Below, piece by piece: positions 1 through 36,115 of a stretch of 36,115 bases of DNA. A model generated the notes under the pieces. It searched no databases. It saw only the letters and a program-made list of their open reading frames with translations, and was not told where the DNA came from. Within the stretch, counting starts at the first letter, position 1. Every line of letters starts with the position of its first letter. This DNA is from Chloroflexia bacterium (GTDB taxonomy: Bacteria; Chloroflexota; Chloroflexia; Thermomicrobiales; CFX8): the NCBI GenBank assembly GCA_030431755.1, contig JAUIIK010000043.1, positions 1-36,115 on the forward strand, in the 5' to 3' direction. The position numbers and the translations under genes are program-made.

Positions 1-2037
1 TACTTCATGGACGCCCAGGGCCACGCTGGCGACCACGTCATGACCCGTCAGATGAATCTGCTGCTGCTCGCGTTGGCCGCGCCGATCCAGTTCTGGGCCG
101 GCCGCGTCTTCTACAAGCAGGCCTGGGCAGCCGGCCGCCACTTCCAGGCCAACATGGCCACCCTCGTCGTTCTCGGCACCACCGCGGCGTTCGGCTACAG
201 CGCCCTCGTCACCATCTGGCCGGACTTCGTGACGCGCGCCGGACTTGAGCCAGAAACCTACTTCGACAGCGCCACGATCATCATCGGCCTGATCCTCTTC
301 GGGCGCTGGCTCGAAGCACGGGCGAAATTCCAGACGACCGGCGCAATCAAGACGCTGATGGGCCTTGCACCACGCACGGCCAGCGTCATCCGTGACGGTG
401 TTGAGACTGCCATACCGATCAAAGAGGTGCGGGCGGGGGATATCCTGCGCGTTCGCCCGGGCGAGAAGATTCCGGTCGATGGCCAGGTCATCGAAGGCCG
501 CTCATCGGTCGATGAAAGCATGCTGACCGGCGAGAGCCTGCCGGTCGAGAAGCACGCCGGCGACGAGGTCATCGGCGGCACAATCAACACTAGCGGTAGT
601 TTCACCTTCGAGGCGACCAAGGTGGGCGCGGACACCGCGCTCGCGCAGATCATCCGCTTGGTCCAGGACGCGCAGGGCTCGAAAGCCCCGATCCAGCGGC
701 TTGCCGACCAGATCGCGCTCTATTTCGTGCCAGCCGTTATCGCTGTTGCGGCGCTGACCTTCGCGATCTGGCTCGTCGTCGGCCCCGAACCGCAGTTCAA
801 CTTCGCCCTGACCGTGACGATCTCGGTATTGATCATCGCCTGCCCCTGTGCCATGGGACTGGCGACGCCGACGGCGATCATGGTCGGCACCGGCAAGGGC
901 GCCGAGTCGGGCGTCCTGATACGCGGCGGCGAGTCGCTCGAAGCCGCCCACAAGCTAACAGCCGTCGTCCTCGACAAGACCGGCACGATCACGCGCGGCA
1001 AGCCTGCCGTGACCGACGTCGAACTACTTGGCGACGCCTCGCGCTCAACACTGTTGCAGCTCACAGCCAGCCTCGAAGCAGCGTCCGAACACCCGCTCGC
1101 AGCGGCAATCATCGACGCAGCATCTGGTGAAGGAGTGGAACCCGGAGAGGTCGAGGACTTTGAGGCTGTCTCCGGGCGCGGCGTGGGCGGAACCATTGAC
1201 GGAATCGCAGTGCTCGTCGGCAACCGCAGCTTCATGACCGAATCGGGCATTACCCTGAACGGCGCGACCAGCCGGGCAGAGGAACTGGCGGCGAACGCAA
1301 AGACGCCGGTCTACGTCGCGCTTGATGGCAACATCGCCGGCCTCATCGGCATTGCAGACCCAGTGATGCCGTCGTCGCAAGAAGCGATCGCCGAGCTTCA
1401 GGCGCTCGGGCTCGATGTCTGGATGATCACCGGCGACAACATCGCGACCGCAAAGGCTGTCGCAGCCTCGGTCGGCATCCCTGAAGAGCGGGTGCTGGCC
1501 GATGTCCTGCCGGGTGACAAGGACGCCGCGGTTCAAGAGCTCCAGGCGGCGGGCGCGCAGGTCGCGATGGTCGGCGACGGCATCAACGACGCCCCGGCGC
1601 TGGCTCGCGCCGACCTCGGCATCGCCATCGGCACCGGCACGGACGTCGCGCTCGAAGCGAGCGACATCACGCTCGTCGGCGGTGATCTGCGTGGCGTGGT
1701 GACAGCCATCGCGCTGTCGCGTAAGACCGTCCAGACGATCAAGCAGAACCTTGCCTGGGCCTTTGGCTACAACGTGGCCCTTATCCCGGTCGCCGCTGGC
1801 GCGCTCTACTGGCTCACCGGCGATGTCTTGAGCCCGGCCCTGGCAGCCGGCGCGATGGCGCTGTCGAGCGTCAGTGTGATCTCGAACTCGCTCCGGCTAC
1901 GGCGCTTCAGTCCGCCCGACACTGCCGAGGAGATCGCCCACCCGCCGCTTGGCAAGCGCCTGGCCGAAGCCGGCTACCTCGCCGGCATCGCGGCGCTGGC
2001 AATCGCCATCGGGGCGAGTTGGTTTGTCTTCGTGTAG
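1..2037 (+). CDS. copA: Cu+-exporting P1B-type ATPase, 5' end cut by window
   Basis: This is an inner-membrane copper efflux pump that uses ATP to move Cu+ out of the cytoplasm. The frame is open to base 1, so the start and probably an N-terminal metal-binding domain and first helices lie outside the window. Numbering from the Met at base 7, the actuator loop TGES is at 174-177 and the metal-binding CPC at 279-281 sits inside a membrane helix. The phosphorylation motif DKTGT starts at D323, the nucleotide-domain HP pair is H362-P363, and GDGIND is at 523-528. Near the C-terminus are Y588-N589 and M617..S620-S621, the helix 7/8 residues that mark the Cu+ subgroup (P1B-1) rather than Zn or Co pumps. 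The downstream gene converges on it. Family assignment is firm. Copper specificity rests on these motifs. Confidence 0.95.
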
Positions 2038-2150
2038 GTGGAAATGCAGCCGGATGCGGGGGAACAGGGGTCGTTCCAAGACGGCGTTGACTCGCGTTCA
2101 AATTGGGCAGTGATGAACCGCCGATCGAAAAGAGATCGCTGACGACCTCG

Positions 2151-2178
2151 CAGGGGTGGAGTTCATCTCCACCCCTAC
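2151..2178. repeat. GTAGG/CCTAC-bounded hairpin repeat, copy 1
   Basis: A perfect 10-bp inverted repeat (2152-2161 with 2167-2176) has the 5-base loop TTCAT; its core is GTGGAGTTCATCTCCAC. The same core occurs at 26575-26595 and a degraded form at 4703-4731. It lies between two convergent genes and could act as a bidirectional terminator, but no T-run follows. The rest of the 221-base interval 2038-2258 shows nothing recognisable. Confidence 0.75.
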
Positions 2179-2258
2179 GGTCCGCGAGAAACGGCCATTC
2201 CCGATGCAGCCTGGGCAAGGAGCGGTGACTCCGACTGCGGGGCCATTCTATTCGCGAC

Positions 2259-3422
2259 CTAGCCGCGACAGAATTCGTGCGCTGTGCGAGCGAGGACCTG
2301 CACGAACTGCTCCAGCGAGTCGATGTCGACCCACTCCTCCGCGCCGTGCGCGCCAAAGCCGGCGGGGCCGAAGTAGGTTGTCGGGATACCGGCCTCCGCT
2401 AACAACGCTGAATCTGCCCAGCCAGCCTTGCCGATGAACGCCGGTTCCTCGCCACGTACCTCGGTCGCTGCCGCTTTCAGGATCTGGACGATCTCGGCAT
2501 CCTCGCCGACCTCGAAGGGGTTGCGGACGATGCCGGTCGTCAACATCGCTGAGAAGTCCGGGTCATCCTGACGCAACCGGCCGAGAATCTGTTCGATCTC
2601 GGCTTCGATCATCTCCTCGGTCTCCCCGGGAATCGTCCGACGTTCGACCTGGAGATAGCAGGCGGCGGCATAGGACGAGATCTCCTGACCACCGCGAATC
2701 AACCCCATATGAAGCGACGGCGGGCCAAGGTATTTGTGCGGCGGGCGCTCGAGCAGCCGCTTGGCGAGCTTGTCCAGCTCAAACTGGACGTAGCCCATCA
2801 TGCCAATCGCATCGATACCGAGCCAGTAGCGGCTACCGTGTGCAGCGACGCCCTGGGTAACGACCTCCGCCCAGACAAAGCCCTTGTGGGCGACGCAGAT
2901 ATCGAGGTCGCTGTTCTCAAGGACGATCGCCGCATCGGGCCGCCAGCGGTCGAGCTCGCGCACCACAGCTGCCGTTCCAACGCTCGCGTACTCCTCATCG
3001 ACAACGTAGGTGACGACGAGCTTCCCGGGAAACTCCGGGTCGGCGGCGACGGCTTCGAGCAACAGCGTCGCGCAGCCCATCGCCGCCTTCATGTCATAGG
3101 AACCGCGGCCATGTAGCTTGTTGCCGTCGACTCTCGGATTGAAGGGGTCGGCCATCCCCTCGACCCCAACCGTGTCGATATGACCGTTGAGCATCAGCAT
3201 ACGACCCGTTCCACGGCCGGCGACGGCAATGACGTTGCAGCGGCCGTCGATGGTCTCCTGCAGCTCCACGTCGATGCCGTCGGTCCGGCGCAGGCGCTCG
3301 GCGATTGCCTCCGCCAGCACGTTCTCGCCGTCGCCTTCCTCAACAAGATCCGGGTTGATCGACGGTATCCGGATCATCTCGGCGGCGGCCTCGATGATCC
3401 CTTGCCGGTCAAACGTGTACAT
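2259..3422 (-). CDS. M20-family metallopeptidase/deacylase (ArgE/DapE/CPG2-like)
   Basis: This is a zinc-dependent amidohydrolase of about 387 residues. Such enzymes cleave N-acyl amino acids or dipeptides in the cytoplasm. The di-metal site is readable: H81-x-D83 in 'NGHIDTV', D110 in 'GRGSYDMK', the E143-E144 pair in 'VDEEYAS', and a C-terminal His in 'GAHGAEE'. The stretch between E144 and the C-terminal His contains the usual inserted dimerisation domain. I chose the second ATG of a doubled ATG (3425/3422) because AGGAGG at 3427-3432 sits 4 bases from it but only 1 base from the first. It is divergent from the PLP enzyme, about 100 bp away, so the two may share control and substrates. The exact substrate (acyl-ornithine, succinyl-DAP, acyl-amino acid) cannot be told from sequence. 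Confidence 0.9.
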   Translation of the reverse strand: MYTFDRQGIIEAAAEMIRIPSINPDLVEEGDGENVLAEAIAERLRRTDGIDVELQETIDGRCNVIAVAGRGTGRMLMLNGHIDTVGVEGMADPFNPRVDGNKLHGRGSYDMKAAMGCATLLLEAVAADPEFPGKLVVTYVVDEEYASVGTAAVVRELDRWRPDAAIVLENSDLDICVAHKGFVWAEVVTQGVAAHGSRYWLGIDAIGMMGYVQFELDKLAKRLLERPPHKYLGPPSLHMGLIRGGQEISSYAAACYLQVERRTIPGETEEMIEAEIEQILGRLRQDDPDFSAMLTTGIVRNPFEVGEDAEIVQILKAAATEVRGEEPAFIGKAGWADSALLAEAGIPTTYFGPAGFGAHGAEEWVDIDSLEQFVQVLARTAHEFCRG

Positions 3423-3523
3423 CATTCCTCCTGATCGCCTGGAGCCCCGTTTGGGCAAGTATGATGGAGCGTCGAATGCTCTTCAACTAGCGGGCAACAG
3501 CGAAACACGGTGGAGTCAGACAG

Positions 3524-4672
3524 GTGAACACGACTGGTCTAACCCGACTAACAACCGGCGAACAACTGCCGTTCGACGCCGCTGCCTACGCACGTGAGGA
3601 TGGCAGCCCGGACCCGCCGGTGCTGGACGTGACCTACGACTACGAGCAGGCCGCGCGCGACCTACGAGATAGCGCTGCCGAGTTCCAATCCCGTCGCGAC
3701 GTCTTTCGCTGGCTACCACTGCTTCCGGTCGACGCTCCAGGCAAGGTATTGCCGGCCGGCGGCACGCCGCTCGTTTCCGCTCCACGTCTGGCCCAACGCT
3801 ACGGTCTGAAGACGCTCTTGCTAAAGGACGAATCGCGCAATCCGACGCGCTGCCTGAAAGACCGCGCGACGGCGGTCGGCATGACACTGGCGTTCACCCA
3901 GGGCTATACCGACGTCTACTGTGCTTCGGCCGGCAATGCCGCGATTTCGCTGGCCGGTTTCGCCGCGCACGCCGGATTGACCTGCCACGCCTTTGTGCCG
4001 AACATCGCCTCCTGCACCCGGATCAATTGGCTGCGCCGCTATGGCGCACAAGTCCACGTCTCGAGCGGCAACTACGATCAGGCATTCACCGAATCCGAGA
4101 TCGCCGGCGCTGAACACGGCTGGTACAGCCGCAATTGCGCCCTGAATCCGTTCCTTGTCGAGGGCAAGAAGACCTGTGCCTTCGAGATCGTCGAGGCGCT
4201 CGGCGGCGCGCGGGTCGACTGGGTTATCTCGGCCAGCGGTGACGGCTGCACGCTCGGGGCGATTGGCAAAGGCTTTCGCGAGATGCGCGCCGTCGGGTTC
4301 TCCGACGAACTCCCGCGGCTCGTCGGTGTCCAGGCCGAGGCGATTCAGCCGCTCGTTCAACGGTACGCGGGTGAGCAGCCTGGACCCGAGGAAGCTGGCC
4401 AAACCGACGCACATTCGATCGCCGTCCGCCGCCCACGCAACGCGCTGCGACTCCTCAACGAGGTCGAAGCCTGCGACGGGCAGATGCTTGCCGTCAACGA
4501 CGAAGAGATCGCGACCGCCCAGCGGCGGCTTGCAACGCGCGCCGGCATCGTTGCCGAGTTCACCTCAGCCGCCACGCTCGCAGCGCTCGACCGCCTGGCC
4601 GAAGAGCAGTCACTGGAGGGCCAGGCCGCGGTGCTCATCGTCACCGGTGGCCGGCTGGACGAGGAGAGCTAA
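3524..4672 (+). CDS. Threonine synthase-like PLP-dependent enzyme
   Basis: A fold-type II pyridoxal-phosphate enzyme of 382 residues, close to threonine synthase and diaminopropionate ammonia-lyase in layout. The PLP lysine is K112 in 'NPTRCLKDRA'. Canonical threonine synthases read 'PTGSFKDR', so the residues before the lysine are unusual. The 'SAGNAAIS' segment (about 135-142) and the phosphate loop 'SGDGCTLG' are present. The start is GTG at 3524, supported by GGTGGAG ending 8 bases upstream. The next gene, also a fold-type II PLP enzyme, follows after a 131-base leader on the same strand. Activity could be threonine synthase, a beta-eliminase or a lyase; the changed active-site motif argues against naming it thrC. 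Confidence 0.8.
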   Translation: MNTTGLTRLTTGEQLPFDAAAYAREDGSPDPPVLDVTYDYEQAARDLRDSAAEFQSRRDVFRWLPLLPVDAPGKVLPAGGTPLVSAPRLAQRYGLKTLLLKDESRNPTRCLKDRATAVGMTLAFTQGYTDVYCASAGNAAISLAGFAAHAGLTCHAFVPNIASCTRINWLRRYGAQVHVSSGNYDQAFTESEIAGAEHGWYSRNCALNPFLVEGKKTCAFEIVEALGGARVDWVISASGDGCTLGAIGKGFREMRAVGFSDELPRLVGVQAEAIQPLVQRYAGEQPGPEEAGQTDAHSIAVRRPRNALRLLNEVEACDGQMLAVNDEEIATAQRRLATRAGIVAEFTSAATLAALDRLAEEQSLEGQAAVLIVTGGRLDEES

Positions 4673-4803
4673 GCCGGCCGAAAACGCAGAAACTAACGGC
4701 GTGTAGTGGTGGATTCATCTCCAATCCTACGAGGAGCAGATGCGAGTTCCGGTTGCGCGAGCGAGCATCGTAGGGGCCGGCAACGAGAACGAGAGGGAGA
4801 ACA
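4673..4803 (+). other. Structured leader upstream of the dehydratase gene
   Basis: This 131-base spacer can fold into nested stems. GCCGGCC (4673-4679) is complementary to GGCCGGC (4775-4781), and CCTACGA (4726-4732) is complementary to TCGTAGG (4768-4774). The two right-hand arms are immediately adjacent, so the helices could stack. A degraded hairpin repeat (4703-4731) lies inside. The ribosome-binding site AGGGAG follows the structure. It could be a cis-acting RNA, or simply a decayed repeat plus chance pairing. Confidence 0.35.
4703..4731. repeat. GTAGG/CCTAC-bounded hairpin repeat, degenerate copy
   Basis: The segment reads GTAGTGGTGGATTCATCTCC and then AATCCTACG. It aligns with the hairpin at 2151-2178 with a one-base deletion and a few substitutions, keeping the TTCATCTCCA core and the terminal CCTACG. 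Confidence 0.5.
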
Positions 4804-5757
4804 GTGCAGGTAGACGTTCAGATGATCCATGCCGCGAGAGAGCGACTACACGGTGTCGCGGTCAGGACGCCGCTGGTGCCTCTGCGTGGCGACGAGCGGG
4901 CTGACGGTATCTGGCTCAAACCGGAAATCCTGCAACCGGTCGGCTCCTTCAAGATTCGTGGCGCATACAACGCATTGCGCAAGCGCGCCGACGCAGGAGG
5001 ATTGACCGAAGTCTCAACCCTCAGCGCAGGCAACATGTCCCAGGGCGTCGCCTGGTCGGCCCGACAGCTTGGTATTCCGGCAACGGCGATCATGCCCGCC
5101 GGTGCGCCCAGCTCGAAGATCGAAGCCACCGAAGCCTACGGCGCGACCGTCGAGTTCATCCCGCGCGATGAGATGTTCGCGGCGATGAACGATGGGCGCT
5201 TCAACGGCCGCCCCGGCTTCGTCCATCCCTTCGACGATCCCGACGTCGTTGCCGGGCATGGCACAGCCGGGCTTGAGATATTCGAGGACCTGCCGGATGT
5301 GAACACGGTGCTCGTGCCGGTTGGCAGCGGCGGTCTATTGATCGGCATTGCCATCGCGCTCAAAGCATCGAACGCGGATGTGCGCGTGCTCGGCGTGCAG
5401 CCTGAGGGAGCAGCGGGCTTTGCCGTCTCATTCGAGGCAGGCGAACCACGCACGATGTCAGGCACGAGCTTCGTCGACGGCGCTGGCGCGCCCTTCGTCA
5501 TGGACGCGATGTTCCCGGCACTGCTGGAAGTAGCCGATGGCTGTCTGACCGTCTCCGACGACGAGACGAAGGCGGCAATCCACCTGTTGGCGACAAAGAA
5601 CAAGGTCATCGCTGAAGGAGCAGGCGCCCTGTCGGTTGCGGCCGCCCTGAAGCTATCCGAGAGCCAACGCGGCAATACCATCTGCATCATTAGCGGCGGC
5701 AGCATCGACCCCGCCGACCTCGCGGAGATTCTTCGCGCCGGATCGACAACCGATTAG
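4804..5757 (+). CDS. Threonine/serine ammonia-lyase (dehydratase), catabolic-type length
   Basis: This PLP enzyme of 317 residues probably deaminates L-threonine to 2-oxobutanoate and/or L-serine to pyruvate in the cytoplasm. The PLP lysine is K50 in 'PVGSFKIRGAYN', followed by the 'SAGNMSQGVA' substrate loop and the glycine-rich phosphate loop 'PVGSGGLLIG'. There is no C-terminal ACT domain, so it resembles TdcB-like or serine-racemase-like forms rather than isoleucine-regulated IlvA. The start is GTG at 4804 with GAGAGGGAG just upstream. Its stop overlaps by 3 bases the stop of the convergent thiamine-diphosphate enzyme, whose substrates would include 2-oxo acids. Serine/threo-hydroxyaspartate preference or racemase activity cannot be excluded. 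Confidence 0.88.
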   Translation: MQVDVQMIHAARERLHGVAVRTPLVPLRGDERADGIWLKPEILQPVGSFKIRGAYNALRKRADAGGLTEVSTLSAGNMSQGVAWSARQLGIPATAIMPAGAPSSKIEATEAYGATVEFIPRDEMFAAMNDGRFNGRPGFVHPFDDPDVVAGHGTAGLEIFEDLPDVNTVLVPVGSGGLLIGIAIALKASNADVRVLGVQPEGAAGFAVSFEAGEPRTMSGTSFVDGAGAPFVMDAMFPALLEVADGCLTVSDDETKAAIHLLATKNKVIAEGAGALSVAAALKLSESQRGNTICIISGGSIDPADLAEILRAGSTTD

Positions 5758-7469
5758 TAAGCAGCGCCGCGCGCACGCTCCACCGGGCGCTCGACGGCGG
5801 CGCGGTAGGCGAGTAGCGGGGTTTCCCACTCTTCGGTCTTGACGTCGATGACGACCGGGCCTTCGCCGTCGAAGGCCGCTTCCAGTGCGCTCGCAAGCTG
5901 ATCCGGCCTGGTAACGCTGATCCCCTGACAACCGAAGCCGCGTGCAACGGCCGCGAAGTCAATCTCCGGGAAATCGGACGATTGGTAGCGCTCGCCCCAG
6001 GTCATGCGTTGGTTCCATTTGATCCAGCTCAGGGCGTTGTTGTTGAGAACGATGCTGACGACCTTCAAACCGTACTTGGCCAGCGTCGAGAGTTCGGCGA
6101 CGCTGTAGGCAAAGCCGCCGTCACCGGCAAGGCAGACGACCGTGCCTTCGTCATGGCCAAACCGCGCGCCAATGGCAGCCGGCAGGCCCCAGCCCAGCCC
6201 GGCAATGCCACGCGGGAAGAGCGCTTTGCGTCCTGCTACCGGCAGTTGCAGGAATGCCCCGCCCCAACCGCTGGAGAAGCTGGCATCGCAAACAAGCACG
6301 TCTTCGTCGCTCCAGAGACGCTGCAGCTCACCCATCACTCGTTGTGGTGTTACCGGCACCTGGTCGCTCGACCGCTCGCTGTCGAGCTGCGCTTGCCAGC
6401 CACTCCGCGCCTCGGCCACCTGCGCCAGCCATTCCGGCCGCTCCACCGGGAATACCTGACCGAGCACCATCTGGAGTCCGGTACGGGCGTCGCCAACGAG
6501 ACCAACGCCGGTCGTAAAGACCTTGCCGATCTCAGCGGGATCGATGTCCAGGTGAATCACGGACTGGTCGTCCCTTGGTAGCGTCCAGGAGAAGGTCGAG
6601 TTCTGTCCTGACTTGTAGCCGATGAGGAAGACGAGGTCCGCCGCGGCGACAATGTCCGTCGCGCTCGTCGCGCCCATCGCGCCCAGCAAGCCGACCGATA
6701 ACGGGTGTGTCTCGGGGATCGCCCCCTTGCCGCTCCAGGTGGTTGCCACCGGAATGTCCAGCCGCTCAGCTAGCCGCAGAAGCTCATCGGTCGCGCCGGC
6801 GTTGTGGATACCACCGCCGGCCACGATGACCGGGCGCTCCGCCTCAATCAGCTGGAACGACGCCAGAGCTACCGAATCCGCGTCCGGTCCGGTGCGACGG
6901 GATGGGAAGCTGCCGTCGCGAATGTTGGTGACGGCGTCGAGGTCGATGCCGTCACAGTCAGCCCGAAACACGTCATCTGGGATATCGAGGACAACCGGCC
7001 CGGGCCGGCCGCTGGTGGCCTGGCGCATGGCATTGCGGAGCATCGTCGGGAGGTTTTCGACGAGCGGCACGCGCCCTTGCCATTTGACGAGCGGTTCGAG
7101 CATCCGCATCTGGTCGAGGGCTTGCGACGCCGCGCCGAAGTCGGACAGGTGGAGCGTCGACTGGTTGATGTCGCTGAGAATCGCAAGGACAGGAATTGAG
7201 GAGTGCTTGGCCTCAGCCAAGCCCGACGGCAACTTGGTCGCGCCCGGTCCAACGGTCGCATCGCAAACGCCGATCCGCCCGGTGATACGCGCGTAAGCAT
7301 CGGCAGCATAGGCGGCGCTGCGCTCGTCGCGCATCAGGATGTGCCGAATCTGTGCTGGCCGCCGGTAGATGGCGTCGTAGAGGGCAGCCGTCTGACCGCC
7401 CGGCAGCCCGAAGACATACTCCACGCGATAGTTGACGAGCATCTCGGCCAACAGGTCTCCGGCGTGCAT
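5754..7469 (-). CDS. Thiamine-diphosphate enzyme, acetolactate-synthase-like
   Basis: A cytoplasmic ThDP enzyme of 571 residues with the three usual domains: N-terminal pyrimidine-binding domain, central domain, and C-terminal diphosphate-binding domain. The cofactor-activating glutamate is E49 in 'RDERSAAY'. The Mg/diphosphate motif runs from GDGGF (D450) to the asparagines N476-N478, the standard spacing. The family includes acetolactate synthase, glyoxylate carboligase, oxalyl-CoA decarboxylase, benzoylformate decarboxylase and sulfoacetaldehyde acetyltransferase. No small regulatory subunit gene is adjacent, which argues against a biosynthetic IlvB. The start is ATG at 7469 with a weak GGGG-containing SD. 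It is divergent from the PAP2 gene. The reaction is unassigned. Confidence 0.88.
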   Translation of the reverse strand: MHAGDLLAEMLVNYRVEYVFGLPGGQTAALYDAIYRRPAQIRHILMRDERSAAYAADAYARITGRIGVCDATVGPGATKLPSGLAEAKHSSIPVLAILSDINQSTLHLSDFGAASQALDQMRMLEPLVKWQGRVPLVENLPTMLRNAMRQATSGRPGPVVLDIPDDVFRADCDGIDLDAVTNIRDGSFPSRRTGPDADSVALASFQLIEAERPVIVAGGGIHNAGATDELLRLAERLDIPVATTWSGKGAIPETHPLSVGLLGAMGATSATDIVAAADLVFLIGYKSGQNSTFSWTLPRDDQSVIHLDIDPAEIGKVFTTGVGLVGDARTGLQMVLGQVFPVERPEWLAQVAEARSGWQAQLDSERSSDQVPVTPQRVMGELQRLWSDEDVLVCDASFSSGWGGAFLQLPVAGRKALFPRGIAGLGWGLPAAIGARFGHDEGTVVCLAGDGGFAYSVAELSTLAKYGLKVVSIVLNNNALSWIKWNQRMTWGERYQSSDFPEIDFAAVARGFGCQGISVTRPDQLASALEAAFDGEGPVVIDVKTEEWETPLLAYRAAVERPVERARGAAY

Positions 7470-7550
7470 CCGAACCCCTCACCCGGCGTCTCAACAGCAA
7501 TCCTTGCGCCATCCTATCCTAGAACAAGCAAGCGCACGAAACCGCGTCGC

Positions 7551-7579
7551 TTGCAATCAGCCTGACAATGGCGTTAGAT
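7551..7579 (+). promoter_or_regulatory. Candidate sigma70-type promoter for the PAP2 gene
   Basis: TTGCAA (7551-7556) and TTAGAT (7574-7579) are separated by 17 bases. An ATG at 7568 falls inside this box, which supports using the downstream GTG at 7640 as the start of the PAP2 gene. The match is moderate and untested. Confidence 0.35.
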
Positions 7580-7639
7580 TCTCACTTCGAAGAATACGGA
7601 CAGGGCGATCGCGACCGTGTTTGGTGGGAGCGTGAACCA

Positions 7640-8470
7640 GTGCATCTATTCGAGTCATTCATTGAAGCCTACGGACCGATTCTCATCCTGACGACAGTGC
7701 TCCTCGCCGTCAGGAAAGAAGCCATGCGCCGCTTCGGCCGTAGCCATATCGTCGCCGAGGCGTCGATGCTCTACGCCGCGTACTTCTGCTATTTCATCGT
7801 GCGCGGCCTGGTGAAGGACCAGGCTTCAGCGGCACGCGTCAACGCCCACCGCATCGTCGACCTGGAACGCAGCCTGGGCATCTTCGTTGAGCGGCGCGCC
7901 CAGGTGTTTGCGCTGGGCCATGACTGGCTCATCAACCTGATGAACTGGGTCTACGTCTGGTTCCACTGGCCGGTGATCGTGATCGTGTTGATCTGGCTCT
8001 TCGTCCAGTATCCAGGCGAGTACCCGCTGTTCAGGAACGCGATCCTCGTCTCAGGGGCGTTGTCCCTGCTGATCTTCGCCTTCTTCCCGGTCGCCCCGCC
8101 GCGCTTCATGCCGGAGTTCGGCTTCATCGACACGATTGAGCAGCGCTCTTATTCGCGGCACGTCCTGCTACCGCCTGGCCTGGCGAACCTTTACGCCGCC
8201 ATGCCGAGCCTCCATGCCGGCTGGAACCTGTTGATGGGCATCGCCATTGTCAGGTACGCCCAGCAGGCACCTGTGCGGGCAGTCGGCGTCGTCATTCCGA
8301 TCCTGATGACGCTCTCGATCGTCCTGACCGGCAACCACTACATCCTCGACTTCATAGTTGGCGACATCGTGGCGGTAGGCGGCCTGCTCATCGCGCGGCA
8401 GTTCTTTGCCGGCCATACCACGGAGGACCCGCCGCCCGGTCCGCCGAGCGTCGCAGTGCCAACGAGCTGA
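7640..8470 (+). CDS. PAP2-superfamily membrane protein (inositol-phosphorylceramide-synthase/AUR1-like)
   Basis: A polytopic membrane protein of about 276 residues with a lipid phosphatase/phosphotransferase active site. 'MPSLHAGW' supplies H192, and 'TGNHYILD' supplies the catalytic pair H233 and D237. It has about six hydrophobic segments, and the two motifs face the outer side of the membrane as is usual for the family. The AUR1-like subgroup transfers or hydrolyses phospholipid head groups, but the substrate here is unknown. I prefer GTG at 7640, with GGTGGGAG at 7623-7630, over ATG at 7568, which has no SD and overlaps a promoter-like box. The longer version would add 24 polar residues. 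It ends 4 bases before the stop of the convergent MFS gene. Confidence 0.82.
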   Translation: MHLFESFIEAYGPILILTTVLLAVRKEAMRRFGRSHIVAEASMLYAAYFCYFIVRGLVKDQASAARVNAHRIVDLERSLGIFVERRAQVFALGHDWLINLMNWVYVWFHWPVIVIVLIWLFVQYPGEYPLFRNAILVSGALSLLIFAFFPVAPPRFMPEFGFIDTIEQRSYSRHVLLPPGLANLYAAMPSLHAGWNLLMGIAIVRYAQQAPVRAVGVVIPILMTLSIVLTGNHYILDFIVGDIVAVGGLLIARQFFAGHTTEDPPPGPPSVAVPTS

Positions 8471-8474
8471 ACGG

Positions 8475-9725
8475 TCAATCGTCGAGCGCCCGGAGCGAGG
8501 GCGAAACGACCATCCAGACGATGACCGCCAACAGCGCCACGAGCTGGACACTTATCGTGACCCGTAGCCCCGCGGCTTCGAGCAAGAGCCCGCCGAGCAG
8601 GATCCCAACCGGCGTCGCCGCCATCGCCATTGCGCCGCGCAGCCCGAAGACGCGGCCACGCAGGTTGCGCGGCACCCGCGTCTGGAAGAGCGTGTCGATG
8701 TAGGGGTTCATCGTCGCCGCGATGAGCCCGACGAAGACCGACAGACCCAAAATGATCGGCAGTGAGGCCTGGACGATCAGGACGACGTACAGCAAGCAGA
8801 TTGCCGAGAACGCCAGCGGGAAGATGCGGCGGCCCGACACCCGCGCAACGACGGCGTCCGACAACATCGACCCGACAATCGCGCCGACGCTGAACGCGCC
8901 GAGCAAGAGCCCGAGCGCAATCGAACTGTCAAACACCTCCTGAGCGTAGACCGTCAATACGATGACGAAGGGCGACTCGATCAGGTTGGTAATCAGAATC
9001 ATCGCCAGCACCGTCCGGATCAACCGGTTGCCGACAATCCAGCGAAACCCATCCTTGAGATCTGCCAGGTAGCCGCCACTCGCTGTGTCTGGGTCGGGCG
9101 CGGGTTCGAGCGCCCTCGGCACGGCCACGAGCATCAGAACGGCAGAGACGGCGAACGTAGCCGAATCCATCCAGAGCAACGGCGCGGCCCCGAAGAGCGC
9201 GATGAAGACGCCGGCAACGAGCGGGCCGACGAGCGCCGTCGAGCGGTTGATCGCTCCAAAATAGCCATTTGCCCTGGTCAGCGGCACGGCGGCCGCTTCG
9301 GCAAGCTCAGGGACAAAGCTGCGCCGCGCAGTCTGGCCGGGGTTGTCGAGCAGCGCCCCGGTGAACACGAGCACCAATAGCTGCCAGAACTCCAAGCCGA
9401 CCGTGAAGTGCAGCGCCGGGATGATCGCGACCGTCGCGCCGCTCGCGATGTCTGAGAGCACGCTCATCCGGCGAAATCCAACGCGGTCGACAAGCGCGCC
9501 ACCAAAGACACCGGCGATGAGCAACGGCGCGGCTTCGACAGCGCCGACGATGCCGGTGCGCGCGGCGCTTCCGGTCGTTTCGAGGACAAACCAGGGAATC
9601 GCCAGCCGGGTCATGACGTTGCCAGCGCCCGAGATCGCATTGGCTGCCAGCATCGCGTAGAGCGGCAGGCGTTGCGCGGGCGCGGCCGGACTCGCGTTGC
9701 CCGCTACCGTGGCCGACGGCTGCAT
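8475..9725 (-). CDS. MFS exporter (EntS/MFS_3-like), last gene of the ABC operon
   Basis: An inner-membrane transporter of 416 residues with about 12 hydrophobic segments. The MFS loop 2-3 signature appears as 'GGALVDRVGFRRM' near residue 77. The 'DNPGQTARRSFVPELAE' stretch is typical of the enterobactin-exporter-like MFS_3 subgroup, which exports siderophores, drugs or other small molecules. Its ATG overlaps the TAA of the preceding permease gene by one base, so translation is probably coupled. Co-transcription with an ABC exporter suggests both pump related compounds, for example in drug resistance, but the substrate is unknown. Confidence 0.87.
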   Translation of the reverse strand: MQPSATVAGNASPAAPAQRLPLYAMLAANAISGAGNVMTRLAIPWFVLETTGSAARTGIVGAVEAAPLLIAGVFGGALVDRVGFRRMSVLSDIASGATVAIIPALHFTVGLEFWQLLVLVFTGALLDNPGQTARRSFVPELAEAAAVPLTRANGYFGAINRSTALVGPLVAGVFIALFGAAPLLWMDSATFAVSAVLMLVAVPRALEPAPDPDTASGGYLADLKDGFRWIVGNRLIRTVLAMILITNLIESPFVIVLTVYAQEVFDSSIALGLLLGAFSVGAIVGSMLSDAVVARVSGRRIFPLAFSAICLLYVVLIVQASLPIILGLSVFVGLIAATMNPYIDTLFQTRVPRNLRGRVFGLRGAMAMAATPVGILLGGLLLEAAGLRVTISVQLVALLAVIVWMVVSPSLRALDD

Positions 9726-10537
9726 TAGTAGATGTCAACTTCGCCGCGCCGCCGCACCAGTGCTTCGAGCCCGTTGAACGCGGCCAGCCCAATGAGCGGC
9801 GAAACAATGGCAAACCCGACCAGAGGGATGAGCGAGTCCTGCACGTCCGCCAGCGACGCGTGCTCGAGCGCAATCGCCGTGATCGCGTCCATGCCATAGC
9901 CGAGCGGCATCGCCCGCGCGATGTAGCGCAACGGGTCCGGCAATGTCGAAACCGGGAAGTAGACGCCGCCCAGCAGCGTCAGGAACGGCGAGATGAGATT
10001 CGAGAGGGAATTCGCGCGCTTGATCAACAACCCGAGACCACTCAAGGTCAGCGCCAACCCGCTCAATGCCAGAATGAAGACCGGCAGGACGACGAGCAAC
10101 GCCGGGATGTTCGGGTCGAAGCGCACATCGAAGAGCACGTAGCCGGCAATCAGCACCATGGTGATCCGGCCCGACGTTTCGAGAAAGCCGGCGAAGGCAT
10201 AGCCGGCCATCCAGCTCGTCCGGCGGCAGGGCGTGAGGAATAGGCTCGGCAGCGTGCCCTTGACCCGCTCACGGTCCAGGATCTCGCCGACAAAGTAGAT
10301 CGCGCTGAAGACCAGCATGCTCGCCGCCATGGCAACGACGACGTAGGAGACGGTGTCGCTACCGGCTGTGAAGTAGATGATCGCGGCGATCGAGATTTCG
10401 AAGATTGGTCGCAGTAGCCAGTCCATCGCGTAGGCTCTGCCATAGAGATAGAAGCGCTCGCGGAACATCATCAGCCAGGCGACGAATGCCGCCCGTGCTT
10501 CATTCGAAATCGAGTGTGCCAGCGTTGCGTGCTGCAT
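9725..10537 (-). CDS. ABC-2 type transporter permease (second)
   Basis: An integral membrane permease of 270 residues with about six hydrophobic segments after a short N-terminal cytoplasmic region, as in DrrB/NodJ-type ABC-2 exporters. The loop 'RVKGTLPSLFLTPCRRTSW' matches the cytoplasmic coupling region seen in its neighbour ('RSAGTINSLFLSPASRGAV'), so the two permeases are paralogues that likely form a heterodimer on the shared ATPase. The start is ATG at 10537 with GGAGAGGG about 6 bases upstream. It overlaps the end of the first permease gene by 38 bases. Confidence 0.87.
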   Translation of the reverse strand: MQHATLAHSISNEARAAFVAWLMMFRERFYLYGRAYAMDWLLRPIFEISIAAIIYFTAGSDTVSYVVVAMAASMLVFSAIYFVGEILDRERVKGTLPSLFLTPCRRTSWMAGYAFAGFLETSGRITMVLIAGYVLFDVRFDPNIPALLVVLPVFILALSGLALTLSGLGLLIKRANSLSNLISPFLTLLGGVYFPVSTLPDPLRYIARAMPLGYGMDAITAIALEHASLADVQDSLIPLVGFAIVSPLIGLAAFNGLEALVRRRGEVDIY

Positions 10538-11321
10538 GTTCTACCCTCTCCAACAGATACTGACCGGCAACCATCAGGACGACCGATATCAGCACAAGCC
10601 GCATGACCGAGCCGGAGATTTCATCCAGCGTCGCGCCGGTCAGGAGCACACCGCGCAGCGCGTCCATCCCGGCGCTGATCGGAAAGATGTAGGCAAACCA
10701 CTGGAGGACACGCGGGAGATCGTCCACCGGCACGACCATGCCGCTCAACAGGTAGATCGGAGATTGGATGAAGTTGGCAAACATATTCGCCCGCCGGGTC
10801 AGCACGAACGCGCCGGCCAGCAGATAGCTCATCGCCAGCGCGGCGAGCAAGAGAGCGCAGAATGCCACGCCGACCGCCAGCGGATCGGCGATCTCGAAGT
10901 CGACGCCGAGCGCGAGCGCCAACCCCGTCGCCACAACCATCGTCGGCACGACAAAGACGGTGATTGCGCCCAGCGAATAGCCAAGCACGACCGCGCCGCG
11001 GCTTGCCGGGGAGAGAAAGAGCGAATTGATCGTCCCGGCGCTCCGCTCGGACTCGACAGCATAGCCGCCCGACCAGATCGCCGAGCTCCAGAGCGTCATG
11101 CCGAAGATACCGACCAGGAGAAAGGCAGCTGGAGTCGTCGCGCCGACCGAGTCGCGCCCCGCCGCCTCGTAGGTGAAATAGAGCGAGACGTAGTAGAGCA
11201 GTGGGAAGAGCGGCCAGCGCACGACTTCGATGGTGTAGGCCAGCGTTCGTCGCATTTCGGCCCGCGCGGTGGCTGCGCAGACGAGTAACGAGCTGCGGGT
11301 TTGTTGAATTGCGATGCTCAC
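10500..11321 (-). CDS. ABC-2 type transporter permease (first)
   Basis: An integral membrane permease of 273 residues with about six hydrophobic segments and the coupling loop 'SERSAGTINSLFLSPASRG'. It would form the membrane channel of an export-type ABC transporter with the downstream permease. Translation starts at a GTG (11321) whose last bases overlap the TGA of the ATPase gene (GTGA, 4 bases), a coupled arrangement. The substrate is unknown. Confidence 0.87.
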   Translation of the reverse strand: MSIAIQQTRSSLLVCAATARAEMRRTLAYTIEVVRWPLFPLLYYVSLYFTYEAAGRDSVGATTPAAFLLVGIFGMTLWSSAIWSGGYAVESERSAGTINSLFLSPASRGAVVLGYSLGAITVFVVPTMVVATGLALALGVDFEIADPLAVGVAFCALLLAALAMSYLLAGAFVLTRRANMFANFIQSPIYLLSGMVVPVDDLPRVLQWFAYIFPISAGMDALRGVLLTGATLDEISGSVMRLVLISVVLMVAGQYLLERVEHAARNAGTLDFE

Positions 11322-12298
11322 TCCGACCGTTCTCCCGTCAACGCCAGGAATGCGTCCTCCAGCGTCAGATCGGCAGTGCGCACGGCATCGACCTCGACAT
11401 CTTCCTGGTGCAGCGCCCGCAGGGCGGCATCCACCGAGGCCGCCGACTCATTTGCAACGAGCGTGATCGTCGTCAGGCCATCGTCGGTTGGTTCGAGATC
11501 GACGGAAGCAATGCCCGGCAGGTTGCCGAGCAGTTCGCGGGTCCAGCCATTGAGATTGCCGCGCACTGAGATGAGATGCCGCCGGTCGCCGCCAACCTGG
11601 GACTTGATCCCGGCCGGCGTATCTTCAACGATGATGCGCCCGTGGTCGATGATCGCGATCCGGTCGCAGAGAGCATCCGCCTCGTGGAGGTAGTGCGTCG
11701 TCAGCAGGACCGTCTTCTCGCGCGCCAGCCCAGCGATGATCTCACGCACCCTCACCGCCGCCGCCGGGTCGAGCCCGATCGTCGGCTCATCGAGAAAGAG
11801 CACCGGTGGATCGTGGACGAGGGCCTTGGCCAGGTGCAGCCGCTGCTTCATCCCGCGTGAGAAACCTTCGACGCGATCGGCGGCCCGGTCGCCGAGATCC
11901 ACCAGGTCGAGTAGCGCGTCGACGCGCGGTCCCACCGCGCCGCGAGGGACGCCGTACAGATGACCAAAGTAGACGAGATTGTCGCGCGCCGTGAGCTTGT
12001 TATAGAGCCCGCGATCGCCGCCGAGGACGACGCCGAGGTTGCGGCGGACACTGCGCTCGTCGGCCACGACGTCGAAGCCGGCGACACGGGCTGAGCCGGC
12101 GGTTGGGATCAACAGCGTCGAGAGCATCTTGATCGTCGTCGTCTTGCCGGCGCCGTTGTGGCCGAGCAAGCCGTAGATCATGCCCTCAGGCACTGCGAGG
12201 TCGACATCGTCGACGGCAACGAGTTCCTCGCCTCCCCGAAACAATCCCCTTGAACGATTGAATGTTCTGCGTAAATCGCTCGTTTCAATTGCTAACAC
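11318..12298 (-). CDS. ABC exporter ATP-binding protein (DrrA/NodI-like)
   Basis: A cytoplasmic ATPase of 326 residues that powers the two downstream ABC-2 permeases. Walker A is 'GHNGAGKTT' (G46-T54), the ABC signature is 'FSRGMKQR' (146-153), Walker B is 'VLFLDEP' with D170-E171, and the switch His lies in 'LLTTHYLHEA'. A C-terminal region of about 100 residues after the core domain is typical of drug/lipid exporters of this type. The start is GTG at 12298 with GGTGGAAG upstream. It is the first gene of a four-gene, translationally coupled minus-strand operon and has a near-consensus promoter 70-100 bases upstream. Confidence 0.92.
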   Translation of the reverse strand: MLAIETSDLRRTFNRSRGLFRGGEELVAVDDVDLAVPEGMIYGLLGHNGAGKTTTIKMLSTLLIPTAGSARVAGFDVVADERSVRRNLGVVLGGDRGLYNKLTARDNLVYFGHLYGVPRGAVGPRVDALLDLVDLGDRAADRVEGFSRGMKQRLHLAKALVHDPPVLFLDEPTIGLDPAAAVRVREIIAGLAREKTVLLTTHYLHEADALCDRIAIIDHGRIIVEDTPAGIKSQVGGDRRHLISVRGNLNGWTRELLGNLPGIASVDLEPTDDGLTTITLVANESAASVDAALRALHQEDVEVDAVRTADLTLEDAFLALTGERSE

Positions 12299-12361
12299 GT
12301 AGCTTCCACCCTCTCTCCATCGTTGGCATTCAGACTCCGGCGTGTTGCAATCCCAAATAGG

Positions 12362-12393
12362 AATGAATTGATAAGAATATATAACTATTCATT
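12362..12393. promoter_or_regulatory. Candidate operator dyad over the export-operon promoter
   Basis: AATGAAT (12362-12368) and ATTCATT (12387-12393) form a perfect 7-bp inverted repeat with centres 25 bp apart, bracketing the -10 box and start site. A tandem ATTGTC (12391-12396, 12397-12402) overlaps the -35. This arrangement would suit a repressor, but no regulator gene is adjacent, and AT-rich DNA produces such dyads by chance. Confidence 0.35.
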
Positions 12394-12404
12394 GTCATTG
12401 TCAA
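12376..12404 (-). promoter_or_regulatory. Near-consensus sigma70 promoter of the ABC/MFS export operon
   Basis: On the minus strand the -35 box TTGACA (12404-12399) is perfect, the spacer is 17 bases, and the -10 box is TATATT (12381-12376). The region (about 12350-12430) is strikingly AT-rich against its surroundings. Transcription would start near 12369, about 70 bases before the GTG of the ATPase gene. Confidence 0.7.
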
Positions 12405-12541
12405 TTGGACCAGATAATTCTCTGATGAATCAGTGCCACGAGCATCGATATTACGTCTGGTTTGTTCCGGAGATGCCCCTGTTAGAATGTGCCGGTTAGC
12501 GTCTCATTAGCGAATTGTTCGTGGAAAGTTAGAGGTTCGCC

Positions 12542-13759
12542 CTGCGCCTGCCGCCTCGCTGGGTCATTGCCGTCTCCTGCGCCGTCGCAGCGTCGATCCT
12601 CGGCGACTCGCTCCTCTACGCCGTCCTGCCCACGATCTACGAGGACCTCGGCCTCCAGGCTTTCATGGTTGGCATCCTGCTCAGCGCCAACCGCTTCGTG
12701 CGCCTCTTCACCAACACCCTGGCCGGCTGGACGATGGCCCGGCGCGGCGTGCGCGGGCCGTTCGTCGCCGCCGTCTTCCTCGCCGCCGTGACTACCGCGC
12801 TGTACGGACTCGGGCTTGGCTTTGCCGTCTTCCTGGCGGCGCGGCTCGGCTGGGGGCTGTGCTGGTCCTACTTGCGGCTAGGCGGTTACCTGGCGGCGCT
12901 CGAAGCCGCCGACGACCGCAACCGCGGCTACTACCTCGGGTTCTTCAGCGGCGTCACCCGCTTCGGCAGCTTCATCGCCGCGCTCCTCGGCGGCTTCATG
13001 ACCGACCTGATCGGGTTCACGACGACCGTCTTCGCTTTCGCCGCGGTCACGGTCATCGGCGGAGTCGGCGTCATACGCGAGCGCCCGCCACCGATTGCCG
13101 CGCCGTCCACGACATCCGCGTCGAAGTCTGACGACAAGCCACCGGAAGAGAAGCGCGGATCGACCCCGCGCCGCCTCTGGATCGTCTATGTCACCGTGCT
13201 GCTGCAAGGGATGGCCGTACAGGGGCTGATTACGTCGACGCTCGGCTCGTGGTTGCAGACCAACTACGGCGACGATATCGCGCTCGTCTTCGTGACCGTC
13301 GGCGTCGCCTCGCTCACCGGGTTGCTCTTGTCGGTGAAGTTCCTTTCGGAGTTCCTCTGGGGCCCCGTAGCCGGGCACATCTCGGACCGGATCGGCCGGA
13401 TTCGCATGTTGCTCACAGCCGGAGGTCTCGAAATCGCTGGACTGGTGGGTCTAGCGCTTGCGCCCGGCATCTGGCCGGTCATCTTCATCGCCATCGGGCT
13501 CTTCCTGGCCGCCACCGCGACCAAGGTGGCGCTCGATGCCCTCGCCGGCGACCTTGCCCCGCCCGCGCGCCGCTCGCAGACGATGAGCACCTACGCCACA
13601 TGGTCGGACCTCGGCTCGGCCGCCGGGCCGCTCGTCGGCTGGATCATCGGGATCGGCCTGGGTCTCAACTGGATGTACCTCGGATCGGCGTCTACGCTGC
13701 TGGCTATCGGGATCATCTTCGGCCTGGCATTTCGCGGCGACCAGTCCACACCCGTCTAG
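12542..13759 (+). CDS. MFS transporter with probable CTG start
   Basis: A 12-helix inner-membrane transporter of about 405 residues. The halves are joined by a hydrophilic loop near residues 180-215 (a Ser/Lys/Glu-rich stretch). The first ATG in frame (12665) would remove helix 1 ('WVIAVSCAVAASILGDSLLYAVLP'). Upstream, the frame is open back to a TAG at 12530 and contains no ATG, GTG or TTG. CTG at 12542 lies 6 bases after AGAGG (12531-12535), so I place the start there; CTG 12548 is the alternative. A frameshift at the 5' end is the other explanation. It is divergent from the ABC export operon. The substrate is unknown. Confidence 0.8.
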   Translation: MRLPPRWVIAVSCAVAASILGDSLLYAVLPTIYEDLGLQAFMVGILLSANRFVRLFTNTLAGWTMARRGVRGPFVAAVFLAAVTTALYGLGLGFAVFLAARLGWGLCWSYLRLGGYLAALEAADDRNRGYYLGFFSGVTRFGSFIAALLGGFMTDLIGFTTTVFAFAAVTVIGGVGVIRERPPPIAAPSTTSASKSDDKPPEEKRGSTPRRLWIVYVTVLLQGMAVQGLITSTLGSWLQTNYGDDIALVFVTVGVASLTGLLLSVKFLSEFLWGPVAGHISDRIGRIRMLLTAGGLEIAGLVGLALAPGIWPVIFIAIGLFLAATATKVALDALAGDLAPPARRSQTMSTYATWSDLGSAAGPLVGWIIGIGLGLNWMYLGSASTLLAIGIIFGLAFRGDQSTPV

Positions 13760-13840
13760 CCTTGGAGATTGGGGGTCAAGGTCGCGCGCTACCTGCCGAC
13801 AATTAAGGTCAGAAGCGTGTTCCTTGGATTGGCGGTAGCA

Positions 13841-14026
13841 GTGACGACAGACCCGGTTGGCAACGTCCAGGCCATCGAAAAACTCATCCCAAAGAACGGC
13901 CAGGTCCAACAGGCGGTCCAGATGCACGCCATCAAACAGTCGATGGAAGCCTCCGAGGCGAGCCTGCTCCACCTCATCCAGTCCGTGCGCCCCGGCGTCG
14001 GGCAGAACGTCAACGTCAAGGCCTAA
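13841..14026 (+). CDS. Small YjfB-like (putative motility protein family) protein
   Basis: A protein of about 61 residues ending 'VRPGVGQNVNVKA'. The pattern of a short amphipathic segment ('QQAVQMHAIKQSMEASEASLLHLIQ') followed by a Gly-Asn-Val terminal motif resembles YjfB-family small proteins, for which a role in motility has been proposed but not established. I chose GTG at 13841 with GGCGG 5 bases upstream. GTG 13817 or TTG 13769 would add a short hydrophobic N-terminus but have poorer SD sites. No flagellar or chemotaxis genes are in the window. It is immediately followed by repeat copy A. Confidence 0.5.
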   Translation: MTTDPVGNVQAIEKLIPKNGQVQQAVQMHAIKQSMEASEASLLHLIQSVRPGVGQNVNVKA

Positions 14027-14036
14027 CAAACCCCTT

Positions 14037-14367
14037 CATGCATCAAGATAAAGTGTTCGTCAGCGGCGCGACCGAAATCGGTCGGCATGCAGCGCCTCGC
14101 AGCAGACACCACAGCAACAACCGTGGCATCCCGACGCAGGCGCGATCTTGTCGCGAGTGTGTCACATGTCAGCGCAGCGAAACGCTGGCAACAACGCCGT
14201 CGTGTCGGGGCAGGCTGCCTGCGGTGCCCTGCCGTCGCGTTCGAAGATCCCTCGTGCCTCGGGATGCCAGGTCCGCTGCTGGATCGCTTTAGGCGAGGAC
14301 CGGTTGATATCGCATCACAGAGCAAGCGGAATCGATGCTCGACCTCTGGCACTTAGCTTGATGCATG
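14037..14367. repeat. Non-coding dispersed repeat, copy A (MITE-like)
   Basis: A 331-base element with imperfect terminal inverted repeats: CATGCATCAAGATAAAGTG on the left (14037-14055) and, read on the minus strand, CATGCATCAAGCTAAGTG on the right (14367-14350). From about 14078 to 14367 it aligns end to end with 26768-27055. Inside is a 146-bp module bounded by TGGCATCCCGA (14124-14134) and TCGGGATGCCA (14259-14269). Short reading frames across it are not conserved between copies. It fills most of the 458-base gap 14027-14484, in which I see no gene. Confidence 0.8.
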
Positions 14368-14484
14368 CACTCAAAGCCTGACCAACCCCCACCAGCTAAC
14401 CTCTCACGCTCTTCGGACTCCGGCGTCGGCCGCGCTCGGGTATAGTCGCCGGTGCGTTGAACCACCGCTTGAGAGGAACACGCG

Positions 14485-15474
14485 ATGGCCGATACGAACC
14501 TCACCGAGGCGCTTGCAGGCTGTGCGGCAGCGGCCGGCCTCGCCCCAGATGTACCGCTAACTGCGCTGATCCAGCGTGGCGAACATTGCGCTCACTACGA
14601 CGCGCCAGTACCCGCTGACGCATCCCGCCGCATCTCCAGCGACACGCTCGTGTACGCCGCGAGCCTCGCGAAGCAGGTCGTCGGCGGGTGCTTCGCGCTG
14701 ACGACGCTCGCCGGCCTGACAAGCCCCGACGACACGCTCAGGCGCTGGTTCCCAGAGCTTCCCAGCTGGTCCGACCGCGTCACGCTCCGGCAGCTCCTGT
14801 CCCACACCGGGGCGCTGCCGGAGGAGCCAGCCTTGCTCGAGCAGATGCGCGCAAGCGGACAGACCGCACGGACATCCGCCGGGATGCTCGCCGCCCTCGA
14901 GCGCTTCGCTGAGCTCACGGAACCACCCGGGACGAGCTACAGCTATTCGAACATCGGCTACGTGTGCCTGGCACGGGTAGTCGAACTCGCCAGCCGGGAA
15001 TCGCTCAACGACTTCGCGTCGGAACGCATCTTTGAGCCACTTGGCATGCACGACACGCGATTCTGGCCCGGGCCAGACCGCTTTCCGGACGGCGCCCTGC
15101 CGGTGGAGCCCGAGCCAGTCGTGGGCCTGCCCTTCTCGCTCGGCGACGGTGGGCTCTGGACGACTGCGCGGAACTACCTCCAGTGGCTGGATGCCATGAA
15201 CACCGACGCGCTCGGCGTAGCCGCCCTCGTCGAGCAGACAACGACGCTCAACGACGGTTCCGCGCTCGACTACGGCTGGGGGGCGCGCCGCATCGAGCAC
15301 AACGGCCAGGTCGGCTGGAGTCACGGCGGCAGCTGGCCGGGTATCTTCGCCAAAGGCATGCGCTTCCCGGCACTCCGCGCGTGTTTCGTCGCCTTCACCG
15401 CCGACACCGACATCGACCCGATCTTGCGGCTCACCGACGAGGTCCAGGACCTGCTCACCCAGACGCCATCGTAG
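14485..15474 (+). CDS. Serine hydrolase, class C beta-lactamase/penicillin-binding-protein family
   Basis: A protein of 329 residues with the full serine beta-lactamase fold signature: S60-x-x-K63 ('AASLAK'), Y154-S-N156 ('YSYSNIGY') and H280-G-G282 ('WSHGGSW') in place of KTG. No signal peptide is visible, so it is probably cytoplasmic and acts as an esterase, D-amino-acid peptidase or transesterase rather than as antibiotic resistance. The start is ATG at 14485 with GAGAGGA 8 bases upstream. A TATAGT (-10-like) lies at 14441-14446 without a clear -35. True substrates of such stand-alone homologues are rarely predictable. Confidence 0.88.
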   Translation: MADTNLTEALAGCAAAAGLAPDVPLTALIQRGEHCAHYDAPVPADASRRISSDTLVYAASLAKQVVGGCFALTTLAGLTSPDDTLRRWFPELPSWSDRVTLRQLLSHTGALPEEPALLEQMRASGQTARTSAGMLAALERFAELTEPPGTSYSYSNIGYVCLARVVELASRESLNDFASERIFEPLGMHDTRFWPGPDRFPDGALPVEPEPVVGLPFSLGDGGLWTTARNYLQWLDAMNTDALGVAALVEQTTTLNDGSALDYGWGARRIEHNGQVGWSHGGSWPGIFAKGMRFPALRACFVAFTADTDIDPILRLTDEVQDLLTQTPS

Positions 15475-15546
15475 GCGCTGTGCCAGTTCCTGATCGGCGC
15501 TATACTCGCGTCGGGACCGGTTGGAGCTTCCTGGGAGATTGACCTG

Positions 15547-16935
15547 ATGCGCCCGTGCGTTCGTTTCGTCTTCGTTGGCATATTCGCGCTGACGCTGTTC
15601 GCGATTCCCGGACAATCCGCCGGCTCACTCGCCGAGACTGGAGCAACGAACGACTGCTGGACGACATCGACCGGCAGGGTCTACGTTCCGGAGACCGGCC
15701 ACCACATCGCCGAGCCGTTTCTGAGCGCCTGGCGCGCCTATGACCTCTCGATCGTCGGCTACCCGGTGAGCGAACCGCTTGAAGTGGATGGGATGACCGT
15801 CCAGTACTTCGAACGGGCACGCTTCGAACGCCACCCGGAACACGCCGGCACCGAGTACGAAGTGCTGCTCACACTCCTCGGCAACTGGATCAGCGCCGGG
15901 CACGAAGGCGACCCGGAGTTTGCGCCGCTGGCTGGCGGTATCGACCAGCCAGACCCGCACGCGGACTACTATTCAGAGACCGGCCACTACCTCCAGACGC
16001 CGTTTCGAGACTACTGGCGGAAGAACGGCGGGCTGCCCGTCTTCGGCTACCCCATCAGCGAGATGCTCATCGAGGACGGCTACCTCGTCCAGTATTTCGA
16101 GCGCGCGCGCTTCGAGCGCCACCCGGAACATGCCGGCACGCCCTACGAGATTCAGCTCGGCCATCTCGGCCGCGAGCTTGCCGCCGCCGACGGGATAGAT
16201 CAGCAGCCGGTCCCCCAGGCTGAGGATGCAGTCGACTTTCGCGCGGACCCAGAGCCCCGCTCGTACCGCATTCCAGTGCTGATGTATCACCGCTTCGGAG
16301 CGCCAGCTGAGCGCTATACCGTGACCTACTGGGACTTCGAGCAGCAGCTCATCTGGCTGCGCGATAACGGCTACACGCCGATCACGATGCTGGAGGCCTA
16401 CAACGGCCTCTTTGGCGGCGCGCCGCTGCCCGAGAAGCCTGCGATCTTGACCTTCGACGACGGCTGGCCGTCCCAATGGCGCGCCGCGGAGATCCTCGAT
16501 CAGTATGGATTCAAAGGCGTCTTCTTCGTCCACCCGGATCGCGGCATGGCGCCCGAGCAGTTCCACGACCTTGCAGCGCGCGGCCATGAGATCGGATCCC
16601 ATAGCTACACCCACCCCGCGTTGACGACCGTTCCTGACGAACAGCTCTGGCGCGAGGTGCACGACAGCCGCGACGCGCTCGCGGCGATCACCGGAGCCAA
16701 CATCAACTTCTTCGCCTACCCGTACGGCAACTGGGACGAGCGCGTGATCGCGGCAGTCAAAGCCGCCGGCTACTGCGGCGCGGTACATGCCTGGGACGGC
16801 CAGCAGTGGACGCCGGAGAAACGCTGGATCGAACCGCGCGTCGAGATCTCGGGAACACTCACGCTCAGCGAGTTCGCAGCCCTGATCGACCAGAGCTACC
16901 AGCGTTCGGAGCGCCCAACAGGATTCCGACACTAG
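15547..16935 (+). CDS. Secreted NodB-type polysaccharide deacetylase with two YFERARFE repeats
   Basis: A protein of 462 residues. Residues 1-25 form a signal peptide (hydrophobic core 'FVFVGIFALTLFAIPG'). Two copies of an approximately 80-residue repeat follow (about 38-118 and 140-218), each with 'GYP(V/I)SE' and 'VQYFERARFERHPEHAGT'. Such repeats are common in secreted Chloroflexota proteins and may bind the cell surface; that role is an inference. The C-terminal NodB domain carries TFDDGW (D304, D305), the metal ligands H352 and H356 in 'GSHSYTHP', and 'YPYGNWDE' as motif 3, so N- or O-deacetylation of a cell-wall or extracellular glycan is likely. The start is ATG at 15547, preceded by GGGAG, with TATACT at 15501-15506 as a possible -10. 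Confidence 0.9.
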   Translation: MRPCVRFVFVGIFALTLFAIPGQSAGSLAETGATNDCWTTSTGRVYVPETGHHIAEPFLSAWRAYDLSIVGYPVSEPLEVDGMTVQYFERARFERHPEHAGTEYEVLLTLLGNWISAGHEGDPEFAPLAGGIDQPDPHADYYSETGHYLQTPFRDYWRKNGGLPVFGYPISEMLIEDGYLVQYFERARFERHPEHAGTPYEIQLGHLGRELAAADGIDQQPVPQAEDAVDFRADPEPRSYRIPVLMYHRFGAPAERYTVTYWDFEQQLIWLRDNGYTPITMLEAYNGLFGGAPLPEKPAILTFDDGWPSQWRAAEILDQYGFKGVFFVHPDRGMAPEQFHDLAARGHEIGSHSYTHPALTTVPDEQLWREVHDSRDALAAITGANINFFAYPYGNWDERVIAAVKAAGYCGAVHAWDGQQWTPEKRWIEPRVEISGTLTLSEFAALIDQSYQRSERPTGFRH

Positions 16936-17154
16936 CGCCGAACGCACAACGAAGTGGGCACAGATCGCCGAGTGATCGCGTTACCCCGGAACGCGCAGGG
17001 TCTCTTTCAGCAAGCGCGTTACCCTGCCAGCTATCCTGCGCCGGCACGGCAGGCGTCGGCAACACGCGCCTACGACATTCTCCCGATGTCCCATGCTGCG
17101 GCCACACGCACACTCCACGCGTAGATGCTCGATCAATTCAGGAGTGAAACACCT

Positions 17155-17535
17155 ATGCCAGACAGCACGCGTTACGCGCCGTCGACCTCACAGCTCGTCG
17201 TTGAGATCTTCGTTCGGGATATGCAGGTGTCGCGGGATTTCTACAGCCGGTTAGGTTTTGTGCTGGAGTCGGATAGTGACACCTTCGTCGTCTTCACCTG
17301 GGAAGGGCATCAACTCTATCTCGACCAACGGCCGGATCTGGGGCCGGTCGCGCAACACCCGCAAGCCAACGTCAGGATCATGGTGCCGGATGTCGATGCG
17401 TACTGGGAGCGTGCGCGGGAACTCGGCGCGCGCGTCTTTGCCGAAATTGGCGACCGGGAATACGGGCTGCGCGACTTCACGATCCTCGACCCCGACGGGT
17501 TCGGCCTCCGCTTCGGCACCTGGACCGGGAGTTAG
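17155..17535 (+). CDS. VOC/glyoxalase-bleomycin-resistance family protein
   Basis: A small cytoplasmic protein of 126 residues with a vicinal-oxygen-chelate pattern: 'VEIFVRDMQVSRDFYSRLGF' begins the first beta-alpha-beta unit, and 'DFTILDPDGFGLRFG' ends the second. The terminal 'DPDGFGLRF' is the usual final strand, where the metal-site acid is often a Glu; here a Leu/Arg pair occurs, so metal use is uncertain. Function could be detoxification or drug binding. I chose ATG 17155 with AGGAG upstream rather than ATG 17125, which has no SD. Upstream 16936-17154 shows only GCGTTACCC-containing short repeats and no gene. Confidence 0.85.
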   Translation: MPDSTRYAPSTSQLVVEIFVRDMQVSRDFYSRLGFVLESDSDTFVVFTWEGHQLYLDQRPDLGPVAQHPQANVRIMVPDVDAYWERARELGARVFAEIGDREYGLRDFTILDPDGFGLRFGTWTGS

Positions 17536-17720
17536 TCGTCATCGCGCTCGGACGCCTCCTCCGCGCTGCTCGTCCGAGCCGTCGTGCGCGCGCGTTGGCC
17601 ATGGGCGATGTGCCGGTTATCGACCAGCAGTCCGGTGAGCCAGCCACACCGGTGATCGACCACCAGCGCGGAGACCGCAACCAGCGCAAGGAGCGTCAAT
17701 ACGACATCGGAGGCGGACAA
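17532..17720 (-). CDS. Small single-span membrane protein with H-x-x-GWL motif
   Basis: A protein of 62 residues with an N-terminal hydrophobic helix ('VVLTLLALVAVSALVV'), then 'DHRCGWLTGLLVD' and a charged tail. It starts at TTG (17720) with a strong SD, GGGAGG, 4 bases upstream. It shares layout and the 'H-x-x-GWL' motif with the next minus-strand small gene, so the two look like paralogues in tandem. Its stop overlaps the stop of the convergent VOC gene by 4 bases. Function unknown. Confidence 0.6.
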   Translation of the reverse strand: MSASDVVLTLLALVAVSALVVDHRCGWLTGLLVDNRHIAHGQRARTTARTSSAEEASERDDD

Positions 17721-17916
17721 TTAACCTCCCGTACCAGGCAGGATTGAAAAAGCGTGATGCCGCCGCATATATCGTAATCGACTTCCTGGCGAGGTTCGCG
17801 GGTCGAAGGTCACGGGCCACGTCAATCGTTCGGTCCTGGACGCGCCACCACGCCCAACAGCAACAGGTCCCCTGGGCGCGTGGCCGAAGGGACCGAGCTT
17901 GTGGAAGCGAGGCAAT

Positions 17917-18126
17917 CTAGCTGATCGCGGGCTCCGAGGGCATCTCGGTCGTGTCCGGTGCATCGGCGCTCACTGCCGGGGCGCGATCGACCGAGTACAC
18001 AGACGAGCGACTGCACGAGGCCGGTAGCCGGAACACGAAGTCAGACAGCCATCCACGTTGATGAGATAGCAGGAATCCACCAAGCAAGACGGTGAGCACT
18101 AATCCAAGCGCGATATCGAGAAGCAT
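17917..18126 (-). CDS. Small single-span membrane protein, paralogue of its neighbour
   Basis: A protein of 69 residues: N-terminal hydrophobic helix ('IALGLVLTVLLGGFLL'), then 'SHQRGWLSDFVFRLP' and a polar, Ser/Pro-rich tail. The juxtamembrane 'H-Q-R-GWL' matches 'H-R-C-GWL' in the gene at 17532-17720. The start is ATG at 18126 with GGGAG about 11 bases upstream, and a minus-strand TATAAG at 18179-18174 may be its -10. The 196 bases between the two small genes hold no further gene; there is a short GGTCCC/GGGACC dyad at 17866-17894. Confidence 0.6.
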   Translation of the reverse strand: MLLDIALGLVLTVLLGGFLLSHQRGWLSDFVFRLPASCSRSSVYSVDRAPAVSADAPDTTEMPSEPAIS

Positions 18127-18330
18127 CCGCAGTAATACTCCCTAGACGCGATACGCGATCTCCTACTTCAGCACTTATAGTACGTTGCGGCATGACAGAA
18201 CTCCGGGGTCATTGGTCATGGGCAGCGACAGTCATTCGGACGGTCCAGGGCATAGCTCTCGCTGGTAGCGCGGACGCCCGCTTCGACTAGGATGAGGCTG
18301 CACAAGGACTTGTGAAGGGGAGGAGATCCT

Positions 18331-19014
18331 ATGACACACCACGGTGGCGGCTTCAGCCCACTGGAGTTCGAGCGCATCGCAGAAGCGGAGAGCATCGAGC
18401 GCTCGCAGGCGTTCGTCGAGAGGATGCGCCGACGTAGGACAGTGCGCGAGTTTTCCGCGGTCCCGGTCCCGCTCGAGATCATCGAGAACGCCATCCGCGT
18501 CGCGGGCACAGCGCCTTCCGGAGCGAATCAGCAACCGTGGCACTATGTCGTAGTCAGGGACCAGGCGACCAAAGCACGCATCCGCGAGGCGGCCGAGGAG
18601 GAAGAGAAGGAGAGCTACGCGCACCGCATGAGCCAGGAGTGGCTCGACGCGTTGGCCCCGCTCGGCACTGACTGGCACAAGCCTCACCTCACCGACGCGC
18701 CCTATCTCATTGTCTGCTTCCGGCTCGATTACGGCCTCGAAACCGACGCGGAGGGCAACGAGGTCCGCGTCAAGCACTACTACCCGGGCGAGTCGATGGG
18801 CATCTCCGTCGGCATGCTGATCACCGCGCTGCACAATGCCGGCCTTGCAACCCTGACGCACACCCCAAGCCCGATGAAGTTCCTCAACGAGATCCTCGAG
18901 CGGCCCCGCAATGAGCGGCCATTTGTCGTGCTCCCGGTTGGCTATCCAGCCGAAGATTGCATGGTGCCGAACATCACCAAGAAGCCGCTCAGCGAGATCA
19001 TGACGGTGGTCTGA
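18331..19014 (+). CDS. Iodotyrosine-deiodinase-like flavoprotein (nitroreductase superfamily)
   Basis: A 227-residue FMN enzyme of the nitroreductase fold, most like iodotyrosine deiodinase (IYD), which reductively removes halogen from halotyrosines. The FMN phosphate-binding 'RRRRTVREFS' is at 33-42, 'APSGANQQPW' at 61-70 and 'GESMGISVGM' near 152-161. 'LPVGYP' and 'VPNITKKPLSEI' are close to the IYD C-terminus. The lid region 'EEEEKESYAHRM...DWHKPHL' aligns with that of human IYD, and E92, Y96 and K117 occupy the positions (spacing 4 and 21) of the three residues that bind the amino-acid part of the substrate. The start is ATG at 18331 with GGGAGGAG 6-7 bases upstream. Bacterial substrates are uncertain. 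Confidence 0.88.
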   Translation: MTHHGGGFSPLEFERIAEAESIERSQAFVERMRRRRTVREFSAVPVPLEIIENAIRVAGTAPSGANQQPWHYVVVRDQATKARIREAAEEEEKESYAHRMSQEWLDALAPLGTDWHKPHLTDAPYLIVCFRLDYGLETDAEGNEVRVKHYYPGESMGISVGMLITALHNAGLATLTHTPSPMKFLNEILERPRNERPFVVLPVGYPAEDCMVPNITKKPLSEIMTVV

Positions 19015-19348
19015 CCGCCTGATCTTCAGCCTCGAACTCATCGGATATCGTCGACCACGCCGCCAAGGTCGCTTCAGCTCGCGCAATCCAGCCGGCGAGC
19101 GCCGGTAGGTCGAGCGCACGGTAGGCGTCGAGCTGCGCTTCCATATCGCGCGCAAGCTCAGCGAGAGCCTGGTTGAGTCGCCCGTCCAGCGCCGCGCCGC
19201 GCAGGAGCTGTTCGATGGCCATCGAGCGGTTGAACACAGCGACACGCAGACCGAGCGCCGCCGCCAGACGCTGAATGTCAGCCGGGCTCAGAGAGAAGCC
19301 CGACCGTGCCGGAGTCATGAGCCAGCGCAAGAGCTGCCGCGTGTTCAT
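18998..19348 (-). CDS. Hypothetical helical protein
   Basis: A 116-residue protein I do not recognise. It is predicted mostly alpha-helical, with 'LSPADIQRLAAALGLRVAVFNRSMAIEQLLRG' resembling a small helical bundle and an acidic C-terminus. There is no signal peptide or membrane segment. It overlaps the end of the convergent deiodinase-like gene by 17 bases. The SD (GCGCGAG) is weak. Regular amino-acid usage and lack of arginine/proline-rich shadow composition favour a real gene. Confidence 0.6.
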   Translation of the reverse strand: MNTRQLLRWLMTPARSGFSLSPADIQRLAAALGLRVAVFNRSMAIEQLLRGAALDGRLNQALAELARDMEAQLDAYRALDLPALAGWIARAEATLAAWSTISDEFEAEDQAVRPPS

Positions 19349-19526
19349 CTCGCGCAGCTGTCTTGTCAGCTCGTGTGAAGCAGATTCCAGTTTGCAGCCC
19401 TTCCGTCACGATGGTTACGAGACGCACATCTAGCGTACATCTCCTGCCAATTCATTTGCGCGACCCCTGGCCATAGGCTGAATGCAATGGCTCGCCAGGC
19501 TGGTTGAGAAGTGAAAGGAACCACCA

Positions 19527-20114
19527 ATGGCAACGAATTTGACGGCCCCTGTCACGTTCATCGGACGACATTCGGTACGGGTTCTCGCCGTCGTCGCATT
19601 GGCAACCGCGCTACTCATCGGAGGGCTGCCGGCGCGGGACGCTTCGGCGGCCACGGTCGGCAACTGCGACACGGTCGCCAGCTACCCGCAGCTCTCCTAC
19701 GGCAAGATCCGCTGGGCGGGCATGTCGCAGTGCTTCGCCATGCTGCTCGAACATGGATACGCCTACACGATCACCGTTGATGCCGGTCATCGCTCCTATG
19801 CGCAGTCACAGAACTACTACGAGCCGCTTGGCGACAGCGTGCTGCTCCTCTACAAGTCGACAGTTCCGGGCGTCAGCGTCAACGATCCATACAACGCCGG
19901 CAACTTCAGCTACATCGGGATGAACGACGACTATGCCGCGCCGGCGCACCTCGGCTCGCGCATTTCCTACGAGGTGACCGGGAGTCCCGGAATGCACACA
20001 CTCTTCGTCGCACGCGTATCGGGCTTCAATCAGGCGGTCGGGACCTATTCAATCTCCGTCACCCGCTCGGTCCAGGTGAACATCGCCCCATGCGTGCACG
20101 TCTTCGCTTGCTAG
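19527..20114 (+). CDS. Secreted protein with PPC-like beta domain, function unknown
   Basis: A 195-residue exported protein. The N-terminus has a long signal peptide with core 'VLAVVALATALLIGGL' and probable cleavage after 'DASA' (about residue 40). The mature part has a beta-sandwich-like pattern ('YTITVDAGH', 'DSVLLLYKS', 'MNDDYA', 'SRISYEV', 'GTYSISVT'), which resembles bacterial pre-peptidase C-terminal (PPC) domains. Four cysteines, including 'PCVHVFAC' at the very end, could form disulfides. The start is ATG at 19527 with AAAGGA upstream. No peptidase domain is present, so it is a stand-alone domain. Function unknown. Confidence 0.75.
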   Translation: MATNLTAPVTFIGRHSVRVLAVVALATALLIGGLPARDASAATVGNCDTVASYPQLSYGKIRWAGMSQCFAMLLEHGYAYTITVDAGHRSYAQSQNYYEPLGDSVLLLYKSTVPGVSVNDPYNAGNFSYIGMNDDYAAPAHLGSRISYEVTGSPGMHTLFVARVSGFNQAVGTYSISVTRSVQVNIAPCVHVFAC

Positions 20115-20141
20115 CGCTCGTTCAACTGCCAGTGTCAAATC

Positions 20142-20171
20142 GACAGGGCCGGACTTCTCTCCGGCTCTGTC
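20142..20171. terminator. Hairpin between convergent genes, likely bidirectional terminator
   Basis: GACAGGGCCGGA (20142-20153) pairs with TCCGGCTCTGTC (20160-20171) through 12 base pairs (one G-T), with the 6-base loop CTTCTC. It sits between the stop of the secreted-protein gene and that of the convergent kinase gene. No T-run follows. Confidence 0.6.
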
Positions 20172-20186
20172 AACGCCGCCACGGCG

Positions 20187-21893
20187 CTACTCGGGTTCGA
20201 TCCCAAAGGTTGCCAGCGGGCCCCAGAGGATTTCGTGGGGCGTCGTGCCGTCTCGGTAGGCCGACCCGCCGACCTCTGCGCCTGCCGGCGCTGCATGCGT
20301 TACCGCCCCCAGCAATGTGTCGTTGACCAGAAACCAGATCTGATCGCCACGGAAACGCATCTCGAGTGCGTTCCACTCCCACGGCAGGTTCATTCCCGCG
20401 CGCTGGGCCGGCGGCAAGAGGTCGAGCGACATCGTCGGATCCAGAGATTCGTTGAAGTAGTAGGCGAACGTCTCGGCTTCTGAGCTGAAGCACAGCGCGT
20501 AACCACTGATCGTGGTGACATCGAACCTGGCCAGCAAACACACCTCCCCATAAGGGTCTGGCCGCGAGTTCAGAGTCGCTTCGAGATAGGCGCTGCCGTC
20601 CGTGAACTCCGCCCCAAGTGAGTGCTTGCGCACCGTAACGCCTTCAGCCTCCAGCCGCACTCCCGAGCCGCTATTCTCATCTTCGAACTGCACAGCACCT
20701 TCGAGCTCGGGCGGCCAGATCTCGAACATATCGTAGGAGTGGATGAGATCTTCGGACCGCTGCGGCGCTGGATCAGTGTTGGGGCCGACAAGGGCTAGGT
20801 CCGCTGCCGCATTCGTTGGGGCTGTCGTGGCTGTGTCGGCGGCGACAGACAGCAGCGTCGGCGTCACCTCTGATCCACCTGAACCTTCCCGCGCCATTAC
20901 CCACACAGCCACGCCAATGATGAGCGCCACCGTTGTCACCGCAAAAACGAGGCCGTTGCGGCGCGTAAGAATCCGTGACGCGAACCCACCTGGCTCGTCG
21001 AGCCTCGTCGTGGCGTCGAATCTGCTTGATGGCAAGCGCGGACGCGCTGGCGGCGCAAGCGGCACGGCCTTGTTACCGGCCAGCGCTGATTGAAGAGACT
21101 CGGCGAAATCGAGCGCCGTCAGATGGCGCTCTTCCGGCAGTTTGTGGAGCGCCCGGTTGAGCGTCGCGGTCACGGCCGGCGGCAGCGTTCCAACGCGCTC
21201 ATCAGCAGGAACCGGCGCTTCATGCAGGTGCGCCACTAGCAGCCCCGCCGGTTCGGTAGCGTAGAACGGCAGCTCCCGGGTCAGCAGCTCGTAGGCAACG
21301 ACGGCCAGCTGGTAAATGTCTGTTTGCGGCGTGATCTCGCCGCCCGCGATCTGCTCTGGAGACATGTAAGCCGGCGTCCCCAAGAGCTGGCCGGTAAGTG
21401 TCAGCTGCGCGTCTGGTTGGAGGTGGACGATGCCAAAATCCGTCAGCTTTGCCGAGCCGTCCAACGAGACGATGATGTTCGCGGGATTGACGTCGCGATG
21501 TACCAGGCCGATCTCATGGGCGGCGTCGAGCGCTGCCGCGATATCGTGCACGATCGCCACTGCGGAGTCTACTGACAGGCTGCCGGAACGGTTCAGCCTG
21601 GCGAGCGGCTCGCCCGCGACGAACTGCATCGCGAAATAGGCGACGCCGTCTGCTTCGCCTGCGTCGTAGACCGTGACGATGTTCGGGTGATCGAGCCGCG
21701 CTGCCGCCCGCGCCTCACGGATGAACCGTTCCCGTAGCTCCGGGTCGGCCGCCAGCTGCGGCCGTAGGATCTTGATCGCGCAGTGGCGGTCGAGCCGCGC
21801 ATGATAGGCATGGTAAACGTCACCCATGCCGCCACGCCCGATGAGTTCGCCCAACTCGTAGGGACCGAGCGTCCGGCCGCGGAGCTCGTCCAT
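20187..21893 (-). CDS. Transmembrane Ser/Thr protein kinase (PknB-like) with extracellular domain
   Basis: A 568-residue receptor kinase. The kinase domain (about 12-275) has the glycine loop 'GRGGMGDVY', lysine K41, 'HRD' at 132-134, D152 of 'DFG' and 'GTPAYMSPEQ'. The catalytic loop reads 'HRDVNPAN' where nearly all active relatives have 'HRD(V/L)KPAN', so Lys is replaced by N136 and activity may be altered. A single membrane helix lies at about 312-332. The C-terminal approximately 190 residues face outside and look like a beta-sandwich ligand domain (DUF1080/concanavalin-like: 'WNALEMRFRGDQIWFLVND'). It starts 5 bases after the FHA-winged-helix gene, so the two form an operon. Likely role: sensing an outside signal and phosphorylating that regulator. 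Confidence 0.9.
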   Translation of the reverse strand: MDELRGRTLGPYELGELIGRGGMGDVYHAYHARLDRHCAIKILRPQLAADPELRERFIREARAAARLDHPNIVTVYDAGEADGVAYFAMQFVAGEPLARLNRSGSLSVDSAVAIVHDIAAALDAAHEIGLVHRDVNPANIIVSLDGSAKLTDFGIVHLQPDAQLTLTGQLLGTPAYMSPEQIAGGEITPQTDIYQLAVVAYELLTRELPFYATEPAGLLVAHLHEAPVPADERVGTLPPAVTATLNRALHKLPEERHLTALDFAESLQSALAGNKAVPLAPPARPRLPSSRFDATTRLDEPGGFASRILTRRNGLVFAVTTVALIIGVAVWVMAREGSGGSEVTPTLLSVAADTATTAPTNAAADLALVGPNTDPAPQRSEDLIHSYDMFEIWPPELEGAVQFEDENSGSGVRLEAEGVTVRKHSLGAEFTDGSAYLEATLNSRPDPYGEVCLLARFDVTTISGYALCFSSEAETFAYYFNESLDPTMSLDLLPPAQRAGMNLPWEWNALEMRFRGDQIWFLVNDTLLGAVTHAAPAGAEVGGSAYRDGTTPHEILWGPLATFGIEPE

Positions 21894-21898
21894 GAAAC

Positions 21899-22648
21899 TT
21901 ATCGGTTTCCGGCGTAGGGCCGGGTCACGAGACGGTAGCCGAGCCCGCGCACGGTTTGCAGCACATGCGGCTCACTGGCATCAACCTCGATCTTTTGACG
22001 TAAGCCCCAGACAATCCGCGCGATCTCGGCTTCACCGTGATTGAACGCTTCGTCGCCCCAGAGGGCCGCGGAAATGTCGTCGTGCGTGCAGAGCGCCGTG
22101 ACATAGCCGCTGGCAGCGTTAGTTGCGTCCATGTGCCGCACCAGCTGATGTTCCTGTGGCCGCAAGTGCATGATCTCTTCAGCGACACCTGCACGAACGC
22201 GGAAGAGCCGCGCCCCAACACGATCGTACTCGAGGAAGAGTGGCACGCTCACCCCAATAGCAGGGCGGGTATGCTGTGGATCGTGGAACTCGATCTCCCA
22301 CGCAGACGCCCCCGCTATGTCGGGCGTCATGGGCTGCGCGGCGAATCGCACAGCATCGCCATCATCAAGCACGATCCCACTGTCGACCTCGACGACCCGG
22401 CCTGCGCGGACGAGTTGGACCGGGTTGACGCCTGTGCCGGTCGTGAGACGCCAGACGCCCCCGTGCGGCTCAAACGCGCAGTGGCGGATTCTGCTAATGA
22501 GCCGTTCCGGATCAGGTTCCAGGGCTATCGTGTTGTAATCGGGCAGGCGGCCAATGGTGACTGCTTCGGTAGATAGTTGATGCGTCTGTTCAGTGCCGTC
22601 AGGAGCGCGAACAAGAAGATATGGCAGGCGTGGATCGAGATCTGACAT
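21899..22648 (-). CDS. FHA domain fused to OmpR-type winged-helix regulator
   Basis: A 249-residue cytoplasmic protein joining two modules. The N-terminal FHA-like fold (about 8-105) has 'TIGRLPDYNTIAL', 'ISRIRHCAF' and 'DDGDAVRF' and would bind phosphothreonine. The C-terminal DNA-binding winged helix (about 145-245) has 'LRPQEHQLVRHM', 'ALWGDEA', 'IARIVWGLRQKIE' and 'VLQTVRGLGYRL' of the PhoB/OmpR type. There is no receiver domain. I chose ATG 22648 with AAGGAA upstream; a TTG at 22666 would add six residues. Next to a Ser/Thr kinase it is a good candidate phospho-dependent transcription regulator, comparable in principle to mycobacterial EmbR, which has the domains in the opposite order. 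Divergent from the reductase gene. Confidence 0.85.
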   Translation of the reverse strand: MSDLDPRLPYLLVRAPDGTEQTHQLSTEAVTIGRLPDYNTIALEPDPERLISRIRHCAFEPHGGVWRLTTGTGVNPVQLVRAGRVVEVDSGIVLDDGDAVRFAAQPMTPDIAGASAWEIEFHDPQHTRPAIGVSVPLFLEYDRVGARLFRVRAGVAEEIMHLRPQEHQLVRHMDATNAASGYVTALCTHDDISAALWGDEAFNHGEAEIARIVWGLRQKIEVDASEPHVLQTVRGLGYRLVTRPYAGNR

Positions 22649-22734
22649 TGGAATCGGTTCCTTCAATGCGGTTTGCCCAACCCATTGTAAACGCCTGGCA
22701 CCACGCCACGGCTGATTCCCGAAAGGAGCTCTGC

Positions 22735-24207
22735 GTGAAGCACGACCTGGATGTACTGGTCATTGGCGGCGGGACGGCCGGGTTGGTTGCCGCTGCCGGG
22801 ACGGCTGCATTCGGCGCCCGGACGGCATTGATCGAGCGTCACCGTCTCGGCGGCGAGTGCACCTGGACCGGCTGCGTCCCGAGCAAAGCGCTCCTCCACG
22901 CCGCCCGCCAGATCCACACCATGCGCCAGGCCGCCAGCTCCGGCATCCGCGCCGAGACGATAGCGGTTGACTTCGCTGCAGTCATGGCAACTGTTCGCGC
23001 AACCCGCAGATGGATCTACGACCACGGCGAGACGCCGGCCTACCTGATATCCCTTGGCATCCAGCCGCTTCAGGCAAGCGGCCGTTTCCTGGACGACCGG
23101 ACGGCCCTCATCGAACGCGACGGCCGTCGCCGCGAACTCACCTTCCGCGCGGCGATCATCGCAAGCGGGTCGCGGCCCTTCGTGCCGGAGGTGCCGGGGC
23201 TGGAGGAGATCGACTTCCTGACGACCGATACGCTCTTCGAGATCGACGAGCTGCCGCAGCGCCTGGCGATCCTGGGCGGTGGCGCGACAGGCGTCGAGAT
23301 GGCGCAGGCATTCGCCCGGCTTGGAAGCGACGTCACCCTGATCTCCCACGACGACCGCCTCATCGCCCACGTCGACGACGACGCGAGCGAACTGCTGCGA
23401 CAGCGTTTGAGCGGTGAGGGCGTAGACATCCACCTACGCGCGACAATTGCCGCCGTCAGTCCCGCGGGACGCAGCGCGCAATTGCGCGTCGCCGGGGATG
23501 GCGAACCGCTCGTGATCGAGGTCGACAGGCTGCTGCTGGCCACTGGACGCATGGCCAACACTTCCGGGCTCGGACTCGAAGCAGCCGGCGTTGACTACGA
23601 ACGTGGCGGCATACCGGTTGATGCCTACTGCCGCACCTCCGCCTCGGGCATCTACGCAACCGGCGACGTGACGACGGCCCTGAATCTGACCCACGTTGCC
23701 GAAGAGATGTCCAAGGCTGCCGCCGTCAACGCGCTGTCGAAGCTGCCGGTCATCAAATACGAACAGGCAGTCGTCCCAACCGTTGTCTACACCGATCCCG
23801 AAGTGGCGACCGTTGGTCGCACGGCGCGCGAGCTGCGAGAGAGTGGTATTGACTACGACCGGATCGACCTCCCCTACGAGAAGATCGACCGGGCGGTGAT
23901 TGAAGGTCACGGCGACGGCTTCGTCCGTGTCTACCATCGGCGCGGCAAGGTGCTCGGCGCGACGGTCGTCGGCGCGAGCGCCGGGGAGCTCATCGCGGAA
24001 TACGCGCTGGCGATGCGTCACGGGCTCCGGCTGCACCAGCTCGCCGGCACGATCCACGCCTATCCAACAATGATGCTCGGCGCGCGCCGCGCCGCCGACC
24101 AGTTCCTCTTCCGGTCGCTGCGCCCCTGGATGGCCAGTGTGATGCGCGCGGCCTACGGGTACCGGGGCAAGATCCCGGAATACGTCGGCACACGCCAGAT
24201 TGTCTAG
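22735..24207 (+). CDS. Pyridine nucleotide-disulfide oxidoreductase (mercuric-reductase-like)
   Basis: A 490-residue FAD enzyme of the glutathione reductase/dihydrolipoamide dehydrogenase class. The FAD fingerprint is 'VIGGGTAGLVAA' (9-20), the redox pair is C42/C47 in 'GGECTWTGCVPSK', the NAD(P) fingerprint is 'ILGGGATGVEMAQ' and the second FAD motif is 'YATGDVT'. The C-terminal catalytic element usually written HxxHPT..E reads 'IHAYPTMML', so the proton-relay His and Glu are not conserved. The C-terminal Cys pair of true MerA is absent, so mercury reduction is unlikely. I chose GTG 22735, preceded by AAAGGAG; a longer frame to 22621 would add an unlikely tail that overlaps the divergent regulator. 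The electron acceptor is unknown. Confidence 0.88.
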   Translation: MKHDLDVLVIGGGTAGLVAAAGTAAFGARTALIERHRLGGECTWTGCVPSKALLHAARQIHTMRQAASSGIRAETIAVDFAAVMATVRATRRWIYDHGETPAYLISLGIQPLQASGRFLDDRTALIERDGRRRELTFRAAIIASGSRPFVPEVPGLEEIDFLTTDTLFEIDELPQRLAILGGGATGVEMAQAFARLGSDVTLISHDDRLIAHVDDDASELLRQRLSGEGVDIHLRATIAAVSPAGRSAQLRVAGDGEPLVIEVDRLLLATGRMANTSGLGLEAAGVDYERGGIPVDAYCRTSASGIYATGDVTTALNLTHVAEEMSKAAAVNALSKLPVIKYEQAVVPTVVYTDPEVATVGRTARELRESGIDYDRIDLPYEKIDRAVIEGHGDGFVRVYHRRGKVLGATVVGASAGELIAEYALAMRHGLRLHQLAGTIHAYPTMMLGARRAADQFLFRSLRPWMASVMRAAYGYRGKIPEYVGTRQIV

Positions 24208-24249
24208 ACTTTCACAGTGCGGTGGCAGTTGATTGAGGTGTAGCGAGCG

Positions 24250-25629
24250 TTGAGGCCGGCTCTTGCGGGTTCGATACAGAAGACGGGCGTGGTTGCCATC
24301 ATCGTCGCGACCGCGCTGGTGCTCGCGCTTGACGCCATCGATGATCTCATCCTCTCGCGCTATCTCGCGACAACACCTGCGATCATCATTGAGGCGCTCC
24401 TTGCACTGGTCGGCATTGGCGCATTCACCTGGGGGATGTTCGCTGTCCTTGGGGCCGTTCAGCGCCAGCTCAGCCGCCAGAACGATGAGCTGCGCGCGCT
24501 GCACACGGCGGGACTGGCTGTCAACCTCGACCTCAAGCTCGACGTCGTGCTCCAACGGGTCGTCGATGAGGCCGCCAGACTCACCGGTGCGCGGTATGCG
24601 GCCGTGCAAACTATCGCCAGCCCGGACCACGCTGGAACATTTGTGACCACCGGGATCGATCCCGAAACGAGGCGCAGCATCGGTCACCCGCCAAAGGGGC
24701 GAGGCGTGCTCGGGTTGGCGCTCGACACCAATCAGGCCTTCCGGCTGGAAGATATCAGCACCCATCCGGCAAGCGTTGGCTTTCCGCCGGGGCATCCACC
24801 GATGCGGACGCTCCTCACGGCACCGATCAGCTCGGGCGAGGAGATTTACGGGCAACTCTATCTGGCTGAGAAGCACAGCGGCGAGGACTTCGACCGTGCA
24901 GACCAGGAAACGGTCGAGCGCTTCGCCGCACTGGCTGCCCTCGCGCTCAAGAACGCCCACCAGCTACAGCGCATCGAGGCGCTGGCGATCGTCGCGGAGC
25001 GCAATCGTGTCGCGCGGGAGATGCACGATGGCGTCGCCCAGATCTTCGGTTATGTCAGCACCAAGTCGCAGGCAGCATCCGAGCTGGTTCAAACCGGACA
25101 GCCCGACCGTGCCATAGAATACCTTGCAGAGATCCAGGGAGTGGCGGGCGAAGCGCTAGATGATGTCCGACACCAGATCGTTGCGCTCCGCATGGATGTC
25201 GCCGACGAGTGTCTCCCGGAGGCGATCAGACGGTACCTCGCCTACTGGAGCCGGCGCTCCGGAATCCGCTCGGAACTGTCCGCGGATGATGGAATCCCGA
25301 CACTGGCGCCTGAAACGAGACTCCAGATACTCAGAATCGTCCAGGAGGCGTTGACGAACATCGAAAAGCACGCGCAGGCAACACAGGCAACGGTGAGAAT
25401 CCAGGCCGCAGCTACCGGCATCCTGATCGATGTCGACGATGACGGCCTGGGTATCAGCGACATCCGCAACGGCATGCGCGAGGGGCCGCGCTTCGGCGTC
25501 GCGATCATGACCGAAAGAGCCAGAGCCATTTCCGGACAGCTCGACCTCCTCCCGTCGGAGCGGGGCGGCGTGCGCGTGCGCCTGCGGCTACCGTTGCCGG
25601 CGGAGATCGCCAAGGTCGATGCGCCGTGA
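24250..25629 (+). CDS. GAF-domain sensor histidine kinase (NarL-pair, HisKA_3 type)
   Basis: A 459-residue membrane-bound sensor kinase. Two hydrophobic helices lie at about 13-33 and 42-65, then a linker 'QRQLSRQNDEL', then a GAF domain (about 85-240) for small-molecule or redox sensing. The dimerisation/phosphotransfer motif 'ERNRVAREMHDGVAQ' has H259, and the ATPase domain has the N-box N370 ('EALTNIEKH') and G-box 'DDDGLGI'. The start is TTG at 24250 with GAGG upstream. Its stop overlaps the GTG of the response regulator (GTGA), so the pair is translationally coupled. The GAF ligand is not identifiable. Confidence 0.92.
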   Translation: MRPALAGSIQKTGVVAIIVATALVLALDAIDDLILSRYLATTPAIIIEALLALVGIGAFTWGMFAVLGAVQRQLSRQNDELRALHTAGLAVNLDLKLDVVLQRVVDEAARLTGARYAAVQTIASPDHAGTFVTTGIDPETRRSIGHPPKGRGVLGLALDTNQAFRLEDISTHPASVGFPPGHPPMRTLLTAPISSGEEIYGQLYLAEKHSGEDFDRADQETVERFAALAALALKNAHQLQRIEALAIVAERNRVAREMHDGVAQIFGYVSTKSQAASELVQTGQPDRAIEYLAEIQGVAGEALDDVRHQIVALRMDVADECLPEAIRRYLAYWSRRSGIRSELSADDGIPTLAPETRLQILRIVQEALTNIEKHAQATQATVRIQAAATGILIDVDDDGLGISDIRNGMREGPRFGVAIMTERARAISGQLDLLPSERGGVRVRLRLPLPAEIAKVDAP

Positions 25630-26291
25630 GGATCGTCATTGCCGACGACCACCCGCTCTTCCGCGATGGCATCCGCAGCTTGCTCGAAGCGCGTGGGCAC
25701 GAGGTCCTGGCCGAGGCCAATAACGGCCAGGAAGCGCTTGAGCTAACCCGCCGGCTGCAACCTGACCTCGTCCTGATGGACCTCGGCATGCCGGTTATCG
25801 ACGGGCTGACGGCAACACGCATCATCAGCTCTGAGATGCCCCAGATCAAGATCTTCGTTGTCACAGTCTCGGAGGAAGACGACGATCTCTACGACGCGAT
25901 CAAATCCGGCGCGGCCGGCTACGTCATCAAGAACGTGCGGTCGGAGCTGTTCTTCGAGCTCCTCGACGATGTCGCGCAGGGCAAGCAAGGCTTGCCACCG
26001 GCTCTGGCGGACAAGGTCCTGTCGGAGTACTCCGGCGACAACCCCGAGGCCCACGAACCACACCGCGAGCTAACCAAGCGCGAGCTCGATGTCCTGGCGC
26101 TCATGGTGGCCGGGTTGACGTCGACTCGCGAGCTTGCCGACCAGCTGGTCATCAGCGAGAACACGGTGAAATACCACCTGCGAAATATCCTCGACAAGCT
26201 ACACCTCCACAACCGCGCGGCCGTCGTGGCGCACGCCGTCCGCCACGGTCTTGTCCAATCCCGGCCGGTCGACGCCGACGACGAGAGTTGA
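25626..26291 (+). CDS. NarL/FixJ-family response regulator
   Basis: A 221-residue two-component regulator. The receiver domain has the acidic pair D7-D8, phosphoacceptor D52 in 'LVLMDLGMP', Thr in 'VVTVSEED' and Lys in 'GYVIKN'. The LuxR-type HTH is C-terminal ('LTKRELDVLALMVAGLTSTRELADQLVISENTV' region, about 148-210). It is the partner of the histidine kinase it overlaps by 4 bases. Target genes are not evident; the divergent FHA regulator/kinase pair and the flavoprotein upstream are candidates. It is followed by the 842-base repeat-rich interval. Confidence 0.94.
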   Translation: MRIVIADDHPLFRDGIRSLLEARGHEVLAEANNGQEALELTRRLQPDLVLMDLGMPVIDGLTATRIISSEMPQIKIFVVTVSEEDDDLYDAIKSGAAGYVIKNVRSELFFELLDDVAQGKQGLPPALADKVLSEYSGDNPEAHEPHRELTKRELDVLALMVAGLTSTRELADQLVISENTVKYHLRNILDKLHLHNRAAVVAHAVRHGLVQSRPVDADDES

Positions 26292-26419
26292 AGTCAGGGC
26301 GGCGATGGCCGGCTCGCGCTTGCGGCTGTTTCGTCTGGCTCTCCAGACCAAGTTGCACTGATGGTGGTGGACTTTCACGAACCGTAGTATTGTTTCATGG
26401 TGAAGGAGTCCGGTCGCGT

Positions 26420-26530
26420 GTAGGGGCGTGGACCCAGAGGGTGCCCCTCACGCCCGGTATCCACAGCCGGCGAACGTATGCGGATTCCGAGCGCTGGCGT
26501 GAGGGGCACCCTCTGGGTCCACGCCCCTAC
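26420..26530. repeat. Perfect 35-bp inverted repeat with 41-base loop
   Basis: The left arm (26420-26454) begins GTAGGGGCGTGGACCCAGAG and the right arm (26496-26530) is its exact reverse complement, ending CCACGCCCCTAC. The loop is 26455-26495. Transcribed, it would give a very stable hairpin. Its GTAGGGG/CCCCTAC ends match those of the shorter hairpin repeats elsewhere in the window. It lies 129 bases after the response regulator stop. The same peptide appears in short frames on both strands purely because of the palindrome, so no protein is indicated. Confidence 0.9.
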
Positions 26531-26570
26531 CAACGCCAGTGGTTTTCTGCCATCGATCCCCTGAATCGGT

Positions 26571-27080
26571 GTAAGGGTGGAGTTCATCTCCACCCTTCAT
26601 GCACCAAGTGAGGCGGTGGTGATCGACGGAACCATCAAACGCCATCTACAAACAGGTACAGAATCGCTTTGGGGAAACCATCTACCCACGCATTATGGAG
26701 ACGTGCCGCTGTCGTGCCCGTCCGAACTGCGCCGAGTCAAGCCGTTCCTTCGGCGGGTTTCCGCAATCGTTCGGCACGCTGCTCCACGCAGCGGACTCAA
26801 CAGCAACAACCGTGGCGTCCCGACGCAGGAAGGATCTCGCAACGAGCGTGCCACCTGTCGGCGAGACAACGTGCTGGCAACAATGCCGTAGCGCCGGCGT
26901 ACAACGGCCTCGGAGCGAGAGCGTGGCGTTCGAAGATCCCGCGTGCCTCGGGATGCCAACGGCGGTGCAGGATGTTCCGAACGAACGCTGGCCGGTGTAG
27001 TACTACGGAGCATCCGGGCTCAATGCGCTGCCTCTGGCGCTTATCGCGATGCATGAAAGGTGAGACACACTCCACCCTAC
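26571..27080. repeat. MITE-like element, copy B, with about 34-bp terminal inverted repeats
   Basis: A 510-base non-coding element. The left end (26571-26605) contains a perfect 10-bp hairpin (26573-26582 with 26588-26597, loop TTCAT) followed by TTCATGCACC. The right end, read from 27080 down to 27048, gives the same order, GTAGGGTGGAGT..TCTCACC..TTCATGCATC. From 26768 to 27055 it aligns with copy A (14078-14367), including the 146-bp module bounded by TGGCGTCCCGA (26813-26823) and TCGGGATGCCA (26948-26958). Copy B carries an extra segment of about 150 bases near its left end. No transposase is encoded; the interval 26292-27133 has no supportable gene. Confidence 0.78.
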
Positions 27081-27133
27081 GATGTCGGGTGCGATCTCGA
27101 CATGAGCGGCGACTCATTGTCGTGCAGCCGGCC

Positions 27134-27853
27134 CTAGCTCCCGCAGCTCAGGCTGAGTGAGTGGGCGGCGTCATAGAGGAGCCCGCCGACCGCGCCGGCG
27201 GTCGCTTCGGTCATGATCCGGTCGATGTCGTCGGCGATGGTATCCGCGCGCGGGTTACCGGTGCGGTACTCGGCGCGGAGGAAGCCGGCATGATCGGTGA
27301 GAAACACTCCTGGGTCATGGACCATCGCGCCATCGGCTGACTTCGCCAGGTAGACCTCGAAACCCGACGCGACGACAGCCCGGACAGCGGCCTCGCTGCC
27401 AGACACCACCGACCAGCGCTCGGCATCGATATCATGGTCAGCCGCGAACCGCGCGAGCAGCGCCGGGTCTTCGACCGGGTCGGCGACAATCGACACGACG
27501 CGCACGCCAGGCGCTTCCCCGCCGGCTTCGTCTGGCGACGCCTCAGCAGCGCGCGCGGCGGCAGTGCGCATCGCATCGAGCGTGGCCTCGCAGCTCTCGC
27601 GACAATCGAGCGAGACGACGCCAAACACAACGATGTCGCCGTGGAGATCAGCGCTGGTCAGCGTCTCGCCACGTTGATCAAGCAAGGCGAAGCCTGGGCT
27701 GACGCGAATGCGCGGCAGGATCGACACTGTGCTCAGGAGCGGCAGCAAGACGACGAACAACGCGATCAGCGGCGGCACGACATACATCAGTATGATCCGC
27801 AGCCACCGCCGATTCGATGTGCCTGTATTCTGTTCCGTTGCGTCGGTTGCCAT
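27134..27853 (-). CDS. SCO1/SenC-type copper chaperone for cytochrome oxidase
   Basis: A 239-residue membrane-anchored thioredoxin-fold protein. An N-terminal helix (about 18-46) anchors it. The copper-binding pair is C84-R-E-S-C88, the Cx3C of SCO proteins, and the conserved downstream His is present in 'FLTDHAG'. It acts on the outer face of the membrane to deliver copper to the CuA site of subunit II. It is last in the oxidase operon, starting 5 bases after the cytochrome c stop. There is an insertion of acidic/Ala residues after the Cys motif ('AEASPDEAGGEAPG'), and the C-terminus extends beyond the usual fold. Confidence 0.85.
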   Translation of the reverse strand: MATDATEQNTGTSNRRWLRIILMYVVPPLIALFVVLLPLLSTVSILPRIRVSPGFALLDQRGETLTSADLHGDIVVFGVVSLDCRESCEATLDAMRTAAARAAEASPDEAGGEAPGVRVVSIVADPVEDPALLARFAADHDIDAERWSVVSGSEAAVRAVVASGFEVYLAKSADGAMVHDPGVFLTDHAGFLRAEYRTGNPRADTIADDIDRIMTEATAGAVGGLLYDAAHSLSLSCGS

Positions 27854-27858
27854 AGCAC

Positions 27859-28308
27859 CTATTCGAGCGACTGCATGAAGGCGATCAAGCTCGCGATGTC
27901 GTCATCGTTGAGTTCAAAGACCGGCATGATCGGCTGGAAGCCGTCGTGGACCTTCGCGGCCGGCTGACGGATGGATTCGGTAATGTACTCCTCGTCTGCG
28001 ACGACGGTCGATCCATCGGCGAGCGCTATCTCGCTACCTATCAGCCCCTGCCAGGTCGGTCCGATACTATCCGACCCATCAGTAGTATGGCACGCCGCAC
28101 ACTGAGCGTCATAGATACTCTGACCTGCTGCGGCGGCGCCACTGGAGTCGCCGCCTTCACCCGCTTCGTCACCGCCGCCCGCGGCCGCACCCGGCGTATT
28201 GGTCGGCACGGCACGCGGCTCGTTGTTGGTTGGGATGACTGCCGTGTAGCCGAAGATCAGCACGACGGCGAAGATCCCCAGCAGCACAAAGAGCGTTGTT
28301 CTCGACAT
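27859..28308 (-). CDS. Membrane-anchored class I cytochrome c
   Basis: A 149-residue protein with an uncleaved-looking N-terminal membrane helix (about 5-24), a low-complexity Gly/Ala/Glu linker (38-62) and one c-type heme domain. The heme is attached through C70-A-A-C73-H74, and the axial Met is M128 in 'PIMPVF'. It would carry electrons to the CuA site of the adjacent oxidase; in caa3 oxidases the same module is fused to subunit II, but here it is separate. It starts 4 bases after GGAGG, which itself directly follows the TAA of subunit I (TAAGGAGG). Confidence 0.92.
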   Translation of the reverse strand: MSRTTLFVLLGIFAVVLIFGYTAVIPTNNEPRAVPTNTPGAAAGGGDEAGEGGDSSGAAAAGQSIYDAQCAACHTTDGSDSIGPTWQGLIGSEIALADGSTVVADEEYITESIRQPAAKVHDGFQPIMPVFELNDDDIASLIAFMQSLE

Positions 28309-28317
28309 CTCGCCTCC

Positions 28318-30000
28318 TTACCAGACCTTCACACCGGGCGACTCGAACGTGGCCGGCAGATAGCTGATGAGCGTCGGCAGGTAGGCGAAGATAATCAACA
28401 CCACAGCAATCACCGTGAGCTGGCCGATGCGGTCGAAGAACGCCCAGCTCTCCTTCGGCCCGTGGACCGGCTCATCGCCAACGGGGATCTCGGTTATCTC
28501 GGTCGGCTCCTTGGAAAGGAACAGTGTTCCGACGATGACGAGGAAGAAGAGCGCGCCACTGACAGCCATCGTCACGCCGCCAATCGCCGTCAGCCAGTTC
28601 GACAGCTCCCAGCCCGGCAGCTCATACGCGGCCTCGCCGATGGCCGTCCTGCGGGGCATCGCTTCGAGTCCGCCCGAGATCTGACCGCGTGAGAAGGTGA
28701 GGACACCAAGCGCCCAGAGCCAGCCCTGCGCCAGCGCCAGCTTCGGCTGGAAGAGCTTCTTGCCGCTCATGAAGGGCACGAACCAGTAGCTCACGCCCAT
28801 GATCGTCAGGGCCACGGCTGTGCCCACCGTGAGGTGGAAGTGTCCCGGAATGAAGGCGGTGTTGTGGACGACGAGATTGACGGTCATGCTGGCGTTGATC
28901 AGCCCGGTCGCGCCGCCGAGAGTAAAGACCAGCATCGCCAGCAACTGAGCGCTGACCGACGGATTTCCCCACGGCAACGCGAAGATCCAGCCGAACAACC
29001 CCTTGCCGCCCCGTGCGCGGCCGCCGGACTCCAGCGCCGCCATGATCGAGAAGGCGGTGATCAGACTCGGGAAGAAGATGACGAAGGTCAAGACAAGATG
29101 GATGCTCTTCATTGTTGCCGAGATGCCCGGGTCGGTGTACTGGTGGTGCAGACCGGTCGGGATCGAGAAGAGCAGGAAGAGCACGAACGTCATGCGGGTC
29201 AAGCCGTCGCTGAAGAGGCGCGCCCCGACCTGCTTCGGCATGCACATGTACCAGGAGATATAGGCCGGCAACAGCCAGAAGTAGACGATGGCATGGCCGG
29301 TGAACCAGAAGAAGATGCGGTTGAGCTGCGGGTCGGTGTTGTCCCAGATGCCGAGCGACCAGGGCAGGACGAAGAAGACGACCTCGACGGCGATCCCAAT
29401 CGACGCCAGACCCCACATAATGTAGGTCGTCAGGGTCGTAAAGGCGACAAGCGGGATCCGTTCGTCGGGATTGTCCGCCCGCCATTGCCGGTAGGTCCAG
29501 ATGATGTTCGCCAGCGTGAGCCAGGTCGATACGACCAAGAAGACAGCTGCCAGATAAAAGAGCGGGTTGGCTTCCATTGGCGTGTAGAACGTGAAAAGCA
29601 CCGTCGCCTGGTTCATCAGCAGGATGATCGCGCCGAGCACCAGGCCGGCCAACATCGTCCAGAAGCTCCCCTGCAACAGCATCGTGCTCGCCATCGGACG
29701 TCCGAAGCCCCGGATCGTCAGCAACGAACAGAGGCTGTTGGCGAAGGAGAAGGTAAAGACGAGTGCCAGGGTAACGCCGTGGATCGACAGGCCCTGGTAG
29801 TAGCTCTCGAGCCCGGCGAAGGATTCCATCGAGACGCCGACACGTTCGAGCGCCTGGCCCAGCCCCATCCAGCCGCCGACGGCGAGGGCGACGAAGACGA
29901 GGTAGAGCTGATAGCGGATCGGCCACATCTGTTCTGCGACGAAGACACCGTCCTGCGCGCCCTCAAACGTGGTTTCCTGCGTTGCGGCAATGCTGCTCAT
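28318..30000 (-). CDS. B-type (ba3-like) heme-copper oxidase subunit I
   Basis: A 560-residue catalytic subunit with about 13 membrane helices that reduces O2 to water and pumps protons. Metal ligands are readable: low-spin heme His H74 and H389, high-spin heme H387 ('GHFHLTVG'), and CuB ligands H236, H285 and H286, with the cross-linking Y240 in 'GHAIVYFWLLP'. The spacings equal those of Thermus ba3 oxidase (H233/Y237, H282, H283, H384, H386) shifted by 3, placing it in the B family. I used ATG 30000, whose ATGA overlaps the stop of subunit II. It is the core of a six-gene operon. Confidence 0.95.
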   Translation of the reverse strand: MSSIAATQETTFEGAQDGVFVAEQMWPIRYQLYLVFVALAVGGWMGLGQALERVGVSMESFAGLESYYQGLSIHGVTLALVFTFSFANSLCSLLTIRGFGRPMASTMLLQGSFWTMLAGLVLGAIILLMNQATVLFTFYTPMEANPLFYLAAVFLVVSTWLTLANIIWTYRQWRADNPDERIPLVAFTTLTTYIMWGLASIGIAVEVVFFVLPWSLGIWDNTDPQLNRIFFWFTGHAIVYFWLLPAYISWYMCMPKQVGARLFSDGLTRMTFVLFLLFSIPTGLHHQYTDPGISATMKSIHLVLTFVIFFPSLITAFSIMAALESGGRARGGKGLFGWIFALPWGNPSVSAQLLAMLVFTLGGATGLINASMTVNLVVHNTAFIPGHFHLTVGTAVALTIMGVSYWFVPFMSGKKLFQPKLALAQGWLWALGVLTFSRGQISGGLEAMPRRTAIGEAAYELPGWELSNWLTAIGGVTMAVSGALFFLVIVGTLFLSKEPTEITEIPVGDEPVHGPKESWAFFDRIGQLTVIAVVLIIFAYLPTLISYLPATFESPGVKVW

Positions 30001-30464
30001 TCGACGATCACCCGGCCCCACATATTGTGATGTCCAATCCCGCAATACTCGTGACAAATCAGCAGGTACTCGCCCGGCTCATCGAAGTCCTGGGTGACCT
30101 CGGTGATCTGGCCGGGAATGATCATGGCGTTGACTTGCGTGTTTTCGATGAAGAACCCGTGGATGACGTCGGTCGAGGCGACCCGGAAGGTCACCTCCGA
30201 GCCGGCCGGTACCCGGATCTCGTTCGGCGAGAATGACCAGATCTGGGCGACGATGACGGCTTCGTATTTGCCAGCCGAGATCTCGCGCACACCTGGTTGG
30301 TCGAAGGGCGCGGTTGTGCGCACCTCCTCCGGCGCGATGCGGCCCGCCGGCTCCGGCACCATCACGCCGGCCCCGGCCACCGAGATGAGGATCGCCGTCA
30401 ACCCCGAGAGCAGCATGACGACGCCGAGAATCAGAAACACTTTCTCGTAATAGTCGATTTTCAT
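29997..30464 (-). CDS. B-type oxidase subunit II with CuA centre
   Basis: A 155-residue subunit with one N-terminal membrane helix (about 9-34) and an outside cupredoxin domain. The CuA ligands are H102, C137, C141, H145 and M148 ('CHEYCGIGHHNM'). The H102-C137 gap of 35 and the C-x3-C-x3-H-x2-M pattern match Thermus ba3 subunit II. It accepts electrons from cytochrome c. The start is ATG at 30464 with GAGG 7 bases upstream, and its stop overlaps the start of subunit I by 4 bases. The short single-helix form is typical of B-type oxidases. Confidence 0.95.
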   Translation of the reverse strand: MKIDYYEKVFLILGVVMLLSGLTAILISVAGAGVMVPEPAGRIAPEEVRTTAPFDQPGVREISAGKYEAVIVAQIWSFSPNEIRVPAGSEVTFRVASTDVIHGFFIENTQVNAMIIPGQITEVTQDFDEPGEYLLICHEYCGIGHHNMWGRVIVE

Positions 30465-30467
30465 GGG

Positions 30468-30650
30468 CTAACCTCGCGAGAGCAGGGTCAGGTAGATCGT
30501 GCCCCACAGGCCCACGATCACCACGAGATATGCCATCAGCAGAATAAACGTGCCCCTGGTCGAGTGATCCTCCGCGCCCTCCTCCTGCTCAACGGTGGGA
30601 GGCTCGTGCTGGACCTCGTCATCATGGAGCTGTTCATGCGTGTTGCTCAC
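30468..30650 (-). CDS. Oxidase subunit IIa-like single-helix protein
   Basis: A 60-residue protein: a hydrophilic acidic N-terminus of about 31 residues, then one membrane helix ('TFILLMAYLVVIVGLWGTIYLTLL') ending 'SRG'. The helix and the terminal small-Arg-Gly motif resemble subunit IIa of ba3 oxidase, which supplies the missing second helix of subunit II. It lies 3 bases before the subunit II start and fits the operon. Confidence 0.8.
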   Translation of the reverse strand: MSNTHEQLHDDEVQHEPPTVEQEEGAEDHSTRGTFILLMAYLVVIVGLWGTIYLTLLSRG

Positions 30651-30678
30651 GCAGCATCCCCTTCCCCATCATCCGGTG

Positions 30679-30882
30679 TCATGGCAGGTCATCGAGTTGG
30701 TTCACGAAGCGGTAGGCGATATAGAGCAGGCCGAGCACACCGGCCAGCACGACGACGGCAAGCGCAACGCGCCCGGCGCTTGCGTCACCGTGCAGGAGGA
30801 GATTCAGCGTGCTCCAGATGAATATTGCCCCCAGTCCCGCTGGCATCAACGTGCCGAGCAGCACGGCAACAAGTCGTAGCAA
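30679..30882 (-). CDS. Small two-helix membrane protein, first gene of the oxidase operon
   Basis: A 67-residue protein with two hydrophobic helices (about 3-29 and 38-59) and a short acidic tail. The start is TTG at 30882 with GGTGGAG 7 bases upstream. Position at the head of the oxidase operon, 28 bases before the subunit IIa-like gene, suggests an accessory or assembly role; no family is recognised. Confidence 0.65.
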   Translation of the reverse strand: MLRLVAVLLGTLMPAGLGAIFIWSTLNLLLHGDASAGRVALAVVVLAGVLGLLYIAYRFVNQLDDLP

Positions 30883-31112
30883 TCGAGTGCTCCACCCTGG
30901 CCGGTCCCCGGCGCCTACCCAGCAATCGGGCAGGTGCCCTCCACCGCCACCGCTTCCACGGACGTCGCCATTTCCCCCTGGCGCGCGTCTCCTAACAACC
31001 TAGCCGCTGGCCCACACTGTTCGCCCCGTTCGAAAGGGTGGGATTGGCGCAGCCGTGATTCGCTACAATGTCCGCGCCGTTCGTGGGATCGATAGATTGG
31101 GTGGCAAACCTC

Positions 31113-32666
31113 ATGGAGCACTACGACGCTATCGTCATTGGCGCAGGGCACAACGGCCTGATTGCCGCGGCATATCTCGCGCAGGCCGGAAAGCGCGTGG
31201 CGGTTCTCGAACGCCGCGAGATCATCGGCGGCGCGACGGTCACCGAAGAGCACTTCCCCGGCTACCACCTGTCGACCTGCTCCTACGTCTGCAGCCTGCT
31301 CCTGCCAGAGGTCGTGCGCGAGCTTGACCTGCCGAGCTATGGCTACGATGTCCGGCCATTTGACCCGCAGATCTTCGCGCCGCAGCCCGACGGCCAGTAC
31401 TTCATGAGCTTCCTCGACGCCGGCAAGACCCGTGAGCAGCTGCTCAAGTTCTCGCGCCACGATGCTGACGCCTGGGACGCCTACTGGGACCACTGGGAGC
31501 GCATCATCACATCCGCCTGGCCGCTGATCATGGGGCCGCCACCATCACTGAGCGACCTGGAGCGCGCCTTCGACCGCCCCGGCGGGCAGGAAGATCTGCG
31601 ACTACTGCTCTTCGGCAGCGTCGCCGACATTCTCGACCGCTATTTCGAGAGCAACGCGATCAAGGGCGCCCTATCGACCGGCGGAGTGATCGGCAGCAAT
31701 CTCGGCCCGCGCTCGCCCGGTTCGGCTTATGTCAAATTCCATCACCTGCTCGGCAAGCTCAATGGACACCGCGGCGCGTGGGGCTATGTGCGCGGCGGCA
31801 TGGGCGCAATCGCCAACGCCATCGCCGGCGCCGGTCGGGACGCCGGGGTCGAGATCCTGACCGACGCCGAGGTAACGGAGATCGAGACAGCCAGCGGCGG
31901 CGCGACCGGTGTCCGCCTGGCTGACGGGCGGCGCATACAGGCCGACGCAGTCATCTCGACAGCAGACCCGCAGCGCACCTTCCTGCAGATGCTCGATAGC
32001 CGGCAGCTGCCGGGCGACTTCGTCGCATCAATCGAGCGCATGAAGCGCAAAGGGTCGGTCGTCAAGGTGCTGCTCGGCCTCAGCGAGCTGCCGGACTTCA
32101 CCGCGCTACCGGGCACAGAAGTCGGGCCGCAGCACACCGGCGGCATCATGATCTGCCCGTCCATCGACTACGTGCAACGCGCCTGGATGGACGCCGAGGC
32201 CGGACAGCCGTCGGCCCGGCCATTCATGGACTGCTACATCCAGTCAGCGACCGAAGACGGTCTGGCGCCGGAGGGCAAGCACACCCTTTCGATGTTCGTC
32301 CAGTACGCGCCTTACGATCTCGCGGACGGCGACTGGGATAGCAGGCGGAACGAGATCGGCGACATCATCATCGACACGTTTGCTGAGTACGCGCCGAACC
32401 TGCCGAACGCGATCGAGCACATCGCCGTCCTCGGCCCGCCGGACATCGAAGCGACGGTCGGGATAACCGGCGGCAACATCTTCCACGGTGAGATCACGCC
32501 GGACCAGATGTTCAACTACCGTCCAGCAACGGGACAGACAGGCTACCGGACGCCCGTGGGGCGGCTCTATCTCGGCGGCTCGGGTGTCTGGCCCGGTGGC
32601 GCGGTCTTCGGCGCGCCGGGGCGCAACTGCGCCCGCGAGGTGCTGGCGCAGCTCGACCCCGCCTAG
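31113..32666 (+). CDS. PYROXD2/phytoene-desaturase-like FAD oxidoreductase
   Basis: A 517-residue flavoprotein. The N-terminal dinucleotide fold has 'AIVIGAGHNGLIAAAYLAQAG' and 'VLERREIIGGATVTEE'; the C-terminal FAD segment is 'LYLGGSGVWPGGAVFGAPGRN'. The 'GYHLSTCSYVCSLL' stretch and overall length fit the PYROXD2 branch, whose reaction is not established, rather than carotenoid desaturases, and no carotenoid genes are nearby. I prefer ATG 31113 (GGGTGG 8 bases upstream) to ATG 31068, which lies in a TACAAT -10-like box. Its stop is one base from the end of the convergent DUF2254 gene. Confidence 0.87.
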   Translation: MEHYDAIVIGAGHNGLIAAAYLAQAGKRVAVLERREIIGGATVTEEHFPGYHLSTCSYVCSLLLPEVVRELDLPSYGYDVRPFDPQIFAPQPDGQYFMSFLDAGKTREQLLKFSRHDADAWDAYWDHWERIITSAWPLIMGPPPSLSDLERAFDRPGGQEDLRLLLFGSVADILDRYFESNAIKGALSTGGVIGSNLGPRSPGSAYVKFHHLLGKLNGHRGAWGYVRGGMGAIANAIAGAGRDAGVEILTDAEVTEIETASGGATGVRLADGRRIQADAVISTADPQRTFLQMLDSRQLPGDFVASIERMKRKGSVVKVLLGLSELPDFTALPGTEVGPQHTGGIMICPSIDYVQRAWMDAEAGQPSARPFMDCYIQSATEDGLAPEGKHTLSMFVQYAPYDLADGDWDSRRNEIGDIIIDTFAEYAPNLPNAIEHIAVLGPPDIEATVGITGGNIFHGEITPDQMFNYRPATGQTGYRTPVGRLYLGGSGVWPGGAVFGAPGRNCAREVLAQLDPA

Positions 32667-32667
32667 C

Positions 32668-34014
32668 TCACCCAACCTCAGCGTTCAGCTGATGCAGCGT
32701 CTCGCGGTACCTGTGGGCAAGGTCCACACGCACATGCTCGACAAACGCCGCCTGGCGGACGACTTCCTCGATGGCAATCACCTGCCGCCGCAGTGCCGCC
32801 CGGCTGGCCTCGTCAACGACAGCGCCGAGTCTGCGCGCCGACTCGAGAAGCTTCAGAAGCACCGGTGGCTGATCCGCGCCCGCATGCCGCACCCGGTCGA
32901 ACGAGTGGCCGATCAGGGTAGCCAACTCCGGCGCGTCGGCAATCACACGGAGCGTGCCCTCACGGTCGTGGCGGTAGCGAGAGGGCATCTGGCGCCGGGC
33001 CATCGATGCCAGCGCCGCTGTCAGCCAATCGATGCAGGTCAAGGCCGTGTAGGGATCGTTGATGCCTGGCGACAAGGCTCGCAGCGCAATCTCAATCAGC
33101 TCATCGAAGTAGAGCTCAATATCCTGAAACGGCGTTCGCCGGGCACCGATGATGAATGCATCCTGGAGCTCGGCGCAGAGCGCGTCCGTCACACGCTCCG
33201 CAGGCCAGACAACAGCGAGCAGGCCGTCCGGAAGGACAAACGCGCCAGGCCGCAACGCGACCCGCAACGTGGAATCGTATTCCACAGCTAGTTCCATGAG
33301 CCGCTCGTCATCTACCGCCTGGACATAACCGGTGCGTTCGGACAATATCGTTTGCTGGTTGGCGTCAGGCAACGTCGCGCTCCCCGCTTCCGAGAGCCGC
33401 ACGGCGTCCTCGTGCGCAGCGCCATCCGACGCCCAACCGAGGTCGCCGGGAAAGAGCTGGTTGATCGCGCCGATAAGTTCCTCGCCGACGCGCGCGGCGA
33501 CGTGGGCAACCTGTAGCATCGAGGCCATGTGGTGGATAAAGTAGATCAGCACCCCGATGCTCGCGAGCGCCAGAATCAGCGCCATGGTAATCGAGAGGTG
33601 CGGCACCTCCCGTTCCGTGCCATTGGCCGGCACCAGGCGCAACGCCAGCACGCAGTAGATGAAGGTGCCGAGGAACGTGCCCAGCACAACCTGGCTGCCT
33701 GTGTCCTGCATGAAGATTCGCAACAGCCGTGGCCCGAATTGCGACGACGCCGTCGCGAGCGCCGCAATCGTGATCGAGAATGTGACGGAGGCCGCCGTGA
33801 TCATTGAGCCGGCGATAGTCGCCAGCATCGACCGCGCCCCGTCCGGGCCGCCCTGGAAAACACCGGGGTAGAGTTCGATCACATCACCATGAAAGCGACC
33901 GTCGAGGTGCTGCATGATGGCCGATAGCGCGCCGGCGAGCAGCAGAATCAGGGATGGCACGAACCAGTAGCTCGATTGGAGCGATTCCCACAGGTTGAGC
34001 AGGCGCGTCTTCAC
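32668..34014 (-). CDS. DUF2254 membrane protein
   Basis: A 448-residue protein of the DUF2254 family. Four hydrophobic helices in the N-terminal half (about 15-37, 64-88, 107-127 and 140-165) are followed by a large soluble C-terminal part. Typical signatures include 'TFSITIAALATASSQFGPRLLR', 'YCVLALR', 'GYVQAVD' and 'ALSPGINDPYTA'. No biochemical role is known for the family. The start is GTG at 34014 with no clear SD. It lies 28 bases downstream of the YihY-like gene on the same strand, so the two are probably co-transcribed. Confidence 0.9.
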   Translation of the reverse strand: MKTRLLNLWESLQSSYWFVPSLILLLAGALSAIMQHLDGRFHGDVIELYPGVFQGGPDGARSMLATIAGSMITAASVTFSITIAALATASSQFGPRLLRIFMQDTGSQVVLGTFLGTFIYCVLALRLVPANGTEREVPHLSITMALILALASIGVLIYFIHHMASMLQVAHVAARVGEELIGAINQLFPGDLGWASDGAAHEDAVRLSEAGSATLPDANQQTILSERTGYVQAVDDERLMELAVEYDSTLRVALRPGAFVLPDGLLAVVWPAERVTDALCAELQDAFIIGARRTPFQDIELYFDELIEIALRALSPGINDPYTALTCIDWLTAALASMARRQMPSRYRHDREGTLRVIADAPELATLIGHSFDRVRHAGADQPPVLLKLLESARRLGAVVDEASRAALRRQVIAIEEVVRQAAFVEHVRVDLAHRYRETLHQLNAEVG

Positions 34015-34042
34015 GACGTCCGGCTGCGACGAACCTGAGTGC

Positions 34043-35119
34043 TCACGTGCCTCGGCGTCCGAGAATCGAGGCCACCACGATGCCTACCGTGGCCGCCGCG
34101 CCGACAGCTAGTGTGCCGGCGGTCGCTGGTTCCCGCGCCGCCGCTGGCTGGCTGACGATCCCAGCAACGTCGTCAATATCCACGTCGACATCACCCTCGG
34201 CAATAGCCTGGCGGTAATGATGGTCGTAGCGCCTGGCAAGCACCGCGTTCAATTCAGCGCCTACAAGGAAGATGAGACCCGTCAGATAGAGGAAGAAGAG
34301 AAACACGATCAACCCACTCAACGCCCCGTAGGCACTCCCCGGGCTGGCAAACTGCAAGTAAAGTGAGAAGCCCAAGACCAGAATGCCCCAGGCGACCGTC
34401 GAAAAAACCGCGCCCGGCAACACCCAGCGGAACTGCTGCTTGATCGTCGGGCCGAAGTAGTAGAGCATCCCCAGCATCATGACGATAACCAGAATGCCGA
34501 CCGGAATACGCGAGAGATTCCAGGCCCAGTCGAAAGTCGAACCCATCGAGAATTCGTCAGCCAACCAGCTCCCGATCTGCCCGCCGAAGACCCACAGCGC
34601 GAGCGCCAGATTGACGACCAGCCCCATCATGATCGTGAGCCCGACCGCCGCGAGCTTCATCCGCGGAAACGAGCGCGTCTCGACGGCGTCATAGGCGCGA
34701 TTGAACGCTTTGACCAGCACGGCGACGGCATTGGACCCCGACCAGAGGGCGATGAGCAGCGCCGTGGCCAGGCCAATCGAGGCCGCCCCCCCACCCACCT
34801 GCTCGATAGTGCTGGAGACCATTTCCGACAGCATTTCTTCCAACGACTCAGGAGCGTTGTCCGTGATCATCGTCTGCAGACGATCCGCTAGATCGACCTC
34901 GGCGAAATTGTCGATGACAGCCGCGAGGGTGATCAGCACGACGATCAGCGCCGGGATGGAGAAGATCGCATGGTAGGCAACCTCGGCGGCGAGCCCGGGC
35001 ACATCGTCATCGGTGATCTCGGAGACTAGCTCTTTGGCAATCGGGACAACGCCGTTCTCGGTGTCATCGAGCATGGCATTACCTGGCGTGACCGAACTGC
35101 TTGCGCGTAAGCCGCTCAT
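34043..35119 (-). CDS. YihY/BrkB-family membrane protein
   Basis: A 358-residue inner-membrane protein with six hydrophobic helices and the family signatures 'AAEVAYHAIFSIPALIVVLI', 'SGSNAVAVLVKAFNRAYD' and 'SPGSAYGALSGLIVFLFFLYLTGLIFLVGAELNA'. Often annotated as ribonuclease BN, but that label came from a misidentification; the true function is unknown. I used ATG 35119, behind GGGGAGGGG, instead of an ATG at 35161 with no SD. The C-terminus has an acidic 'DVDVDIDD' linker and a final hydrophobic stretch (about 332-352) unusual for the family. Confidence 0.9.
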   Translation of the reverse strand: MSGLRASSSVTPGNAMLDDTENGVVPIAKELVSEITDDDVPGLAAEVAYHAIFSIPALIVVLITLAAVIDNFAEVDLADRLQTMITDNAPESLEEMLSEMVSSTIEQVGGGAASIGLATALLIALWSGSNAVAVLVKAFNRAYDAVETRSFPRMKLAAVGLTIMMGLVVNLALALWVFGGQIGSWLADEFSMGSTFDWAWNLSRIPVGILVIVMMLGMLYYFGPTIKQQFRWVLPGAVFSTVAWGILVLGFSLYLQFASPGSAYGALSGLIVFLFFLYLTGLIFLVGAELNAVLARRYDHHYRQAIAEGDVDVDIDDVAGIVSQPAAAREPATAGTLAVGAAATVGIVVASILGRRGT

Positions 35120-35339
35120 GAGGCCCCTCCCCCGCATAACGCGTGTGTACGTATATAGCATACGCCGAAAAGTCGGGCCTGACGTCCTATTGCGTCCGCT
35201 ACCCCGCGCAGCGAGGATTCATACGGGGAACCTACCGGATGGTTAGGCCGCGTCACATTGCGCCCAACTATCCGGCGGGAGACCATTCCAGTATGGTCCT
35301 GCCCGGAGCGGCAGGCATAGGCTGGAGGGAGCATCGCAG

Positions 35340-35726
35340 ATGCCCTGGACGAACAACGACTACCCGAACACCTTCAAGAATATGACGTCGGAAGTCCGTG
35401 ACAAAGCGATTGAAATTGGGAACGAATTGCTCAACCAGTATGAAGAGCCGCGCGCCATTCGCATAGCGACCGCGCAGGCCAAGGAATGGGCCGGGAACCG
35501 CGACATCAAAATCTGGGAACGCGAACCTCCGGCGGGCCGCGACCAACACGTTGTCCCTCGCGACAATGGCTGGGCCGTGCTAGCCGAAGGCGCTGACCAG
35601 GCGACCGAGCTCTTCGACAAGCAATCGGACGCCCGCTCTAGGGCGGGTGAGATCGCCCATAACCAGGCGACGCACGTCGTGATTCATGATGCGGATGGCA
35701 AGATTAGTGATGTCGTCCAGCCGTAG
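35340..35726 (+). CDS. YdaT-like protein with DUF2188 domain
   Basis: A 128-residue soluble protein in two parts. The N-terminal segment 'MPWTNNDYPNTFKNM...RAIRIATAQAKEWA' resembles the ChaB-like start of Bacillus YdaT. The C-terminal DUF2188 domain reads 'HVVPRDNGWAVLAEG...THVVIHDADGKI'. Members are often stress-linked, but no molecular function is known. The start is ATG at 35340 with GGAGGGAG 8 bases upstream. Confidence 0.85.
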   Translation: MPWTNNDYPNTFKNMTSEVRDKAIEIGNELLNQYEEPRAIRIATAQAKEWAGNRDIKIWEREPPAGRDQHVVPRDNGWAVLAEGADQATELFDKQSDARSRAGEIAHNQATHVVIHDADGKISDVVQP

Positions 35727-35809
35727 GCCCCTCGCGCCGCGACCGGCGCCGACCTGGCCTGCGCAAGCCCATCGCAGCATCTCGCTTACATCGTAATGGA
35801 GTAACTTCC

Positions 35810-36115
35810 TTGCCATTGAAACCGACAATCCTAGGTTCCGTCGTCGCGTCAAGGACTCGAGCTGCACTCGTGCCAATCGCGCTATTCGCCGCGGTGGCAT
35901 TCAGTAGCTGTACGTTCACTGACGCGTTCAGCACTGGCTCGGGCGATGATCCAGCGCCGCGCCCAACGGTGACCGCCACACCGGTGCCTGAACCTGAGGC
36001 GCGCGACAGAGAGCGACCCGGCCTGCGCCATCGCTACGTCGTCACGCCACCGGAGGACGACTACGACGCTGATCTGATCCCGGTAGCCATCGAGGATCAG
36101 CTGCTTGAAGACGCC
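35810..36115 (+). CDS. Putative lipoprotein, 3' end cut by window
   Basis: An open frame runs to the window edge (102 codons). It starts at TTG 35810 with GGAG 8 bases upstream. The N-terminus is a lipoprotein signal: basic 'ASRTR', hydrophobic 'AALVPIALFAAVA', then the lipobox-like 'FSSC' with Cys at about 36. A Pro/Thr/Glu-rich linker ('PAPRPTVTATPVPEPEA') and an acidic segment follow ('PPEDDYDADLIP'). No domain is visible yet; such linkers often precede an extracytoplasmic catalytic or binding domain. Confidence 0.65.
   Translation, partial: MPLKPTILGSVVASRTRAALVPIALFAAVAFSSCTFTDAFSTGSGDDPAPRPTVTATPVPEPEARDRERPGLRHRYVVTPPEDDYDADLIPVAIEDQLLEDA

Follow-up and report, generated by a model that had tools for sequence, protein, structure and literature searches.

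Bacterial MITEs are short, non-coding, multi-copy and intergenic elements with terminal inverted repeats (TIRs) and a target duplication usually of 2–10 bp; an autonomous partner with the same TIRs is usual, although not required. Several other described systems bear on the locus reported here. REP palindromes of the GTAG type occur together with RAYT genes bracketed by REP pairs, and those of the CGTC type form dimers and "apparently lack a dedicated transposase" (Di Nocera et al. 2013, PMC3733652). In the same survey, REPs are found mainly downstream of genes, and Chloroflexota are absent from the CGTC list (PMC3733652). REP palindromes are also the targets of IS elements such as ISPpu9, a full IS with its own transposase (PMC8450116). 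Finally, the IS1202 group, with duplications of 16–28 bp, TGT...ACA ends and TIRs of 24–26 bp, is the only well-described IS group that we found with duplications of such length (PMC10132070).

The window, that is, the whole stretch of 36,115 nucleotides analyzed here (contig JAUIIK010000043.1 of a Chloroflexia bacterium, assembly GCA_030431755.1), contains two copies of an element that is likewise short, non-coding, multi-copy and intergenic, with TIRs and a target duplication, and that differs from bacterial MITEs by the 20–21 bp length of this duplication, the absence of a known partner IS, insertion at REP hairpins and a conserved REP pair that is carried along. The GTAG-type REPs of this genome, palindromes composed of GTAG and GGGTGGAGTTCATCTCCACCC, are landing sites of the element and not the mobile unit, and ISPpu9 differs from the element in enzyme type and ends as well (PMC8450116). 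We favor, with a probability of roughly 0.8, the joint explanation of a MITE-like transposon that inserts through a staggered cut, prefers REP hairpins and carries a CGTC-like REP pair as cargo.

Two window copies of a multi-copy element

The features of the two copies are the following.

14035..14369, plus strand: element copy A, with TT before the first CATG and CA after the last; aligns over its full length with about 20 others, at 86% to the consensus
14037..14050, plus strand: left TIR of copy A, CATGCATCAAGATA; 14/14 inverted match between consensus ends
14354..14367, minus strand: right TIR of copy A, TAGCTTGATGCATG; copy alignment and consensus
14015..14034, unstranded: left target duplication of copy A, GTCAAGGCCTAACAAACCCC; 16/20 direct match with 14370–14389, in the family-wide 20–21 bp register
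14370..14389, unstranded: right target duplication of copy A, CTCAAAGCCTGACCAACCCC; flank comparison
14124..14150, plus strand: left CGTC-like REP core of copy A, TGGCATCCCGACGCAGGCGCGATCTTG; most conserved block, standing alone in relatives
14243..14269, minus strand: right CGTC-like REP core of copy A, head-to-head with the left one, outer edges 146 bases apart
26596..27057, plus strand: element copy B; 76% to consensus over positions 10–331, both termini found
26575..26595, unstranded: GTAG-type REP palindrome GGGTGGAGTTCATCTCCACCC at the left edge of copy B
27058..27077, unstranded: right flank of copy B, AGGTGAGACACACTCCACCC, a REP remnant or duplicated target; 12/20 direct match
26813..26839, plus strand: left CGTC-like REP core of copy B; core search
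26932..26958, minus strand: right CGTC-like REP core of copy B; core search

The end-to-end alignment of the two copies described in the first-pass annotation was recovered by BLAST, window positions 26761–27055 matching positions 36–331 of the copy A query at 71% identity (E = 3.4e-34). The inverted termini that this annotation had assigned to copy A, CATGCATCAAG.../...CTTGATGCATG, are present as described; its account needs correction for copy B, which has recognizable termini too (CATGCACCAAG at 26598 and CGCGATGCATG ending at 27055). Its length exceeds that of copy A by about 127 bp, owing to extra bases (26609–26735) that separate the left terminal motif of copy B from the aligned body.

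The family extends well beyond these two copies. In the organism's own genome, a 5.15 Mb draft of 272 contigs that is 97% complete, 48 BLAST matches to copy A were found at 67–89% identity, many of which span most of the copy. Furthermore, the terminal motif gave 98 matches in this genome and its reversed control 3; for the core motif, the corresponding counts were 88 and 0. Counting copies from the motif and BLAST searches and from fetched stretches suggests about 80–90 recognizable copies, a figure that is an estimate and not a curated count; additional or lone matches to the terminal motif correspond to decayed copies or to chance.

The consensus, whose construction had been proposed as a check, is 331 bp long, from CATGCATCAAG to CTTGATGCATG, and is bounded by a perfect 14-bp TIR. 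Once minus-strand matches had been turned, the copies aligned end to end as CATGCATCAAGtTAaGgCG ... CTTGATGCATG, preceded by TT and followed by AA; these flanking bases are common to most copies, giving outer ends TTCATG...CATGAA and an element of about 335 bp. An internal 38-bp inverted repeat (84%) occupies consensus positions 76–113 and 208–245. The copies diverge from the consensus by 12–28% and are old, so that many duplications are blurred. As the first-pass annotation had stated, no reading frame is conserved (open in at most 4 of the 21 aligned copies), and a coding gene was rejected on this ground. One further element (C94:5998-6250) has the same TIRs with a different interior devoid of the core, which indicates that the mobile unit is delimited by its TIRs, the core being probable cargo.

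A target duplication of 20–21 bp

For 41 two-ended copies, we determined how well the two flanks agree as direct repeats of each length between 10 and 30. The identity between flanks of the same copy clearly exceeded that between flanks of different copies at just two lengths, 20 and 21 bp (0.440 and 0.447 versus 0.371 and 0.359), with a slight excess at 22 bp; over lengths 18–23, none of 50,000 permutations reached the observed sum (p = 2e-5), and an earlier comparison of 20 copies agreed with this. Since REP targets are palindromic, a direct duplication is proven by non-palindromic targets only, and clean examples in unique sequence are GGGCGAAGACGCTTyGAGGC (C213), yCTCGCkTAAGATCrCCCC (C111) and GTCAATCCGACGArGGyG (C54). 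At the C125 copy, the duplication TGGCGCAGCCCACGTATCCC matches at 20/20 positions. Flanking target duplications, which the first-pass annotation had proposed to look for, thus exist and are unusually long.

Because direct flank repeats appear at 20–21 bp only, both window stretches are copies of what is very probably a transposed, non-autonomous, MITE-like element. Shared TIRs, a target duplication of constant length and the lack of coding capacity make the element structurally a MITE without a known partner, and the many copies with common ends and no coding frame agree with the earlier proposal of a MITE-like spread as DNA.

The length of the duplication is what brings to mind a MITE of an IS1202-group (TnsB-like DDE) insertion sequence. 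While the duplication is indeed longer than 15 bp, as in this group, the element terminates in TT(C)...(G)AA instead of 5'-TGT...ACA-3', the TIRs differ from those of 24–26 bp in the family, and no preference for particular sites was found among the group's long-duplication members (PMC10132070), in contrast to the element studied here. Moreover, the two rve-domain genes of the genome lack the element termini, and with no link to the terminal motif they were rejected as partners. We consider this origin unlikely.

Insertion at GTAG-type REPs and in intergenic sites

Many insertions exactly adjoin the tag of a GTAG-type REP palindrome. Read outward, 22 of 82 flanks carry this GTAG tag at offset 21–24, against no more than one flank at almost any other offset. 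GTAG followed by GGGTGGAGTTCATCTCCACCC is the usual target, and such REPs also occur solitarily, without the element; one of them, the 29-bp palindrome GCAGGGGTGGAGTTCATCTCCACCCCTAC at 2150–2178 of the window, is an unoccupied site of the element's target kind. Next to copy B, at 26420–26530, lies a head-to-head GTAG REP pair with long arms (GTAGGGGCGTGGACCCAGAGGGTGCCCCTCACGCC...), and similar pairs with a common outer sequence (GGTTTTCTGCCATCGAT...CTGAATC) are found beside or inside other copies (L007, L012, L125 and L139).

Among the 15 copies with enough flank, 10 sit between convergent genes and 5 between tandem genes, with none between divergent genes or inside a gene, according to a simple GC3-based ORF call. 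As REPs are located mainly downstream of genes, this choice of site could follow from the choice of REPs.

A RAYT-like gene (C174:26517-26774) has GTAG REP pairs on both sides, so the host does possess a REP/RAYT system; a Y1 (RAYT-like) transposase gene between two head-to-head GTAG REP pairs (GTAGGGATGgGGCTCGTCCCCATCC) was noted at L114:1350-2080. The element could then be the middle of a composite REPIN/BIME-like unit, in which two GTAG REPs flank it and a RAYT, an HUH tyrosine transposase, mobilizes REP, element and REP together as single strands. The bracketed RAYT and the many GTAG-REP-flanked copies, some of them head-to-head, speak for such a unit. However, GTAG REPs do not bound all copies: several (L001, L028, L048 and L089) have no REP at either side and yet show 19–21 bp direct duplications of unique sequence. 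In addition, the conserved ends of the element are TTCATGCATC and not GTAG, and target duplication is not known from HUH transposases. Mobilization by a RAYT appears quite improbable to us. Conversely, REP-sited copies with inverted, head-to-head REPs at their flanks in place of a direct duplication form a sizeable minority (e.g., L004, L008, L049 and L056) and count against the staggered-cut explanation.

A conserved core resembling CGTC-type REP dimers

The 146-base module noted in the first-pass annotation is exact in both copies (14124–14269 in copy A and 26813–26958 in copy B), and its bounding 11-bp inverted repeat TGGCATCCCGA matches at 11/11 positions in copy A and 10/11 in copy B, with one change in the left arm. 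Module and repeat are real; their position is internal, and they represent a head-to-head pair of CGTC-like REPs instead of a transposon end. The pair looks like cargo of the TIR element.

In 60 genomes of the same order, only core-motif matches and no full element were detected, the core occurring there as stand-alone head-to-head pairs TGTCATCCCGACGCAGGAGGGATC...GATCCCTCCTGCGTCGGGATGACA. Such stand-alone CGTC-like pairs were seen at L032, L036, L037, L038 and L042, and paired stem changes (ATCCC/GGGAT versus ATTCC/GGAAT) were observed among those of the relatives. The tag is TGGC in the pairs of this genome and TGTC in the relatives. The core shares with CGTC-type REP dimers the head-to-head order of small palindromes and a stem starting with AT, as well as, in relatives, stand-alone pairs with the TGTC tag; it differs by the TGGC tag, an uninterrupted stem of 5 bp versus 8–9, a fixed spacing of about 118 bp and the location of most pairs within a TIR element (PMC3733652). 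The core thus resembles CGTC REP dimers, a membership that the TGGC tag and the short uninterrupted stem leave insecure.

Pairwise identity reaches 0.91 and 0.85 in the two cores versus 0.65–0.68 in the arms and middle. When changes were counted on the terminal branches of a tree built from the arms, core sites had 0.63 each and arm sites 2.5, a rate of evolution about fourfold lower in the core than elsewhere in the element, and several decayed copies keep little beyond the core. Selection is the simplest reading of this conservation, in which search bias and gene conversion may also have a part.

An immobile intergenic family selected as structured RNA or cruciforms (ERIC-like, or acting in transcription end or mRNA stability) would fit the conserved core, the sites mostly behind converging genes and a folding that is strong for the composition (z = -3.8), but it is very improbable, given that copy-specific 20–21 bp direct repeats and sharp common ends require insertion events, that the covariation term is close to zero and that no Rfam family matches above its gathering score (best sub-threshold hit BTH_s1, 14.6 bits versus 74).

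Search for the mobilizing enzyme

Searches for the partner IS with CATGCATC-type termini that the first-pass annotation had supposed were negative in the own genome, in relatives of the same class and in a set of about 85,000 species genomes. No ORF bracketed by the element TIRs was present at the terminal-motif sites examined in the own genome, and the terminal pattern was absent from the 60 other genomes of the order. The 157 class genomes gave 5 matches, near chance, and no transposase with these termini; a viral collection gave matches on 3 viral contigs, also near chance; and a plasmid collection gave none. Across the 85,000 species genomes, neither the exact arm-plus-core pattern nor the exact terminal pattern matched outside the own genome. 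The 272-contig draft assembly may lack a multi-copy autonomous IS.

Several candidates in the genome were considered. For a MITE of IS1182, no IS1182 transposase match was found in the genome. An IS4-like IS (C27:7662-8195 and C188:249-785) does sit at GTAG REPs, but with CACCTGTTCCAAC as its end it is not the partner; an IS4-like IS with ends CACCTGTTCCAACTAATTG was also seen at GTAG REPs (L139:1196-2569 and L063:1-1100). As a casposon test, the one Cas1-family gene (a 601-aa open frame on contig C65) was considered, and no terminal motif was found on this contig.

Proposed mechanism and implications

A transposase supplied in trans would recognize the TTCATGCATCAAG ends of the non-autonomous element of about 335 bp, and a staggered cut of 20–21 bp at insertion would leave the direct target duplication. 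The constant long duplication, the sharp ends and the interior variants mobilized in trans point to a DDE-like enzyme, acting by either cut-and-paste or replicative transposition. The enzyme would prefer the stem-loop of GTAG-type REPs, a preference that would guide the element to intergenic sites, usually behind converging genes. The duplicated segment often starts directly beside the GTAG tag, as expected of cuts made at both bases of the REP hairpin, and its fit to the stem-loop points to the hairpin, or to a protein bound there, as what sets the cut positions. Alternatively, an enzyme with a fixed 20–21 bp stagger may merely prefer REPs, and the non-REP targets favor this possibility. With each insertion, the staggered-cut element would spread the head-to-head CGTC-like REP pair as cargo, and the pair would be retained by selection or gene conversion after the remainder has drifted.

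More speculatively, and at odds we regard as rather low, a transposase of an undescribed type might recognize REP stem-loops, perhaps as cruciforms, and cut both hairpin bases to give the 20–21 bp duplication, its elements spreading CGTC REPs, which are without a known transposase, by using GTAG REPs as safe landing sites.

The 20–21 bp duplication at a REP hairpin, a rare signature, can guide a search for the responsible enzyme, and a CGTC-like REP pair traveling inside a TIR element offers a concrete test case for the reported absence of a dedicated transposase. Furthermore, with a core that persists while the rest of the element decays, a function for these REP pairs becomes testable.
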